From NCBI GenBank assembly GCA_030431455.1, contig JAUIJE010000016.1:124001-188000 (forward strand): a stretch of 64,000 bases of DNA, written 5' to 3'. The stretch comes from a bacterium (GTDB taxonomy: Bacteria; Myxococcota; UBA727; JAUIJE01). Below the pieces are notes generated by a model. The model saw only the letters and a list, made by a program, of their open reading frames with translations, was not told the origin of the DNA and did no database searches. This document shows positions 1 to 64,000 of the stretch, one piece after another. The position numbers and the translations under genes were made by a program. Within the stretch, counting starts at the first letter, position 1; each line of letters begins with the position of its first letter.

Positions 1-553
1 CGAGCTCCACCGGCCGGGCCCCGAGCTCGGCCACGAACGCGCGGACCCGGGCCACCGCGCCCTCGTCGGATTGCGGGTGCGGGCACACGAACCAGGTCGC
101 CCCCCGAAACAGCCCCGCGTCGGCGTGGGCGAGCCCCCCTTGGGCCTTGCCGGCCATGGGGTGGCCCCCGACGTACAGGGGGAGGTCGGCGGCTTCGGCC
201 GCCTCCATGACCGCGTTCTTGGTGGAGCCGGTGTCGGTCAGAACCGGGCCTTGGCGCAGGTCGTCTTTGAGCCGGTCGAGGACCTCGATGATCTGCAGCA
301 CGGGAAGGCAAAACACCACCAGGTCACAGCCGGCGAGGGCGGGCCCGGCCTGCTCCAGCGCCACCCCCTGGTCGATGAGGCCCTGGTCGGTGGCGACGTC
401 GAGGATGACTTGGCGGTCGACGCCCACGACGTGCAATGATGGAATCGCGGCCCGCGCCGCTTGGGCGATCGAGCCTCCGATGAGGCCAAGGCCCACGACC
501 CCGAGGCGCTGCACGGGAAGAGTCCGTTCCGGGGCTTCTGGGCGGCCGACCAT
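1..553 (-). CDS. tyrA: Prephenate dehydrogenase, C-terminal part cut by window edge
   Basis: Partial minus-strand gene whose 3' end lies beyond base 1. Prephenate dehydrogenase oxidatively decarboxylates prephenate to 4-hydroxyphenylpyruvate in tyrosine synthesis. The visible 184 residues show the NAD-binding Rossmann start RLGVVGLGLIGGS, then a conserved TDTGSTK segment and GGHPMAGK, whose His is the expected substrate/catalytic-region residue of TyrA/arogenate dehydrogenases. The ATG at 553 leaves a 15-residue lead before the Rossmann strand. It is divergent from the metallophosphoesterase gene, with only about 36 bases between the two starts. Whether it is prephenate- or arogenate-specific, or fused to another domain, cannot be judged because the C-terminus is missing. 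Confidence 0.93.
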   Translation of the reverse strand, partial: MVGRPEAPERTLPVQRLGVVGLGLIGGSIAQAARAAIPSLHVVGVDRQVILDVATDQGLIDQGVALEQAGPALAGCDLVVFCLPVLQIIEVLDRLKDDLRQGPVLTDTGSTKNAVMEAAEAADLPLYVGGHPMAGKAQGGLAHADAGLFRGATWFVCPHPQSDEGAVARVRAFVAELGARPVEL

Positions 554-589
554 GGGGCATGTATATCGCGATCGCGAAAGAGGATGTCG

Positions 590-1309
590 ATGGCCGTCTA
601 CGGCATAAGCGATTTGCACTTGTCCTTCTCGTCCAACAAACCGATGGACAAGTTCGGTGCACATTGGGCCAACCACGCCGAGAAAATGGCCGCGGCGTGG
701 GACGAGCGCGTGTCCGACGACGACATCGTGCTGTGCCCCGGCGACCTGTCGTGGGCCATGCGCCTCGACGAAGCCGCCGCCGACCTCGCTTGGATCGGGG
801 AGCGGCCGGGCCAGCTCAAGGTGCTCGGCCGGGGCAACCACGACTACTGGTGGGGCGGCATTCAGAAGGTGCGGGCCGCGCTCCCCGACCGCATGGTCGC
901 GTTGCAAAACGACGCCATCGACCTCGGTGACGTCGTGGTCGCGGGGTCCCGCTGTTGGGCCGCGCCCGGGGCCCTCGACTTCACCGAGCAGGACCGCAAA
1001 ATCTACGAGCGCGAGATCCTGCGGCTGCGCATGTCGTTGACCGCCGGGCAAAAGCTCGCCGACGGCCGTCCGCTGGTGGCGTCCATCCACTACCCGCCGT
1101 TCACCGCCAAGGGCGAGCCCACCGCGTTCGCCGCGCTCCTCGAGGAGTTCCAGGTCGCGCTCTGCGTCTACGGCCACCTGCACGGCCGGCGGGCGCACCG
1201 CACGGCGGTGCAAGGCGATGTGGGCGGGACCCGGTACCGGCTGATCGCGTGTGATTACCTGGACTTCCAGCCGGTGGTGGTCTGGCCCCTCGACGCCGAC
1301 GGGACGTGA
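590..1309 (+). CDS. Calcineurin-like metallophosphoesterase (predicted phosphohydrolase)
   Basis: A 239-residue cytoplasmic protein with the full two-metal phosphoesterase motif series in order: SDLHL near the N-terminus, GDLSWAM, GNHDYWW, HYPP and YGHLHG near the C-terminus. No signal peptide is seen. The length and the GNHDYWWGG block match the small predicted-phosphohydrolase family (COG1768 type), whose substrate is not known. An in-frame ATG lies six bases upstream at 584. I prefer 590 because AAGAGG sits seven bases before it, whereas that site would touch the ATG at 584. It is divergent from tyrA. Confidence 0.9.
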   Translation: MAVYGISDLHLSFSSNKPMDKFGAHWANHAEKMAAAWDERVSDDDIVLCPGDLSWAMRLDEAAADLAWIGERPGQLKVLGRGNHDYWWGGIQKVRAALPDRMVALQNDAIDLGDVVVAGSRCWAAPGALDFTEQDRKIYEREILRLRMSLTAGQKLADGRPLVASIHYPPFTAKGEPTAFAALLEEFQVALCVYGHLHGRRAHRTAVQGDVGGTRYRLIACDYLDFQPVVVWPLDADGT

Positions 1310-1358
1310 GGATTGTACGCGGCGCCCGGTATCCGGTAGCTTCGCGGCGGAGGCTTGT

Positions 1359-2435
1359 ATGTCGCTCACCGCACTCACCCTCGGCACGGTCGTAGGCTTG
1401 CTCGCGCAGGCGAGCCCCACCTGGGTGGTCGTCACCGAGCGCGGGCCGGAGGTTCCCGAAGCGTGGAGCACCGCCCTCGAGGCCGAGGTCAACCGCACGG
1501 TCAAGATGGGCAAAAATCCCGACGCGTCCCGCGGCGACCTCATGGTCGCGCTCGGCTGTGCGAGTTGGGACGAGCAGTGCGCGGCGCTGGTGGCCGAGAC
1601 GGTGGGGGCCGACATCGTGCTGTCCCTCGAGGTCGTGCGGCACGGGCCGGGGGCGTGGGTGAGCTACCAGGTCACCACCAAAGGGGCCGAACAGCTTCGG
1701 GCCAAAAGCCGCGTGAAGGTGCCCGACCGCGCCGACGCCGGGCTCAAGATGGCCAAGGCGGTGGTGCACGAAGCGGTCACCGGCGAGCCCGCGACGTTGC
1801 TGGTGGTCGAGACCAACCAGGTCGGGGCCCGGGTGCTCCTCGACGGGGACGCGGTGGGCACCACCCCCTGGGTCGGGGTCGGGGTCCGGGCCGGGGATCA
1901 CGAAATCCGGGTCGAGCCCGAAAGCGGGGCGCCGATTTTCCGCCGGGTGCAGGTCAAAGACGGCGACATCACCAACGTCGCGTTGGTGGTGACGGTGGGC
2001 CCGGCGCCGGTGGAGGGCGGGGGCGAAGGCGACAGCAGCGTGACCCCCGCGTCGTCGGGAAGCGGGGATACGTTCTTCTATCTCGGGGTCTCGTTGCTGG
2101 GCGTGGCCGTGGCCGGCGTGGTGGTGGGCGGCCTTCTGTATGGGGCGTCCTGGGTCCTGGCCTCGACCATCCCCGGGGGCCCGGGCTGGTGCAACGGCGA
2201 CAGCACCGCCGACGACTGCTACCTCGACTACACCCAGGACGAGGTCGCCGACCAAATGTATCTCGCGGGGCTGTTCGGCCTCGAGCAGGACTACAGCAAC
2301 GTCAACGAATACCAGGCGATCATGACGCTGCTGGTCAACGGCTTGGCCGCGGTGGGCGGGGTGGCGGCAGGCACCGGCGCGCTCCTGGGCGTGGGCGGGG
2401 CCGGCACGCTGGGGTATAGCTACCTCGCCGAATAA
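1359..2435 (+). CDS. PEGA-domain membrane protein
   Basis: 358 residues. A hydrophobic N-terminus (about residues 5-20) looks like a signal sequence or anchor. Residues 25-140 form an unassigned alpha/beta region that seems to be a secreted sensor-like domain. A PEGA domain follows at about 146-213, with the typical LLDGDAVGTTPW turn, and a low-complexity Gly/Ser linker comes before a transmembrane stretch at about 241-265. A second Gly/Ala-rich hydrophobic segment lies at the C-terminus. PEGA domains are surface-exposed beta folds common in Myxococcota, but the role of this protein is unknown. The start is set by GGCGGAGG seven bases upstream. The next gene starts 13 bases downstream on the same strand. 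Confidence 0.72.
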   Translation: MSLTALTLGTVVGLLAQASPTWVVVTERGPEVPEAWSTALEAEVNRTVKMGKNPDASRGDLMVALGCASWDEQCAALVAETVGADIVLSLEVVRHGPGAWVSYQVTTKGAEQLRAKSRVKVPDRADAGLKMAKAVVHEAVTGEPATLLVVETNQVGARVLLDGDAVGTTPWVGVGVRAGDHEIRVEPESGAPIFRRVQVKDGDITNVALVVTVGPAPVEGGGEGDSSVTPASSGSGDTFFYLGVSLLGVAVAGVVVGGLLYGASWVLASTIPGGPGWCNGDSTADDCYLDYTQDEVADQMYLAGLFGLEQDYSNVNEYQAIMTLLVNGLAAVGGVAAGTGALLGVGGAGTLGYSYLAE

Positions 2436-2448
2436 GCAGGGGGCATCC

Positions 2449-3759
2449 ATGGCAAAAAGCACCGCGACCGCGCTCTTCGAACAGGGCGACGCTGCGTTCA
2501 AGCTCGGGCAATGGCGGGAGTCCCTGTCGTGTTTTGCGGGGGTGGCCGAGGTTGCGCCACTGCACTTTAAGACGCGTTTTCGCATCGCCGATTGTCTGCT
2601 CAACCTCGGGCATCGGGCGGAAGCGCTCGAGGTCTACAAGGCGATCGCCTGGCACTCGATCAAGGCCGGCTATCCCCTGTTGGGCCTGGTGGCGATCAAG
2701 ATGATCCTCTTGCTCGACCCCGCCTACGAGGACGTGTTGATGATCCTCGCGGAGCTCTACTCGTCGGACAGCGATCGGGTCGATCGCCACATCGATGGCC
2801 CCGCGGTGCCCGCCCTGCCCAACAAGACGGTGGAGCCGGTGCCGGCCGACGACAAGCTGGTGGGGGTGGCGGTGGACCGGGCGATGGAGGCCCAGCGGGT
2901 CACGGAGTTCCCCGATGTGTTGCCGCCCATCCCGCTGTTCTCGTACCTCGACGAGGACGCATTCGTTCGTGTGTTGGACAAGCTCAAGCTCCGCCGCTAC
3001 TCGTCGGAGGAACTGATCATCCGCCAAGGGGAGCGCGGGGATTCGTTTTTTATCCTCGCCGACGGCGACGTGTGGGTGAAAAAGGACCTCGAAGAAGACG
3101 GCGGCGTGACCCTCGCCCACCTGCACCGGCGCGCGGTGTTCGGCGAGATGGCCCTGATTTCTGACGAGCCGCGCCAGGCCGCGGTGGTGGCGGGGGGCGA
3201 TGCCGACGTGCTCGAGCTCCGCCGCTCCGATCTGGTGGTGATGGCGGCCCAGATGCGGTCGGTGACCGATGCGCTGAAGTCGTTCACCCGGGAGCGGTTC
3301 TTGGGCAACCTCACCGCGACCCATCCCTTCTTCGCCCCCCTCAACCGGGAGGAGCGCCACGTGGCCATGGAGCGCTTCACCCCCGTGACCTTCGACGACG
3401 GGGACGCCCTCATCCAAGAGGGCGAGCCCAGCCCGGGCCTGTACCTGCTGCTCGCCGGCCAAGCCATGGTCTCGAAGAACACCCCGCAAGACCGCGTGCA
3501 CCTCGCCACCCTGCGGGCGAGCGACCTGTGCGGCGAAATGTCACTGCTCAACTCGGGGGCCGCGACCCACGCCACCGTGCGCGCCGACGGCAAGGTCGAG
3601 GCCCTGTTCTTGTCGCGCGAAGGGTTCGGCCAGGTGGTCGACGAGCACCCGGAGCTGATCAAGTTCCTCGCCGGCCTGTCCGAGGAGCGCCTCCGGCAGA
3701 ACCGCGCGGTGCTGCAGCAAAAAGGCCTGCTCGAAGACGACGAACACGTGATGATCTGA
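2449..3759 (+). CDS. TPR protein with two cyclic-nucleotide-binding domains
   Basis: 436 residues without signal peptide. An N-terminal helical TPR-like region (about 1-85) is followed by two cNMP-binding domains (about 160-280 and 290-405). The first has an intact phosphate-binding cassette, FGEMALISDEPRQAAV, with the expected Glu and Arg. The second reads CGEMSLLNSGAATHATV and lacks the Arg, so it may not bind nucleotide. No DNA-binding or catalytic domain is attached, which suggests a cytoplasmic sensor/adaptor. Two further cNMP-domain proteins are encoded at 27302-30752, one of them also with TPRs, so this is part of a cyclic-nucleotide theme in the window. It probably shares a transcript with the upstream PEGA gene. 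Confidence 0.85.
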   Translation: MAKSTATALFEQGDAAFKLGQWRESLSCFAGVAEVAPLHFKTRFRIADCLLNLGHRAEALEVYKAIAWHSIKAGYPLLGLVAIKMILLLDPAYEDVLMILAELYSSDSDRVDRHIDGPAVPALPNKTVEPVPADDKLVGVAVDRAMEAQRVTEFPDVLPPIPLFSYLDEDAFVRVLDKLKLRRYSSEELIIRQGERGDSFFILADGDVWVKKDLEEDGGVTLAHLHRRAVFGEMALISDEPRQAAVVAGGDADVLELRRSDLVVMAAQMRSVTDALKSFTRERFLGNLTATHPFFAPLNREERHVAMERFTPVTFDDGDALIQEGEPSPGLYLLLAGQAMVSKNTPQDRVHLATLRASDLCGEMSLLNSGAATHATVRADGKVEALFLSREGFGQVVDEHPELIKFLAGLSEERLRQNRAVLQQKGLLEDDEHVMI

Positions 3760-3791
3760 GCCCCGGGCCGGGCGCGGCCTGGGCCGTGCGG

Positions 3792-4748
3792 TCACTTCAA
3801 CGGCGGCGATTGTCGACGACCGCCGCGCACCGATTCGAGCAAGGCGCGGAACGCTTCGTCGGTGCGCGCCAGGTGCATGCCCTGCGCGACCAACCGGCTG
3901 ACCTGGGCCTTGTCCCGGTTCATGAACGCGGCCACCTCGGTGACCGACCGGCCCGCGGACCGCACCGCGGTGGTGGCCAGCAGCCGGCGCGCGACCACGA
4001 GGTCCTGCACCCGCGAGCTGCTCTTGATGTCCTCGGTGGGCACGTTCATCAGCAGCGACACGCGGGTGGCGAGGGTCTTGAGCGCGGGGCGCCGCCGTCC
4101 GCGCCACACCACCCCGAGCTCGGCGAGCACGGTCTCGGCGAAGCGGCGATCCCCGGCGATGCCGGGGATGGCCTCGGTGACCCCCAGGGAGTCGGGTTCG
4201 AGCGCGGCCTCGAGGGCAAACCGCGCGAACGCCCGCTGCGCCACCGGCAAGGTCTCGCCGAACTCCTCGAGCACGCTCCAGGCCGCGACCAGGTCCCCCC
4301 ACTCGTCGCCGCTGGCGACATACGCGCGGTGGCTGCTCCAGGGATAGGTCTCGGGCCGGCGCACCCGGTCGACGCGCACCGGCCACAGGTGCGCGGCCCG
4401 GACCGCTGCGGGGATGGCCTCGTCGGGGATGATCAGCGAACGGAACCGGCCCTCGAACAGGTGCCCGGTCCGGCCCAGCCGGTTGTTGATGCGCCGGGCG
4501 TGCGCGGTGTGCACCGCCTGCACCGACCGGGCGAGGTCTTTGCGGGTGGGGCGGATGACGAGGCGGATTTCTTGCCGCATCAAACAATACGCGTAGAGGG
4601 TGAACAGCTGGTCGCGCACCATCTCGCGCAGCTTCTCGAGATAGGCCTCGAAATCGGTGTCGTCATAAAACAGCGGCGCGCGGTTGTTGCCCCGGGCCAC
4701 GACGACGTGGGGATGGCCGAGCAGGGTGAAGCGCCGGGTGCGCGCCAT
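3792..4748 (-). CDS. RAYT-like (Y1/REP-associated) transposase homologue with degenerate active site
   Basis: 318 residues. The N-terminal half aligns by eye with Y1/REP-associated tyrosine transposases: the GHPHVVVARGNNR opening, the YCLM strand and the TGHLFEGRFRS block are present. The HUH position, normally MPNHVHLL, reads MRQEIRLV (residues 57-64), so both metal-binding His are replaced. The region that should carry the nucleophilic Tyr reads AHARRINNRLG (82-92) with no Tyr. The C-terminal region (about 205-310) resembles a DnaA-type helix-turn-helix (SVTEVAAFMNRDKAQVSRL). The ATG overlaps the TGA of the upstream ATPase gene by one base, so translation is likely coupled. Best read as a domesticated DNA-binding derivative, not an active transposase. 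Confidence 0.82.
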   Translation of the reverse strand: MARTRRFTLLGHPHVVVARGNNRAPLFYDDTDFEAYLEKLREMVRDQLFTLYAYCLMRQEIRLVIRPTRKDLARSVQAVHTAHARRINNRLGRTGHLFEGRFRSLIIPDEAIPAAVRAAHLWPVRVDRVRRPETYPWSSHRAYVASGDEWGDLVAAWSVLEEFGETLPVAQRAFARFALEAALEPDSLGVTEAIPGIAGDRRFAETVLAELGVVWRGRRRPALKTLATRVSLLMNVPTEDIKSSSRVQDLVVARRLLATTAVRSAGRSVTEVAAFMNRDKAQVSRLVAQGMHLARTDEAFRALLESVRGGRRQSPPLK

Positions 4749-7700
4749 CAGCCCGCCTCGCGTTTTCCCGCGGGGAGGGCGGTCAACGCCTCGCGGAGCC
4801 GGACCCGGGAGGGCAACGACCAAAAGCGGGCCCGGGCATCGTCCGACAATGAAGCTGCAGACTGTTCGAGGGCCTCGACCGCGTCCCGGTACACACTCTG
4901 GGCCTCGTCCTCGTCATCCTGCTCGACGGCCAACGCGGCGTGTTCGAGGGCCACCACCTCGAAGCCGGGGGCGGTGGGGCCCAGCTCGCTCGCGACCTCA
5001 AAGGCGCGCTGGGTGTAGAGCATCGCGTCCGCGGTCTCGTCGAGGGCGTGCAAGGTGGCGCCCAGGAGCGCCGGCCCCAGGGTCTGGCCCGCGGCCACCC
5101 CGTGGGCTTCGCCGAGGTCGGCGGCGGTGCGGGCGTGGCTCTTGGCCGCGCGCAGCATTTGTTCTTTGGCCGCCGCGGTCTTGGCCTCCCTGGCTTTGCG
5201 CCATTTGCACAATGCGGTGTAGCTGGCGATCTCACACGCGATGCGGGGCACGGGCCGGTCGCGTTTGCGCCGCTTGAGGTTGCTCAAGATGCGCTCGGCC
5301 TCGTCGATGTCGCCGCCGGCGACAAAGATGCGCGCGAGCAACACGCTCGCCCGCTGCTCGAGGTGGGACAGGCCGGCGTCCATGGCCAAGGCTTGGGCCT
5401 TCTCCGCCCGGGCCTGGGCGGTGTCGAGGTCGGCGAGCATCAACGAAAGCTCCGCCCCCACCGCCAAGGTCTCCGCCCGGCCGCTGTCGTCCCCGATCCG
5501 GCGGCGCAACTCCAGGGCCTGGTCGAGGACCGTCTCCGCCGTGTGGTACCGCATCAGCGACGTGAGCACTTCGGCGAGCATGTCCAGGCACGCGGCTTCG
5601 CCCGACGGGTCCGCGGCTTGTCGACGGTACACCCGGGCCCACAGGAAGTGATCGAGGGCGAACAGCGGCCGGCGCCGGGCCCGCTCGAGCACCCCGCGCT
5701 GAAACCGCAGCGCGGCCCGGGCCTGGGCATCGCCCGGTCCGGCCGCCTCCGCTTCGTTGAGCGCCCGGGACGCGTCGTCGAGCCGGCCCCGGGCGAACTC
5801 CGCGAGGGCGAGCAGCCGCAGCCCCTGCAGCGAAGCGCGCTCGTCGTCGAGACCCGCGGCGAGGCGGACCGCTTCGTGGGCCGCGGGCACGGCCTTGTCC
5901 GGGTCCTGCACCAACACATTGAACCGCGCGACGCAGAGCAGACCGCGCATGCGGTCGCGGGGCTGGCCGCTCTGTTCGGCGGCTTTGAGGAGCTTTTTGA
6001 GGGCCGCGACCCGGACCTGGCGGGAGCCTTCGGCGTTGCGCTCCCCCTCGAGCAACAGCCCGAACACTTCGTCGGGCACCTTCTGTTCGAGCCCCCGCGC
6101 GACGTAGCGCTGGGCCCCGGCCGCGTCCCCCCAGCGGTGGGCCCGGCGTGCGGCCAACCGGCACATCTCCGCCGCGCGTCGACGCGCACCGGCGGCGGCG
6201 AGATGACGGGCCAAGGGGCCGGGCAGGGCGTGTTCGGCGTCGGGCAACAAGATGTCGTAGGCCTCGGCCACCAGCTCGTGCGCGGTCTGGCGCTCGTCTT
6301 TTGTGAGCAGCTCGAGGGCCACGGCCCGGACCAGGGGGTGGGCGAAGGCCAGGCTCGGGTTGTCCTGTCCGGGCACGGTGTCGGCGAACACCGGGGCCGC
6401 GGGCCGGGGGCGCTGGGTGCGCAACAGCCCGGTGTGGAGCAGGGTCTTGAGCGCGATGCGCAACGCGTCGCGCTCGACCCCGAGGCGCACGGCCACAAAC
6501 TCCGCCGCCGCGGGCATGAACACCTCGCCGAACAGCGCACAAAAGCCGAGCACCCGGCGCACGTGGTCGGGGATGTGGGCGAACCGTTCGCGCACGATGC
6601 GCTCGCCGCTGGCCCACACGTCCTTGCGGCGGACCTGACCGGTGTCGAAACCCTCGGGGGTGCGCACGATGGTGCCTTGCTCGAGCGCGAGGCGGATGGC
6701 TTGGGTGAGCACAAAGGGCGAACCTTTGCTCTTTTCGATAAATGCAGAAGCATCGACATGTTCGCCGAGCCAGCTCGCGCACAGGGACTTGCTCGCCCCC
6801 GCGGGCAGCGGCTTGAGCCCGCGCCGGGCGTCGACGAACTTGTCGGTGAAGGCCTTGCGCAGCCGGGGGGCGCGGGGACACACCAGGACCAGCCGCAGCC
6901 GGGGCCCGAGCTGTTCGGCCAAGAACGTGAAGAACGCCGCGTCGAGGGGCAGCCAGTCGTCGGCGCCGGGCACCACCACCACCACCGGGCGGCCGTCGGC
7001 GCGGTGGCTGAGCGCGGTGCAGATCAACACCAGCGCCCGGCGCACCGCCGCGATGCGGGCGCGGGGCCCGAGGGACTCGGCCTCGTCCTGGTCCCCGACC
7101 TCGGTGAGCGCGCCGACCAGCGAGCCGAGCACCGCGTGGTACCGCAGCAGTTCGGCCGCGTCGTCGGCGGACAGGTACTCGCCGAGGCCATCGAGCAGCC
7201 GGGCCAAGCGGGCCGCGGCCCGTCGGTTGCCGGGGGCGGCGTCGGCCAGCGCGCGCACCATCGCCACCACCGGGCGCAATGGTTCTGGGTCTTCGTGGGC
7301 CACCGCCCCCCACAGGACCGGGGCGCGCTCGTCGTCGTACCCCGCCGCGGCCAGGGCCTGGCGCAGGCAGCTGGTCTTGCCCACCCCGGAGGGGCCGTGC
7401 AGCACGATCAACCCCGGCCGGTCGTCGTCTCCGGCCGCGAGCCGGTCGGCGAGCCAGGCAATGTCTTTGTCTCGGCCCACGAACGGGGGGGGCGGGAGCT
7501 GGGCCGCGAGCTTCCAGCGGTCGGCCGCGAAGGGGGCCAGCGGGTCGACGGCGCTCTTTTGTCGAGGGTGCAGGTGCAAGCCGGGGAGCGCGGCGCGGAT
7601 GTGATCGTCGACCGCGAGCAAGCCCCCGTCGGGCAGGGCGCGGTTGGCGGCGAGGGTCGCGCTCAGCTCAGGGTCGTCGACGTCGGCATCAAACGCGACC

Positions 7701-8350
7701 AGCGCGCTCTGCAGCCCCGGCCGGGCGGGGGCGTCGGTGGACCGGACGATGCCGCCGAGCAACTCGACCAAGCGGCGGGCGGCCTCGTCGAGGGGACCGC
7801 CGGCGGAGGCGAGCAGCTCGTCGGGCGCGGACCGCGACAGGGTGATGCCGTCGGGGGGCAGGGCGTCGCGCCAGGGGAGCAACGCTTGGGCGGCGGCCAC
7901 CGACGTGGCGCGCACCCGCAACAGGGCCGAGCGTTCCCCGAGCAAGGCCGCGTCCTCGTCGGGCAGGGTGGGCAACGCGTGAAACACCCCGCTCATCGAC
8001 TGCACCGCGGTCACGGTGGGGTCGTCCGCGACCTGCGGGGGCGAACGCGGCCGGTTGCGCAGAGCGTGAAACGCGGCGTCCACCTCGTTGTCGTAGACCC
8101 CGAGGGCGGCCAGGGTCTCGGCCAGGGCATCGGCCGCGGCTTGGATCTCGGCCCCGCCGTACACCGAGGGGGGCCCGTCGTCGGGGGCGGTGCCGGCCAG
8201 GGTGTGGGCGAACTCATCGAGCACCGCGTCGAGCAGTTCGCCGCGCAGCCCCGCGTCGAGGTAGGCCGCGCGCGGGTCGTCGGCGAGGCGGGGCAAGGCC
8301 CCCTCCCGAAGTTGGTTGCGCGCGCGCTGCAGGAGCTGGACGAGTCGCAA
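4748..8350 (-). CDS. Large AAA/STAND-like ATPase with TPR solenoid
   Basis: 1200 residues. Residues 1-285 match nothing I recognise. A PPPFVGRDKDIAWL motif (287-300) begins an AAA_16-like NTPase with Walker A GPSGVGKTS (319-327) and a Walker-B-like strand VVVVVPGADDW (about 456-466). From about residue 690 to the C-terminus the protein is a helical TPR-like solenoid. The layout is that of MalT/LAL or kinase-linked AAA_16 proteins, but the protein has neither a LuxR helix-turn-helix nor a kinase domain. The proposed start is TTG, two codons after an in-frame stop and next to GTGAGGG. The spacing is short, so a downstream start is possible. It ends overlapping the degenerate RAYT gene and starts 44 bases from the divergent ABC operon. 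Confidence 0.82.
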   Translation of the reverse strand: MRLVQLLQRARNQLREGALPRLADDPRAAYLDAGLRGELLDAVLDEFAHTLAGTAPDDGPPSVYGGAEIQAAADALAETLAALGVYDNEVDAAFHALRNRPRSPPQVADDPTVTAVQSMSGVFHALPTLPDEDAALLGERSALLRVRATSVAAAQALLPWRDALPPDGITLSRSAPDELLASAGGPLDEAARRLVELLGGIVRSTDAPARPGLQSALVAFDADVDDPELSATLAANRALPDGGLLAVDDHIRAALPGLHLHPRQKSAVDPLAPFAADRWKLAAQLPPPPFVGRDKDIAWLADRLAAGDDDRPGLIVLHGPSGVGKTSCLRQALAAAGYDDERAPVLWGAVAHEDPEPLRPVVAMVRALADAAPGNRRAAARLARLLDGLGEYLSADDAAELLRYHAVLGSLVGALTEVGDQDEAESLGPRARIAAVRRALVLICTALSHRADGRPVVVVVPGADDWLPLDAAFFTFLAEQLGPRLRLVLVCPRAPRLRKAFTDKFVDARRGLKPLPAGASKSLCASWLGEHVDASAFIEKSKGSPFVLTQAIRLALEQGTIVRTPEGFDTGQVRRKDVWASGERIVRERFAHIPDHVRRVLGFCALFGEVFMPAAAEFVAVRLGVERDALRIALKTLLHTGLLRTQRPRPAAPVFADTVPGQDNPSLAFAHPLVRAVALELLTKDERQTAHELVAEAYDILLPDAEHALPGPLARHLAAAGARRRAAEMCRLAARRAHRWGDAAGAQRYVARGLEQKVPDEVFGLLLEGERNAEGSRQVRVAALKKLLKAAEQSGQPRDRMRGLLCVARFNVLVQDPDKAVPAAHEAVRLAAGLDDERASLQGLRLLALAEFARGRLDDASRALNEAEAAGPGDAQARAALRFQRGVLERARRRPLFALDHFLWARVYRRQAADPSGEAACLDMLAEVLTSLMRYHTAETVLDQALELRRRIGDDSGRAETLAVGAELSLMLADLDTAQARAEKAQALAMDAGLSHLEQRASVLLARIFVAGGDIDEAERILSNLKRRKRDRPVPRIACEIASYTALCKWRKAREAKTAAAKEQMLRAAKSHARTAADLGEAHGVAAGQTLGPALLGATLHALDETADAMLYTQRAFEVASELGPTAPGFEVVALEHAALAVEQDDEDEAQSVYRDAVEALEQSAASLSDDARARFWSLPSRVRLREALTALPAGKREAG

Positions 8351-8394
8351 AAACCCTCACCGGCCACCCGGTCATGCAAAGATGGCCCCCGCGC

Positions 8395-10323
8395 ATGTTA
8401 GTCGCGAACCCCCCCGGTTGCGAAGTCCCGCCGCGGTCTTTGGTGGTGGCCTGTCTGCTCGTGGTCGTCGCCGGCTGTACCCCGGCGACCGACCGCCGGC
8501 CGCCACCGGACCGCGACCGCATCCGGCTCAACCTGCCGGGGCCGCCCACCACGTTCGATCCCGCCCTCGCCACCACCCCGTCGAGCCGCTTTCTCGTGCA
8601 CCAGCTGTTCCGCCGGCTGGTGCAGCGCGACCCCGCCCACGAGCTCCGCCCCGACCTCGCCGTCGTCGTCGCCGACGGGCCCGGTCACTGGCGCATCGAC
8701 CTGTTGCCCGTCGACGCCGGGGGCGGTCACCTCACCGCCGACGACGTGCGCCGGTCTTGGTTGCGCATTTTGCGCCACGGGCCCGACGAGCACGCTGCCT
8801 TGCTCCAGTTCGTCGACGGCGCCCGCCTGGTCCGCGAGCACCGCGCCGCCCGCATCGGCGACGCCCCCGCCCGCCTGCGCCGGGCGCCGTTTCTGCGCGC
8901 CGAGGGCGCCACCGACGACAACTTGTTCGGCCTGATTCCAGCGTCTACCCGGGTCGAGCTCGTCGAGAGCAACCTCTGTACCCCGCGGGGCAACAACCCC
9001 CAGATGTTGCGGGAGGCGCCCGACCTCGCCGCCCCGGTGGTCACGTCCCTGTTTCCCGACGACGAAGCCCTGGTGTTGACCGAGCGCATCGGCGCGGCCG
9101 ACGTGACCCCGCCGGAGCTTTGGCGCCAGGTCCGCCCGCTGGGCCGGGCGAGCACCGGGTGGGTGCGCGCCCGGGACGTGACGTCGGTGTTCACCTCGCC
9201 GCGGCAGATGGTGATCGATGCCGGCGCCCAAGATGGGGTGCCGCTGTTCGCGGACAAGGCGGCCACGGTGGCCCGGAGAGACCCTCTGCTCGACGGGGAC
9301 GTGGTCGAGCTGCTCGCCCAACACGAGGACGTGGCCGAGGTGCGGCACCACCGGACCGAACGCAGCGGCTACGTCACCCTCGACGTCATCGACGACACCA
9401 GCGCGGATCGTGTGTGGTACCACATCCGCGCCCGGCTCGATGACCGGGGCGAGATGGCTGGTTGGGTCCCCGCCCGCGACCTCGTGCCCGACGACGCCCG
9501 CTTCGGGGTGACGGTGCGCGGTCCCCGCCGCTTGGATGTGACATTGTCCCGCCCGGACGTGGCCCAAGACGTGCTCACCCACACCGCCTTGTCCATCGTG
9601 CCCGCGGCCACGCTCGACGACGAAGGCCGCGCCGCGTTTGTGCCCGGGGGGGGCGGGCTGTCCACCGGGCGCTACGCGATGGAGTCGACGCTGTCCTTCG
9701 ACGGCATCCGGTTGCAGCCCACCACCCGCGGGCCCCCGGTGGACGTGTCCACGCTGCGCGACCCGGCGACGATCTTCCGCGCGTTCCTCGCGGGCCGCAT
9801 CTCGGTGGCGTGGGGCACGGAGTTTCCCGACGTGATGCTCGCCCCCCTGTCCGCCCGCCCGGACGTGGTGGTGGGCGAGGTGGTGGGGGCGGTGTCGTTG
9901 CGGTCCGACGTCCTGTCCCCCGCGGCGCTCCAACAATGGAACTGCACTGTGTCCTGGCCCGAAGCCGCCGGCCGGTTGTTTCACCACACCGCCACCGCCC
10001 GGCCCCGGGACTGCGCCGCCCCCGCCGCCGACCTCGTGGTGGACAACCCGGTGGTCTGTTTCACGTCGGGGCGGGCGGCGTTGGCCGCGTTTGTGGGGCA
10101 GAGCATCGCCAGCCGCACCCGCACCCTGGTCCGCTACCGCCGCCACGCCGGCCGGTCCCGTGGCTGCACCGTCGTGGTCGACCAAGACGATCGACCGGAC
10201 CCCGACGCGGCCCTCGACATCCTCAGCCTCACCCTGGTCGGGCCCGAGGTGCGCGGGGTCCCGCGCGATCCCACCGCCCCCTTTGCGTTGCACCCCCTCG
10301 CCCTCGTCGAGGGGCCGCTGTGA
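8395..10323 (+). CDS. Peptide-type ABC transporter substrate-binding lipoprotein with SH3-like inserts
   Basis: 642 residues. A hydrophobic signal ends in the lipobox VVAGC (Cys28 from this start), so the protein is probably a lipoprotein. Residues about 40-155 (TFDPALAT... LTADDVRRSW) and 370-640 (TGRYAMES... TEFPDV) fit the two parts of the family-5 oligopeptide/nickel solute-binding fold. Between them, about 160-363, are two SH3-like repeats recognisable by GWVRARDV and GWVPARDL. Inserted SH3-like modules are not usual for this family. It is the first gene of the importer operon, and its TGA overlaps the next GTG. The exact start is uncertain: no strong ribosome site is visible, and an ATG at 8374 would give a longer N-terminus. 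Confidence 0.78.
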   Translation: MLVANPPGCEVPPRSLVVACLLVVVAGCTPATDRRPPPDRDRIRLNLPGPPTTFDPALATTPSSRFLVHQLFRRLVQRDPAHELRPDLAVVVADGPGHWRIDLLPVDAGGGHLTADDVRRSWLRILRHGPDEHAALLQFVDGARLVREHRAARIGDAPARLRRAPFLRAEGATDDNLFGLIPASTRVELVESNLCTPRGNNPQMLREAPDLAAPVVTSLFPDDEALVLTERIGAADVTPPELWRQVRPLGRASTGWVRARDVTSVFTSPRQMVIDAGAQDGVPLFADKAATVARRDPLLDGDVVELLAQHEDVAEVRHHRTERSGYVTLDVIDDTSADRVWYHIRARLDDRGEMAGWVPARDLVPDDARFGVTVRGPRRLDVTLSRPDVAQDVLTHTALSIVPAATLDDEGRAAFVPGGGGLSTGRYAMESTLSFDGIRLQPTTRGPPVDVSTLRDPATIFRAFLAGRISVAWGTEFPDVMLAPLSARPDVVVGEVVGAVSLRSDVLSPAALQQWNCTVSWPEAAGRLFHHTATARPRDCAAPAADLVVDNPVVCFTSGRAALAAFVGQSIASRTRTLVRYRRHAGRSRGCTVVVDQDDRPDPDAALDILSLTLVGPEVRGVPRDPTAPFALHPLALVEGPL

Positions 10324-11207
10324 GCGGGGAGCTGCGCCGCCGGCTGTGGAGCCTGGTGTTCACCCTCTTGGTGTTGGGCACGGTGGGCTTTGTGTGGCTG
10401 CGCGTCGCCGGCCCGCCGTCGTCACCCCTGTGTCCCCGGCGCCCGCTCGCGCTCGGCGAGTACATCGATTTTGTGAAGAGCCTGCTCGGGGGGCCGGTCG
10501 ACGCCTGCATTGGCATCAGCCCCTCGTCGGGTGGCTTGCCCGTGCGCGACGTGATCCAGGCGGGGTTTTTGGTCAGCGCCGGGCTGGGGTTGGGCGCGTT
10601 TGTCGTCGGGTTGGTGCTCGGCGGGGCGGCGGCGTTGTTCGGCGCGCAGACCCCGGGTTCGGTGCGCGACCGGGGCACGGCGTTGATCGCGGGGGCGGGG
10701 GTGGCGTTGCCCGCGTTTGTGCTCGGCCCTGCGCTGGTCGACGTGTTCAGCCTCCGGCTCGGTTGGTTTCCGCCGCTGGGCATCGACGCGGTGACGGCGT
10801 GGGTGTTGCCGGTGGTGACGCTGTCCGCGCCGCTGTCGGCCTATGTCGCGCGGCTGCTGCGCGCGGGCCTCGTCGAGATGAGCCACCAGCCCTACGTGCG
10901 GGTGGCGTGGGCCAAGGGGCTGCCCGCGCGCCGGGTGTTGGTCCGCCACATGCTGCGCGGGGCGTGCGTCCCGTTGGTGAGCTATCTCGGGCCCGCGTTC
11001 GCCTCGCTGGTCGCGGGCAGCGTCGTGGTCGAGACGCTGTTTCACATTCCGGGGCTCGGCCGTGCGTTTCTGGCCGCGGCCCAGGGCGGCGACCACCCGT
11101 TGATGGTCGGGGTGGTGCTTTTTTACGGCGTGTTGTTCACCGCGGTGAACTGGATCGCGGACAGCATCTCCGCCCGCCTCGACCCGCGCTCGGGGACGCT
11201 CGCATGA
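10320..11207 (+). CDS. Oligopeptide/dipeptide-type ABC transporter permease (DppB-like)
   Basis: 295-residue integral membrane protein with about six hydrophobic segments. The inner-membrane coupling region AKGLPARRVLVRHMLRGA corresponds to the EAA loop of DppB/OppB permeases, followed by the typical VETLFHIPGLGRAF segment. It forms the channel with the next permease and passes substrate from the upstream binding protein. The start is a GTG overlapping the TGA of the upstream gene (GTGA), which indicates translational coupling. The periplasmic loop after the first helix is somewhat shorter than in E. coli DppB. Confidence 0.9.
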   Translation: MSGELRRRLWSLVFTLLVLGTVGFVWLRVAGPPSSPLCPRRPLALGEYIDFVKSLLGGPVDACIGISPSSGGLPVRDVIQAGFLVSAGLGLGAFVVGLVLGGAAALFGAQTPGSVRDRGTALIAGAGVALPAFVLGPALVDVFSLRLGWFPPLGIDAVTAWVLPVVTLSAPLSAYVARLLRAGLVEMSHQPYVRVAWAKGLPARRVLVRHMLRGACVPLVSYLGPAFASLVAGSVVVETLFHIPGLGRAFLAAAQGGDHPLMVGVVLFYGVLFTAVNWIADSISARLDPRSGTLA

Positions 11208-12097
11208 TCGACACCGAACGGTCGCTGCCGCTCCCCACCACGCCGGCCGAGCCGACGTGGCCGCCGCTTTTGTGGGCGGCGGCGGGCTACGTCGCGGTGG
11301 TGTCGGTGGCGTGCCTGCTCGGCCCGTGGTGGTTTGCGGCGGGCGAGACCACCCCCGCGGCGATCGCGGCGGGGGCCCAGCCGCCGAGTGGATCGCATTG
11401 GTTCGGCACCGATGCCCTCGGCCGGGACGTGCTGCTCCGGTTGTTGCTCGGGGGGCGGGTCACGTTGTTCGTGGCCACGTCGTCGACGTTGTTGGCCAGC
11501 GTGGTGGGGGTGGCCTACGGTTCGCTCGCGGGGGCGGCGCGCCCGCGGGTGGAGTCGATGCTGATGCGGGTGGTCGACGTGCTGTACGCGCTGCCGGTGA
11601 TGCTCATCGCGATGGGCATCCTCGCGGTGTCGGAGAGTGATCTGGTGGCCGCGACCGTGGGCACCGGGGGGGCGATGGCCCAGGTGTTGATCCTCACCGC
11701 GGTGCTGGGGGGGGTGCAGTCGTTGACCATGGCGCGCATCGTGCGGACCCAAACCCGCTCGTTGATGCGCCGCGGCTACGTCGCGGCGGCGCGGACCATG
11801 GGGCGCAGCCGGGTGTCGATCGTGCTGCGCCACATTTTGCCCCACAACGCCGGGGCGGTGGTGGTCTACGCCACCCTGGTGCTCCCCGCGGTCATGCTCC
11901 AGGAGGGGCTGCTGTCGTTTTTGGGGCTCGGCATCGACGAGCCCTTGGTGTCGTGGGGGCTGCTGCTCAAAGACGGCGTGGCGGGAATGGCGGCGGCACC
12001 GTGGCTGTTCTGGGGACCGGGGGTGGTGTTGGCGTTGATGGTGATCAGCCTCAACGCCATCGGCGATGCGGTCCACGATGCGCTCGACCCCAGTTGA
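11204..12097 (+). CDS. Oligopeptide/dipeptide-type ABC transporter permease (DppC-like)
   Basis: 297 residues, inner membrane. It shows the DppC/OppC hallmark HWFGTDALGRDVLLRLL after the first helix, the coupling loop AARTMGRSRVSIVLRHILPH, and the C-terminal LSFLGLGIDEPLVSWGLLL block. It is the second permease of the importer heterodimer. The ATG overlaps the upstream stop as ATGA. After its stop there is a 69-base gap before the small lipoprotein gene, the only real spacing inside the operon. Confidence 0.92.
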   Translation: MIDTERSLPLPTTPAEPTWPPLLWAAAGYVAVVSVACLLGPWWFAAGETTPAAIAAGAQPPSGSHWFGTDALGRDVLLRLLLGGRVTLFVATSSTLLASVVGVAYGSLAGAARPRVESMLMRVVDVLYALPVMLIAMGILAVSESDLVAATVGTGGAMAQVLILTAVLGGVQSLTMARIVRTQTRSLMRRGYVAAARTMGRSRVSIVLRHILPHNAGAVVVYATLVLPAVMLQEGLLSFLGLGIDEPLVSWGLLLKDGVAGMAAAPWLFWGPGVVLALMVISLNAIGDAVHDALDPS

Positions 12098-12166
12098 AGG
12101 CTTTTGTGTTGGTCACCGCTCCAGTATGGTCGGGCCTCCCAAGGGCCGAGCAGACAGGGGGCGGTG

Positions 12167-12718
12167 GTGAGGATTTTCACGACGACAACAGCGCTGTGCG
12201 GGGTGCTCCTGGCGACCGCGGGGTGCCCCGACGCCGTGCCCACCCCGGCGAAATGGACGGTGGTCGAGGGTGTGTCCGTGCACGAGCAGGCGCCCGTCGA
12301 CGCGTTTGACCAAAAGGAAAAAGAACGCCTGAAGGCCGAGGTGGCCCGGCGCGACGTCGAGCGCATCCGTTCGGCATCGGTGCAAGACAAAAACCGCGGG
12401 TGCCAAATCGACAGCGACTGCACAGTGGTGAGCGAGCAGTGTTGCGACTGTGCCCACGGCGGCCGCAAGGCCGCGGTCAACCGCGAGGGCTTTCAGGAGC
12501 TGATCCGGATCCGCACGTTCGTGTGCAAAGAGGTCAACTGCCGCCAGCAGGTGAGCGACGACGAGACCTGCGCCGCCACCCGCGCCCAATGCGTACAAGG
12601 CAAATGTGAGCTCAAGGCCGCCGCGTCCCCCGGGGGCACGCCCGAGGGCATCGGGGTCGAGACCATCCAAGACGAAGCCGGGACCGACGGCCCGAAAGGC
12701 GCGCCCGCCACCCCGTGA
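12167..12718 (+). CDS. Cysteine-rich lipoprotein embedded in the ABC importer operon
   Basis: 183 residues with a signal peptide and lipobox ATAGC. A charged linker leads to a compact domain with ten Cys, patterned GCQIDSDC ... EQCCDC ... FVC ... NC, then ETC, QC and KC, which suggests a disulfide-stabilised extracytoplasmic module. I recognise the C...DSDC...CC.C layout from small secreted Myxococcota proteins but know no function. It starts at GTG 12167 (GTG 12164 is possible), with AGGGGG five bases upstream. Its stop overlaps the following ATPase gene (GTGA), so it belongs to the transporter transcript and may be an accessory substrate receptor. Confidence 0.75.
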   Translation: MRIFTTTTALCGVLLATAGCPDAVPTPAKWTVVEGVSVHEQAPVDAFDQKEKERLKAEVARRDVERIRSASVQDKNRGCQIDSDCTVVSEQCCDCAHGGRKAAVNREGFQELIRIRTFVCKEVNCRQQVSDDETCAATRAQCVQGKCELKAAASPGGTPEGIGVETIQDEAGTDGPKGAPATP

Positions 12719-13671
12719 GCGTCCCGCTTCTCGACGTCCGGGAGCTGTCCATCCGCATCCCCCGCGGCGCCAACGGCTACGCCCACCCGGTGCGGGGCCT
12801 GAGCTTCACCGTGCCCCGGGGCGAAACAGTGGCATTGGTGGGCGAGTCCGGCGCGGGCAAGAGCTCGGTGTGCAGCGCGCTCATGGGCTTGCTCCCGGCC
12901 GGGGCCAAGCAAGGGGGCTCGGTGCTGTTCGACGGCAAGGCCCTGCGTCCGCACGAGGTGCGCGGAGACCGTCTGGCGATGGTGTTCCAAGACCCGCTCG
13001 GCTCGCTCAACCCCTACGTAAAAGTTGGGCGCCAGCTTTCCGAGGTCCTCGAGGTCCACCGGGGCGTCACCGGACGGGCCGCGCGCCGGGCCGCCATCGA
13101 GATGCTCGAGCGCATGGGGGTGGCCGACGCCGACCAACGCTTTGACCACTACCCACACCAGATGTCCGGCGGCATTCGCCAACGCGTGGTCTTGGCCATG
13201 GCGTTGCTCGTCGAGCCCGAGCTGCTCATCGCCGACGAGCCCACCGTGTCCCTCGATGTCACCACCGAAGCGCAAATCCTCGAGCTGCTCCGCGACCTGT
13301 CCCACACCCGGGGCACCAGCATCTTGTACGTCGCCCACGAGCCCGCGGTCATCGCCCACACCGCGTCGTTCCTCCACGTGATGTACGCGGGCCGCATCAT
13401 CGAATCCGGCCCCACCGAACGCGTGCTCGCCCACGCCGCCCATCCCTACACCCGCGCGCTGATCGCTGCGGTCCCGCACATCGACGGTGACGCGCCCCCG
13501 GTGCCCATCGCGGGCAACCCCCCGGAGGCCACCGCTCCCGACGCGGGCTGCGCGTTCGCCCCCCGCTGCGCATTGGCGCGTTCGGCCTGCCTTGACCGGG
13601 TGCCGCGCCTCGAGGAGCTCGCCGACCAGCATCGCTCCCGCTGCCCGGTGGTGCTCGAGGAGATGGCGTGA
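12715..13671 (+). CDS. Peptide ABC transporter ATPase (DppD-like)
   Basis: 318 residues, cytoplasmic. Walker A GESGAGKSS, Q-loop VFQDP, signature MSGGIRQR and Walker B ELLIADEP are all present, followed by the Cys-containing oligopeptide-ATPase tail (CAFAPRC ... RCPVV). Two positions are unusual: the D-loop reads DEPTVSLDVT where DEPTTALDVT is common, and the switch His sits in AHEP in place of SHDL. GTG start overlapping the upstream lipoprotein stop; its own stop overlaps the next ATPase start. It pairs with the following ATPase to power the importer. Confidence 0.93.
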   Translation: MSVPLLDVRELSIRIPRGANGYAHPVRGLSFTVPRGETVALVGESGAGKSSVCSALMGLLPAGAKQGGSVLFDGKALRPHEVRGDRLAMVFQDPLGSLNPYVKVGRQLSEVLEVHRGVTGRAARRAAIEMLERMGVADADQRFDHYPHQMSGGIRQRVVLAMALLVEPELLIADEPTVSLDVTTEAQILELLRDLSHTRGTSILYVAHEPAVIAHTASFLHVMYAGRIIESGPTERVLAHAAHPYTRALIAAVPHIDGDAPPVPIAGNPPEATAPDAGCAFAPRCALARSACLDRVPRLEELADQHRSRCPVVLEEMA

Positions 13672-14711
13672 CCGCGTTGCCGGTGCTCGAGGTCGAGCGT
13701 GCCCACGTGCGCTATGACATTGTCACGGACCGGGTCCCCTTCCGGAAGGTCAACCGGACCTTGTCCGAGCCGTTGCGCTGGTTGTACCGCGCGGTGGTGC
13801 CGGGCCAGCGCATTCAGGTCCGCGCGGTGGACGGGGTCAGCCTGGAGATCGCCGAGGGCGAGACCTTGGCGTTGGTGGGCGAATCGGGCTCAGGCAAAAC
13901 CACCCTCGGCCGGGCGATCATGCAGCTCGAGCGGGTGGTCAAAGGGTCGATCAAGGTCGACGGCATCAACGTGCGCGAGGTGCGCGGGGGCCGGGCCCGC
14001 CGCCGGCTGTACCGCACGGTGCAGATGGTGTTTCAAGACCCGCGGGAGAGCATCGACCCCGGCCTCGACGTGGAGTCCATCGTGGCCGAACCTCTGGTGG
14101 GGTTGGGCATCGAGCATCGCAAAAAGGCGCGCCGGGCCCGCACCATCGAGTTGCTGCACCAATGTGGTTTACCCGCGTCGCTTCTGGGCGAACGACCGGG
14201 GCGCTTCTCCGCGGGCGAGCTTCAACGGGTGGCCATCTGTCGCGCCCTGGCCCCGGCCCCCAAGTTGCTGGTGCTCGACGAGCCGCTGAGCGCCCTCGAC
14301 CTGTCGTCCCAAGCCCAGGTCGCTTCGTTGCTGCGGCAGCTCCAGGCCGATCTCGGGCTGGCCATGCTGTTGATCAGCCACGACCTCGCCGCCACCCGCC
14401 ACATCGCCCAGCGCGTGGCGGTGATGTATTTCGGCCAAATCGTCGAGGTCGCGCCCACCACCGACCTCGCCGCGCGCCTGTTGCATCCGTATGCCCGCGC
14501 CCTGATCAGTGCGGTCCCGCAGCTGTCCCGCCTGTCCCAGACCGATCCCCGCATGGCCATCCAACCCAGTGCGTTGTCGCCGCCCCCGGGGTGCCGCTTT
14601 CACCCAAGGTGCGCCGAGGCCACCGACCGCTGTCGACGAGAAAAGCCCAAACTCAAGCAGGGCCAGTTGCCCCACCCCGTGGCCTGTCACGTCGTGCACG
14701 ACGGGGCTTAG
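13668..14711 (+). CDS. Peptide ABC transporter ATPase (DppF/OppF-like)
   Basis: 347 residues. An N-terminal extension (about 20-45, FRKVNRTLSEPLRWLYRA) is followed by Walker A GESGSGKTT, the Q-loop VFQDPRESIDP typical of OppF, a signature read as FSAGELQR instead of LSGGQ, Walker B LLVLDEPLSALD and H-loop LISHDLAATRH. The oligopeptide C-terminal domain has GCRFHPRCAEATDRC. It completes a five-component importer in the order SBP, permease, permease, ATPase, ATPase. The altered signature may make this half asymmetric with the DppD-like subunit. It ends six bases from the convergent gene at 14718. Confidence 0.92.
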   Translation: MTALPVLEVERAHVRYDIVTDRVPFRKVNRTLSEPLRWLYRAVVPGQRIQVRAVDGVSLEIAEGETLALVGESGSGKTTLGRAIMQLERVVKGSIKVDGINVREVRGGRARRRLYRTVQMVFQDPRESIDPGLDVESIVAEPLVGLGIEHRKKARRARTIELLHQCGLPASLLGERPGRFSAGELQRVAICRALAPAPKLLVLDEPLSALDLSSQAQVASLLRQLQADLGLAMLLISHDLAATRHIAQRVAVMYFGQIVEVAPTTDLAARLLHPYARALISAVPQLSRLSQTDPRMAIQPSALSPPPGCRFHPRCAEATDRCRREKPKLKQGQLPHPVACHVVHDGA

Positions 14712-14717
14712 CCCCGG

Positions 14718-15269
14718 TTATTTCATCGACGGGGGCGGGGCCCCCTTGCCGGTCTCCGACTTGTTCAGCTGGGCGAGCATCCGCTTGGCCAGGCGCTTGT
14801 GGGTCTTGTGCACGCCGCCCACCCCCCCTTGGATGCCCTTTTGCAAAAAGCGGTACCGGACCTTCACCGGAGCGACCACCGCCCCGCCCGCGTAGGACGC
14901 GTCCGAGAGCCGCACCTCGAGGATGAGCCCGTGCTTGCCCTGGCGCAGGTTGCCGTCGACGATCCAGCGCGCGTCTTCGAGCCGTTGCAGCGCGCCGGTG
15001 CTCGCGTTGCTGCCGCCGCCGAGGGCGGCTTGGGCCGCGGCCACGTCCATCAAGGTGCGGATCGCGTCCTCGCACACCACCTTGTCGGTGCCCGCGCGGT
15101 CCTCGAACTCATGGCAAAAACCCCGCGACGCGGCCTGCGCGTCCTCGGTGCTCACGCCCTTGCCCGCGGAGAAATCCGCCACGTACAACAAGTCCGCGGC
15201 CTGGGCCGCACCTGCGGTCCCGCAGACGAGCGTGACCAGCAACGCCGTGCTCGCGCGCACGCCGCTCAC
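14718..15269 (-). CDS. Secreted protein of unknown function
   Basis: 183 residues with a clear signal peptide ending near AGAAQAAD, so periplasmic or exported. The mature part contains two Cys (in GFCHEFED and KVVCEDA) that could form a disulfide, an RWIVDGNLRQGKHGLILEVRLSD beta region quoted here in parts, and a basic KTHKRLAKRM helix. I do not recognise the family. It resembles small outer-membrane-associated sensor or TolB-N-like proteins only in general pattern. The GTG start overlaps the stop of the thioredoxin-like gene (GTGA), so the two are co-translated, and a redox partnership is possible but unproven. Confidence 0.65.
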   Translation of the reverse strand: MSGVRASTALLVTLVCGTAGAAQAADLLYVADFSAGKGVSTEDAQAASRGFCHEFEDRAGTDKVVCEDAIRTLMDVAAAQAALGGGSNASTGALQRLEDARWIVDGNLRQGKHGLILEVRLSDASYAGGAVVAPVKVRYRFLQKGIQGGVGGVHKTHKRLAKRMLAQLNKSETGKGAPPPSMK

Positions 15270-15955
15270 GACTTCTTCTTCCGGCGCTTGCGCTTCGATT
15301 TCTTTTTCTTCTTCTTTTTCCCGGTCGGCTCCTTGGCCACCTCGTCCTCGTCGGTGGCCGCGCCGTCCTCGGGGGATGCGGCGGCGAGCGGCTCGAGCCC
15401 CAGGTGGCCGCGCACTTCATTCTCCAGGCTCGCCTTGAGCTCATCGGTGTAGCCGACGTGCACGGTCTTGATCACGCCGTCTTGCCCCACCATCAACATG
15501 TAGGGCAGCCGCTCGGCTTTGTAGCGGCGGGCCACCACCTGAAAACGGTCGTGCACGACGGGGAAGGCCACGTTGTTCTTGCCCGTGAGCTCAACCACCT
15601 CGGCTTGCTTGTCCTTGCCCTTGTCGATGGACACCAGCATCACGCCCAGGCCCTGGTCTTTGTACGTGTCGTACAGCCGCACAAGCTCGGGCATCTCTTT
15701 TTTGCAGGGCTCGCAGTAGGTGGCGAAGAAGCTCATCACCAGGAGTTTCTTTTCGCCCGCCGGCCCGACCCATTTGCCCGGGCCGAAGGAGCGCGCATCG
15801 GTGAACTTCTCTTTGTTCACCACGGGGAGCTTGAACCGCGGCACCTCGGCCCCTTCCGGGAGCCCGGCGGCCTCGTCCGTCGCGCCTGCGACCCCGGCCC
15901 CGATCGCCAGCGAAAGCATCAACATTGTCGAAATCATCGTCACGGCTTTTTTCAC
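15266..15955 (-). CDS. TlpA/ResA-like extracytoplasmic thioredoxin with lysine-rich tail
   Basis: 229 residues. Signal peptide (ISTMLMLSLAIGAGVAGA), then a thioredoxin-like fold with the redox motif FFATYCEPCKKEMPEL and a cis-Pro loop RLPYMLMV, as in TlpA/ResA/AhpC-TSA proteins that reduce periplasmic disulfides. After an acidic stretch the C-terminus is almost pure Lys/Arg for about 20 residues, which could bind nucleic acid, acidic polymer or phospholipid. GTG start chosen because it directly precedes the signal peptide and has a GGCGGGG site. An upstream ATG at 16042 would add a 29-residue charged leader overlapping hisS. Confidence 0.85.
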   Translation of the reverse strand: MKKAVTMISTMLMLSLAIGAGVAGATDEAAGLPEGAEVPRFKLPVVNKEKFTDARSFGPGKWVGPAGEKKLLVMSFFATYCEPCKKEMPELVRLYDTYKDQGLGVMLVSIDKGKDKQAEVVELTGKNNVAFPVVHDRFQVVARRYKAERLPYMLMVGQDGVIKTVHVGYTDELKASLENEVRGHLGLEPLAAASPEDGAATDEDEVAKEPTGKKKKKKKSKRKRRKKKS

Positions 15956-16010
15956 GCGTCCCCGCCTTTCAGCATTCCCTTTTCGCCCGCTTTCGCCCCA
16001 AAGGGCAATG

Positions 16011-17276
16011 TCATGAAGTGTGGGTCGCCTGTTCGATGACACCCGCCTCGAGGGCCAGCGATCGGACGGACCCGTCCTGGAGGTTCTTCAGATCTGCGGC
16101 CGCGGCCTCGATCTCGCGTTGTCCGACGACCATCGCGAACCGCGCGCCACTTTTGTCCGCGCGTTTCATTTGCGCCTTCACGCTCCGGCCGCGGTGATCG
16201 ATCTCCACCCCGAGCCCCCGTTCGCGCAGGGCCATGGCCAGCTGCAGCACCTGGTCCCGCCCCCCGTCGTCGGCCGCGATCAAGAACACGTCGGGGCGGG
16301 TGGTGGCCCCGGCCTGGTCCAGCAGCAACACGATGCGCTCGATGCCGGCCGCAAACCCGATGCCGGGCGTGGAGCGGCCGCCGAGCTCCTCGACGAGGTG
16401 GTCGTACCGGCCGCCGGCGGCGACCGCGTTCTGGGCGCCGAGGCCGGTGTCGGCGAGCAGCTCAAACACCGTGCGGGTGTAGTAGTCGAGCCCCCGCACC
16501 AACGACGGGTCGACGTCGTAGGGGACCCCGAGCAGCTCGAGCCCGCGGCGCACCTCGTCGAAGTGAGCGCGGGCCTCGTCGCCGAGAAAGTCGAGGGGGC
16601 GGGGGGCGTCCTGCACGATCGCCCGGTCGCCTTCGTCCTTGGCGTCGAGGATGCGCAGGGGGTTTTTGGCCAGCCGGCGCCGGCTGTCCTCGCTCAACCG
16701 GTCCTGGTGGGGGGTGAGGTAGGCGACCAACGCCTCGAGATAGCGCGCGCGGTCGGCGGGATCGCCCAAGCTGTTGATCACCAGCCGCACCCCTGAGAGC
16801 CCGAGCCTCTGCCCGAACGCGTGCAGCATCGCCATCATCTCCACGTCGACGCTGGGCGCGGTCAGACCGAATGCTTCTGCACCGAGTTGGTGAAACTGCC
16901 GGTAGCGGCCCTTCTGGGGCCGCTCCCGCCGGAACATCGGACCGAGATAGAACACCCGGGCCTCGGCGTCGGCGGGCAGCTTGCCCGCTTGAATCAACGC
17001 CCGCACCACCCCCGCGGTGTTCTCGGGGCGGAGACACACCTTGGTCTGCTTCTTGTCGGTGTCGGAAAAGGCGTACATCTCCTTCTCGACGATGTCGGTG
17101 CCTTCGCCCACCGACCGCACAAACAGCGCGAGCTCCTCGAGCACGGGGGTGCGAATCTCGCCGAAGCCGAAGGCGAGGAAGGTCTGGCGGGCCTGCTCCT
17201 CGACGTGACGCCAGGTGGCGAGCTCGTCCTCGAACAGATCGTTCATGCCCTTGAGGGCCCGGATGGTGTCGCCCAT
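16011..17276 (-). CDS. hisS: Histidyl-tRNA synthetase
   Basis: 421 residues, the normal bacterial length. The class II synthetase motifs are visible: motif 2 FRRERPQKGRYRQFHQLGAE, the histidine-binding GLDYYTRTVFE, and motif 3 GIGFAAGIERI. A C-terminal anticodon-binding domain with DVFLIAADD follows. It charges tRNA-His in the cytoplasm. It follows cmk by 11 bases and precedes the thioredoxin-like gene by 55 bases on the minus strand. Confidence 0.98.
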   Translation of the reverse strand: MGDTIRALKGMNDLFEDELATWRHVEEQARQTFLAFGFGEIRTPVLEELALFVRSVGEGTDIVEKEMYAFSDTDKKQTKVCLRPENTAGVVRALIQAGKLPADAEARVFYLGPMFRRERPQKGRYRQFHQLGAEAFGLTAPSVDVEMMAMLHAFGQRLGLSGVRLVINSLGDPADRARYLEALVAYLTPHQDRLSEDSRRRLAKNPLRILDAKDEGDRAIVQDAPRPLDFLGDEARAHFDEVRRGLELLGVPYDVDPSLVRGLDYYTRTVFELLADTGLGAQNAVAAGGRYDHLVEELGGRSTPGIGFAAGIERIVLLLDQAGATTRPDVFLIAADDGGRDQVLQLAMALRERGLGVEIDHRGRSVKAQMKRADKSGARFAMVVGQREIEAAAADLKNLQDGSVRSLALEAGVIEQATHTS

Positions 17277-17287
17277 GGGCGGTCTCC

Positions 17288-17953
17288 TCAGGCGCGGGCG
17301 CGCGCGATGGTCTCGATGATGCGGGCGATGACTTCCGCTTGGGTGAGCTGGGTGGAGTCGAGCACCACCGCGTCGTCGGCGGGCTTGAGCGGCGCGACCT
17401 CCCGCTCCATGTCTTGTTTGTCCCGCGCTTCGATGTCTTGCAGCACCCGCTCAAACGGCGCGCCTTGCCCGCGCTCCTCGAGCTCCATGGCCCGCCGGCG
17501 GGCCCGCTCGGCGGGGCTGGCGGTGAGGAACACTTTGACCTCGGCGTCGGGGAACACCACCGTGCCGATGTCGCGCCCCTCGAGCACCGCGCCCTCGTCG
17601 CGCCGGCCGAGATCGCGCTGGAGTTCGAGCAGGGCCGCGCGCACCGCCGGGTGGCGGCTGATCGTGGACGCGGCCATGCTGATCTCGTTGCGCCGGATGT
17701 CCTCGGACACGTCCTCGTCGTCGAGAAAAACCTTGTCGTGGTCGAACCGGATGGGGAGGTCCCGCGCGACCTGGGCGAGGGCGGCCTCGGCGTCGTGGGG
17801 CAGGCCTTGGCGCACCACCGACAACGCGAGGGCGCGGTAGATCGCGCCGGTGTCGACGAGGGTCAGGCCGGTCTGTTCGGCCACTTGTTTGGCGATGGTG
17901 CTTTTGCCCGCTCCCGCGGGGCCGTCGATGGCGACGACGATGGCGCGTGTCAC
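17288..17953 (-). CDS. cmk: Cytidylate kinase
   Basis: 221 residues, standard length. P-loop GPAGAGKSTIAKQVA near the N-terminus, the NMP-binding segment and the LEGRDIGTVVFPDA motif with the CMP-binding Asp/Arg. It phosphorylates CMP/dCMP. The GTG start overlaps the hisC stop (GTGA), placing it in the minus-strand hisC-cmk-hisS series. Confidence 0.97.
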   Translation of the reverse strand: MTRAIVVAIDGPAGAGKSTIAKQVAEQTGLTLVDTGAIYRALALSVVRQGLPHDAEAALAQVARDLPIRFDHDKVFLDDEDVSEDIRRNEISMAASTISRHPAVRAALLELQRDLGRRDEGAVLEGRDIGTVVFPDAEVKVFLTASPAERARRRAMELEERGQGAPFERVLQDIEARDKQDMEREVAPLKPADDAVVLDSTQLTQAEVIARIIETIARARA

Positions 17954-19074
17954 GACGGCAATACCTCGCGCAGGGCGGCGATCAGCCGGTTGTTCTCGTC
18001 GGCGGTGCCGACGGTGATGCGGGCGCTCTGCGCGAGCCCGTAGCCCGCCATGGGGCGCACGATCACCGCCCGGCGCAGCAGCTGCTCATTGATGTCGGCG
18101 GTGGGGGGCGCGCCCTCGGGCCAGGTCCCGAGCAGGAAGTTACATTGGCTCGGGGTGACGTCGATGCCGAGCCCCTCGAGCGCGGCGGCGAGCCGGGCGC
18201 GTTCTTGGCTGTTATGGGCCACCGACTTGGCCACGTGGTCGGTGTCGTCGAGGGCGGCCATGGCCGCGACCTGGGCCACGCTGTTGGTGTTGAAGGGGTC
18301 GCGGAGCCGGTTGAGCACATCGGCGATCTCCGGGTCGCAGACCGCGTAGCCGACGCGGAGGGCGGCCAGGCCGAAGACCTTGGAGAAGGTCCGGGTCACC
18401 ACCGTGCGCGGTCGCCGCATGCAGAGGGCCATGCCGTCGGGGTAGTCGTCGGCGTCGACGTATTCCGCGTAGGCCTCGTCGAGGACCACGGTCACGTCCG
18501 CCGGCACCGCGTCGAGGAAGGCCTCGAGGTCGGCGCGCCCGATGTATTGCCCGGTGGGGTTGTTGGGGTTGGCCACGAAGATCAGCTTGACCCGGTTGTT
18601 GTCGTCGCGGGCGACCTGGGCCATCGCCTCGAGGTCGTAGGTGTGGTCGGGGCGCAGCGCCACCGGGTACTCGCGGCGGTTGAGCCCCATGGCCGCGAGC
18701 CGGTACACGATGAACGACGGCCATCCGACCATCACCGCCTCGTCGGGCCCGACGAGGGCGCGCACCAGCAGGGTGAGGATCTCGTTGGTGCCGTTGCCCA
18801 CCACCAACTGGGCGGCGTCGATCCCCGCGGCCCGGTGGTGCTCGACCAGCCGTTGCTTGAAATAGAACGCCCCCGCGTCGGGATACAGGTGCATCGACGA
18901 CAGGGCGGCGGCGGCGGCGGCGGCGGCCTTGGGCGAAGGGCCCAGGCAGTTCTCGTTGCTGGCGAGCTTGGCGATGCCGCTCACGCCGTATTCGCGCTCG
19001 GTCTCCTCGATGGGCTTGCCCGGCACGTACGCGATCAGGTTTTGCAGGTGGGGGGCCACCAAGGGACGGGTCAT
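17950..19074 (-). CDS. hisC: Histidinol-phosphate aminotransferase
   Basis: 374 residues, fold-type I PLP enzyme that transfers the amino group from glutamate to imidazole-acetol phosphate in histidine synthesis. ASNENCLGPSPKA near the N-terminus, FVANPNNPTGQ, LDEAYAEY and the PLP-Lys motif TRTFSKVFGLAALRVGY are all clear. No other his genes are beside it; the nearest histidine-related gene is hisS, two genes downstream. The ribosome site upstream of ATG 19074 is weak, and the start was chosen from the usual family N-terminus. Confidence 0.95.
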   Translation of the reverse strand: MTRPLVAPHLQNLIAYVPGKPIEETEREYGVSGIAKLASNENCLGPSPKAAAAAAAALSSMHLYPDAGAFYFKQRLVEHHRAAGIDAAQLVVGNGTNEILTLLVRALVGPDEAVMVGWPSFIVYRLAAMGLNRREYPVALRPDHTYDLEAMAQVARDDNNRVKLIFVANPNNPTGQYIGRADLEAFLDAVPADVTVVLDEAYAEYVDADDYPDGMALCMRRPRTVVTRTFSKVFGLAALRVGYAVCDPEIADVLNRLRDPFNTNSVAQVAAMAALDDTDHVAKSVAHNSQERARLAAALEGLGIDVTPSQCNFLLGTWPEGAPPTADINEQLLRRAVIVRPMAGYGLAQSARITVGTADENNRLIAALREVLPS

Positions 19075-19103
19075 GGCCCGGTGCTAGACATTTCGTGGTG
19101 AAC

Positions 19104-20003
19104 TCACAACCCGGCATCGACGATGGCGCGCACGTCGTCGACCGTGGCCCCGTCCGCGGGCAGGCGGGTCCACCACCCCTCCTTTTTGAACCACGTGCGT
19201 TGGCGCTTGGCGTACCGGCGCTGACGTCGGTAGGCGCGTTCGATCGCGGCCGCCTCGTCGAGCCGACCGTCCGCGAACAGCAAGGCCTCCTCGTAGCCCA
19301 TGGTCCGCAGCCGCTCGTGGGTGGGGCCGAGCCGCGCGCGCAGGGCCTGCGCCTCGGGGACCAGCCCGGTGCGGAACATCTCCCGGGCCCGGGCGAGCAG
19401 ACGCGGGTCAAGCCAGGCCATGTCCGCCTCGAGCAGCACCCAATGGGCCTTGACCCGGGGCGGGCGCTCCCAGTCCAACGACCGCATCTCGCCCACCGCC
19501 TGTCCGGTCTGGGCGAGGACCTCCAGGGCGCGCACCACCCGCACCTCGTCGTTGCGGGAGATGGCGCCGGCGGTGACCGGGTCCTGGGCGCGCAGCTCGT
19601 CATAGAGGGCGTGCACCCCCTCGGCCTCGACCCGGTCGAGGAGCGCGGCCCGCACCCCCGGGTCCCCGCGCGGCACCTCGTCGAGCCCGAACCGGTACGC
19701 GCGCAGGTACAAGCCGGCCCCCCCGACGAGGATCGGCACCCGGCCCCGGGCCTGGATGGCTTGCACCGCGGTGTCGGTCTCGGCCACGAACCGCCCCGCG
19801 TTGTAGGTCTCGTCGGGGTCGACCACGTGAAAGCCGTGGTGGGGCACGGCCGCGCACTCCGCGTCGGTGGGGCCGGCGCTGCCGATGCGCATGCCGGCGT
19901 AGAGCTGCCGGCTGTCGGCGCACACGATCTCGCCCCCCCCGCGCGCGGCGAGGGCGAGGGCGAGGCCGCTTTTGCCCGACGCGGTCGGGCCCGCGAGCAC
20001 CAC
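19104..20003 (-). CDS. miaA: tRNA dimethylallyltransferase
   Basis: 299 residues. MiaA adds dimethylallyl to A37 of tRNAs reading UNN codons. The P-loop VLAGPTASGKSGLALALA, DSRQLYAGM with the catalytic Asp, the YLRAYRFG region and the zinc-finger-like KRQRTWFKKE near the end are present. The GTG at 20003 places the P-loop almost at the N-terminus. A few more residues are usual, and the coding frame continues upstream to a CTG at 20027 overlapping the mutL stop, so a non-standard start is possible. The mutL-miaA order is widely conserved. Confidence 0.94.
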   Translation of the reverse strand: MVLAGPTASGKSGLALALAARGGGEIVCADSRQLYAGMRIGSAGPTDAECAAVPHHGFHVVDPDETYNAGRFVAETDTAVQAIQARGRVPILVGGAGLYLRAYRFGLDEVPRGDPGVRAALLDRVEAEGVHALYDELRAQDPVTAGAISRNDEVRVVRALEVLAQTGQAVGEMRSLDWERPPRVKAHWVLLEADMAWLDPRLLARAREMFRTGLVPEAQALRARLGPTHERLRTMGYEEALLFADGRLDEAAAIERAYRRQRRYAKRQRTWFKKEGWWTRLPADGATVDDVRAIVDAGL

Positions 20004-20023
20004 CGGCGAGGGGGGCGCGGCGG

Positions 20024-21757
20024 TCAGAGCGTCCCCCGCAAAAGCCGGGCCGCGAGCTCGTCCCAGCCGAGCAGGGCGTGGCCGGGGCCGGCGGTGTCCC
20101 CGGCCGCGGCGAAGGCGGCGTCGAGCTCACGGGGGTCGAGGGCCCGCTTGTCATAAAAGGCCGCGGCCAGCGCGTCGGCCAACCGCGCATCGGGGGCGTC
20201 CTTGTGGGCGAGGTAGGCGCGGAACACCGCCTCGGGGTTGTGGCCGCACACCGCCTGCGGGACCGCACGCACGATCACCCCGTCGTCGGCGAAGCCGTCG
20301 ACGTCGAACCCGCGGGCCAGCACCCGTTCGCGGGCTTTTTCAAGCCAAGCGACCTCGCCCGGATCCAGGGACAGCCGCAACGGGAACAGCAAGGTGCGCG
20401 ACACCCACCGCCCCTCTTCGGCTTGCCGCCGGAGGGTGTCGCGGGCCTGGGCCGCCAGCACCGCCGGCCCGTCGACCAGGCGCAGCCCGGCCTCGTCCTC
20501 AATCACCAAAAAGCGCGACCGCAGCGTCGTGCACCATCGCGGCCCGGCCGGGGTTGCCCGCTCGGCGGGCCCGGCGCTGGCCCCCCGGGACGGGCCCGGG
20601 GCCGGGGCGGTGCGGGCCTCGAACTTCGCGAGCGCGGCCCGGATCCGCTCGCGCCGCGCATCGTAGGGGGACGCGTCGGGGGGGTCGCCACCCGGCGCGG
20701 TCTGGGTGTCGCCTCGCTTGAGCACATAGGTGCGATGGGCCGCGCGCCGGGCCCAGGGGGTGCGCCCGCACAGGTCCGACAGCGCCCCGAGCAGGTGCGC
20801 GTGCACCCGCCGCTCGTCGTCGAAGCGGACCTCGGCCTTGCGCGGGTGCACGTTGATGTCGACCTGGGCCGGGTCCAATGTCACATCCAGGCTCGCCACA
20901 GGGAACCGCCCGGGCCCGAGCGCGGTGCGAAATGCCATCCGCACCGTCGAGGACAGGGCCCGATCCTGGACCGGCCGCCCGTTGACGGACACGAACAGAC
21001 CGCGCGAATCCCGGCGGGCATCGTGCGGTGCAGTGACATAGCCGGTGACCGCGAGCAGGTCGGTCTGGGCCTCGACGGCAAACACTTCGTCGACGCCGAG
21101 GCACGCGCTCACCCGGGCCAGCCGCCGCCCCCCGTCGAGGGCGTCGTCTCCGGCCGCGGCCAGCGACCACGCTTCGCGCCCATCCAAGGACAGCCGCACC
21201 CCGATCCCCGGGTTGCACAACGCCTGGGCTTTGACCTGGCGTTCGGCCCGGTCGCGCTCGGTGCGCGGGGTCTTCAAGAACTTCAGCCGCGCGGGCACCG
21301 CGCAGAACAGCGCGGCGACCTCGATCACCGTGCCCGGGGCCCCGGCCGCGTCCCCCACGTGCTCGATGGTGCCCGCGTCGACGACCACGCAGAACGCGTC
21401 CTCGGCCTGGGCCGGCCGGGTCACCAACCGCACCTTGGACACTGCCGAGATCGCGGCCAGCGCTTCCCCGCGAAATCCGAACGTGCCCAGGGCCTTGAGC
21501 TGCTCGATGTCGCGCAGCTTGGAGGTCGCGTGGCGGGCAAAACACAGCGTGGCGTCCTCGGGGGACATGCCGCACCCGTCGTCGCCGACCACGATGCGCT
21601 CCAGGCCGCCGCCGAACAGCCCGACGTCGATCTGCCGGGCCCGCGCGTCCTGCGCGTTTTCCATCAGCTCCTTGACCACCGACGCGGGCCGCTCCACCAC
21701 CTCGCCGGCCGCGATCTGACACGCGGTGGTCTCGTCGAGGACGTGGATGATGCCCAC
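20024..21757 (-). CDS. mutL: DNA mismatch repair protein MutL
   Basis: 577 residues. GHKL ATPase motifs at the N-terminus: AAGEVVERPASVVKELMENA, DDGCGM, and GTFGFRGEALAAI, followed by the transducer domain with NGRPVQDRAL and VDINVHPRKAEVRF. The C-terminal dimerisation domain is present. At the place of the nuclease motif DQHAxxE it reads LVDGPAVLAAQA, so this MutL lacks the canonical endonuclease metal site and probably works as a matchmaker only. GTG start 21757 has AGGGGG five bases upstream. The same strand and close spacing suggest an aarF-mutL-miaA transcript. Confidence 0.95.
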   Translation of the reverse strand: MGIIHVLDETTACQIAAGEVVERPASVVKELMENAQDARARQIDVGLFGGGLERIVVGDDGCGMSPEDATLCFARHATSKLRDIEQLKALGTFGFRGEALAAISAVSKVRLVTRPAQAEDAFCVVVDAGTIEHVGDAAGAPGTVIEVAALFCAVPARLKFLKTPRTERDRAERQVKAQALCNPGIGVRLSLDGREAWSLAAAGDDALDGGRRLARVSACLGVDEVFAVEAQTDLLAVTGYVTAPHDARRDSRGLFVSVNGRPVQDRALSSTVRMAFRTALGPGRFPVASLDVTLDPAQVDINVHPRKAEVRFDDERRVHAHLLGALSDLCGRTPWARRAAHRTYVLKRGDTQTAPGGDPPDASPYDARRERIRAALAKFEARTAPAPGPSRGASAGPAERATPAGPRWCTTLRSRFLVIEDEAGLRLVDGPAVLAAQARDTLRRQAEEGRWVSRTLLFPLRLSLDPGEVAWLEKARERVLARGFDVDGFADDGVIVRAVPQAVCGHNPEAVFRAYLAHKDAPDARLADALAAAFYDKRALDPRELDAAFAAAGDTAGPGHALLGWDELAARLLRGTL

Positions 21758-21765
21758 CGGGCCCC

Positions 21766-23097
21766 CTACATGTACCCGCGGGCTTTGACCCCGTCGCGGG
21801 CCAGCCGGTAGGCGTCGATCTTCACGCCACCGGTGCCCATCAGGCCCCGCAGACCGGCCAGCACCCGCAGGTAAAACAGCGCCTCCCGCGGCGGGTGGAA
21901 ATTGAGCAAAGCGGGGTGTTTTTTCACGAACCGCACCCCTTGCTCTTGGATGTTCCACGTCCCGTAGTCGAACGGGCCCCGGGTCAGAAGCGGCGCGAGC
22001 ACCAACCCCAGCCATTCATAGATGAGCTCAGGGTCGATGCCCTGGGTGGCGAAGCCGCACTCCTCGAGCCCGACCATGAGGGCGTCGACGTCGTGGCGCC
22101 ACATCGCGATGATGATGTGCAGCAGCCCGTCGGTGAAGGTGCGGTCGTAGTCCCGGACACACCCGAGGTCGAGGAACACGATCCGGCCCGCGTCATCGAC
22201 GAGGAAGTTGCCCGGGTGCGGGTCCGCGTGCAGGGTCTGGTGGTCGTGCATCATCGTGATGTAGGACTGGATGAGCCGGGTGCCCGCCCGGAGCCGGTCC
22301 TCTTCGGGGGCCTCGGTGATCCACGTCGACAGCCGCGTGCCCTCGACGTACTCCATCACCAACAGGTTGGGACGGCTGAGGTCGAACACCGGCAGGGGCA
22401 CGCGCACGCCCTCGACGTCCTTGAGCACGGTCTGAAATCGCTCGAGATTGTCCGCCTCCGCGAGGTAGTCGCTCTCGCGTTTGATCACCTCGGTGAGCTC
22501 GTCGAGGTAGGCGTCGACCCGCTCCCGGCTGATCTTCGCCCGGGCGAGATTCAGCAGGGTGCCGAGATTCTTCATGTCGCTCTCGATGGTGTCGGCGATG
22601 CCCGGGTATTGGATCTTCACCGCCACGTCCTGCCCGTCCACGGTGGTGGCGCGATGCACCTGCCCGATGCTGGCCGACCCCACCGGCGCGGGGCCAAACT
22701 CCGAGAACGCCTCGTCCAGTGACATCCCGAGGGCGGCCTCGACCTCGGCCTTGACCGTGGCGAACGACATCGGCGGGGCTTCGGTCTGCAACCGGGCGAG
22801 GGCATCGGCCATCTCGTCGGGGATGAGCTCGGGGTCGATGGACAACATCTGCCCGACCTTCATCGCCGCGCCCTTGAGCTGGCCCAGCCCGTCAGCGATC
22901 TGCTCGGCCGAGGTCTTCAACGCCTTGCGCCGGTTGTCCTCGCGTTGCTCCTCATTCTGGAACGCCCCGACGACTTTTTGGGTGAACTGCCGGGCTGCGA
23001 ACCCGGCGGTCATCGACGAGATCTTGGCGAACCGGCCAAATCGACCAGATCGCCGGTGCTCAGCCTTGGTCGCGTCAGGATCCATGGGGTCGGACAT
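21766..23097 (-). CDS. ABC1/UbiB-family atypical protein kinase
   Basis: 443 residues. Members of the AarF/UbiB/ADCK family support isoprenoid-quinone metabolism through ATPase or kinase-like activity. The family-defining KxGQ helix (AAMKVGQMLS), the Ala-rich loop GSASIGQVHRA, ion-pair Lys in VAVKIQYP, the catalytic loop HADPHPGNFLV and the DLGCVRDYD metal motif are all visible. No strong transmembrane helix is seen at the C-terminus, unlike E. coli UbiB. Two Coq4-motif proteins elsewhere in the window make a quinone-related role plausible. The next gene, mutL, starts eight bases after its stop. Confidence 0.93.
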   Translation of the reverse strand: MSDPMDPDATKAEHRRSGRFGRFAKISSMTAGFAARQFTQKVVGAFQNEEQREDNRRKALKTSAEQIADGLGQLKGAAMKVGQMLSIDPELIPDEMADALARLQTEAPPMSFATVKAEVEAALGMSLDEAFSEFGPAPVGSASIGQVHRATTVDGQDVAVKIQYPGIADTIESDMKNLGTLLNLARAKISRERVDAYLDELTEVIKRESDYLAEADNLERFQTVLKDVEGVRVPLPVFDLSRPNLLVMEYVEGTRLSTWITEAPEEDRLRAGTRLIQSYITMMHDHQTLHADPHPGNFLVDDAGRIVFLDLGCVRDYDRTFTDGLLHIIIAMWRHDVDALMVGLEECGFATQGIDPELIYEWLGLVLAPLLTRGPFDYGTWNIQEQGVRFVKKHPALLNFHPPREALFYLRVLAGLRGLMGTGGVKIDAYRLARDGVKARGYM

Positions 23098-23226
23098 CGG
23101 CGCTCAACCTACTGTTTTTTCTGGCCAATTCAATCACGGATCCACCGCCGGCCCCCCCGCCGGCAGAACCCCGGGGGACCGCCGGCAGGATGACGAGCCC
23201 CAATCCATACAGTATCGTGAGCCGTC

Positions 23227-23290
23227 CGCCCGATATCGGGCGCGCAGGGGAGACTCCGGCGAACCGCCGGGGTTGCGCAACACAGGAGTA
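23227..23290 (+). promoter_or_regulatory. Structured 5' leader of the Gly-Asp lipoprotein gene
   Basis: The leader contains a perfect 16-bp palindrome at 23227-23242 (CGCCCGATATCGGGCG). A second GC-rich hairpin, CCGGCG / CGCCGG, lies within the following 30 bases, and GCGC pairs flank it. The ribosome site AGGAG (23284-23288) sits just after the second stem, so folding could affect translation. I could not match it to a known riboswitch class. It may equally be a protein operator. Confidence 0.3.
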
Positions 23291-23294
23291 TTTC

Positions 23295-25529
23295 ATGCAG
23301 ATTCGGCGCCTATCCATGTTCATGGGCTTGTTTGCCCTTTTGGTTCTTTTTGTCCCGCTGTCCGCGGGTTGTCCCGGTGACGGCGATCCGCCCGGCGACG
23401 GCGACGGCGATGGCGATGGGGACGGAGATGGCGACGGCGACGGCGATGGCGATGGGGACGGAGATGGCGACGGTGACGGCGACGGGGACGGCGATGGGGA
23501 TGGCGACGGCGACGGGGACGGCGATGGCGACCCCCAGCCCACCGCGTTGATCGGCCCCGAAGGCGGCGAGATCGCGGTGTACGGCGGCCGGGCGATCATT
23601 CCCGCCGGCGCCCTCAACACCCCGACCCAACTGACCATCGAGCGCATCACCAACACGGTGGCGGCGCCGGAGGGCTATCAGCCGGCCGACGGGACCTATG
23701 CGTATGCATTCACCCCGTACGCCCAGACCTTCAACACCAACGTGACCATTCGCATCCCCTACCAAGGGCCGAATGAGCGCCTGTACATGTACAAGCTCGA
23801 CGACAACCTCGACACGACCTGGGAGCAGGTCAACGGCGCGGTGTTCGGCGGCGGCTATGGCCAATACACCTCCGGCAGCTTCGGCATCTTCATCGTGCTG
23901 CGCGCTGACCTTCCGCCCCAGGACGGCGTCACCGTCAACGGCACGGTCTACGACTGGAGCTACGTCAACAACACGCCGCAGGACAACGCGGTGGTGAAGT
24001 TCACCAACACCGAAGCGGTCAACAACCCCGGTGGCGGCGCGATCGAATCGGCGCCCTCGGCGGGCGGCGGCCAATACACCGTGTCCTACGTGCCCCCGGG
24101 GTCGACCCTGTACTACCAGGTCGACTACAACCAAGAGGTCGGCGCCAGCGGCGTGGCCGTGCCCCCCGCGGTGGAGGCCACCCGGATCAAGAACACCATC
24201 GGCAACGTCGACGAAACGGTGAATACCTACGTGGTCAAGTTCAACTGGTTGGCCCAGGTCGCCTACGAGTGCGGCATCTTCGCCTCGGTCGAGGAAGCCT
24301 CGGGTGAGCTCAACGGCGCCATCAACCCGTACTGGGTGTCGCGCTCGACCATCGTGGGCACGCTCAAAGACGTCAACGGCAACGGCGTGGCCGGCATCCA
24401 GAAGGAAGCGGTCTCGGTGACCATCGACGGGTACGCCAACACCCACCAAGGCGTGGCCAACGAGCCCTACCTCTGCTGGCTCAACGACGACGGCAACAAG
24501 TACATCGGGTCGACCTCGCAGACCTCGTACGCCAACGGCCGCTTTGTGATGTTCCGGGTCCGCAACCAGACCAACACCGGCTTCGGCAATGCCTATGTGT
24601 ACTCCGCCGGCTTCGTCGAGGTCAGCGTGCCCCTGCAGTCGTCGGGCAACATCGGCATGGTCACCCTCTACCAGGGCGACGATCCGATCCCGGTGGACCC
24701 GGTGGCGGTGGACTTCGAGGCCTACGTCTACCCGATCTTCACCGAGTACGGCTGCGTGGGTTGTCACTACAACGGCGGCCCCGGGTACCACGACATCGGC
24801 GGCTACTACGCCGACTTCTCCGGCACCCCCGACGAGGTCTTCGCCAACCTCACCGGCCCGGGCATCCAATGCAACGGCACGACCTACCGGGTGTGCGTCA
24901 ACGATCCCGAGCAGTCCTACCTGGTGCAGCGCCCGCTCGTCGAGCAACCCCCGGCGCTGCAGGATCACCCCAACGGCTCGTTCGCGGACATCTATGACCC
25001 GGACCTCCAGTACATCATCAACTGGATCGCCCAAGGCGCGGCCCGGTACGCGGTCCCGCCGGTGGTGTTGCCCGAGTACAGCCTCGAGGGCGTGATGCAG
25101 CTGACCTACGACGTGGGCTGCGTGGCTTGTCACGATTACGACGGCGCGGCGGAAGGCGGCCTGGCCCTCGACGGGTGCATCCAAGCGCTCATCGACGACG
25201 GGACCTACGTCAACGCCGGCGTCGACATCGCCGACCCGCAGAACTGCGTCTACTACCACCTGAAGAACCAAGGCGTGGCCGATGACCCGTACGCGTACGG
25301 CTACCGGGTCAACCCCGACAACCCGTCGTACTCGATGTTGCTCCGCAACCCGTACTGCGGGCCCAACTACTGCGCCAACGACCCGGACTACCCGGAGACG
25401 CACCCGGTGCGCATCTTCTTCGGGAACGACCCGCAGAACGCCGACGGCCAGTCCGCCGCCTACGCGGCCATCTACAGCTGGATCGCGGCCGGCGCCAACA
25501 ACAACAAGGACGTCGACCTGGGCCAGTGA
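23295..25529 (+). CDS. Secreted lipoprotein with Gly-Asp linker, ZU5-like domain and two haem c motifs
   Basis: 744 residues. Signal peptide and lipobox LSAGC, then 23 consecutive Gly-Asp pairs (23394-23531) as an acidic spacer. Next comes a ZU5-like domain starting GPEGGEIAVYGGRAIIPAGA, then beta-rich, carboxypeptidase-regulatory-like segments. The C-terminal third has two CxxCH sites, GCVGCH and GCVACH, each in a small cytochrome-like unit followed by long Tyr/Asn/Pro-rich loops and a final helix YAAIYSWIAAGA. The PSCyt1-like context suggests covalent haem attachment outside the cell. Start fixed by AGGAG at 23284-23288. Single gene with its own terminator. Electron transfer or adhesion is possible; the function is unknown. 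Confidence 0.82.
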   Translation: MQIRRLSMFMGLFALLVLFVPLSAGCPGDGDPPGDGDGDGDGDGDGDGDGDGDGDGDGDGDGDGDGDGDGDGDGDGDGDPQPTALIGPEGGEIAVYGGRAIIPAGALNTPTQLTIERITNTVAAPEGYQPADGTYAYAFTPYAQTFNTNVTIRIPYQGPNERLYMYKLDDNLDTTWEQVNGAVFGGGYGQYTSGSFGIFIVLRADLPPQDGVTVNGTVYDWSYVNNTPQDNAVVKFTNTEAVNNPGGGAIESAPSAGGGQYTVSYVPPGSTLYYQVDYNQEVGASGVAVPPAVEATRIKNTIGNVDETVNTYVVKFNWLAQVAYECGIFASVEEASGELNGAINPYWVSRSTIVGTLKDVNGNGVAGIQKEAVSVTIDGYANTHQGVANEPYLCWLNDDGNKYIGSTSQTSYANGRFVMFRVRNQTNTGFGNAYVYSAGFVEVSVPLQSSGNIGMVTLYQGDDPIPVDPVAVDFEAYVYPIFTEYGCVGCHYNGGPGYHDIGGYYADFSGTPDEVFANLTGPGIQCNGTTYRVCVNDPEQSYLVQRPLVEQPPALQDHPNGSFADIYDPDLQYIINWIAQGAARYAVPPVVLPEYSLEGVMQLTYDVGCVACHDYDGAAEGGLALDGCIQALIDDGTYVNAGVDIADPQNCVYYHLKNQGVADDPYAYGYRVNPDNPSYSMLLRNPYCGPNYCANDPDYPETHPVRIFFGNDPQNADGQSAAYAAIYSWIAAGANNNKDVDLGQ
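23394..23531 (+). repeat. In-frame tandem Gly-Asp codon repeat (23 units)
   Basis: A 6-bp degenerate repeat (GGN GAY) coding 23 Gly-Asp pairs right after the lipobox of the 23295 lipoprotein. Blocks of about 48 bases recur nearly unchanged within it, which suggests growth by slippage or unequal exchange. A second, unrelated lipoprotein has the same kind of repeat at 35155. Confidence 0.95.
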
Positions 25530-25553
25530 CCCTGTCGTGTCACGCACGAAGGA

Positions 25554-25577
25554 CCCCGCCGCGAGGCGGGGTTTTTC
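25554..25577 (+). terminator. Rho-independent terminator after the haem lipoprotein
   Basis: Stem CCCCGCC (25554-25560), loop GCGA, stem GGCGGGG (25565-25571), followed by TTTTTC. It is 25 bases after the stop codon at 25529. Confidence 0.85.
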
Positions 25578-25779
25578 TTTGCCCGGCGCCGCCGAACAGG
25601 GTGGCTCATTTGCGCCACTGTCTCACTTGCACCGGATCATCCACCGCCCGCAAACGGCGATTTTCTCGACGAGACCGCTACCTGTCGCGACAGAACCGGA
25701 CCCGTGATCCCAATCAAAAAAAAACCCAGCAATCGCAGGAAGAAATCGGCAAAATACGAACACAGCGTTGGAGGAACCG

Positions 25780-26325
25780 ATGAAACGTATGGCAACGACC
25801 GGCATTCTGCTTCTCACCGCCGCCGCGATGACGGCGTGTCTCACCGACGCCCGCGAATACGACGGGTACAACGAGCAAGAGTGGGAAATCAGCGACCCCG
25901 ACATGTTCTTCGGGAACGTGGACGAGACCAACATGAGCCTCACCGCCACCACTTTGCATGGCAACATGGGCTCCCTGCAGGGCTTTGAGCACACCGCCAC
26001 CGCCCGCGGGTACCAAAGCGACAACTTCGTGATGATCGACGTGCTCTCCGCGGCCGAAGACGGCGCGGCGATGCAAGCGGTCACCTTCACCGGCGGCCTC
26101 GACCAGTTCGAGCCCGGCACCACCAAAGCCTTCCAAGGCGACGGCGACATTCACTGCTCCGGCCCCGAGGCCGGGCTTTGGGACTACGATGAGCCCACCG
26201 ACGTCGAGGTCGCGACCAGCGCCACCGACAACGAAGACGTGATTCAACTCGACATCTCGACCACCGACCAATACGGCGACACCGCCACGTCGACCGTGTT
26301 GGTCGACCGCTCCGACGAGCTGTAA
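25780..26325 (+). CDS. Small lipoprotein, paralogue of the gene at 26673
   Basis: 181 residues. Signal peptide and lipobox MTAC, then an acidic mature domain rich in Thr, Asp and Gly. The block LTATTLHGNMGSLQGFEHTA followed by TARGYQ closely matches the neighbour at 26673 (LTQSTLVGDLGELRGFEHQA, then TARGYA), as do DGxAMQ and the ending with a CSG/GLWxYD segment. The family is not one I know. GGAGGA six bases before ATG 25780 sets the start. It is isolated between two terminators, so it has its own promoter. Confidence 0.75.
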   Translation: MKRMATTGILLLTAAAMTACLTDAREYDGYNEQEWEISDPDMFFGNVDETNMSLTATTLHGNMGSLQGFEHTATARGYQSDNFVMIDVLSAAEDGAAMQAVTFTGGLDQFEPGTTKAFQGDGDIHCSGPEAGLWDYDEPTDVEVATSATDNEDVIQLDISTTDQYGDTATSTVLVDRSDEL

Positions 26326-26386
26326 CCAAAAAGTCCGGTCGAGCCACAAGCCTCAACCCGGCCGGCGTCACGTCGGTCGGGCACAG

Positions 26387-26419
26387 AGCCCGCGCGTTTG
26401 TGCGCGGGCTTGTTTTTTT
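26387..26419 (+). terminator. Rho-independent terminator after the first small lipoprotein
   Basis: Perfect 9-bp stem AGCCCGCGC (26387-26395) / GCGCGGGCT (26402-26410) with a 6-base loop, followed by TGTTTTTTT. Confidence 0.9.
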
Positions 26420-26562
26420 GGCGCGCACGGCGCGGGCCAAGCGACGCCGCCCCGGCGAGGCTGATCACTTTGCGAACGGCGCGATTCGTCCCGCCGCACA
26501 CTGCGTGGGGCGTTCTGCATCAGCTTTGCGTGTGTATGCGACGTGGCGTCGAGATTCGGCAG

Positions 26563-26577
26563 TGGCACGTTTTTGGC
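26563..26577 (+). promoter_or_regulatory. Possible sigma-54-type promoter for the second small lipoprotein
   Basis: TGGCACG-N4-TGGC matches the consensus TGGCACG-N4-TTGC at 10 of 11 fixed positions, with the essential GG and GC ten bases apart. It lies about 95 bases before the GTG at 26673. No enhancer-binding-protein gene is nearby, so this is a sequence match only. Confidence 0.35.
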
Positions 26578-26672
26578 TGTTTCTTCTGTGTCGAGCGTTC
26601 AACGACTAACAGTCCTGCACACGTAGGGTGATGTGGGACATGGCGTGGGCGACTCGCGGAAGGAGGAAGAGC

Positions 26673-27230
26673 GTGAAGGGATTACTCATCCCCGCTGTGG
26701 CCGTGATGGCGCTCAGCGCGTGCACCCAACAACGAGACCTCGCCGGCTATGACGACGGGGACCGCTACGCGTTGAACGACGACTTCCTGATCGGTCAGGT
26801 CACAGAGTCCAACTTGCCGCTCACCCAGTCGACGCTCGTGGGCGATTTGGGCGAGCTGCGCGGATTTGAACACCAAGCGACGGCACGCGGTTATGCGGAG
26901 GACGGTCTCGCCCTGTTCGACATTGTGTCGACCGGGCCAGACGGCTCGGCGATGCAGATGATCACCGTCTACGGCGACATCGAAGCATTTCAGCCGGGGT
27001 ACGAAGCGACCTATCGCTTCGACTCGCCGCACAGTGAAGGCAAGCTCGAAGCCATCGTGTGCTCGGGCCAGGATGACCCTGGCCTGTGGAGCTACGACCA
27101 AGAAGCGGAGCAGGTCTCGGTGATGGTCAATGAAGTCCCCGGTCGCGACGACGTCGTGGCGGTGGATTTCGTGACCGTGTCCGAAGGTGGCGATGTCGCC
27201 ACCGGGTCTGCCCTGCTCGGCCAACAGTAG
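26673..27230 (+). CDS. Small lipoprotein, paralogue of the gene at 25780
   Basis: 185 residues. Signal peptide VKGLLIPAVAVMALSAC with Cys as the lipidation site. The mature acidic domain shares the GFEH-ATARGY block, the DGSAMQ motif and the CSGxxxxGLWSYD segment with its neighbour at 25780. The overall sequences have diverged a good deal, which suggests an old tandem duplication. The GTG start is fixed by AGGAGGAA at 26661-26668. It is transcribed alone and followed by a strong terminator. Function unknown; exported and acidic. Confidence 0.75.
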   Translation: MKGLLIPAVAVMALSACTQQRDLAGYDDGDRYALNDDFLIGQVTESNLPLTQSTLVGDLGELRGFEHQATARGYAEDGLALFDIVSTGPDGSAMQMITVYGDIEAFQPGYEATYRFDSPHSEGKLEAIVCSGQDDPGLWSYDQEAEQVSVMVNEVPGRDDVVAVDFVTVSEGGDVATGSALLGQQ

Positions 27231-27242
27231 CCGCCGGCAGCG

Positions 27243-27289
27243 AGGGGCCGGTGTCCAGCGTTGGGCTGGGCGCCGGCTCCGTTTTTTTG
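27243..27289 (+). terminator. Rho-independent terminator after the second small lipoprotein
   Basis: Long imperfect hairpin: GGGGCCGGTGTCCAGC and GCTGGGCGCCGGCTCC flank a short loop, followed by GTTTTTTT. It lies 12 bases after the stop at 27230 and also separates this unit from the convergent gene ending at 27302. Confidence 0.85.
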
Positions 27290-27301
27290 GGGGGACCAGG
27301 C

Positions 27302-29308
27302 CTACGCCAGGATGCGCAGGACCTCGCTGGGCACGGTCGCGCCTTCGGTGAGCAGATATGAGGCATAGCGGGAGAGCGGCACGTAGGAGCCGTCCTGGGC
27401 GGCCTCACGCAGGGTGGCGCCGTCCGCCCCCTGGGCGATGGCCTGTTTGACCTCGGGACCGACCACGAGAAGTTCGTACACGCCGATGCGTCCTTTGAAC
27501 CCGCTCTGGTTGCAGGCGTTGCAGCCCGCGCCCCGGTAAAAGCGCACCCCCGCGTCGAGGACCACGCCCTTGCGGGAGAGGTTGTCGCGCACCATCGGCC
27601 CGATGTCGGCCTCGGCGCGGCAGGCCGGGCAGAGGCGGCGGACCAGGCGCTGGTTGACCACCCCGAGGAGGGATTCGGCGATCATGAAAGGTTCGACGTC
27701 GAGGGCGCGCAGGCGCTGCACCGCGGAGATGGCGTCGTTGGTGTGAAAGCTCGAGAGCACGAGGTGGCCGGTGAGGGCGGCGTTGGCGCAGAGCTTGGCG
27801 GTGGTGCTGTCGCGGGTCTCGCCCACGAGGATGATGTCCGGGTCCTGCCGCAAGAACGTGCGCATGATGTCGGCGAAATCGAGCCCGATGTGGTCGTTGA
27901 CCTGCACCTGGGTCACGCCGTCGATGTTGTATTCGATGGGGTCTTCGATGGTGCAGATGTTGAGCTCGGGGTTTTTGCGCTCGAGGAGGGCGGCGTACAA
28001 TGTGGTTGTTTTGCCGCTGCCGGTGGGGCCGGTGACGAGGACCAGCCCGTTGGGCCGGTAGGCGAGCCGGCGCACCACCGCGGCGACCTTCTCCGCGGGG
28101 ATGAGCGAGGCGAGGTCGTTTTCCAGGGTGCTGGCATCGAGAATGCGGAGGGTGGCCTTTTCGCCGTCTTTGGTGTCGATGGTGGAGACGCGCAGGTCGT
28201 AGTGTTTGTCGGCCACGGACAGCGAGATGCGGCCGTCCTGGGGCAGGCGGCGCTCGGCGATGTCGAGGTTGGCGACGATCTTGAGCCGGGAGAGGATCGG
28301 GGCGTGGGCCCCGAGGGACAGGGTCTGGGGCCGGTCGTGCAGGCGGCCGTCGATGCGGTACCGCACGCGGAAGGCCTCCCGGGCGGGCTCGAGGTGGATG
28401 TCGGACGCGCCTTGGTCGATGCCCTCGACGAGGATGCGGTTGAGCAGGTCCACCGCGTCTTGGCTTTGGGCTTGCTGGATGACCTTTTGGTCGTCGCCCT
28501 GCTTGATCGCGGTCCCGTAGAAGGTCACGTTCTTGGCCATGGTCCCGTAATCTTTGGCCACGGGCACCGTCCGCCGCACCGCCGCGCTCTCGGGGTAGTG
28601 CTTGGTGACGAACACGTCGTAGTCACTCTCGCTCACCGCCACCACGCGGACGTCCATGCCGCGCAACAGCCGCTTGAACTCGTCGAGGCCGATGCGGTTT
28701 TGGGGGTTGGGGGTGGCGAGGGTGACGACGTTGTTCTCGACGCCGACCGGGGCCATCTTTTGGCGGTGCACCACGGTCACCGGCACCATCTGTTTGAGCT
28801 GGTCGGGGGGCGTCCGGCCCGCGAGGTTGGCGAAGGCCACCCCTTGGTTGCGGTTGAGTTGATCGAGGCGTTTGGCCAATGAACCTGCGATGGAGAGACC
28901 GACCTGGGGCACGTGCTGCACCAGCTTGTGGAAAGTGTCGCGGGACAGGCCGAGCACCCGGGAGGGCTCGACCGCCTTGACCGAGGCGGAGCGCACCTGG
29001 CCCGTGACCAATGCCATTTCCCCCACCGCCTCGCCCCGGCCCAGGGTGGCGAGGTCGACGGTGAGCCCGAGGGCGGGGTCGGTGACGTAGACCGACAAAA
29101 GGCCGTCTACGATGATGTAGAGGGCATCGCCGGGGTCGCCCTCGGAGAACAGCACGTCCCCGGGGGCGAGGGCGCGGGGGTGGAGCTGGGCCTCGAGTTG
29201 GCTCTTCACCGTGGGGGCGAGGGCGCGCAGGATCTCCACGTCGTCGAGCAGGCTGCGGGCACCGCCCACGCCGGGCACCGGGGCAGGGGCTTTTTTGTCG
29301 TCGCTCAT
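27302..29308 (-). CDS. GspE/PilB-type secretion ATPase with N-terminal cyclic-nucleotide-binding domain
   Basis: 668 residues. A cNMP-binding domain (about 20-140) includes GEMALVTGQVRSASV with the phosphate-contacting Arg. A MshEN/GspE-N-like region (about 165-260) follows, then the T2SS/T4P ATPase core: Walker A GPTGSGKTTT, Asp box, Walker B IILVGETRDSTTAKLC, His box HTNDA. A four-Cys zinc site, CPAC ... CNAC, followed by GFKGRIGVYELL is typical of GspE/PilB. Such ATPases power pilus assembly or type II secretion. A cNMP domain at the N-terminus is unusual and implies direct ligand control of the motor. No pilin or secretin genes are adjacent. It starts 10 bases after the cNMP/TPR gene, so both are likely one operon. 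Confidence 0.93.
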   Translation of the reverse strand: MSDDKKAPAPVPGVGGARSLLDDVEILRALAPTVKSQLEAQLHPRALAPGDVLFSEGDPGDALYIIVDGLLSVYVTDPALGLTVDLATLGRGEAVGEMALVTGQVRSASVKAVEPSRVLGLSRDTFHKLVQHVPQVGLSIAGSLAKRLDQLNRNQGVAFANLAGRTPPDQLKQMVPVTVVHRQKMAPVGVENNVVTLATPNPQNRIGLDEFKRLLRGMDVRVVAVSESDYDVFVTKHYPESAAVRRTVPVAKDYGTMAKNVTFYGTAIKQGDDQKVIQQAQSQDAVDLLNRILVEGIDQGASDIHLEPAREAFRVRYRIDGRLHDRPQTLSLGAHAPILSRLKIVANLDIAERRLPQDGRISLSVADKHYDLRVSTIDTKDGEKATLRILDASTLENDLASLIPAEKVAAVVRRLAYRPNGLVLVTGPTGSGKTTTLYAALLERKNPELNICTIEDPIEYNIDGVTQVQVNDHIGLDFADIMRTFLRQDPDIILVGETRDSTTAKLCANAALTGHLVLSSFHTNDAISAVQRLRALDVEPFMIAESLLGVVNQRLVRRLCPACRAEADIGPMVRDNLSRKGVVLDAGVRFYRGAGCNACNQSGFKGRIGVYELLVVGPEVKQAIAQGADGATLREAAQDGSYVPLSRYASYLLTEGATVPSEVLRILA

Positions 29309-29318
29309 CGCGGCTCCG

Positions 29319-30752
29319 TCAGGATTTGGCGTTGGCTTGGCGCAAGCGCTCGGCCAGGGTCTTGGCGAACAGTTTGTAGATCGTGGCCGAGGCCGCGTCC
29401 CGTCCGTACAAAAACTGCGCGAACGCTTCTTTGGAAATGAACAGCGCGGTCACCGGCGTGACCGCGACCACCCGCGCCGAGGTGGGGCTGTCGTCGACAA
29501 AGGACATGTCCCCCACGTAGGCCCCGGCCCCGAGGCGGGCGAGGGGCACGGTGGCGCCGTCCTGCTTGACCCGCGACACCTGGAGGTCGCCGTGCAGGAC
29601 CACGGTGAGGCCGTTGCCGCGTTGGCCCTGTTCGATCACGAGCTGCCCAGCGTCGATGCGGACCTGTTGGCTCGTGCGGTAGAGGTCGCGCATGTCCTCC
29701 AGCGCGAGCTCGGCAAAGATGGGGATGCTCTTGAGGTGCGCGTAGGCATCGACCGTCTCCTTGTCGGGGCGGGGCCGGCTGTCGAAGGGGTCGACGAGGT
29801 TGGCGAAGGGATCGCCGGGGGCGGGGGCGGGGGCGGGCGCGGGGACAGGGGCCGGGGCCTGGCCGGTGGCCACCGCGATCTCGGCCGGCGACGTGCCCAC
29901 CTTTTGTCCCAGGCTGTCCACCGGTGCGCCAATGGGACTGGACGCGGTGGCGGGGCCGCTGCTCTCACCGGCGGGGAGCAGGTTGTGGATGCGGGCCCGC
30001 ACCTGGGCGGCCTCGGCCATTTTGCCCAGCCCGTCGAGGAGCCGCGCCAATGTCATGTACATCGGCTGGTGCATGCGGGCGGCGTCGCATTGGCGGATGG
30101 TGTCCACGAGCAACCCCACCGCGCGGTCGGGGTGGCCATATTGCTCGAGCAGTTCGCACAGGCGCAGGGCGGCCGGGACCCGGGCGTCGTGGTGCACGGG
30201 CACGAGCTGCAACATGTCGATCTCGCCGCGCACGTTGCCGAGGTCGCGGTACACGCCGGCCGCGTCCGCGTAGCGTTTTTGGCGGTACAGGCATTGGGCG
30301 AGCGCTTCGCTCGGCCCCGCGCGGCGGTAGGCGTCGAGCGCGGCCTCGGTGTTCCCGGCCCGGTCGTGGGCCAGGCCCGCGCGCACGAGATCGCCGAGCT
30401 CCTCGTAACACCGCGCGGCGGACGCGAAGTCTTGGCCCTGCTCGTAATAGGCCGCGGCCTTGGGCAGGTCGCGCGACAGCTCGAACACTTGGCCGGCCCG
30501 GGCGAAGTCCCGCGCCCCCACGAACATCTCGGCCATGGCCGCTTGGGTGTTGGACGAGGCCACGCGCGCCTCGGCGAGGAGCTCGTCGACGACGTTTTGG
30601 CCCATGTCCTCGTACAGGCGCACGGCGTCCGCGACCTCGCCCTTGGCCAGGTGCTGCCGCAGGAACGCGACGACTTTGTCGGTGGCGACAAAAGACCCGC
30701 CGGTGTCGTTCTCGATGAACTCAAACTCCATTTCGCCTGACCAACGCGCCAT
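29319..30752 (-). CDS. TPR protein with C-terminal cyclic-nucleotide-binding domain
   Basis: 477 residues, no signal peptide. Residues about 40-270 are TPR-like helical repeats (AMAEMFVGARDFARAGQVFE, YYEQGQDFASAARCYEELGD and similar). A Pro/Ala linker (about 290-330) connects to a cNMP-binding domain (about 345-460), with LVIEQGQRGNGLTVVLHGDL and GDMSFVDDSPTSARV. The cassette lacks the usual Arg at the PR position, so nucleotide binding is uncertain. ATG 30752 is chosen for the GAGGAG site upstream. It sits directly before the cNMP-GspE fusion gene and may scaffold or tune that ATPase. Confidence 0.85.
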   Translation of the reverse strand: MARWSGEMEFEFIENDTGGSFVATDKVVAFLRQHLAKGEVADAVRLYEDMGQNVVDELLAEARVASSNTQAAMAEMFVGARDFARAGQVFELSRDLPKAAAYYEQGQDFASAARCYEELGDLVRAGLAHDRAGNTEAALDAYRRAGPSEALAQCLYRQKRYADAAGVYRDLGNVRGEIDMLQLVPVHHDARVPAALRLCELLEQYGHPDRAVGLLVDTIRQCDAARMHQPMYMTLARLLDGLGKMAEAAQVRARIHNLLPAGESSGPATASSPIGAPVDSLGQKVGTSPAEIAVATGQAPAPVPAPAPAPAPGDPFANLVDPFDSRPRPDKETVDAYAHLKSIPIFAELALEDMRDLYRTSQQVRIDAGQLVIEQGQRGNGLTVVLHGDLQVSRVKQDGATVPLARLGAGAYVGDMSFVDDSPTSARVVAVTPVTALFISKEAFAQFLYGRDAASATIYKLFAKTLAERLRQANAKS

Positions 30753-30874
30753 CTCTGCTCCTCGTCGTACGCGCCTGCGCGGGCGTCCCCGGCGGGATCG
30801 CGCATGGCGCACGCATGCTGCCTTGAACCGCCCGCGAAAGCCAAGTCCGCGCCATCACCGCGCGGCCCCGGGAC

Positions 30875-31990
30875 CTACAGACCGAGAACGCGGGCGGCGT
30901 TGTCCCAGTAGACCTTGTGCAGGACCTCGTCGGGCAGGTCGATGCCCGAGATCGGCCAGTCGCCTTGAATCGGCGTGGGGTGGGCGAAGTCGCGCGTCCC
31001 GGTCTCGAGGTAGCGCCAGGTGGCGCGGAAAAAATGCGACAGGTCGCGGTCGGTCTCGGGCCAGGCCAGCGGGGAGCCCAGCATCATCGACGTCGGGTAG
31101 AGGCCAAAATCGGTGCCAAACAAGATCCGGTCCTGGTGGCGCAGGAAAAACGCACGGCCCACCGCGGGGGGCACGCGGCCGATCTCGGGGACCCGGGCGG
31201 CGATGTCGACGACGACGTTGTCGCACGCGTTGAGCAGGGCATCGACCTCGTCGAGGTTCTCGGGAAAACCCGCCACGTGCACGGCGATGAACGTGGTGTT
31301 CGGGTGCCGGGCGAACAGGCGCCGTTGGGCGTCGAACAGCGCGCGGTGGCTGGGCACGTCCTTGTCGGCGTAGCTCCAGCCGGGGTGGAGGGACAGCTCC
31401 GCGAAGCGTTCGTTGTGCTCGTCGACCGGTTGCCAAAACGCGACCGGGTCCCCGACGTGAATGGCCACGGGGAGGCCGAGCGCGCCCGCGGCGTCGAACG
31501 CGGGGGCGAGGCGGGGGTCGTCGACCGCGAGCAAACCCCCGTCGGGGTCGGGCAAGGCCAGGCCCAAGGCCTTGGGGATCTTGATGCCGCGCGCCCCGAG
31601 GCGGTGGGCCTCGTGCACGCCGGCCGCGAGCAGCTCGCCGAGCCGGTCGGGATACCGCAGCGCGGCCCACGCCATCCCCGCGAACGCGATGAGCCGGCCG
31701 TCGCTTTGCGCGGCGGCGCGCTGGATGCGCAACCACTCGGGACCGGGCGGGGCCGCGCTCAGGATCACCGCGACGTCGATGCCGAACCGGTCCATGAGCT
31801 GCACCGCGTCCTCGGCGCGGACCGGCGAGATGTGGGTGTGCACGTCGACGCGGGGCCCTTTGAAAAAGCCGGCCTCGGGGACATCGCCCCCCGGGGCGCG
31901 GGGGGCCGCGACCCAGTGGAACGCGGCCAGCGCCACCGTCGCGCCGGCCATGGCCCAGGCGGCGGTGGACACCCTCAACCCGGGCCCCAC
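30875..31990 (-). CDS. Amidohydrolase-family (TIM-barrel) metal hydrolase, probably membrane-anchored or exported
   Basis: 371 residues. A hydrophobic N-terminal segment (STAAWAMAGATVALAAFHWV) suggests an anchor or signal. The amidohydrolase-2 barrel then starts with the metal ligands RVDVHTHISP. It shows ARGIKIPKALG (possible metal-bridging Lys region), PVAIHVGDP, FIAVHVAGFP and FGTDFGLYP with the final Asp, the pattern seen in ACMSD/dihydroorotase-like hydrolases and decarboxylases. Substrate unknown. GTG 31990 overlaps the RNA methyltransferase stop by 16 bases. GTG 31972, just after that stop, is a reasonable alternative. Last gene of the minus-strand cluster. Confidence 0.85.
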   Translation of the reverse strand: MGPGLRVSTAAWAMAGATVALAAFHWVAAPRAPGGDVPEAGFFKGPRVDVHTHISPVRAEDAVQLMDRFGIDVAVILSAAPPGPEWLRIQRAAAQSDGRLIAFAGMAWAALRYPDRLGELLAAGVHEAHRLGARGIKIPKALGLALPDPDGGLLAVDDPRLAPAFDAAGALGLPVAIHVGDPVAFWQPVDEHNERFAELSLHPGWSYADKDVPSHRALFDAQRRLFARHPNTTFIAVHVAGFPENLDEVDALLNACDNVVVDIAARVPEIGRVPPAVGRAFFLRHQDRILFGTDFGLYPTSMMLGSPLAWPETDRDLSHFFRATWRYLETGTRDFAHPTPIQGDWPISGIDLPDEVLHKVYWDNAARVLGL

Positions 31991-33285
31991 AAAGACAGAA
32001 GCTCGACCTGGGGCGTGCCCGGGAAAAAGTCGTACGGGCGGACCACGACGGGGACAAAGCCGTGCCGGCTGAGCTCGGCCGCGTCGCGGGTGAACGCCCC
32101 GAGGTCACAGCTGACCAAGGCCAGTGCCCGGACGTGGGCCCGGGCCAGCGCGCCGGTGACGACGGGGCCGAGACCCTTGCGCGGGGGGTCGGCGATGACC
32201 GCGGCCCCGGCCGGGAGCGGCCGGCTCTGCACAAATTCCTCGACCGGTTGCATCACCGCTTCGCGGCACACGGTCTGGAGGATGGCAAAGGCGGCGGGGG
32301 CGGTCTCCACCCCGACCACGTCGTGTACGCCCCGGGCACCGAGCGCCCGGGCAAAGCCCCCCTCGCCGGCGTAGAGGTCAAAATGATGCCCAGCGCCGAG
32401 GGCCACGAGGTGCGCGGCCACGTCATCGTACAGGCGCTGGGCGAGATCGGGGTCGGGCTGGCAAAAGGCGTGCGGGGAGATCGCGGTGCGCGTGCCGCCG
32501 TCGTGGGCGGTGTGTGGGGGGCCGGCCGCGCGGTGCATTTGGCCGCCGACGAGACTGTTGCCCTGCGCGGCGTCGACCCACTCCTCCAACCGGAGCAGGT
32601 CGAGGGTGCACAGGTCGGCCCAGACCGCGTCGTCGAGGGGGGCGCGGGTGACCACGGCCGCGGCCACCCCCTCGGGGTAGGCGCGCAGGATCACGCCCTT
32701 GATCCCGGGCCGCCGCTCGTCGTCCGCCCAGGCCCGGTGGGCCCGCAATGTCATTTGAATCTCGTCGCCGACCTCGGCGAGGTCCGGCTCGGCGTAGGGG
32801 CACCCCGTGGCCGGGGCGAGCACGTGGGTGTGGGGCACGTACATGCCCAAGGTGAGCGGGCCGGGGCCCCCTTGCGCGGTGAGCTTCACCTTTTGGCGGC
32901 GGCCGTGGCGCGGGCCAAACACGAGGTCATCGACCAGCCCGGGGTCGAGACCCGCCTCGGACACCGCGTGGTGCACCCGGGCCATTTTGGCCCCGACTTC
33001 AAAGCTGCGCGAGAGGCCTTCGAAGGGGCACGCGGGGCAGGGACCGGGGTGGGCACAATGTCGCTGGACATGGATCGGGCCTTCGGTCTGGTAGGACTCG
33101 ACCCGGGCTTGAATCAGCTGGCGCGCCTTGAACGCGCGCTCGGTCCGCACCACACACACGTCGCCGGGGGCCGCCCCCCGCACCGCCACGTCCGCGCCCT
33201 CGAAGTGGCCACGGCCGCGACCCTCGTCGTCAAATCCATCGACCACGACGGAAAAGCGGGCGCCGGTTCCGTAGGCGAAGGTCAC
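31975..33285 (-). CDS. TrmA/RlmD-family class I RNA m5U methyltransferase
   Basis: 436 residues. An N-terminal TRAM-like segment is followed by a Cys cluster CAHPGPCPACPFEG, a likely 4Fe-4S site as in RlmD/RumA. The SAM-binding fold has DLYAGEGGFARALGARG, the catalytic region ADPPRKGLG, and the nucleophile motif LVSCDLGAFTRDAAEL (SCxxxTxxRD). It methylates a uridine in tRNA or rRNA; which one cannot be told from sequence alone. The GTG at 33285 overlaps the stop of the MoaD-MoaE gene (GTGA). Longer starts upstream would run through that gene. Confidence 0.9.
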   Translation of the reverse strand: MTFAYGTGARFSVVVDGFDDEGRGRGHFEGADVAVRGAAPGDVCVVRTERAFKARQLIQARVESYQTEGPIHVQRHCAHPGPCPACPFEGLSRSFEVGAKMARVHHAVSEAGLDPGLVDDLVFGPRHGRRQKVKLTAQGGPGPLTLGMYVPHTHVLAPATGCPYAEPDLAEVGDEIQMTLRAHRAWADDERRPGIKGVILRAYPEGVAAAVVTRAPLDDAVWADLCTLDLLRLEEWVDAAQGNSLVGGQMHRAAGPPHTAHDGGTRTAISPHAFCQPDPDLAQRLYDDVAAHLVALGAGHHFDLYAGEGGFARALGARGVHDVVGVETAPAAFAILQTVCREAVMQPVEEFVQSRPLPAGAAVIADPPRKGLGPVVTGALARAHVRALALVSCDLGAFTRDAAELSRHGFVPVVVRPYDFFPGTPQVELLSLWGPG

Positions 33286-33944
33286 GGGCCGAGGCCCACC
33301 CACACCACCCCCGAGCTGCGGTGCTCGTGTTTCCAGATCGGCGCGTCCTCTTTCAGGCGGTTGATGATGGTCATGCACGCCTCGAACGCGGCTTGGCGGT
33401 GGGCGGCCGAGGTCGCCACCACCACCGCCCGGTCCCCGATGGCGAGCTTTCCCACCCGGTGCACACACGCGGCGCGCACCCCGTCGTGCTGCGCCTCGAC
33501 CTCGCGCACGATGTCGCCGATGACCTTCTCGGCCATGGCCACGTAGGCCTCGTACTCGAGGCGCTCGACGCCCTCGCCGGCGGCGTGGTCGCGCACGGTC
33601 CCGATCATCACCACCTGGGCCCCCGCGCCGGGGTGGGCGACGTTGTCGAGCAGCGGGTCCACCGGCAGCGCGGTGTCGAGCACCTGGACCAGCGGGGTGC
33701 GGTCCTGGCCGCCGGCCACGGGCGGGATGAGCGCGAGCTCGTCGCCGTCGGCGAGGGTGTCCTCGTCGTCGGCGAAGGCTTGGTTCTTGGCCGCGCGGAT
33801 GTGGGACCGGATCGCGGCCAGGTCTTGGTGCCGGGCGCAGATCGTGTCGAGGGCGGCGGCCACGGTCTGGCCCGCGAGGGGCAGCTCTTCTTTGTCGGTG
33901 CCGGCCCGCTCGCGGCAGGCGGCGAAATAGAGAACGGTGACCAT
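33282..33944 (-). CDS. moaX: MoaD-MoaE fusion (molybdopterin synthase, MoaX-like)
   Basis: 220 residues. Residues 1-80 are MoaD (ubiquitin-like sulfur carrier) ending LALIPPVAGGQ, with the Gly-Gly internal. Residues about 85-220 are MoaE, with GTVRDHAAGEGVERLEYEAY, HRVGKLAIGD and IWKHEH. Molybdopterin synthase converts precursor Z to molybdopterin using a thiocarboxylate on the free MoaD C-terminus, so this fusion should need cleavage after Gly-Gly, as described for mycobacterial MoaX. No other moa/mog genes are adjacent. ATG 33944 lies nine bases after the MBL hydrolase stop. Confidence 0.93.
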   Translation of the reverse strand: MVTVLYFAACRERAGTDKEELPLAGQTVAAALDTICARHQDLAAIRSHIRAAKNQAFADDEDTLADGDELALIPPVAGGQDRTPLVQVLDTALPVDPLLDNVAHPGAGAQVVMIGTVRDHAAGEGVERLEYEAYVAMAEKVIGDIVREVEAQHDGVRAACVHRVGKLAIGDRAVVVATSAAHRQAAFEACMTIINRLKEDAPIWKHEHRSSGVVWVGLGP

Positions 33945-33953
33945 GACCGGGAT

Positions 33954-34988
33954 CTACCGACCTTTGCGCCCGCCGTCACCCCGGCGCGGGTGGTGCCGGG
34001 CCATGCCCGCGAACAGGTGGACGGCGTGGGGCACGTCCCGGGTGCCGGCAAATTCACGGTACAGGGCAACAACATTGGGATAGAGCCGCTCGCCCTCGGA
34101 GAAGTCCGCGAAGGTGTCGAGGGCGATGTCGGCGCAGGCCTCGTCGGGGGACAGGCCGGCGTCGTATCGCTTCCGGGCCTCGTCGCGGAGGGTGACGAGG
34201 TAGTGCCGGGCCCGGGCCACCCCCTTTTTGTCCGTGATCGGGCCGTGCCCGGGCACGACGGTGTCGCAGCTTCGGCCCAAAATCACGTCGAAGGCATCGA
34301 TCCAGTTCTGCGCGGGGCCCTCCCACATGATCGGGTGCGCCCCCTCGAACAGGATGTCCCCGGTGAACACCACCCCGTCCTCGGGCACGAACACCATGGT
34401 GTCGCCGACGGTGTGTGCGGACTCGACCTCGACCAGCTCGACCCGTTTGCCGCCCACGGTGAGGGAGAGCTGTTCGCGGAAGGTCTCCTGGGGCAGGACC
34501 AGGTCCAGGCCCGAAAAATCGAAGCGCCCGAACAGTTCTTCGACGAGGGGCGCGGCCTCGAAGAACGCCGCGGGCAGGCGCAGGCCGCCGGTGCGGAGCA
34601 ATCGGCCGACGGCGCGGCCCACCGGGCCGGTGCGGCGCAGCGCCCGGGCGAGGGTGACCAACGCGTGCAACTTGCGGGGGGGCATGTCGCGCAGGGTGGC
34701 CACGCACCCTTCGGACGCGATGATGCGGGCGTCGCCGACACAGACATTGCCGTAGCAGTGATCGCCGTTGCCGTGGGTGTTGACCACGACGTCGATGCGC
34801 GCGGCACCGGGCGCGGCGCGGGTGTAGGCCGCGAGCATGTCCTCGGTGAGGCGCCGGTCGAACAGCGTATCGACGAGCAAGCTCTCGCCGTCGCTGGTGA
34901 TGAGCCCACTGTTGGAAAAACCCCAGCCACCGGGCAACTGGGTGTAGGCGAACACGCCGGGGGCGACGTCGTGAAGGGTGGCCTGCAT
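33954..34988 (-). CDS. Metallo-beta-lactamase-fold hydrolase
   Basis: 344 residues, cytoplasmic. The metal motif reads VVNTHGNGDHCYGN: the second His of HxHxDH is Asn, a variant known in one MBL subgroup. Later ligands appear in VEVESAHTVGDTMVF, GVVFTGDILFEG and VVPGHGPITD. A long C-terminal helical region follows (to about 320), ending in a basic tail. Substrate unknown; hydrolases of this subgroup cleave diverse esters or thioesters. ATG 34988 chosen because the beta-strand DVAPGVFAYTQLPG starts soon after it. First gene of the cluster with moaX, RNA methyltransferase and amidohydrolase. Confidence 0.85.
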   Translation of the reverse strand: MQATLHDVAPGVFAYTQLPGGWGFSNSGLITSDGESLLVDTLFDRRLTEDMLAAYTRAAPGAARIDVVVNTHGNGDHCYGNVCVGDARIIASEGCVATLRDMPPRKLHALVTLARALRRTGPVGRAVGRLLRTGGLRLPAAFFEAAPLVEELFGRFDFSGLDLVLPQETFREQLSLTVGGKRVELVEVESAHTVGDTMVFVPEDGVVFTGDILFEGAHPIMWEGPAQNWIDAFDVILGRSCDTVVPGHGPITDKKGVARARHYLVTLRDEARKRYDAGLSPDEACADIALDTFADFSEGERLYPNVVALYREFAGTRDVPHAVHLFAGMARHHPRRGDGGRKGR

Positions 34989-35073
34989 GCCCTTGTGTGG
35001 CCGAGCCGGGGAGCGGGGGCAACCCGGTCGCGGGCCGCTTCGGGCTCGGGTACAGTTCGACGAGGAGGTGCGC

Positions 35074-37257
35074 ATGAAGGCCTGGTGTCGCGTGGCGGGA
35101 GCGGTCGTGCTGTGGGGGGGCTTGTTCATCGGGACCGGCTGCCCGAACCAGATCGGCGACGGCGACGGCGATGGCGATGGCGATGGGGACGGCGACGGGG
35201 ACGGCGACGGCGACGGGGACGGCGACGGGGACCCGGGCGCGGACCTGTTGTGGGACAGCTACGGGGTGCCGCACGTCTTTGGGGGCAGCGAGGCCAACGT
35301 ATATCGGGCGTTCGGCTATGCCCAAATGAAGGCGCACGCCAACCGCATCTTGCGCCTGTACGCGGCGGCCCGGGCCGAAGCCTCCGCACACCTGGGCACG
35401 CCGTATCGTGCCGGCGACGAGATCGTGGCCCGGTTCGAGACCCGCGAGCGGGGGGCCGATGCGTTGGCCAACATGGAGCCCGGCTTTCGCCCCTTGCTGG
35501 ACGCCTTTGTGGCCGGGCTCAACGAGTACGCCGACGAGAACCCCAGCGAGATCGCGGGCGTGGTCGCGGATGTCCTGCCCGTCACCGCCGACGACGTGAC
35601 CGCCCACGTCGCCCGGGTGATGTTGCTGTTCGCGCACGCCGCCGCGCCCAACTTCTGCACCGAGGGGGTGCCCGGCCTGTCCCTGTTCAACACGCCGGGG
35701 TCCAACGCGTGGGCCATCGCCCCCGAACGCACCCAGCAAGGCAACGCCATGCTGTTGGCCAACCCTCACCTCGACTGGAACGACGACGCCCAGACGTTCT
35801 TCGAGGCCCACCTGTCCACCCCGGCCGCCGACCTCTACGGCGCCACCCTCGTCGGGTTCCCGGTGCTCACGTTTGGCTTTTCCGACCACCACGCCTGGTC
35901 ACACACCATCAATACCTTCGACGGGTGTGACGCCTACGCCCTGACCCCGTCGGGCACCGGCTACGAGCTAGACGGCCAAATCGAGGCCTACGAATCCGTG
36001 ACCACCACCGTCGCGGGCGCGTCATTCACGTTCGACAAGAGCGTGCACGGCCCGGTGTTCGAGGTGTTGGGCGGGACCTACGCGGTGCGCATCACCCCGT
36101 CGGTGTTTGGCGTGACCGGCGCGCTCGAACAATGGTACCGCATGGGCACCGCCACCACCTTCGACGGCTTCGTCGCCGCCCTCGACGAGGGGGCGCTCCC
36201 GCTGTTCACGGTGGTGTACGCCGACACCGAGGGCCACATCCTCACCCGGTTCGCCGGTCAGGTCCCCGACAAAGGCACCGGCAGCGCCGACTTCTGGGCC
36301 AACCCGGTGCCCGGCGACGACAGCAGCTTGGTGTGGACCACCACGTTGTCCCCCGGCGCGCTGCCCGAGACCCGCGATCCCCCGTCGGGCTACGTGCAGA
36401 ACGCCAACAGCCCGCCGTGGTTCGCGACCATGCCCATGCAGGACCCCGGCGGCTACCCCGCCTACGTCGCGCCCCCCGGTCCCGCGTCGTTGCGGGAGCA
36501 GCAGAGCCTGGCGCTCCTGAGCAGCGACGACAGCATGACGTTCGAAGAGTTCGTCGCGCTCAAACAGTCCAGTCACGCGATGATGGCCGACCGCATCCTC
36601 GGCGACCTCATCCCCGCCGCGGAAGAGCTCGGCGGGTCGGCGGCGGTGGGGGCGGCCCAGCTCCAGGCCTGGGACCGCACCTTCGACCCCGGCTCGGTGG
36701 GGGGCTTGGCGTTCGCGTTTTTGACCAACGAGATCGTGGTCGCGGCCACCGACGCGGTGTACGCGGCCGACCCCAATGCCATTGTCTATGACTACCCGTT
36801 CGATTGGTTGATCCCCTGGAGCGCGGACGACCCGTTCTTCACCCCCCGGGGGTTGGCCAACCCCGCCCTCGCCGGCCAGGTGCTCGGCCAGGTCATCGAC
36901 TACCTCGATGTGTACGCGGACGCGGGGTGGGGCGAGGTCGCCCGGCTGCGGTGGGGGGCGCGGGATCTGCCCGGGGTGGGCGGGTTTGACTTCAATGGGC
37001 CATTCCACGTCGTGGAGTACGCCGAGGACGACGACGGCCTGTACTACGCGTACTCGGGCGAGAGCTTCGTGGCCGCGGTCGAGCTCGGCGCCCCGGTGCG
37101 GGCCAAGGTGCTCATCGGCTACGGCAACGAAAGCCAGCCAGGCTCGCCCCACATCGACGACCAGATGCCGCTGATGGCCAACAAAGAGCTGCGCGACGCG
37201 TGGCGCACCCGGGCCGAGGTCGAAGCCCACCTCGAGGGTGAGCGCAGATTTGAGTAG
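35074..37257 (+). CDS. Penicillin-acylase-family (Ntn) hydrolase lipoprotein with Gly-Asp linker
   Basis: 727 residues. Signal peptide and lipobox IGTGC, then 13 Gly-Asp pairs (35155-35232) and the acylase precursor. The alpha-like part begins LLWDSYGVPHVFGGSE. Autocatalytic cleavage is expected before Ser210 in NTPGSNAWAIAP, the N-terminal nucleophile of the beta part, followed by LLANPHLDWN. The C-terminal QPGSPHIDDQMPL is also family-typical. Members hydrolyse penicillins, acyl-homoserine lactones or other N-acyl amides, and the substrate here is open. AGGAGGT five bases before ATG 35074 sets the start. Convergent with the gene at 37266. Confidence 0.92.
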   Translation: MKAWCRVAGAVVLWGGLFIGTGCPNQIGDGDGDGDGDGDGDGDGDGDGDGDGDPGADLLWDSYGVPHVFGGSEANVYRAFGYAQMKAHANRILRLYAAARAEASAHLGTPYRAGDEIVARFETRERGADALANMEPGFRPLLDAFVAGLNEYADENPSEIAGVVADVLPVTADDVTAHVARVMLLFAHAAAPNFCTEGVPGLSLFNTPGSNAWAIAPERTQQGNAMLLANPHLDWNDDAQTFFEAHLSTPAADLYGATLVGFPVLTFGFSDHHAWSHTINTFDGCDAYALTPSGTGYELDGQIEAYESVTTTVAGASFTFDKSVHGPVFEVLGGTYAVRITPSVFGVTGALEQWYRMGTATTFDGFVAALDEGALPLFTVVYADTEGHILTRFAGQVPDKGTGSADFWANPVPGDDSSLVWTTTLSPGALPETRDPPSGYVQNANSPPWFATMPMQDPGGYPAYVAPPGPASLREQQSLALLSSDDSMTFEEFVALKQSSHAMMADRILGDLIPAAEELGGSAAVGAAQLQAWDRTFDPGSVGGLAFAFLTNEIVVAATDAVYAADPNAIVYDYPFDWLIPWSADDPFFTPRGLANPALAGQVLGQVIDYLDVYADAGWGEVARLRWGARDLPGVGGFDFNGPFHVVEYAEDDDGLYYAYSGESFVAAVELGAPVRAKVLIGYGNESQPGSPHIDDQMPLMANKELRDAWRTRAEVEAHLEGERRFE
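35155..35232 (+). repeat. In-frame tandem Gly-Asp codon repeat (13 units)
   Basis: GGN GAY repeat coding 13 Gly-Asp pairs between the lipid-anchor Cys and the acylase domain. It is the same design as at 23394 but in an unrelated protein. Confidence 0.95.
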
Positions 37258-37265
37258 GCCGTCGC

Positions 37266-38357
37266 TCAGCTGGGCGCACGGGCCCGGCGGCGGCGGAGAC
37301 CAAGCAGGCCCAGACCGAAGGCCGCGCCCAGGCCCGCGCCCGGCGCCCCCGTCCCGTCACAACACAAATCGAGGCTGAACTCCGGGTCCAACCCGTCGGG
37401 GGGCGCGCTGGACCAGACCTCTTCGAAGTTCTCCGCTTGGCTATGCACAGATTGGTGCCAGGCCTGCTCGCCGAGCCGGACCGTCATCCACCGCTCGGGC
37501 GCGGTGGACGAGACCTTCAGGGTGGTGCGGTCCCCGGTGTGTTCCCAGCCTTCGTCGATCTGCCACACCGCTTGGTTGAGCCCGAATACCTCGTGGCCGG
37601 CGGGGTCGCGCCCGTCGAGAGAAAACGCGGTGAGCCCGTTGTCCCCGGCGCTGGTGACCACGGCCAGGCTGGCGAGCTCATCGATGCCCACCACCCGCAC
37701 GTCGAGCTCGGTCAAGACCACGCCGTGGGCCCGAAGCTGCAAGCGGTGATCGCCCTGCCGGTCCCCCTTCACCGTCGCGGTCACGATCGCTTGGCCTTGG
37801 GGGCCGAGGTCGTTGTGCCAGGTCTGCAAGCCAAGACCGACCTCGTCGGCGGGCAGCAACCGAACCCCGCGGTGCAAGCCCACCGGCGCGCCGTCGGGGG
37901 TGAACACCTCCACCGCCAGGGGCACGCGCCCGCCCTCGAGCAGATACAGCGGCCCGTCCTCGGCCCGGATGCGCCGGCCTGGTCCAGCTACATTGTAGAC
38001 GTAGAACCTCGCGTCCACCTCTTGCTGGACCTCGACCACCGCGGTCCACGCGAGCTGGTCGTCGACCTCCAAGGTCACGTGCGAGATGCCCGGCGCGAGC
38101 CCCACCAGCTCCAGCCACACGTGTTCGTGGCACTTGTCGCCGATGTTGACCTCGAGGATCTCGGGGGCGCTGGACGTCACCCGGAAGCGCACGTCCCGGG
38201 TGTCGGGCACGTCCCGGAGCTTGATCCGCGCCATGGACGCAAAGCCCACCGTCGTCACCAAGCTGCCGTCGACGACCTCGCCGGCCGGTCCGGGGGCGCA
38301 GCCCGCCAGCACCACCGCCGCCCCCGCCATGCATGTCAGCATTCGTCGCATGTTCAC
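37266..38357 (-). CDS. Lipoprotein with MYXO-CTERM-like C-terminal tail
   Basis: 363 residues. N-terminal signal with lipobox VVLAGC; the mature part is beta-rich, Ig-like in pattern (repeated strands such as RFRVTSSAPEILEV, HVTLEVDDQLAWTAVVEV). The C-terminus has Cys-Cys (LCCDGTG), a Gly/Ala/Leu hydrophobic segment and a final RRRRARAPS. That Cys + helix + Arg-cluster layout is the MYXO-CTERM sorting signal processed by myxosortase. Carrying both a lipobox and this tail is odd. GTG 38357 or ATG 38351 could start it. Likely cell-surface; function unknown. Confidence 0.75.
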   Translation of the reverse strand: MNMRRMLTCMAGAAVVLAGCAPGPAGEVVDGSLVTTVGFASMARIKLRDVPDTRDVRFRVTSSAPEILEVNIGDKCHEHVWLELVGLAPGISHVTLEVDDQLAWTAVVEVQQEVDARFYVYNVAGPGRRIRAEDGPLYLLEGGRVPLAVEVFTPDGAPVGLHRGVRLLPADEVGLGLQTWHNDLGPQGQAIVTATVKGDRQGDHRLQLRAHGVVLTELDVRVVGIDELASLAVVTSAGDNGLTAFSLDGRDPAGHEVFGLNQAVWQIDEGWEHTGDRTTLKVSSTAPERWMTVRLGEQAWHQSVHSQAENFEEVWSSAPPDGLDPEFSLDLCCDGTGAPGAGLGAAFGLGLLGLRRRRARAPS

Positions 38358-38474
38358 CCCGCTTCCGGGGGACGACGAGCAGACCCCGTGCCAACGCCCC
38401 GCCGCGTCACCATGGGGCGCGGGTGGGATCGCGGCGCGGGACCGCGACAGCGATGTCGCGATCTCGTCGGGGCG

Positions 38475-38897
38475 TTACTTGGTGGCCGGCGCCGGTGGGC
38501 CAAACCCGCGGACGACCTGCACCATCGCGTCGAGCAGGGCCGGGTCCTTGGCCCAGGCCTTCTGGGCGTCGGTGAGCGCGGGTTGGCCTTGGTGGGCGGC
38601 GTGGGAGAGTGTGCCCAAGGCGTCGCGCAGGCCCTCGTCGGTGAAGCTCTTTTGCACCCCGGGCGAAGCCCACGCCCGGGGCTTGGTCGCGAGCTTCGCC
38701 GCGTCGGGACCGTCGCCTTGCCCCCCCTGCCCGTGACAGGGGGCGCAGGACTTTTGGTAGGTCATCGCCGCTTGGGCCGAGGCCGGCAGCCGCGCCGCGT
38801 GCACCGCCTTCGCCACCGGGGGCGACGGGGGCGGCTCGGACGGGGGACACCCCGCGCCGAGCAACACCAACAACAACGCGGCGACGACGCGCATCAT
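38475..38897 (-). CDS. Small cytochrome c lipoprotein
   Basis: 140 residues. Signal peptide with lipobox LLGAGC, a Pro-rich spacer, then a class I cytochrome c-like domain with haem motif [21 protein letters not shown]. The distal Met ligand is not obvious; the segment [12 protein letters not shown], where ligation often occurs, has none. Its ATG overlaps the acnA stop (ATGA), so the two genes are translated together. Probably a periplasmic or outer-membrane single-haem electron carrier. Confidence 0.83.
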
Positions 38898-41179
38898 TTC
38901 GCCTGGTTGGCAATGTGATTGAGTGCCGAGCCGGCCTTGAACCAATCGATCTGCTCTTGGCTCATGGTGTGGACCGCCTCGAACGACTCGGTGGACCCGT
39001 CTTTGTGGTGCAGCACAACCTCGACCGGCTTGCCGGGGGCGAGGGTGGTGAGGCCCTTGACGTCCACCTTGTCGTCGACCTGGATCTTCTCGTAGTCCGC
39101 GGGGTCTTGGAAGGTGAGCGGCAAGATGCCCTGCTTTTTCAGGTTGGTCTCGTGGATGCGGGCGAAGCTGCGCACCAGGATGGCCCGGCCGCCGAGGTGG
39201 CGGGGCTGCATCGCGGCGTGTTCGCGGGAGCTGCCTTCGCCGAAGTTTTCGTCGCCGATGACCACCCAGTTGATGCCGCGCTCTTTGTAGCTCCGGGCCA
39301 AAGCGGGCAGCGCTTTCCAGTCTCCGGTCTCGCAGTCTTTGCCTTGGCCGACGTTCTCTTCGCCCGGGGTCTGCTCGAACGCGTTGACCGCGGCCATGTA
39401 GGTGTTGTTGGCGATGTTGTCGAGGTGACCGCGGAAGCGCAGCCACTTGCCCGCGGCGGAGATGTGGTCGGTGGTGGTCTTGCCCTTCGACTTGAACAGC
39501 ACCGGCAAGCCTTCGATGTCTTTTCCGTCCCAAGCGTCAAAGCGCTCAAGCAGGGCCAGGCGCTCGGACTCGGGGTTGACCTTGATCTCGACGCTGCTGC
39601 CGTCTTTGGCCGGCGCGAGGAAGCCTTGGTCGTCGACCTGGAAGCCTTTGGCCGGCAGCTCGGGCCCGGTGGGGGCGGGGAGCTTCACGTCTTTGCCGTC
39701 CTGGGTCTTCAGGGAGTCGGTCAGGGGGTTGAACGACAGCGAACCCGAAAACGCGATGGCGGTGACCAGCTCGGGGCTGCCGATGAACGCTTGGGTTTCG
39801 CGGTTGGCGTCGTTGCGGCCGCGGAAGTTGCGGTTGAACGACGTGACGATGGTGTTCTTTTCGCCTTGGTCGATGTCGTCGCGTTGCCATTGGCCGATGC
39901 AGGGTCCACAAGCATTGGCGAGCACGGTGGCCCCCGCGGTGGACAGCTCGTCCATCTGGCCGTCGCGTTGGATGGTCAGGTGCACCGTCTCCGAGCCGGG
40001 GGTGACCATGAACGGGATTTTGGGCTTGATGCCGTTTTCTTTGGCGAACTTCGCGATCGAGGCCGCGCGGCTCACGTCCTCGTAGGAGGAGTTGGTGCAC
40101 GAGCCGATGAGGGCCACGCGCACGTTGTCCTGGTAGCCCTCGCTTTTGACCGCGCCCTTCATCTCGCTCACGGTGCGGGCGAGGTCGGGGGTGTGGGGAC
40201 CGACCCAGTGCGGCTCGAGGGTGCTGAGGTCGATCTCGACCACGCGGTCGTAATACTTCTCGGGGTTCTGTTCGACCTCGGGGTCGGCGCGCAACATGGC
40301 TTTGTTTTTGTCGGCGATGTCGGCCCAGGCCGCGCGGTCGGTGGCCCGGAGGTACCGGCCCATGGCCTCGTCGTAGGGGAACACCGAGGTGGTGGCGCCG
40401 TGTTCGGCCCCCATGTTGGCGATGGTGCCTTTGCCGGTGCAGGAGATGGTCTCGACCCCGGGGCCGAAGAACTCGACGATGTGGCCGGTGCCGCCTTTGA
40501 CGGTGAGGATGCCCATCAGCTTGAGGATGACGTCCTTGGGCGAGGTCCAACCCGACATCTTGCCGGTGAGCTTGACCCCGATGACGCCGGGCCATTTGAG
40601 GTTGAAGGGCAGGCCCGCCATCACGTCGACCGCGTCCGCGCCGCCGATCCCGATGGCGACCATGCCGAGGCCACCGGCGTTGGGGGTGTGGGAGTCGGTG
40701 CCGATCATCATGCCCCCGGGGAACGCGTAGTTCTCGAGGACCACCTGGTGGATGATGCCCGCGCCGGGCTTCCAAAAGCCGATGCCGTACTTCTTGCTGA
40801 CGTCTTTGAGGAAGCCGTAAACCTCCTCGTTCTCGTCGTTGGCGACCTTGAGATCGCTGGTGCTGCCTTTGTGGGCGCGGATGAGGTGGTCACAGTGCAC
40901 CGTCGACGGGACCGCGACCTCTTTTTTGCCCGCATGCATGAACTGCAGCAGGGCCATTTGCGCGGTCGCGTCCTGCATCGCCACCCGGTCGGGGTAGAGG
41001 TTGGCGTAGGACTTTTTCCGCACCAGCTTGTTGCCGTCTTCGTCCTCGACCTTTTTGAGGTGCGCACAGAGGATTTTCTCCGCCAAGGTCAGCGGGCCGC
41101 CGAAGTGGGCGCGGGCCTCTTCGTGGCGCTGGGCCATCGTGGCGTAGAGGTTTTCGATGATGGAAAGGGGGGCGACCAT
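38894..41179 (-). CDS. acn: Aconitate hydratase, mitochondrial-type
   Basis: 761 residues, the length of the mitochondrial ACO2-type enzyme rather than AcnA or AcnB. It isomerises citrate to isocitrate in the TCA cycle. The 4Fe-4S ligands are in GSCTNSS and [11 protein letters not shown], and substrate residues appear in [24 protein letters not shown] and [17 protein letters not shown] 41179 has GGAGA upstream. It is divergent from the tail-anchored paralogue genes; an inverted repeat CCGAA-AA-TTCGG (41263-41274) lies between them. It is coupled to a downstream cytochrome c gene, which is not a usual partner. Confidence 0.97.
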
Positions 41180-41262
41180 GACGTTCTCCTCGGGAGGCGA
41201 TGTGTACCCAAGACGCCTACCCACTTGGCGGCCGAAAACCAACTGGGCCCCGGCGGGGTGTC

Positions 41263-41274
41263 CCGAAAATTCGG
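41263..41274. promoter_or_regulatory. 12-bp inverted repeat in the aconitase divergent promoter region
   Basis: Perfect repeat CCGAA-AA-TTCGG between the divergent starts at 41179 and 41317. It could be an operator; no regulator is encoded next to it. Confidence 0.3.
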
Positions 41275-41316
41275 CTTCGGACCGGCCCCGCGGTACAATC
41301 GAGCCCGGGGTTTAGC

Positions 41317-41931
41317 GTGAGCTTTAACAAGGAAGCCCGGACAGCGTTCGCCAACCGCATCATCGTGGTGTCGGACCTGTTCAATTTTCACTTCCGGGAC
41401 ACGCGCTTTTCGGGCGCGGCGATCCGCAAAGTGCTCGTGCAACCACAAAACCTCGACTCCACCGGCGGTGGCCGCATGGCCCGCGAATCCATCGTGCTCA
41501 AGCCGGTCTCCGACCACGCCGGCGGGGGCAACATCGTGGCCGGCTTTTTGGACATCGGGGCCAGCGAAGCCGAGCTGCGGACGTTCGGCGATCTCAAGAC
41601 CCGCCATCACCAACGGTTCGGCAACCTCACCTTCGACCTCGACGAGACCGAGTACGACGCGTTTTTGGCCCAAGCCAAGGCGTTCCTCGAGCGCGAGGAG
41701 TTCTCGGTGCGCGTCGCCGAGCCCGCCCCCGAGCCGGGCGCGCCCAGCGTGCGGGCCCAGGCGGCCCAGGTCTCGACCCCGGCGGCCCCGGCCCCCGCCC
41801 GCCCGGTGCGCAACATCGCCACCGGGACCGTGCCCGCCGACGACGGGCCCTCGCACCTCGTGGTGGCCCTGGCGTTTGTGTTCGGGCTCGTCGTGGGCTG
41901 CACGGTGACGTACATCATGATGCGGGGCTGA
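41317..41931 (+). CDS. Tail-anchored membrane protein, tandem paralogue A
   Basis: 204 residues. A soluble N-terminal domain (about 1-130), a Pro/Ala-rich linker and one C-terminal transmembrane helix (LVVALAFVFGLVVGCTVTYIMM), so the domain faces the cytoplasm. It shares with the next gene VVSDLFN, DTRFSG, DSTGGGRMARES, RHHQRFG and EYDAFLAQAKAFLE. I do not recognise the family. GTG 41317 has only a weak GGGG site. The two copies are 73 bases apart and probably co-transcribed. Confidence 0.72.
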   Translation: MSFNKEARTAFANRIIVVSDLFNFHFRDTRFSGAAIRKVLVQPQNLDSTGGGRMARESIVLKPVSDHAGGGNIVAGFLDIGASEAELRTFGDLKTRHHQRFGNLTFDLDETEYDAFLAQAKAFLEREEFSVRVAEPAPEPGAPSVRAQAAQVSTPAAPAPARPVRNIATGTVPADDGPSHLVVALAFVFGLVVGCTVTYIMMRG

Positions 41932-42004
41932 CCAGCCGGGACAGTCCTGTCCCGCGCGGGTCGTCGCGGGCGCGCTTGGTCTAGACTCTCGACGAGGAGG
42001 GCCG

Positions 42005-42556
42005 ATGAACCAAAACAGCCGGACCGAGTTTGCGTCGCGCGCGTTGCTGGTCAGCGACATCTTCAACGTGAAGTTCAAAAAGACGCGCTTTTCGGGGAGC
42101 ACCCCCCGGGTGGTGATGGTCGACGCCGAAGAAAAAGAGTCCACCGGCGGGGGCAAGATGGCCCGCGAATCGGTGCTCCTCGTGCCCGAGCGCGCGGCGC
42201 CGGGGGTGGCCAACATCGTGGTGGGCTTCATCGACGTCGGCACCAGCGCGGCCGAGCTGCGCAGTTACAATGCGCTGCTGGCCCGGCACCGCCAACGGTT
42301 CGGCGACATGGCCTTCGACATCAAGCAAGAGGAGTACGATGCCTTCGTCCAGCAAGCGAAGGCGTTCCTCGAGGCCGAGAAAATCACCGTGAACCTCGTC
42401 GACGCCAAGCCGGTGGACATGTCCGGCCCCAGCGCGGCCGCCCCGGTGGCGGCGCCGTCCAAGGGCAGCGTCGTGCCCGTGGTCATCGGGCTTGTCATCG
42501 GGCTCGCGGTGCTCGGCGGCATCGCCGCCTTTATGGTCATGAACAAAGGCGGCTGA
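42005..42556 (+). CDS. Tail-anchored membrane protein, tandem paralogue B
   Basis: 183 residues, same layout as its neighbour: cytoplasmic domain of about 135 residues, short Ala/Pro linker, and one C-terminal helix (VVPVVIGLVIGLAVLGGIAAF quoted to that point only in outline). Shared blocks are LLVSDIFN, KTRFSG, ESTGGGKMARES, RHRQRFG and EYDAFVQQAKAFLEAE. GAGGAGGG five bases before ATG 42005 is a strong ribosome site, better than that of copy A. Tail anchoring and tandem copies suggest a membrane-bound pair, perhaps a heterodimer. Function unknown. Confidence 0.75.
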   Translation: MNQNSRTEFASRALLVSDIFNVKFKKTRFSGSTPRVVMVDAEEKESTGGGKMARESVLLVPERAAPGVANIVVGFIDVGTSAAELRSYNALLARHRQRFGDMAFDIKQEEYDAFVQQAKAFLEAEKITVNLVDAKPVDMSGPSAAAPVAAPSKGSVVPVVIGLVIGLAVLGGIAAFMVMNKGG

Positions 42557-42561
42557 CCGCC

Positions 42562-43479
42562 TCACCCCCCGTGGGCGGCGCGCACCACCTCGGGCACCCG
42601 GCCGCGCACGGCCTCGACGTCGCGTTGGTGTTTGAGCAGGACCCCGAGGGTGGTGCGCACCGCGTCCTCGACCAGGCCGGTGGGGCACAACAGCGACAAG
42701 GCCCGGGTCCAGTCGATGACCTCCCCGATGCTCGGGGCCTTGAGCAGGTCGAGCCCCCGGATGTGTTGGGCCGCGAGGACCACTTGATGCCGCAGGGTCT
42801 CGTCGGTGTCGGGGGCCTTTTCGGCCACGATGCGTTCTTCGCGGGCCGCGTCGGGGAACGCGATGAAGAGGTGCAGACAGCGCCGGCGCAGCGGGTCGGA
42901 CAGCTCCCGCGCGCGGTTGGAGGTCAGCACCACGTGGGGGCGGACGGTCGCCGAGAGCGTGCCCACCTCGGGGATCGACACCTGAAACGCCGAGAGCAGC
43001 TCGAGCAAGAACGCTTCGAACTCTGGATCGGCCTTGTCGATCTCATCGACGAGGAGAACCACCGGCTGGGGCGACGTGATCGCTTCGAGCAACGGCCGGG
43101 GGAGCAAGAACCGGCGGTCAAAAAACTGCGCGCCCTCGTCCTGCAGCCGCGCGATGGCCCCGGCGAGGTCGGTGTCGGCGGTGAGGGCCGCGACCTTGTC
43201 GCGCAGAATCTGGGTAAACAGCATTTGTTTGCCGTAGTCCCACTCGTACAGGGCGCGCGACTCATCGATGCCTTCGTAGCATTGCAGCCGGATCAGACGC
43301 CGGGCGGTGGCTTGCGCCCAGGCCACCGCGAGCTCGGTCTTGCCCACCCCCGCGGGGCCCTCGACGAGGAGGGGCCGCTCGAGCTGTTCGGCGAGGTAGA
43401 CCGCGGTGGCGATGTCGACGTCGGAGATGTAGCCGGCGTCGTCGAGACGGTCGGCCACCGCTTGGACCGCGCTGTCCAC
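42562..43479 (-). CDS. MoxR-family AAA+ ATPase
   Basis: 305 residues. Walker A EGPAGVGKTE, Walker B VLLVDEIDKADPEFE, sensor 1 LTSNRARELSD and an arginine-finger-like RRRCLHL follow the order of MoxR/CoxD/NorQ-type AAA+ proteins, which act as chaperones inserting metals or assembling complexes, usually with a VWA-domain partner. No VWA gene is in the window. GTG 43479 starts two bases after the stop of the barrel-like gene, so it is co-transcribed with it. The strand ends convergently with the tail-anchored paralogue B. Confidence 0.9.
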   Translation of the reverse strand: MDSAVQAVADRLDDAGYISDVDIATAVYLAEQLERPLLVEGPAGVGKTELAVAWAQATARRLIRLQCYEGIDESRALYEWDYGKQMLFTQILRDKVAALTADTDLAGAIARLQDEGAQFFDRRFLLPRPLLEAITSPQPVVLLVDEIDKADPEFEAFLLELLSAFQVSIPEVGTLSATVRPHVVLTSNRARELSDPLRRRCLHLFIAFPDAAREERIVAEKAPDTDETLRHQVVLAAQHIRGLDLLKAPSIGEVIDWTRALSLLCPTGLVEDAVRTTLGVLLKHQRDVEAVRGRVPEVVRAAHGG

Positions 43480-43481
43480 GA

Positions 43482-44660
43482 TCAGAACCGCATGCGGAAG
43501 CCGAGCCCGATCTGTGAGTCCCCGGCGCTGTCGTGGCTGCCGGAGAGGGCAAAATCAATGTTGCTGCTCGGCTGGTACCGCAGGGAGACGCCGGCTTGGC
43601 TTCGTTCGGTTTGGAAGTTGTAGCCCGCGTCCGCGGCGAGGGAAAAGCCGTTGGTCGGCTTGGTCAACGACAGCTCGGTGTCGACGCGCTCGAGGCCCTG
43701 CTGGTTGAACTGCGCGGTGGTCTGCCAGTAGCCGTAGCTCGCCCCCGGCACGATGTCGTCGATGTCCCGGGGCTGTCGGCCGTTGCCGAGGCTGAGCTGG
43801 TGGCGGAGCACACCGGTGGCTTGGCCGTCGAGGGAATAGCCGAGCCCGGCCGAGAATTGTCCGACCCCTTGGTTGGGGTTGCCCACCCGCCCCTCGAGCG
43901 AGCCGCCGAGCTTGAAGTCGTTGAAGCCTTTGTCCCAGGTCGCCTCCGCCCGCGCGGTCACCGAGCGGTTGAAGAGTTGGGTCTTGAACTTGGGCTTGAG
44001 GCCGACGGACTTCAGCGCGTCGCTGCCCCCGAGGTAGGCGGTGGTGCCCACCGCGGTGGCCCCCGCCGCGAGCAGGCCGTAATAGGCGCCCGGGGAGTTG
44101 TCCTTGAGGTCGTTGGCCCAGCCCTTGGCCATGTCGCCGGCGAAGTCCCCGGCCCGGTCTCCGACGTGATCGCCCACTTCGTTGAGGGTCATGTTGTTGA
44201 TGTTGTCGAGCTGAATGCCCATGCCGGACAGGCGCGAACGGACCGCGTCGCCGAACTGGGGGGCGAGGGTGCCGAGGGGCATGTCGGCGACAAAATCCGC
44301 GGTGGCCGAGGTCAAGGCGCTCTTTTGGTCGTCGGACAGCGCGCCTTGGTGCGGGGTCTGGCCTTGGGCCATGCTCATCGCGTCCACGTTGAGGATGTCC
44401 TCGAGACGTCCCGAAAAACGCGAGGTCGCGTTGGCGAGCCGGCGCTGTTGCGGGTCTTGGGCGGTCGAGAACCGCACCGGCCCGTCTTCGAACATGTCGC
44501 GCTGGGAGAGGCGCTCGGGCTCGTTCTCGGTGCTCTTGCCGTCGGCCCCCTCGGTGGGCGCGTTGCCCGTCGCCTGTGGGGTCTGTTCGGTCCCGGCGGT
44601 GCCGCCGGTGCGGCCGGTGGAGGGGGGGACGGGGGAGGAGGTTTTGCCGACGCCAGTCAT
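43482..44660 (-). CDS. Barrel-like protein with disordered N-terminus (outer-membrane candidate)
   Basis: 392 residues. The first about 90 are Thr/Gly/Pro/Gln-rich and low in order. A middle helical part has amphipathic segments and a Gly/Ala helix (YYGLLAAGATAVGTTAYLGG). From about residue 215 there are alternating beta-strand-like segments with aromatic ends (RAEATWDKGF, GQFSAGLGYSLDG, YWQTTAQFNQQG), ending GLGFRMRF with a terminal Phe, as in outer-membrane barrels. No cleavable signal peptide is seen, which argues against a classic porin. It is paired with the MoxR ATPase and divergent from the OmpH-like gene. Confidence 0.6.
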   Translation of the reverse strand: MTGVGKTSSPVPPSTGRTGGTAGTEQTPQATGNAPTEGADGKSTENEPERLSQRDMFEDGPVRFSTAQDPQQRRLANATSRFSGRLEDILNVDAMSMAQGQTPHQGALSDDQKSALTSATADFVADMPLGTLAPQFGDAVRSRLSGMGIQLDNINNMTLNEVGDHVGDRAGDFAGDMAKGWANDLKDNSPGAYYGLLAAGATAVGTTAYLGGSDALKSVGLKPKFKTQLFNRSVTARAEATWDKGFNDFKLGGSLEGRVGNPNQGVGQFSAGLGYSLDGQATGVLRHQLSLGNGRQPRDIDDIVPGASYGYWQTTAQFNQQGLERVDTELSLTKPTNGFSLAADAGYNFQTERSQAGVSLRYQPSSNIDFALSGSHDSAGDSQIGLGFRMRF

Positions 44661-44715
44661 GTCCCAAGGGTAGCATGCTGGCAGCGCCGGGGGTGGTCTC
44701 GGGAAAGGGCCTGTC

Positions 44716-45099
44716 ATGACGATGATTTTGTGTGTGGATCCGGACCGGGTGCTCGACGAGAGCGCGGCGGGGGCGGCGGGCGCGACGGAGCTGCGGGCCG
44801 CCTTCGACGAGGCCAAAGCCACGTACGACAAGATGCGCCAGAGCGCCAAGCAGAGCCCGGGTCCGGCCCAGAAGGCCCTGCTCGACGAGCTCGGGGCGTA
44901 CGAGGCGGCCAGCCTGCAAAAGATCGAGGCCCGCCGCGAAGAGCTTCGCCGGGATCTGATGACCAAGGCCAAACAGGTCATCGAGGAGGTGCGCCAGGCG
45001 CGGGGGGCCAAGTATGTGCTCGACGCCCGGGTCGTGTTCGCTTGTCCCACCGACGACGACATCACCGCCGCGGTGATCGAAAAGCTCGACGCGGGGTGA
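44716..45099 (+). CDS. OmpH/Skp-like coiled-coil protein without signal peptide
   Basis: 127 residues. Long charged helices (ELRAAFDEAKATYDKM, LQKIEARREELRRDL) are followed by the conserved-looking end YVLDARVVFACPTDDDITAA and VIEKLDAG. The latter resembles the Skp/OmpH C-terminus, with its VLDKS...DITDEVIKKLN pattern. Skp is a periplasmic chaperone for outer-membrane proteins, but here the N-terminus MTMILCVDPDRVL is not a signal peptide, so the protein may be cytoplasmic or start further upstream. Divergent from the barrel-like protein gene, a possible client. Confidence 0.55.
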   Translation: MTMILCVDPDRVLDESAAGAAGATELRAAFDEAKATYDKMRQSAKQSPGPAQKALLDELGAYEAASLQKIEARREELRRDLMTKAKQVIEEVRQARGAKYVLDARVVFACPTDDDITAAVIEKLDAG

Positions 45100-45102
45100 T
45101 CC

Positions 45103-45127
45103 CGCGGGCCCCGGCGGCGGTTTTTTT
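45103..45127 (+). terminator. Candidate terminator after the OmpH/Skp-like gene
   Basis: GC-rich inverted sequence (CCGC ... GCGG) followed by TTTTTTT at 45121-45127, a few bases after the stop at 45099. The stem is imperfect. Confidence 0.45.
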
Positions 45128-45193
45128 GATTTGGCCCCAGGTGGCCCCTACGGTGGACACACCCCCGCACGGGACGTCACGAGGAGCCACGCG

Positions 45194-45442
45194 ATGTACA
45201 AGACCACCATCCCGCCGCACAAAGTTTCGTTCGCCCGCCGCATCGAGGGCCGCTTCGCCCTGATCGCGATCAGCGCGTTTGTGTTGCTCTCGGCCACGTT
45301 CGCGTTCGCCACCGTGTTCGGCGACGCCGATCAGATGGCGGTCGCGCCCCCAGACCCCGATGTGGCCCGGGCCGAGGCGGAACTCAAAGACTCCCTCGAC
45401 CGGCGCGTGCACTTGCACCTCAAGCGCCTGACCTCGGAGTAG
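45194..45442 (+). CDS. Small single-pass membrane protein
   Basis: 82 residues. A basic N-terminus (MYKTTIPPHKVSFARRIEGR), one transmembrane helix (FALIAISAFVLLSATFAFAT), then an acidic, helical periplasmic or cytoplasmic tail (ARAEAELKDSLDRRVHLHLK). The ribosome site GAGGAG at 45181-45186 supports this start. Function not recognised. Confidence 0.6.
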   Translation: MYKTTIPPHKVSFARRIEGRFALIAISAFVLLSATFAFATVFGDADQMAVAPPDPDVARAEAELKDSLDRRVHLHLKRLTSE

Positions 45443-45459
45443 CCCGCCGCGGGCGTGCC

Positions 45460-47826
45460 TCAGCGGAAAAAGATCCGGAAGCCCCGGGCGGGGTCGTGCC
45501 CGCGCACCTCGAACGCAAACCCGTCCCCTTCGATCTCGTCATTGCCGTCCAGTGTGACTGCACCCTCGGCGTCCACCTCGAGCCCGCCGAGCCCGGTGCC
45601 GTCGCCGCGCAGGTGGTACGAGGCCCCGCTCTCCTCGACAAAGTGGCCTGAGGCCCCGAGCCCCACGTAGACCACCCGGTCGCCCTCGGTGCTTTCGAGA
45701 CCGTCTATGCCGTCGACCCCGGGCAACAACGTCAGCGGTTGGTTGGCGGTGAGGGGCACGATGCCCCCCGCCCGCACAAACACCGGAATCTCCTCCAGGG
45801 GCGCGTCCACCGTGAACGTGCCCGGGCCCTCGAGCACCTCGCCGGTGAGCAGGCCGGCCCAGCGCCCGGCGGGCAGGGTGACGTCGCGTTGGCGGGCCCC
45901 GTCCTCGATGACCGGCGCCACCAACAACGCGGGGCCGAGCATGTATTCGTCGAGCCGCGGCCAGACCGCGTCGTCGTCGGGGAAGTGCACGCCGAGGGGC
46001 AACATCAGCCCCACCCCGCCTTGGGCCGCGCGCACCGCTTCGGCCCGCAGGTAGGGGTACAGGCGCGTGTGGAGGTTGGCGTAGCGCTTCCACAGCGCGG
46101 TGGTCTCCTCGTCGGAGCGCAGGTTGTGGTTGAAGCGCGCGTGGGTGCCGTGGTGGGTGCGCATCACCGGGCTGAACGCGCCGAACTCGGTCCAGCGGTA
46201 GAACAGCTCTTTGGTCGCCGGGGGGTTGGTGTTGGATTGGTAGCCGGCGATGTCGTGGGCGAAGAACAAGTAGCCTGACGCGCCGAGGCCGAGCCCGATG
46301 GGGATGACGGTGGGCAAGCCGTCGTCGACGTCAAAGCTGGTGCGCTGGTCGCCGGCCCACACCACCTGGGTGACCGCCTGCGAGAACAGATGGCCCGAGC
46401 GCGCGTAGATCACGACCTCGTCGCGCAAGCCCGCCTCGTCGACGACCTCCTGGTTGATGCGCTGCCACTCGACGGGGTAGCGGTTGTGCCACAGCGCGGG
46501 ATCGTCACCAGAGTGCAGCTGGGCCCGGGTCACCGGCATCCACTCGCCGTAGTCGGCCATCCAGCCGCGCGCGCCGCGCTCGAGCAGCATGTGCAGGTAG
46601 CCTTTGACCCAGTCGACGGCGTCGGGGTTGGTGAGGTCGACCAGGGCGGTGTCGGAAAAGCCCGCGTCGGGCCCGGCGAACAGCCAAGGGCCGCCGTCGT
46701 CGTCGAGGACCACGTATTGTTCGGCCAGGGCTTCGTCGAAGATGTCGGCGGTCTCGACCACGAAGGTGTTGAAGTAGAGCTGGTGCATGATGCCGAGGTC
46801 GCGCAGGTCGGCGGTGAGCCCTTCGTAGTCGGTGTAGAGGTCGTCTTGGAAGTTCCAGTCGGGCTCGAGGCGGTAGTTGTCGCCCACGTCCTCGCCGCCT
46901 TTCCAGTCCTCGCTCCAGATCGCAGAGCTGGCGATGCCCTCGTCGCGCAAGAACTGCGCAAACTCCAGCACAGCGTCGGAGCCGAAGATCTGATCGTTCC
47001 AGGGAGCGAGCATCCAGGGGGCGGGGAGCGCGGGGCGGCCCACAAAATCGGTGAGCATGCGCAGGGCGTCGAGGGGATCCTGTCCAAAAAAGACATGCAG
47101 TTTGATTTGGCCGTCCCAGCTCTCGACGGTGAGCCGGTCGGGATCGGTGGCGCACACGTCGAACACCGAGTACGCGGTGGTCTCGAGCACAAAGCCGATG
47201 CCCTGCTCGGTGACGCCCGCGGGGATGGGGATGTGGGTGGTGTGCCGGCGGCCCACGATCTGCCAGAGGTCGGGGAGCTCGTCGGTGTCGACCTTGCCGA
47301 TGCCCTGTTCGGACACCCACAGGGGGACGCGCTGGCCCATGTGGTCGACGTCGTGGGACTGGGCGCCAAAGCCGGCGAGGTGTTTGAAGCTGCAGTCGAG
47401 GGACAAGGTGGCGCGGTTGTGGTCGGCGTCGTCCGAGGTCGCGGTGAGCACGACGTGTTGGTGGCCGGCCGACGTGATCGTGACCTGACCGTGGGGGGCG
47501 TCGCCGTCCGCGAGAGCGATGTCCAGGTTGGTCGAGGTCACCGCGGTGACCGCGGCGGCGTCGGGGTAGGCGAACTCGCCGTCCGGCCGCTCGAGGATGT
47601 CGAACATGCCGAACTGGTTGTCGTAGGTCGCGTCCGCGGACCGAAACCCCGCGCTGGCCAGATCGACGGTGAGCGCGACGTCCCGGCGCACGGTCAGCGT
47701 GGTGTCCTCGACCACCGCGTGAACCCCGCCGAGGGAGGCTTCGGCCGGCGGCGGGCAGCCGGTGGCCAAGGACAGAAGAGCGCCAAGGACCAGCCCGCGG
47801 CCGGTCACGCAAGTGTCACAACCCAT
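45460..47826 (-). CDS. Secreted glycoside hydrolase family 31 lipoprotein
   Basis: 788 residues. Signal peptide with lipobox-like LATGC, then a beta-sandwich domain and a GH31 TIM barrel. The nucleophile region GWMADYGEWMP has the catalytic Asp. The acid/base and substrate-loop region WAGDQRTSFDVDDGLPT comes next, followed by FFAHDIAGYQ and a C-terminal beta domain. The MADxGEW and WxGDQ forms resemble the YihQ/alpha-glucosidase subgroup. The sulfonate-binding Trp expected in sulfoquinovosidases is not obvious in the NYRLEPDWNF segment, so I do not assign sulfoquinovose. Probably releases alpha-linked sugars at the cell surface. Confidence 0.9.
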   Translation of the reverse strand: MGCDTCVTGRGLVLGALLSLATGCPPPAEASLGGVHAVVEDTTLTVRRDVALTVDLASAGFRSADATYDNQFGMFDILERPDGEFAYPDAAAVTAVTSTNLDIALADGDAPHGQVTITSAGHQHVVLTATSDDADHNRATLSLDCSFKHLAGFGAQSHDVDHMGQRVPLWVSEQGIGKVDTDELPDLWQIVGRRHTTHIPIPAGVTEQGIGFVLETTAYSVFDVCATDPDRLTVESWDGQIKLHVFFGQDPLDALRMLTDFVGRPALPAPWMLAPWNDQIFGSDAVLEFAQFLRDEGIASSAIWSEDWKGGEDVGDNYRLEPDWNFQDDLYTDYEGLTADLRDLGIMHQLYFNTFVVETADIFDEALAEQYVVLDDDGGPWLFAGPDAGFSDTALVDLTNPDAVDWVKGYLHMLLERGARGWMADYGEWMPVTRAQLHSGDDPALWHNRYPVEWQRINQEVVDEAGLRDEVVIYARSGHLFSQAVTQVVWAGDQRTSFDVDDGLPTVIPIGLGLGASGYLFFAHDIAGYQSNTNPPATKELFYRWTEFGAFSPVMRTHHGTHARFNHNLRSDEETTALWKRYANLHTRLYPYLRAEAVRAAQGGVGLMLPLGVHFPDDDAVWPRLDEYMLGPALLVAPVIEDGARQRDVTLPAGRWAGLLTGEVLEGPGTFTVDAPLEEIPVFVRAGGIVPLTANQPLTLLPGVDGIDGLESTEGDRVVYVGLGASGHFVEESGASYHLRGDGTGLGGLEVDAEGAVTLDGNDEIEGDGFAFEVRGHDPARGFRIFFR

Positions 47827-47875
47827 GACGGGGTTGTAGGGGCCCGGGTGCCGGGCAGCAAGACGGGCAGGACCG

Positions 47876-47881
47876 TTGACA
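47876..47881 (+). promoter_or_regulatory. Perfect TTGACA -35-like hexamer upstream of gap
   Basis: TTGACA lies 49 bases before the gap start codon. No good -10 follows at 16-18 bases (CAGCGT at 17), so this is a weak promoter call. Confidence 0.25.
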
Positions 47882-47929
47882 GTGCGTCTTGATGGGGTCA
47901 GCGTCCGCGCCATCAGGAGACAACAAGAA

Positions 47930-48952
<1,023 letters not shown>

Positions 48953-48967
48953 GCGACGAGGGAAGAC

Positions 48968-50173
48968 ATGACCATTCGTTGGATCGATGACGACGATTTT
49001 GTCGTCGAGAAAAGGCGCGTCTTTTGCCGGGTGGACTTCAACTGCCCGCTCGACGACGACGGCAACGTCAGCGACGACACCCGGGTGGTTCGTGCCTTGC
49101 CCACCATCAAGCTGCTGCTCAAGAAAGGCGCGCGGTTGATCCTCGCGTCCCACCTCGGGCGGCCCAACGGCAAGGTCAAACCCAGCCTGTCGCTGGCCCC
49201 GGTGGCCGAGGTCCTGCAGAAACATTTGTGGGAGGCGAACATCCAGGACGAGATCACCTTCACCGACGACTGTGTCGGGGACGGCGTGCGGTTGTTGGCC
49301 AAAGACCTCAAGCCTGGGGGCGTGCTTCTCCTCGAGAACACCCGCTTTCACTCCGGCGAAAAAAAGAACGACGAAGGCTTCTCCAAACAGCTCGCCGAGT
49401 CGTGTGACGTGTTCGTCAACGACGCCTTTGGGGCCGCCCACCGCGCCCACGCGTCCACCGCGGGCATCGCCGCGCACGTCACGGACAAGGCCGGCGGACT
49501 CTTGCTGCGGCAAGAGGTCGACGCCCTGTCCCGTTTGCTTCGTGACCCCGCGCGGCCCTACGTGGCCATCCTCGGGGGGGCCAAGGTGTCGGACAAGCTC
49601 GCGGTGCTCGACAACCTCATGAAGCGGGTCGACACCATCATCGTCGGCGGGGCCATGGCCTACACGTTCTTGAAGGCCAAGGGCGAAGCGGTGGGCCATA
49701 GCCGGGTCGAAGAGGACCGCATCGCCATCGCCAAGAGCATCCTCGCCAACGCCGAGCAGCGGGGGGTGGTTCTGATGCTCCCCACCGACCACGTCGCGGC
49801 CAAAGGATTTTCCGCCGACGCGCCGAGCCGCGTGGTCGGGCCGAACGGCTTCGACGGGGACGAGATGGGCCTCGACATCGGGCCCGCCACCCGCGACGCG
49901 TACGCCACCGCGATCCGCGCGGCCAAGACCATCTTCTGGAACGGCCCGATGGGCGTGTTTGAGTGGGACAAGTTCTCGGCTGGGACCATGGGGGTGATGC
50001 AGGCCGTGGCCGGCGCGGACGGGTACTCCGTCGTCGGGGGCGGCGACTCCGTGGCCGCGGTGAACAAAGGGGGCATGGCCGATTCCATCTCCCACGTGTC
50101 CACCGGGGGCGGGGCGAGCCTCGAGTTCTTGGAAGGCAAAACCTTGCCCGGCTTGGCCGCCCTCGAGGGCTGA
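48968..50173 (+). CDS. pgk: Phosphoglycerate kinase
   Basis: 401 residues, normal length. Substrate-binding segments [30 protein letters not shown] and DDCVGDGVR appear in the N-domain. The nucleotide-binding C-domain shows [14 protein letters not shown] and the final [11 protein letters not shown]...[13 protein letters not shown]. It transfers phosphate from 1,3-bisphosphoglycerate to ADP. Co-transcribed with gap. Convergent with an inverted lipoprotein gene that separates it from tpiA. Confidence 0.98.
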
Positions 50174-50181
50174 GCGGTTCG

Positions 50182-51036
50182 CTACCGGGGGCCATCCCCG
50201 GGGAGGGTGTCGAGCTTGTCCGGCGGAGGAGCGGGTGGGGGCGCCGGGGCCGCGGGGGCCGGGCCGCGGTTGGCGATCGCCCGCTGTCCGGTGGTGCGCA
50301 TGCCGTCGGCGAAGAGGGGCAGCACCGCCTGCAGGTAGAACGTTTGGTGTTCGGCCACCGACGTGGTCACCCCGTAGAACATCTCGGACACGTAGCCCAC
50401 GGATCGCTCCGTGACATGCTCGAACTCTTTCTGGGCGACCGGAACCAGCCCCTGGACGTCGAACACGGGCTCGACCCCGGCGGGTCCTTGACGACGGCGT
50501 TGATTCACCTCCGCGGCGGGAATGTCGAACACCTGCACGCTGAACGTCACCACCTCGTCATAGGTGATGGGAACAATGGCATTGTAGAGGCCGAAGGCGT
50601 ACAGCGGCGGAAAGAGCAGCCCGAAGACCGCCCCCACGCAGGAGAGCCGTTGCCACAGCGCGTTGGAGTCGATGACCCGGTGATCGAGGACGGTGGTCCG
50701 CGCCACCAGGATGTTGTCGGGGGGCGAGGGCGGAATGTCACTGGTGCCCAAAAGCCCGTCAGCGGCGAGGCTGCGGAGCACCATCTTGTGGAGGGCCCGG
50801 CGGTTCTCTTGCTTGGCCAAGAACGGCTTTTCTTGCCAGGTTTTGGTGACCGTGACCTGGCCCATGGGGATGGTCTGGTGGCGGGTTTCAAGTTCGGCCA
50901 CCTCGCTGATGGGTTCGACGTAGATGGGGGTGGTGCCCGCCAGCTGAGCCGCCCGGGGCTCATCCGGCAACTGCACATTCATGCTGTGGCAAGCCGATGA
51001 GATCGCCACCACGAACAGAATCAAGCCGCGCGTCAT
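50182..51036 (-). CDS. Lipoprotein of unknown function between pgk and tpiA
   Basis: 284 residues. Signal peptide with lipobox ISSAC. The mature part includes QLAGTTPIYVEPISEVAELETRH (quoted in part), a central hydrophobic segment CVGAVFGLLFPPLYAFGLYN that could insert in a membrane, YDEVVTFSVQVFD, and a Pro/Ala-rich C-terminus. I do not recognise the family. GGAGGAA seven bases before ATG 51036 sets the start. It lies on the opposite strand inside the gap-pgk-tpiA series and is divergent from tpiA by 63 bases. Confidence 0.72.
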   Translation of the reverse strand: MTRGLILFVVAISSACHSMNVQLPDEPRAAQLAGTTPIYVEPISEVAELETRHQTIPMGQVTVTKTWQEKPFLAKQENRRALHKMVLRSLAADGLLGTSDIPPSPPDNILVARTTVLDHRVIDSNALWQRLSCVGAVFGLLFPPLYAFGLYNAIVPITYDEVVTFSVQVFDIPAAEVNQRRRQGPAGVEPVFDVQGLVPVAQKEFEHVTERSVGYVSEMFYGVTTSVAEHQTFYLQAVLPLFADGMRTTGQRAIANRGPAPAAPAPPPAPPPDKLDTLPGDGPR

Positions 51037-51099
51037 GTCGAAGTTCCTCCCGATGCGCGGTTCGCATGGTGCTAGGGTCCGGTCAACGAGGAGGCAGCG

Positions 51100-51852
<753 letters not shown>

Positions 51853-51925
51853 CCGTCTCGATCCGCGTCGACCCCAGCGGCGCACGACGTGGGTGACTAC
51901 GCTGGGCGCAGCCCCAGGAGCACCC

Positions 51926-52642
51926 ATGAGCGCGCCCACCCACCTCTCGTTGTCCTCCGACCCCTCGCTGCTCGAGCGCGGCGCGGTGGCGTTCCGGGCG
52001 TTGCGGGTGCTGGAAAAGGACCCCGGCGATCCCGTCGCCGGCCCGCTGTTCAATGCCTGCCTCGACGGGGGCGCGTACCAGAAGCTGATCCGCCGCTTGC
52101 GACAGACCACAGAAGGTGCCCGCATGCTTGACGAGCGGCCGTCGCTCAACGGGGACGAAATCGACCTCGACGTGCTCGCCGCGCTTCCCGACGGAACCCT
52201 GGGGCGGGCGATGGCGGCCTACTACCGTGACCATGACATCGCGCCCTTTCACACCACCTTCGCCCCCCAGAACGACGTGGAGTACATCTCCAAGCGCTAC
52301 CGCGAGACCCACGACCTCTTCCACGTCATCACCGGGTACGGGACCGATGTCATCGGCGAAATGGAACTGCAGGCGTTCGCGATGGGCCACCTCGGGATCA
52401 AGAGCCCGCTGATGATCCTCAGCTACTCGACGGTGATCCTGGCCCGCGGGACCAGCCACGCCGCCGACGTCGACGTGCGGTGGGGCGATTACTTTTCCCG
52501 CCTGCGCCGGGCGGTGCGCCGGGGCAAGCACGCCGCGCCCCTGCTCGCCTTTCGCTACCAGGAACATTGGGAGACCCCGCTGGGCGCCTTGCGCGCACGG
52601 CTTTGTCCCCCCCTCGACGGCGCGGCCCGCCCTCAGCCGTAG
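51926..52642 (+). CDS. Coq4-family protein
   Basis: 238 residues, soluble. The Coq4 metal-site pattern HDxxH-x11-E is exact: H129-D130, H133 and E145 in THDLFHVITGYGTDVIGE, preceded by EYISKRYRE as in Coq4 proteins. Coq4 acts late in coenzyme Q biosynthesis and has been linked to C1 decarboxylation/hydroxylation of the ring. AGGAG six bases before ATG 51926. Same strand as tpiA, 73 bases downstream; it overlaps the convergent stress-protein gene by ten bases. A second protein with this pattern is at 54950. Confidence 0.85.
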   Translation: MSAPTHLSLSSDPSLLERGAVAFRALRVLEKDPGDPVAGPLFNACLDGGAYQKLIRRLRQTTEGARMLDERPSLNGDEIDLDVLAALPDGTLGRAMAAYYRDHDIAPFHTTFAPQNDVEYISKRYRETHDLFHVITGYGTDVIGEMELQAFAMGHLGIKSPLMILSYSTVILARGTSHAADVDVRWGDYFSRLRRAVRRGKHAAPLLAFRYQEHWETPLGALRARLCPPLDGAARPQP

Positions 52643-53112
52643 GGAAACACCACCGGGTAGTGGGGGATCTTCATCGCCTCGGTGGCTTCCACGTCGGCCG
52701 CGCTGCCTTTGACCAGCACCACCGTCGCGTCCAATCCCCGCATCAACGCCTTGGCGGTGTTGCCGAGGTCGAGGTCCAGGAAGCTGCGCTTGCTGTGCGA
52801 GCCGCAGATCACCCAGTCCGCGGGCGCGCGCTTGAGGTGTTCGATGAGCTCGGCCGACGGGCGCCCCTCCAGCACCGTCCACGTCACCTTGACCCCCGCT
52901 TCCTCCACGGAGCGGGCGAAGGCCTCGGTCTTCTCTTCCACCGTCTCCGCCGACGGGGCCAGGGCCACGGGGGCCTTCACCGAGATGACCTCGACGGGGA
53001 GGCCATGGGTCTTGGCCAACAGCACCGCCATCTCCCGTTGCTTCTCCGTCACCGGGGGGAAGTTGGTGTAGCGCTGCAGGGCGACACAAAGGGCGATGCG
53101 GTGATTTTTCAT
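52633..53112 (-). CDS. Universal-stress-protein-like protein
   Basis: 159 residues with an alpha/beta USP/HUP-type pattern: N-terminal strand RIALCVALQRYTNFPP, central EVISVKAP, and the C-terminal segment DWVICGSHSKRSFLDLDLGN with ATVVLVKG. The usual ATP-binding GxxGHS(x9)GS run is altered to CGSHSKRSFLDLDLGNTA, so nucleotide binding is uncertain. GGAG precedes ATG 53112. Tail-to-tail with the Coq4-family gene. A stress or regulatory role is only inferred. Confidence 0.75.
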   Translation of the reverse strand: MKNHRIALCVALQRYTNFPPVTEKQREMAVLLAKTHGLPVEVISVKAPVALAPSAETVEEKTEAFARSVEEAGVKVTWTVLEGRPSAELIEHLKRAPADWVICGSHSKRSFLDLDLGNTAKALMRGLDATVVLVKGSAADVEATEAMKIPHYPVVFPYG

Positions 53113-53158
53113 GGGGGCTCCAGGATGTGGCGCACCGTCGCCCACACACGCGGGCTTT

Positions 53159-54145
53159 TCAACCCATCGCGTGGTCGAGGAGGAAGTCGTGTACTTGTCG
53201 CTCGCCCCAGTACGACGGCCGGCCGAGCCGGCCCCCCACAAAGCCCACGTGGCCCCCCTGCGCGGGGAACAGCGCGCGCAGCGCCGGCGACCGCGCGGCC
53301 ACGTCGTGGGGCAGGGTCTCGGCGGGATTGAACGGGTCGTCCGCCGCGCTCAGGAGCAGGGTCGGGACCCGAATGCCGGCCAGGAACTGGCCGCAGCCCA
53401 CGCTCTGCCAATAGTGGGCAGCATCGTCGAACCCGTGCAGCGCCGCGGTGGCGTAGGTGTCGAACGCGACGAAGGTCTTGGCCGCCCGGATGCGGTCGAC
53501 ATCCAATGTGCCTGGATATTGGGCGGCTTTGGCCAGCGCCTTGGGGATCAAGGTGCGCAAAAACACCCGGGTGTAAAACCCACCCAGCACCTGGTCGAGG
53601 TGCGGACCGGTCACGGTCAGGTCGAACGGCGCGCTCACCACCGCGGCCGCGCGCACCGCATCGGGCACGTCGTCGGGGCATTGGCCGAGCCACTTGGCCA
53701 GCATGTTCGCCCCCGCGGAGTAGCCCGCGAGCAGCACCGGCCGCGCCGAGAACCGCCGCGCCACCTCGTGCACCACCAGCGACAGATCGTCGGTGACCCC
53801 GAGGTGGTACAGGCGGGGGGCGCGGTTGAGCGGCCCCGCGCCACAGCCGCGGTGTTCCATCGCCACCACCCCGAGCCCGGCGGCGCGCAGGCGGCGGGCC
53901 AACCCCGCGATGTAAGGCGCGTCCACGCTGCCTTCGAGGCCGTGAAACAGGACCGCCACCGCGGGGGCATCATCCGGCACCGCGAGGTGAACCCGCAGGT
54001 GGTCGTCGTCGGGGGTGGGCCACATCTCGAGGGTCCAGGCCGGGCCGGGCGTCCGGCGGAACAGCGGGCCAAACAGCGTCTGGCGGTGCCGGCCCCCCAT
54101 GCCCGGCATGGGGCGGAACGCGGCGGGGGCGGGGCCGGTCACCAT
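53159..54145 (-). CDS. YheT-type alpha/beta hydrolase
   Basis: 328 residues. Catalytic triad visible: nucleophile Ser in AGYSAGANMLAKWLG, Asp in LLSAADDPFNPAE, His in GGHVGFVGG. The ALFHGLEG-type oxyanion segment reads VLFHGLEGSVDAPY, and HRGCG appears as in the COG0429/YheT esterase group, which acts on acyl esters of unknown identity. ATG 54145 preferred (AGGGTGG upstream); ATG 54178 would add 11 residues. No signal peptide. Confidence 0.88.
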   Translation of the reverse strand: MVTGPAPAAFRPMPGMGGRHRQTLFGPLFRRTPGPAWTLEMWPTPDDDHLRVHLAVPDDAPAVAVLFHGLEGSVDAPYIAGLARRLRAAGLGVVAMEHRGCGAGPLNRAPRLYHLGVTDDLSLVVHEVARRFSARPVLLAGYSAGANMLAKWLGQCPDDVPDAVRAAAVVSAPFDLTVTGPHLDQVLGGFYTRVFLRTLIPKALAKAAQYPGTLDVDRIRAAKTFVAFDTYATAALHGFDDAAHYWQSVGCGQFLAGIRVPTLLLSAADDPFNPAETLPHDVAARSPALRALFPAQGGHVGFVGGRLGRPSYWGERQVHDFLLDHAMG

Positions 54146-54264
54146 CGGGCCACCCTGTCCCGGCCGGGGCGGGGGCACAACCGCGCGGAAAACGAAAAGG
54201 CGTGCGCAGGGTCTTGCCGGATGAAGGTCAGGCGCCTACACCGTCTGTTCGATCAAGGACAGCC

Positions 54265-54756
54265 ATGACTTTCGTCGTCATTCTTCACGTATTCGTCTCG
54301 ATTTTTATGATCCTCGTGGTCTTGCTGCAGCCCGGCAACAAGGGCGGCATGGGCGCGGCGTTCGGCGGGGCCGGTGGGTCCACCGCGTTCGGTGGCCGCG
54401 GCGCGAACACGTTCTTGGCCAAGCTCACCGCGGCGGCCGCGTTCGTGTTCATGTGCACCAGCTTTGGCCTCGTGTACTTCTCGTCGCAGGGCCAATCCGC
54501 GTTCGACAAGGTGCCGGGCGCGACCCCGGCCAGCGACGAGGGCGAAGAAGGCGAAGGCGAAGCTGCCGCCAGCGATGACACCGCCAGCGACGACACCGCC
54601 AGCGACGACGCGGACGGTGCGGCCGAGGGTGACGGCGCCGAGGCCCCGGCGTCCGACGACGCGGCCCCCGCGGGCGACACCGCCGCCGCCGACGACGCGC
54701 CCGCGGGTGACAGCGCCGCGGATGCCCCGGCCGGTGATCCTCCGCCCGCGCCGTAA
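54265..54756 (+). CDS. secG: SecG protein-export subunit with long acidic tail
   Basis: 163 residues. Two helices (VVILHVFVSIFMILVVLLQ and TFLAKLTAAAAFVFMCTSFG) flank the typical LLQPGNKGGMGAAFGG loop of SecG, part of the SecYEG translocon. The C-terminus adds about 85 residues rich in Asp, Ala and Glu, much longer than the usual short tail. The gap-pgk-tpiA-secG-tRNA-Leu order is common in bacteria and agrees with the identity. ATG 54265 is set by the helix start. Confidence 0.93.
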   Translation: MTFVVILHVFVSIFMILVVLLQPGNKGGMGAAFGGAGGSTAFGGRGANTFLAKLTAAAAFVFMCTSFGLVYFSSQGQSAFDKVPGATPASDEGEEGEGEAAASDDTASDDTASDDADGAAEGDGAEAPASDDAAPAGDTAAADDAPAGDSAADAPAGDPPPAP

Positions 54757-54811
54757 TCATCTTGACGAGAGGGACTGTTTGCGTGATGTATGCGCTCCCT
54801 CTCCCCCCCGC

Positions 54812-54896
54812 GCGGTTGTGGTGGAATTGGTAGACACGCTGTCTTGAGGGGGCAGTGCCGCAAGGCGTGGGAGTTCGAGTCTCCCCAACCGCACCA
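54812..54896 (+). tRNA. tRNA-Leu(GAG)
   Basis: Acceptor stem GCGGTTG (54812-54818) pairs with CAACCGC (54886-54892), with discriminator A and an encoded CCA. The anticodon stem-loop is CTGTC-TT-GAG-GG-GGCAG with anticodon GAG at 54846-54848. A long variable arm GCC-GCAA-GGC fits a class II leucine tRNA, and the T-arm is GGGAG-TTCGAGT-CTCCC. It lies 55 bases after secG. Confidence 0.96.
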
Positions 54897-54900
54897 AAAC

Positions 54901-54930
54901 AAAACGGCACCCGCTGGGTGCCGTTTTTCT
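54901..54930 (+). terminator. Rho-independent terminator after tRNA-Leu
   Basis: Perfect 12-bp stem AAAACGGCACCC (54901-54912) / GGGTGCCGTTTT (54916-54927) with loop GCT, followed by TCTTTT. Probably ends the secG-tRNA transcript. Confidence 0.92.
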
Positions 54931-54949
54931 TTTGCCGCGGGATCGACGC

Positions 54950-55510
54950 TCACCCGGTGAAGAGCCAGGCCAAGACCACGCCCAGCCCCAATGCCACTGG
55001 ACCGAGCACGGTGAGCGCGGCCAGGCCGGTCATGCGCAGCAGGGCCCACCGCTCGGCCGCGCTGGGCGGGGTGTCGTCCTCCAGGGGCGGGATGTGCAGG
55101 GCGCGTCGCACCTCGTCGACGTCTTGGTCGACCAGGGGGCCCAGCTCTGCGTGGTAGAGGTTGCGCGATCGAACGCCGCGGTAAAACGCCCGGGCCACGC
55201 GGCGCGGCGCCACAAGCAAGCCGGCCAAAAAGCCCTGCAAGTTGATGAACCAGGCGGCCCAATAAGGCCCGCACCCACCGCCGAGTTCCCACCCCGAAAT
55301 CGCGAACTCGCCGCGCCAGTCGGGGATGTAACCGGTCAGCGCGTGGTGAAAATCATGAATCTTTACAACACGTTTGCGGCCTTCGAAGTTGTACAGCCAA
55401 AACGGCACCGGGCCGAGCTTGAACTTGATCCAGGTGTCGTCGTAGCCCCCGTCCCCGAGCCCCGCCGCGGTCAAATAGTCCACGCGGGCTTGATCGAGTG
55501 TGGTGGTCAT
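54950..55510 (-). CDS. Membrane protein with Coq4-type metal-site pattern
   Basis: 186 residues. HDxxH-x11-E again: H52-D53, H56 and E68 in IHDFHHALTGYIPDWRGE, nearly the same local sequence (HxxTGYxxDxxGE) as the Coq4-family protein at 51926. The rest differs: WIKFKLGPVPFWLYNF before the motif, and a C-terminal transmembrane helix (LTVLGPVALGLGVVLAWLF). It may be a membrane-bound, diverged Coq4 relative acting on a quinone or other isoprenoid. ATG 55510 has AGGAGG upstream. It lies just after the tRNA terminator, on the minus strand. Confidence 0.65.
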   Translation of the reverse strand: MTTTLDQARVDYLTAAGLGDGGYDDTWIKFKLGPVPFWLYNFEGRKRVVKIHDFHHALTGYIPDWRGEFAISGWELGGGCGPYWAAWFINLQGFLAGLLVAPRRVARAFYRGVRSRNLYHAELGPLVDQDVDEVRRALHIPPLEDDTPPSAAERWALLRMTGLAALTVLGPVALGLGVVLAWLFTG

Positions 55511-55550
55511 GTCCCCTCCTTGCGTGTGGTCCACTCGACATGTCGCAAGA

Positions 55551-55576
55551 AAGGGGCCGACTTTCGCCGGCCCCTT
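55551..55576 (-). terminator. Hairpin terminator candidate after the anti-sigma gene
   Basis: Stem AAGGGGCCG (55551-55559) / CGGCCCCTT (55568-55576), 8-base loop. On the minus strand the stem is followed by TCTTGC, a weak T-tract. Sits 35 bases after the anti-sigma stop at 55611. Confidence 0.5.
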
Positions 55577-55610
55577 GGGGGCGCGCCAGACCCTGCCCCG
55601 GGGGCGCCGG

Positions 55611-56297
55611 TCAGGGGGCGCCGGGGGTGAGCTTGACCGTCAACCGGATGCGCTCCCCGTCGGGCACCACCCCGCGGACCTCGGCCTGCTTGTCACTGCG
55701 CAGCTTGAACACGAAGCGCGCGACCTCGGCCCCGGTGCCCTCGAACACCAAGGTGCCGTCGAGCATGGTCAGGCCCGCTTCCGACGCGAGCATCTCCACG
55801 TCGGTGGCGGCGACATCCGCGACGGAGATGGTCGCGGCCCGCGCCCCCAGTGACAGGCCCGCGGCCGCCACCCCGTGCGCGCCGCCTTCGGCCATCTGGG
55901 GCAGGCCCACGACGACGAACAGCGCGGCCGCGGCGGCGATGCCCACCGACGCGGTGAAGAGCACCGCGCGTTTGAGCAGCCGGCGTTCGGCGAGGTCGAC
56001 CACCTTGTCCATCTCGTCGTCGCCGGGCATCGGGGCGGCGCGCTCGGCGGCGAGCCGATGCCGGACCCGGGCCACCATGTCCACCGGCGGCGCGGGGCGG
56101 TCGGTCTGGTGAAGCAGTGACATGGTGCGGCGCAAGGCCTCGTACTCGGCGCGCAGCGCGTCGTCTTGGGCCAGGGCGGCCTCGATGGCCGCGCGCATGT
56201 CCTCGGACACGAACCCGTCGATGTAGGCATCGAGCTGTTCGCGCATCTCGTCGCGGGAAGGGTTTTTGTCGTTCACGATCAGCTCCAAACGGGTCAT
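55611..56297 (-). CDS. Transmembrane anti-sigma factor
   Basis: 228 residues. N-terminal cytoplasmic helical part (REQLDAYIDGFVSEDMRAAI), one membrane helix (RAVLFTASVGIAAAAALFVVVG) and a periplasmic C-terminal domain (about 130-228) of unknown fold. No zinc HxxxCxxC site is visible in the N-terminus, unlike many anti-sigma proteins. Its ATG overlaps the stop of the ECF sigma gene (ATGA), the classic sigma/anti-sigma operon, so it likely holds the sigma factor inactive until an envelope signal. Confidence 0.85.
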   Translation of the reverse strand: MTRLELIVNDKNPSRDEMREQLDAYIDGFVSEDMRAAIEAALAQDDALRAEYEALRRTMSLLHQTDRPAPPVDMVARVRHRLAAERAAPMPGDDEMDKVVDLAERRLLKRAVLFTASVGIAAAAALFVVVGLPQMAEGGAHGVAAAGLSLGARAATISVADVAATDVEMLASEAGLTMLDGTLVFEGTGAEVARFVFKLRSDKQAEVRGVVPDGERIRLTVKLTPGAP

Positions 56298-56974
56298 GGC
56301 GCCACCTCGAGCCCGGCGGGGCCGGTCACGGGGGCGAGAATCTTGGCCAGGTGGGCCCGGGCCCGGTGCAACCGGGACTTGACGGTGCCGAGCTGCAGCC
56401 CGGTCACGTGCACGATCTCTTCGTAGCTCAGGTCCTCGAGGTCGCGGAGCACGACCAGCTCCCGTTGCTCGGGGCTGAGCTTCTGCAGCCCGGACTGCAC
56501 CAGCGCGGAGAGCTCTTGTTGTTCGAGCAGGCGGCGGGGGTCGCGCTTTTGTTGGCCCGGGTCACCCACCTGGCTCGCCACCGCGGGGTCGTGGATGTCC
56601 TGGTGCTCGCCGATGTGGCGGCGCTTGAGGAACTTGATGCGGTTGAGGCAACGGTTCTTGGTGATGCGGTACATCCACGTGCTGAGCTTGCTGTCCCCGC
56701 GGAACTCGGGGAGCGCGTGGTAGACGGCCACGAACACCTCTTGGGCGAGGTCTTCGGCCTCGGCCCGGTCGCCGAGCATGCGGAACGCCACCGCGAACAC
56801 CCGCGCGTTGTAGAGGCTGACGAGCGCGTCGAACGCGCCCATGTCCCCGTCGGCCGCGCGCCGCGCGATGGCGAGGTCCGGATCCACCGGCGGCACATCG
56901 GGGTCGTCGCTGCGCCGGGGCAAGGTGGCCACCGGCCGTTTTCCGTCCTCAGTCGTCGCGGGGATTTTGTCCAT
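56294..56974 (-). CDS. ECF RNA polymerase sigma factor
   Basis: 226 residues. Region 2 is clear: FDALVSLYNARVFAVAFRML, AEDLAQEVFVAVYHAL and FRGDSKLSTWMYRITKNRCL. Region 4 reads LQKLSPEQRELVVLRDLEDL and YEEIVHVTGLQLGTVKSRLHRAR. An RpoE-like sigma with a charged N-terminal extension of about 40 residues. Start candidates are ATG 56974, GTG 56983 or TTG 56986; an AGAGGTGA site favours one of the latter two, and ATG was kept as the conservative choice. Coupled to the anti-sigma gene downstream. Confidence 0.92.
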   Translation of the reverse strand: MDKIPATTEDGKRPVATLPRRSDDPDVPPVDPDLAIARRAADGDMGAFDALVSLYNARVFAVAFRMLGDRAEAEDLAQEVFVAVYHALPEFRGDSKLSTWMYRITKNRCLNRIKFLKRRHIGEHQDIHDPAVASQVGDPGQQKRDPRRLLEQQELSALVQSGLQKLSPEQRELVVLRDLEDLSYEEIVHVTGLQLGTVKSRLHRARAHLAKILAPVTGPAGLEVAP

Positions 56975-57300
56975 CAGTGCCACCAATTGTTCACCTCTGT
57001 CCTCCAGAACGAAAGGACCGCGACCCGGGTCTGGGGGTTCCGAGATCTGCGGCGCGGCCGGCGGCGCGGGGCCTGGGCGTGAATAAGCGGCCGCCGGCCG
57101 ACCTCCAACCGCGGGGACCCGGGTTCGTGCCCGGTCCCTTGCGTGAGCCTCCGGAGGCAACTCCGGGGGCCTTTGGGGCGTGGAATTTCCGCGCGGCCCA
57201 AAAAGCTGAGGGCCGCAGGGTGCTCTAAGTAGCTAAAAATAAATGAAAAACAGGATGGCCTGTCCGCTGCATTCTGGCCGCGTCGAAAGGGGTGTGCAGG
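56975..57300. other. Divergent intergenic region before sigma operon and lipoprotein gene
   Basis: 326 bases between the ECF sigma start and the lipoprotein start. It contains a 12-bp palindrome GCCTCCGGAGGC (57147-57158) and, near 57222-57250, an AT-rich patch (CTAAGTAGCTAAAAATAAAT) that stands out from the GC-rich surroundings and could hold promoters in either direction. No small gene was convincing. Confidence 0.5.
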
Positions 57301-57834
57301 ATGAGACACATGACATGGATGGCCGCGGCGGCGGCGCTGGTGGGGCTCTTGGGATGTGGCGGCGCGGGGCCGGAGCCGGGGCCGGGGCTGGACCCGTGCG
57401 GGCCCCCGCCCGCGGTGCACGACTGGGCCGGGGGCGAGACGTTGGCCTGGACGAGCGACGACGGCTGGTGCGTCCGGATCGAGCGCACATCGGAGATGGC
57501 CCCGGACGAGCTCTGCAAAGCCTGCCCCTTCGCCCTGCACCGGATGGTGGTGGCGAGCGAGACGGCGGTGGTCGACGAGACCGACGAGGGCGCGCTTTTG
57601 TATGTGCCCAGCCACCACAACTGGGCGGACGAAGCCCGGGTGGAGGTCGACGGGACCACCTACGTGGTGCGGTTCGGGCCGTCGTTTGGCGGCCTGGGCG
57701 ACGTGCTCGAGGTCTGGGACGGCGAGGACCTGGCCGCGTCGATGCCGTTGACGCCGCGGGCGCTGTTTGTGCCCGATGCCGACAACAGTGCCACTGCACA
57801 GAGCACCCCGCGGTGGGGGCTTCCCCTTCGCTGA
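57301..57834 (+). CDS. Small secreted lipoprotein
   Basis: 177 residues. Signal MTWMAAAAALVGLLGC with Cys as lipid site, then a Gly/Pro spacer and a compact domain with three Cys (DPCGPP, GWCVRI, CKACPFALH region) and DEARVEVDGTTYVVRFG. Not recognised. AAGGGG lies about nine bases before ATG 57301. Divergent from the sigma/anti-sigma operon, so it may be a target of that sigma factor (inference). Convergent with the kinase gene by 20 bases. Confidence 0.65.
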   Translation: MRHMTWMAAAAALVGLLGCGGAGPEPGPGLDPCGPPPAVHDWAGGETLAWTSDDGWCVRIERTSEMAPDELCKACPFALHRMVVASETAVVDETDEGALLYVPSHHNWADEARVEVDGTTYVVRFGPSFGGLGDVLEVWDGEDLAASMPLTPRALFVPDADNSATAQSTPRWGLPLR

Positions 57835-57853
57835 GGGGCGGCCATCGCCGGGG

Positions 57854-59197
57854 TCAGCCCGTCGAGGACAGCGCGTTCAATCCCTGCACGTAGCTCGAAA
57901 TGAGCCGGCCCACGTCGGAGCTGGGGGGCACGTCGGGGGCGCGGAATACGCTGTCGAACGAGGTCACCGCGGCCCGTTGGCTCTCGGCGGTGGGCAGCGC
58001 GTCGAGGTGGGGGCGGGTGGCGATGGCGGTGGGGGCGGTGGGGCCGGCGGCGTTGGCCGCGGCCACGTCGGCTTCGAGCAGGTCGAAGATGTCGGCGTCG
58101 GCGAGGGCGGCTTGGGCCAGGGCGGCGATGGCCTCGTCGGTCTGGAGGTCGACGGTGGCGCTTTGATCGTCGGTGCTGGGGTCCCCGTCGTCGAACAGGC
58201 CGGTGATGAGCTGGCCATCGATGACCCCGATCTGGGTCTCGAGACAGTCCGCGGAGGCCTCGGCTTCGGCTTCGGCGAACGCCGCGGCGAGCTCTTCGGC
58301 CGGGGTCTCGGGCACGATGGGCAGCTCAGCGTCGACGCGGGCCTGGCAGATGCGCGCGGCCATGCCTTGGGACGCGCCGAACTCGTCCTCGAGCTCGGCA
58401 AACATCGCGGCGACCTCGGCCGCGGATTTCACGCGCCGCTTCGGGTTGCGTTCGAGCATGCGCGAGAGCGCGGCGAAGAAGCTGGGATCGAGCTCCTCGC
58501 CCTCGCGCAGCCGAAGCACGCGGCCGGCGCAGATTTGCCCCATGATCTCGGGTTGGCTGCCCTCGAGCGCGGCGCGGCCGAGGGCGGCTTCGAGCAGCAC
58601 AACCCCGAGGGCCCAGATGTCGGACGCGACGGTGTACTTGCCGTCGTCGAACAGCTCGGGGGCGAAGAACGCGATCTTGCCGCGCAACAACCCGGTCCGG
58701 GTCTTGGGCGCGGTGGACTCGGCGGAGCGGGCGATGCCGAGGTCGATCAGCCGGGCGTTGCCGTCGTGGCCGAGGATGATGTTGGACGGCGAGATGTCCC
58801 GGTGCAGCATCTGCAGCGGCTGGCCCATGGTGCCGGTGGCGGTGTGGATCGCGTGGAGGGCGTCGGCCACTTGGCGGCCGATGCGGGCGACGACGGCCTG
58901 GGGAAGACGGCCGCCCTTCTTCCGGAGTTGGTACAGGGTGGCGCCGGGCACGTACGCCAGAGCGAGACAGGGACGGTTCTGATGTTCAAAAAAGTCGAGC
59001 GTCTCGACGACGTTGGGGTGTTGGATGCGTTGGCCCGCCCGGGCCTCATCGCGCAGCTGGGCGTGCACGCTCGCGTCGTTGACCAATGGCTGCTTGACGA
59101 CGACCAGCCTGCCGTCGGCGGCCGTGCACAAAGAGACCCGGGCCATGCCCCCAGCCCCGAGCTCTTTGAGAAAAAGGTACTGTCCGATCTTTTTCAA
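57854..59197 (-). CDS. Eukaryote-like Ser/Thr protein kinase
   Basis: 447 residues. The kinase domain (about 1-265) has the Gly-rich loop ELGAGGMARVSL, Lys in LVVVKQPL, catalytic loop LHRDISPSNIIL, a metal motif DLG (in LIDLGIARS) instead of DFG, and APE in FFAPELFD. The C-terminal 180 residues are Ala/Glu/Asp-rich, with no transmembrane helix or sensor domain. TTG 59197 is chosen because GGGGA sits five bases upstream; TTG 59209 is possible. A small upstream frame (59194-59403) ends with TGA overlapping TTG 59197. The partner and target are unknown. Confidence 0.9.
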   Translation of the reverse strand: MKKIGQYLFLKELGAGGMARVSLCTAADGRLVVVKQPLVNDASVHAQLRDEARAGQRIQHPNVVETLDFFEHQNRPCLALAYVPGATLYQLRKKGGRLPQAVVARIGRQVADALHAIHTATGTMGQPLQMLHRDISPSNIILGHDGNARLIDLGIARSAESTAPKTRTGLLRGKIAFFAPELFDDGKYTVASDIWALGVVLLEAALGRAALEGSQPEIMGQICAGRVLRLREGEELDPSFFAALSRMLERNPKRRVKSAAEVAAMFAELEDEFGASQGMAARICQARVDAELPIVPETPAEELAAAFAEAEAEASADCLETQIGVIDGQLITGLFDDGDPSTDDQSATVDLQTDEAIAALAQAALADADIFDLLEADVAAANAAGPTAPTAIATRPHLDALPTAESQRAAVTSFDSVFRAPDVPPSSDVGRLISSYVQGLNALSSTG

Positions 59198-59403
59198 GGC
59201 GATCCCCAAACGGTTGCTTCATTCAACTTACAAAACTCGCCCGTACGACTCTCATTTTGAGACACGCCGGATCCAGCCTTGCCGGTGACCTCCAACACGG
59301 TCCGGCGATTTGTCGCGAACTGGGTCACAAACACCACGACTCCTCCAGCGTAGGCCACACCGGCGGCCCAAATCGGACGGCCGAGTGATTCGGCGCGGCC
59401 CAC
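59194..59403 (-). CDS. Possible small membrane protein upstream of the kinase
   Basis: 69-residue frame from GTG 59403. The segment IWAAGVAYAGGVVVFVTQF looks like a single membrane helix, followed by NRRTVLEVTGKAG. Its TGA overlaps the proposed kinase TTG start (TTGA), like the coupled genes elsewhere in the window. Against it: third-codon GC is clearly lower than in the neighbours and no ribosome site is strong. Reported as a candidate only. Confidence 0.25.
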   Translation of the reverse strand: MGRAESLGRPIWAAGVAYAGGVVVFVTQFATNRRTVLEVTGKAGSGVSQNESRTGEFCKLNEATVWGSP

Positions 59404-59573
59404 GTTTTTGCATCGTCACGACCCTCGGGTACCTGGACCCGGATCGGCCCGAGCCGCCGCACAATGGACCTGCACCGACGGTGTTCGGGAGACGGCGCGT
59501 GGGCAGGCCGGCGGGCGGCGTCGATGCCATCGCCCGAGCAGGCCCCGATTTCGCCCGCCATCGTCGGGGTGGG
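59404..59573. other. Remainder of the kinase/TetR intergenic region
   Basis: Together with 59210-59403, it separates the TetR gene stop (59574) from the kinase start. I see no terminator with a T-run and no convincing reading frame. Confidence 0.4.
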
Positions 59574-60206
59574 TCAGGCGCGCGGGGGCGCGAGCCCGCG
59601 GGAGAGCGTCTGCACGATCGCTTCGATTTCGGCGTCGTCGTCGTGTTCGAGGTGGGGCATGAAGACGTGGGCGATCATCAAATAACCCGCCACCACCGAC
59701 ACAATCATCCGAATCACGCTTCCCACCGGAAGGCTCTCGTCGACGAGGCCGCGCGCTTGGAGGTCTTGGAGCTGAGCCCGGAAGGCCGGCACCACGCGTT
59801 CGCCGAAGGCCGCGGCCACCATCTCCCGCACTTCTTTGTGCAGGGGCGCCTCTTGCACGACGAGCCGCACCTGGCGCGGCAGCTTTTTCACGAACGCGAG
59901 CCGCTCGGAAATGAGGGCCCGCAAGAAGTCTTCCAGGGTGTCGTAGCGGGCCTCGAGCACGTCCTGCACCGAGGCGGTGACCGCGGGGGCGATCACTTTG
60001 TCGAAAAACGGTCGGAGGATGCGCGTCAGAAGTGACTTCTTGGAAGGGAAGTGGCGAAAGATCGTGCCCTCCGCGACGCCGGCCCGCTTGGCGATTTCGG
60101 CGGTGGAGGTGGCGGAAAAGCCCTGGCTGGAAAACAGCTCGAGAGCCGCGCGCTCGATGTTTTCGCGGCGGGTCTCGGGATCGCGGGGCTTGAGCGGGCG
60201 GGGCAT
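59574..60206 (-). CDS. TetR/AcrR-family transcriptional repressor
   Basis: 210 residues. N-terminal helix-turn-helix (ALELFSSQGFSATSTAEIAK then RAGVAEGTIFRHFPSKKSLL) and an all-helical ligand domain. Divergent from the RND/MMPL exporter gene, with two 14-bp operators of matching design between them, so it probably represses both itself and the exporter until a hydrophobic ligand binds. It lies 142 bases from the exporter start. Confidence 0.93.
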   Translation of the reverse strand: MPRPLKPRDPETRRENIERAALELFSSQGFSATSTAEIAKRAGVAEGTIFRHFPSKKSLLTRILRPFFDKVIAPAVTASVQDVLEARYDTLEDFLRALISERLAFVKKLPRQVRLVVQEAPLHKEVREMVAAAFGERVVPAFRAQLQDLQARGLVDESLPVGSVIRMIVSVVAGYLMIAHVFMPHLEHDDDAEIEAIVQTLSRGLAPPRA

Positions 60207-60261
60207 CGGATCTTGTCGAACCTGAGGTCTATATAGCTGGATTTATGCCTGTTTTGCAATG

Positions 60262-60275
60262 TGAGTAAGTACTCA
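60262..60275. promoter_or_regulatory. TetR operator candidate 1
   Basis: Inverted repeat TGAGTA-AG-TACTCA, part of a longer GTGAGTA...TACTCAC. Its centre is 33 bp from the second site, about three helical turns. Confidence 0.75.
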
Positions 60276-60294
60276 CTTGCAATTCGGTGACTTG

Positions 60295-60308
60295 TGAGTG
60301 GACACTCA
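60295..60308. promoter_or_regulatory. TetR operator candidate 2
   Basis: Inverted repeat TGAGTG-GA-CACTCA, the same arms and 2-base spacer as site 1, located 41 bases before the exporter start codon. Confidence 0.75.
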
Positions 60309-60348
60309 TCATCGCCGCCCGGCCGCCGCCAGGCGGCGAGGAGGCAAC

Positions 60349-62478
60349 ATGGATCGGGTGGCGCACGTGTTGGTGGATCGGGCGCGGGCGGTGATCGGCC
60401 TGACCGTGGCGATCACCCTCGTGTGCGCGACGGTCGCGCTCTGGCGCATGAGCTTCAACGCGGACATCACCGCGTTTTTGTCCGAGAGCAGCGACGCGGG
60501 TCGTGCGTTCGCCGCGCTCCAAGAGAAATACGCCGCGGGTGACCCGGTCACCGTGCTGGTTGAGCGCACCGACGGGGGGACCATGGCCGATCGCACCGGC
60601 CTGGAGCTCTTGCTCGCCACCCGCGATGCCCTGCAGGCCGTCCCGGGGGTGGCCACGGTGGGCACCGCTCTGCCCCCGAAAAACCCTTACACCAACGGGC
60701 CCTTCGACAAGCGTTCCCTCGACAATCTGCCCGACGCACTGTTTGGGGTGGTCACCGAAGGACCAGCGTCGGCGCTGCTGTTTTCCCCGGACAAGCGGGC
60801 GACGTTGGTGGTGGTGGGTCTCGAAGGCGACATGCTCGAGGGGGCCGAAGCGGTGCAAGGCGCGGGGTTGCCCGACGGGGTCCGGGCAACGTTCGCAGGC
60901 AATCCCATTGTGTTCGCGACGGTGATCGAGATGCTCGGGTGGTTCCTGCTGGCGCTGCCCCCGAGTGTGATCCTCCTGCTCTTGTTGGTGTTCTTCATCA
61001 ACATTGGCAGCCGCAAGCTCGCGGCCCTCGCCATCGTGCCGTCGGTGATCGGTTCGGTGTGGACCTTCGGGCTCATTTTTGCGCTTGGGCTTCAGGTCGA
61101 CATCGTGACGGTGATCGTGCCCATCTGGGTGATCGTGATGGGGTCCGCCGATGGGTTGCATTTCGTGACCCATCTGCAGGCGGCGCGCGCGCACACCGAG
61201 GACCGGCGCGAACAGATTGCATGGACATTGCGACACGTAGGGCCCCCGATGGTGCTCACCACCATTTCCACCGCGGCGGGGTTCTTGTCGTTTTTGACCA
61301 CGGGGGTGAAGCCCATGGAACAGCTGGGGCTGTTCGCGGCGTGCGGCATCACCTTCGCGGGCATCGCATCTTTGGTGTTCCTTCCTGCGGTGTTGTCGCG
61401 CATCGAGATCGAGCCCCCCCACGCCCACGCCATCGGGGGCAGGCTGGTGCGCCTGCTGCAAGGGAGCGTGCGCACGCGATTGCCCGCCCTGGTGGTGGCC
61501 GGTCTCTGCATCGGCTTCGCGGGGGTGTACGTGCCCAAGCTCGAGGTCAATCCCGACCAGTTGTTCTTCTTCAAAGACAACCATCCGGTGCGGGCCGCGT
61601 TCGACAAGATGAGTGAGGTGTTCGGCGGGGCCACGCCGATGTTCGGAGAGATGGCGTTCGATCCGTCGGGGGACGTCGATGCCCAGCTGGCCCGCATCCG
61701 CGACGTCGAGCGCGGTTTGGAGCAGCTGCCCGGGGTTCGCCGTGTGTTCTCGCTCGCTGACGTGGCCGAGACCGCGTCGCCGGACATGGTGAATAGCATG
61801 ATCAAGGGCGAGGTTGAGTCGCCGATGGGCAAGATGGTGTCCGACGACGGTCTGCGCTTTGTGGTGTTTCCGCGCACCTTCACCAGCGAAGACATGCAGG
61901 GCTGGCTGGCCTACGTCGACGAGCATGCGGAGATTCGCGTGTTGACGGGAACGCCCGTGTTGTTCGACGCCATGAGCCGGCTTGTGCTCCGCGGGCAGGC
62001 CACCTCGTTGGGGGCAGCCTTCCTCTTCGTGGCGTTGCTGCTCGGCATCGCCTACCGGCGGCTTTGGCAAACCATCATCGCGCTGGTTCCCATTTCGCTG
62101 ACGATCGCGGTCGTGCTCGGGTTCTTGGCTGCGAGCGGCATTCAGCTCAACTTGCTCACCGCGGTGGTGAGTTCGATCGTCATCGGCATTGGAATCGACT
62201 ACGGCATCCATCTGCTGGCCGCCATCGAGACCGCGCGCGACGGCACCCCCGGCTATGCCCTGCGCGGGTTGGGTTCAGCGGGGCGTGCGATCATTGCCAA
62301 TGCTCTTGGGGTCGCGGTGGGCATGACCGCGCTGTTCTTGTCGCCGCTCCGCCCCCACGGGCAAATCGCCATGCTGATGTGGGTGTCGATGGTGGTGGGT
62401 GCTCTCACCACGTTGCTCATTCTGCCCGCGTTGCTCCCGCGCGACGCGGTGCAAGGGGACGCAGGCGAAACCGTCTGA
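60349..62478 (+). CDS. RND/MMPL-family membrane exporter
   Basis: 709 residues. One N-terminal helix, a periplasmic domain (about 40-200), five or six helices with VIVMGSADGLHFVTHL and TTISTAAGFLSFL, a second periplasmic domain (about 405-535), then the C-terminal helical set with GIGIDYGIHLLAAIE and NALGVAVGMTALFLSPL. This is the MMPL/HpnN-like layout (two repeats, no large pump funnel), used for lipids, hopanoids or other hydrophobic cargo. GAGGAGG five bases before ATG 60349. Controlled by the divergent TetR gene; followed by a secreted protein that may bind the cargo. Confidence 0.92.
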   Translation: MDRVAHVLVDRARAVIGLTVAITLVCATVALWRMSFNADITAFLSESSDAGRAFAALQEKYAAGDPVTVLVERTDGGTMADRTGLELLLATRDALQAVPGVATVGTALPPKNPYTNGPFDKRSLDNLPDALFGVVTEGPASALLFSPDKRATLVVVGLEGDMLEGAEAVQGAGLPDGVRATFAGNPIVFATVIEMLGWFLLALPPSVILLLLLVFFINIGSRKLAALAIVPSVIGSVWTFGLIFALGLQVDIVTVIVPIWVIVMGSADGLHFVTHLQAARAHTEDRREQIAWTLRHVGPPMVLTTISTAAGFLSFLTTGVKPMEQLGLFAACGITFAGIASLVFLPAVLSRIEIEPPHAHAIGGRLVRLLQGSVRTRLPALVVAGLCIGFAGVYVPKLEVNPDQLFFFKDNHPVRAAFDKMSEVFGGATPMFGEMAFDPSGDVDAQLARIRDVERGLEQLPGVRRVFSLADVAETASPDMVNSMIKGEVESPMGKMVSDDGLRFVVFPRTFTSEDMQGWLAYVDEHAEIRVLTGTPVLFDAMSRLVLRGQATSLGAAFLFVALLLGIAYRRLWQTIIALVPISLTIAVVLGFLAASGIQLNLLTAVVSSIVIGIGIDYGIHLLAAIETARDGTPGYALRGLGSAGRAIIANALGVAVGMTALFLSPLRPHGQIAMLMWVSMVVGALTTLLILPALLPRDAVQGDAGETV

Positions 62479-62517
62479 CGTCGCCATTCGACGTGTTCAC
62501 TTGGAAAGGAACTCAAG

Positions 62518-63090
62518 ATGCCCCAGGTTTCGGTTCGCCATTCTGCTATCGCCTTCACCGTGGCCCTGGCCGTGTGGGGCTCGTCGTCATTGCCCGCCAT
62601 GGCCCAGGGCGCGAGCCCGTTGGCCTTGGCCAAGCCCGGGGTGCAGACCAAAGTCCTCGCCCCTCTGGTGGGAAAGTGGAAACGCGGGGGCACCAAGACG
62701 CCCCCGATGCGAGACCCGTTGCCGTTCACCGGGACCCAAAAGTGCGAATGGGTTGCCACCATATGGCTTTCCTGTGACATCGCGGACAAGCACAATGCCA
62801 AGGATTTCCCCGACGTCTCCGGCCGACTGATCGTGGGCTGGGATTTTTTGCATGAGGGGTATCGCGGGTTCTTTGTTTCTGCCATCGGCGCGAGTGTCCC
62901 CCTCACCGGGACCTACGCCGACGACAAACTCGTGCTCGAGTCTGCGGTTCCGCTCAAGAGCCCGCTGGGCCAGATGGCGATGAAGCTCACCCTGGATTTG
63001 ACCGACCCTCGGGCGCCGACGTTCAAGGATGAGCGCTCCATCAACCGCACGCCGTGGTTCACCCTCGAAGAGACCAAGCTCAAGCGCTAG
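62518..63090 (+). CDS. Secreted protein, DUF1579-like
   Basis: 190 residues. Signal peptide (SAIAFTVALAVWGSSSLPAMAQG) and a beta-rich domain with LAPLVGKWK, CEWVATIWLSCDI, SGRLIVGWDFLHEGYRGFF and LTGTYADDKLVLES, the pattern of DUF1579/lipocalin-like proteins. It follows the MMPL exporter by 39 bases on the same strand and is probably in the same transcript, perhaps as a periplasmic carrier for a lipid. The exact family is not certain. Confidence 0.75.
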   Translation: MPQVSVRHSAIAFTVALAVWGSSSLPAMAQGASPLALAKPGVQTKVLAPLVGKWKRGGTKTPPMRDPLPFTGTQKCEWVATIWLSCDIADKHNAKDFPDVSGRLIVGWDFLHEGYRGFFVSAIGASVPLTGTYADDKLVLESAVPLKSPLGQMAMKLTLDLTDPRAPTFKDERSINRTPWFTLEETKLKR

Positions 63091-63092
63091 TG

Positions 63093-63115
63093 CGCATCTC
63101 AAAATCAGAGATGCG
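63093..63115. terminator. Hairpin after the secreted protein gene
   Basis: Perfect 8-bp stem CGCATCTC (63093-63100) / GAGATGCG (63108-63115), 7-base loop, directly after the stop at 63090. No T-run follows, so termination is uncertain. Confidence 0.4.
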
Positions 63116-63414
63116 TGCGCTCGCCAGGGCCACGACGGACGCCCGATGCGCCAAGGCCGGTTCATGATGTCGCCGGCTATTCATCGTTTGTGATGCGGCC
63201 TGCGTAGACCAGAGGTGACGCCTCCGCGGGCGCAGCGCAGGGGGGGCGCGACACGCGCGTCTGCCCGCCGTTCGTCCAAGTTTCTGACCACCGCTGCATG
63301 CGGCACCGCTTTCGGTCTCCGGCCCGCCGATTTGCGTTTGCCCGACTTCGTCGCCTAAAACGCCTCTAAGCTTCGCGTGGCGGCGCCGCGCGCCCCGCAC
63401 CAAAAGGGGGCCGC
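63116..63414. other. Intergenic region before the SulP transporter
   Basis: About 300 bases, slightly lower in GC than the genes, without a convincing frame or RNA. It probably carries the promoter of the transporter. Confidence 0.4.
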
Positions 63415-64000
63415 ATGATGGGGCTGACGCTCCGCCATTGGAAAAACGATGTTCCCGCCGGCCTGGTGGTGTTCCTTGTCGCCGTTCCGCTTTGCTTGGG
63501 CATTGCGTTGGCGTCGGGGGCGCCCCCGCTCTCCGGCATCCTCGCCGGCATCGTCGGGGGGCTCGTCGTCACCCCTTTGTCCGGCAGCGCCCTCGGGGTC
63601 AGCGGTCCGGCGGCGGGACTGGCCGTCATCGTGTTCGAGGCCATCGCCGCCCTGCGCGCGCAGGCCGTCGCGGCGGGCCTTCCCGAAGCCGAGGCCAACG
63701 CGGAGGCGTTTCAGGCGTTCTTGTTGGCCGTGGTCATCGGCGGGGTGCTCCAGTTCCTGCTCGGCGTGGCCAAAGCCGGCATCGTCGCGTACTACATCCC
63801 CTCGTCGGTGATCAAAGGCATGCTCGCCGCCATCGGCGTCATCCTCATCCTCAAGCAACTCCCCCACGCGGTCGGCTACGACGCCGACTTCGAGGGGGAC
63901 GAGAGCTTCGTCCAGGCCGACGGGCACAACACGATTTCTGAGCTGTTCTACATGTTCGACGCGGTCAGCCTCGGTGCGGTCGTCGTCGCGGTGGTCTCGC
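63415..64000 (+). CDS. SulP-family anion transporter, N-terminal part cut by window edge
   Basis: The gene starts at ATG 63415 (AAGGGGG upstream) and runs off the right end; 195 residues are visible. Membrane helices begin with PAGLVVFLVAVPLCLGIALA, then GILAGIVGGLVV, SGPAAGLAV and SSVIKGMLAAIGVILILKQL, the start of SulP/SLC26 transporters. SulP members carry sulfate, bicarbonate or other anions, and some are fused to a STAS or carbonic anhydrase domain. The C-terminus that would tell is not in the window. The long insert after the third helix (EAEANAEAFQAFL) is typical of bacterial bicarbonate-type SulP proteins. Confidence 0.88.
   Translation, partial: MMGLTLRHWKNDVPAGLVVFLVAVPLCLGIALASGAPPLSGILAGIVGGLVVTPLSGSALGVSGPAAGLAVIVFEAIAALRAQAVAAGLPEAEANAEAFQAFLLAVVIGGVLQFLLGVAKAGIVAYYIPSSVIKGMLAAIGVILILKQLPHAVGYDADFEGDESFVQADGHNTISELFYMFDAVSLGAVVVAVVS

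Follow-up and report, generated by a model that had tools for sequence, protein, structure and literature searches.

The window, a stretch of 64,000 nucleotides, carries on its minus strand a gene (3792-4748, with the ATG at 4748) whose product of 318 aa appears to be a catalytically dead derivative of the RAYT/TnpAREP transposases, here called the RAYT-like protein. Its upstream neighbour on the same strand, a gene with a TTG start (4748-8350), encodes an AAA_16 and TPR protein of 1200 aa, which is not a conserved partner. At the TGATG junction (4746-4750, minus strand), the stop codon of the ATPase and the start codon of the RAYT-like gene share one base. The gene coordinates, this overlap and the motifs GNNR, YCLM and TGHLFEGRFRS were already given by an earlier sequence-only reading of the locus and were all found again. 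On the plus strand, a gene at 2449-3759 encodes TPRs and two cyclic-nucleotide-binding domains; it is convergent and reads towards the RAYT-like gene.

The N-terminal part of the RAYT-like protein (residues 14-128; 4365-4709, minus strand) is assigned to a Y1/HUH-type domain. The match to Y1_Tnp in Pfam is weak, with 23.3 bits against a cut-off of 23, and the match to NF047646 (REP-associated tyrosine transposase; 5.6e-10) is under the cut-off. The structure was predicted with 12 orthologues (pLDDT 87.8), and the best Foldseek match of the N-terminal domain of this predicted model is 4er8, the E. coli TnpAREP with a REP hairpin (E 1.5e-5). It would appear from the model that the RAYT-like protein has kept the Y1 fold, like E. 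coli TnpAREP (4ER8). The C-terminal part (residues 222-308; 3825-4085, minus strand) is a DnaA domain IV-like, putatively DNA-binding domain. Its assignment comes from a Bac_DnaA_C match (2.4e-5) under the Pfam curated cut-off and rests partly on the predicted model, in which the domain matches 1j1v (DnaA domain IV) with a Foldseek TM to target of 0.84; outside DnaA, a PDB search with the A1 profile returned weak matches at chance level only. The domain includes a helix-turn-helix (residues 265-292; 3873-3956, minus strand) with the near-invariant recognition helix R(D/N)K(A/S/G)Q(V/I)SRL, and it resembles DnaA domain IV (1J1V) in the predicted fold and in the R-D with which the recognition loop begins. 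Unlike DnaA, the RAYT-like protein has no AAA+ domain. DnaA domain IV reads bases through H-T-T, which is replaced here by K-A-Q, and a different target from that of DnaA is therefore expected.

The alignment with the 4er8 sequence places H59, H61 and Y115 of E. coli, the last being the catalytic Tyr of its TnpAREP (PMC8266576), opposite E60, R62 and A118. A degenerate HUH site, E60-I61-R62 (4563-4571, minus strand), replaces H-x-H, and A118 (4395-4397, minus strand) occupies the column of the catalytic Tyr. H-x-H and Tyr are kept in 28 of 28 comparator RAYTs of the phylum and in 0 of 12 orthologues, among which the column of the first His holds E, A, S or Q and that of the catalytic Tyr A, W, S, N, E or F. 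The earlier claim that E60 and R62 stand instead of the HUH histidines is thus borne out by the alignment to E. coli TnpAREP and the comparators, whereas the claim that the catalytic Tyr is replaced holds in part: the Tyr is gone (A118), but the AHARRINN region (column 83), where the loss had been located, is not that site. Residue 83 (4500-4502, minus strand) is an invariant His among the orthologues and Tyr in most active relatives; since some active relatives have F, W, H or L there, the column is not catalytic, and the alignment of Y115 of 4ER8 with A118 also rules it out. With the two histidines of the HUH motif and the catalytic Tyr all gone, the RAYT-like protein has probably become unable to cleave and religate single-stranded DNA, and we infer that it does not cut DNA.

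The loss of the active site is accompanied by a different pattern of conservation along the protein. In the dead family the mean pairwise identity is 48% in the Y1 core and 74% in the recognition helix (residues 277-292), which also contains the 16-residue windows of highest conservation. Two active clades show 70% and 59% in the Y1 core but just 45% and 26% in the helix, which there ranks 223rd and 238th of 283 windows. Conservation is inverted: the catalytic domain is best kept in the active relatives and the recognition helix in the dead family. This inversion would be expected of a switch from catalysis to the reading of a fixed DNA site; alternatively, a conserved protein interface could have caused the conservation of the helix. 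The sequence-only reading had supposed that the helix-turn-helix was gained by the RAYT-like protein. A C-terminus like DnaA domain IV is indeed present, but it is no acquisition of the dead lineage, since relatives with an intact HUH carry a comparable C-terminal domain (see also PMC6006769): it is alignable in the active relatives L086, L088, L023 and L097, and L023 (intact HUH) gives a weak Bac_DnaA_C match, the match being under the curated cut-off in each member tested. The DnaA-like domain is older than the domestication. A Bac_DnaA_C domain has been described in subgroup 2.1.2 of TnpAREP (Quentin et al. 2018, PMC6006769), and the C-terminal Bac_DnaA_C-like domain of the RAYT-like protein indicates an ancestry of the subclass 2.1.2 type. 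The order of parts, with a Bac_DnaA_C/HTH domain on the C-terminal side of the Y1 core, is that of subclass 2.1 (2.1.2; TIRYT-like), among whose longer members the protein would stand; unlike subclass 2.1, it has lost the HUH residues and the Tyr altogether. Sequences without the core motifs were excluded from the published classification as likely non-functional (Quentin et al. 2018, PMC6006769).

Of 16 genomes of the order, 12 were found to carry orthologues of the RAYT-like protein (413-513 bits), the next best match in the phylum reaching only 122 bits; among 195 genomes of the phylum they are restricted to this order, which is sampled by these 16 genomes and is the only order of its class in the sample. 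The gene is single-copy where present, and the 12 genomes span five families and include genomes as small as 1.3-1.8 Mb. The four genomes without it are the reduced genomes G009 and G012 and two others that are about 70-73% complete. The reduced genomes, both of family f5 (G009, ~0.5 Mb and 91% complete; G012, ~0.3 Mb and 87% complete), share the order with genomes of 6-8 Mb. A scan of 84,980 species with two peptide patterns from the dead family, which diverged relatives would escape, returned eight loci, with titles reading Deltaproteobacteria, Myxococcales, Myxococcota and, in one case, Euryarchaeota. The last, L062 (JABDBI010000014.1), is titled Euryarchaeota archaeon and encodes a clear orthologue; the title is probably wrong. 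No viral relative was detected in an IMG/VR scan, and viral spread was rejected on this basis. The dead proteins are monophyletic (support 100/99). The RAYT-like and rpoB trees both recover an f4 clade, an f5 clade and G006 as basal in f4; they show minor differences within f5, and support is low for the deep branchings of the RAYT-like tree. Class 2 TnpAREP are distributed patchily, which would agree with horizontal transfer (Quentin et al. 2018, PMC6006769); by contrast with the patchy, horizontally spread subclass 2.1, the RAYT-like gene is retained across the order, and its distribution is compatible with vertical descent. Within genus g4, dN/dS (Nei-Gojobori) is 0.08-0.17, and the more distant pair G000/G006 gives 0.43, these values being approximate as dS is high in some pairs; by this measure the dead Y1 domain is about as constrained as the helix-turn-helix.

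With 12 of 12 orthologues dead and conserved, the view of the protein as a domesticated, catalytically dead and probably DNA-binding RAYT derivative is upheld. The dead clade, the purifying selection and the inverted conservation point to an ancient exapted transposase rather than a decaying copy. We therefore propose, with somewhat better than even confidence, that the RAYT-like protein is an exapted TnpAREP-type transposase now acting as a chromosomal sequence-specific DNA-binding protein, next to which the ATPase is incidental. Before the order diversified, a Y1/HUH transposase would have lost all three catalytic residues; the Y1 fold would have been kept, and selective constraint put on the DnaA domain IV-like helix-turn-helix, which would read a conserved double-stranded site. 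The protein may serve as a transcriptional regulator or as a nucleoid- or replication-associated factor, with the former catalytic domain providing structure, an interaction surface or a second nucleic-acid-binding surface, and the ATPase would be an incidental operon neighbour. DNA binding is suggested by the helix-turn-helix fold of the model and by the conservation of the recognition helix; a single conserved target and a regulatory role would follow the same line of reasoning. No operator was seen by eye in the regions upstream of the RAYT-like gene. It can be hypothesised, more tentatively, that the order possesses a core DNA-binding factor derived from an HUH transposase, which recognises one site through its DnaA-like domain and possibly takes part in replication or nucleoid control.

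To our knowledge, RAYTs are called domesticated transposases and the studied ones keep catalysis. Here a dead RAYT lineage is retained across five families, 1.3-1.8 Mb genomes included, and constraint appears to have moved from catalysis to the reading of DNA. The question of why hosts keep RAYTs becomes directly testable, with one protein and one expected DNA motif, and dead RAYT copies should not be discarded unexamined. If the more tentative hypothesis is true, the protein would be an HUH-derived counterpart of the eukaryotic transcription factors that arose from domesticated transposases. The open-access literature searched yielded no account of a dead RAYT that is maintained as a core gene; as the search was limited to open-access papers, the novelty is provisional.

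It is conceivable, albeit rather unlikely, that the old Y1 domain still binds REP-like hairpins of single-stranded DNA or RNA and that the protein is a structural or anti-recombination factor which does not cut. The retention of the Y1 fold under purifying selection would agree with this, as would G008: allowing up to 3 mismatches, this genome has 488 copies of a TTCAAGACGC-N4-GCGTCTTGAA hairpin, many of them tandemly arrayed, and in it no intact Y1 protein was matched. However, in the other genomes the only trace of this hairpin is a single 3-mismatch match in G001, so that it cannot be the general target. Moreover, no hairpin family of more than two copies was found in 464 kb of G000, the source genome (6% sampled), and the E. 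coli residues that contact GTAG are not kept, Q95 being aligned with E99 and R104 with a gap. The k-mer and hairpin scans of samples of G000, G007 and G008 revealed no REP-like partner common to the order, so that a shared REP partner found no support in these samples; subclass 2.1 of TnpAREP has been described as lacking REPs (PMC6006769). The RAYT-like protein also differs from E. coli TnpAREP, which has the active H59/H61/Y115, no DnaA-like domain and a cognate REP family, as opposed to E60/R62/A118, an extra domain and no REP family found in the sampled genome. The REP/BIME-like hairpin of G008, TTCAAGACGC-GCCA-GCGTCTTGAA, occurs in both orientations, often in 33-34 bp arrays (examples L143-L162 and G008:C9:271996-272153), and is absent from genus mates. 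Recurrent hairpins with CCCTCTCC stems were also seen at L123-L142 (G007:C1), in a 1.8 Mb genome with IS200-like TnpA genes.

Truncated or dead transposases acting as repressors are a precedent class, and it was also considered that the protein might have been domesticated to repress active IS200/RAYT elements in a dominant-negative manner, conferring transposon immunity. In line with such a role, several large genomes with the RAYT-like gene have no intact Y1 transposase matched, no active one being found in G000, G001, G002, G003 and G008. The f5 genomes speak against it, as they carry the RAYT-like gene together with intact-length IS200-like TnpA, whose open frames of ~130-230 aa leave no room for a DnaA-like domain, whereas in the RAYT-like protein the recognition helix of that domain is the most constrained part. 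We regard a repressor role as improbable.

The sequence-only reading had made the ATPase a partner, a TPR sensor of some signal which would drive or gate the RAYT-like DNA-binding subunit in a regulatory or defence module. The large protein contains, besides its TPRs, an AAA_16 domain (6884-7486, minus strand; 1.2e-12) with an intact Walker A (GPSGVGKT; GKA in G006 and G003). Walker B lacks the usual acidic pair in the ATPase and its homologues (VVPGADD, VVSGAD/E), and hydrolysis is thus doubtful. Its AAA_16 and TPR architecture is that of STAND proteins (MalT-like, TOMM kinase/cyclase type), from which it differs in the degenerate Walker B, in matching them only distantly and in that no kinase or HTH domain was found. 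Partnership finds some support in the one-base overlap of the reading frames in the source genome and in G006, where the genes have the same order and strand and are separated by ~3.8 kb that contain genes on the opposite strand. Nevertheless, when the two genes were sought as neighbours in other genomes, as that reading had suggested, adjacency proved not to be conserved. ATPase homologues occur only in f1/f4 genomes (four f4 genomes besides the source genome, 34-41% identity by stretch, one short weak match in G041 left aside), and the genes are adjacent in 0 of these 4 other genomes that have both. In G008 they lie on separate long contigs, each well inside; the two are split between contigs in G003 and G010, where no RAYT-like match occurs in the stretch downstream of the ATPase, the contig of G003 ending directly upstream of the RAYT-like gene. 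Seven further genomes have the RAYT-like gene and no detected ATPase homologue, and the position upstream of it is taken, in close linkage, by a TauE permease in G008 and G010 and by hisS in G001. The two proteins have also diverged at unlike rates, with 66% identity for the RAYT-like protein and 36% for the ATPase between G000 and G006. Apart from a weak TPR hit of the ATPase, PADLOC matched neither protein and gave no useful indication of a known anti-phage defence system. The synteny rules out a conserved two-gene system, and a functional pair in any form is highly improbable. The flanking genes common to f1, f2 and f3 mark a common old locus: a hisS-cmk-aminotransferase-miaA-mutL block lies near the RAYT-like gene in f1, f2 and f3, and a metallophosphoesterase in f1 and f3. 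In G007, G011 and G015, alr follows downstream with overlapping codons. Across the order genomes with the gene, no conserved operon partner that would name a pathway was seen.

A changed enzyme, in which the invariant His83 and R62 (present in 11 of 12 orthologues) form a new active site, is scarcely credible, as three orthologues have A, S or Q at position 60 and one has Y at position 62, and no metal-binding triad is apparent. A decaying pseudogene or a recent loss of activity in the source strain, with intact relatives, might be suspected from the loss of all three catalytic residues, but it is refuted by the orthologue set and can be practically dismissed, the same loss being found in 12 of 12 orthologues from five families, which form one clade with intact reading frames under purifying selection.
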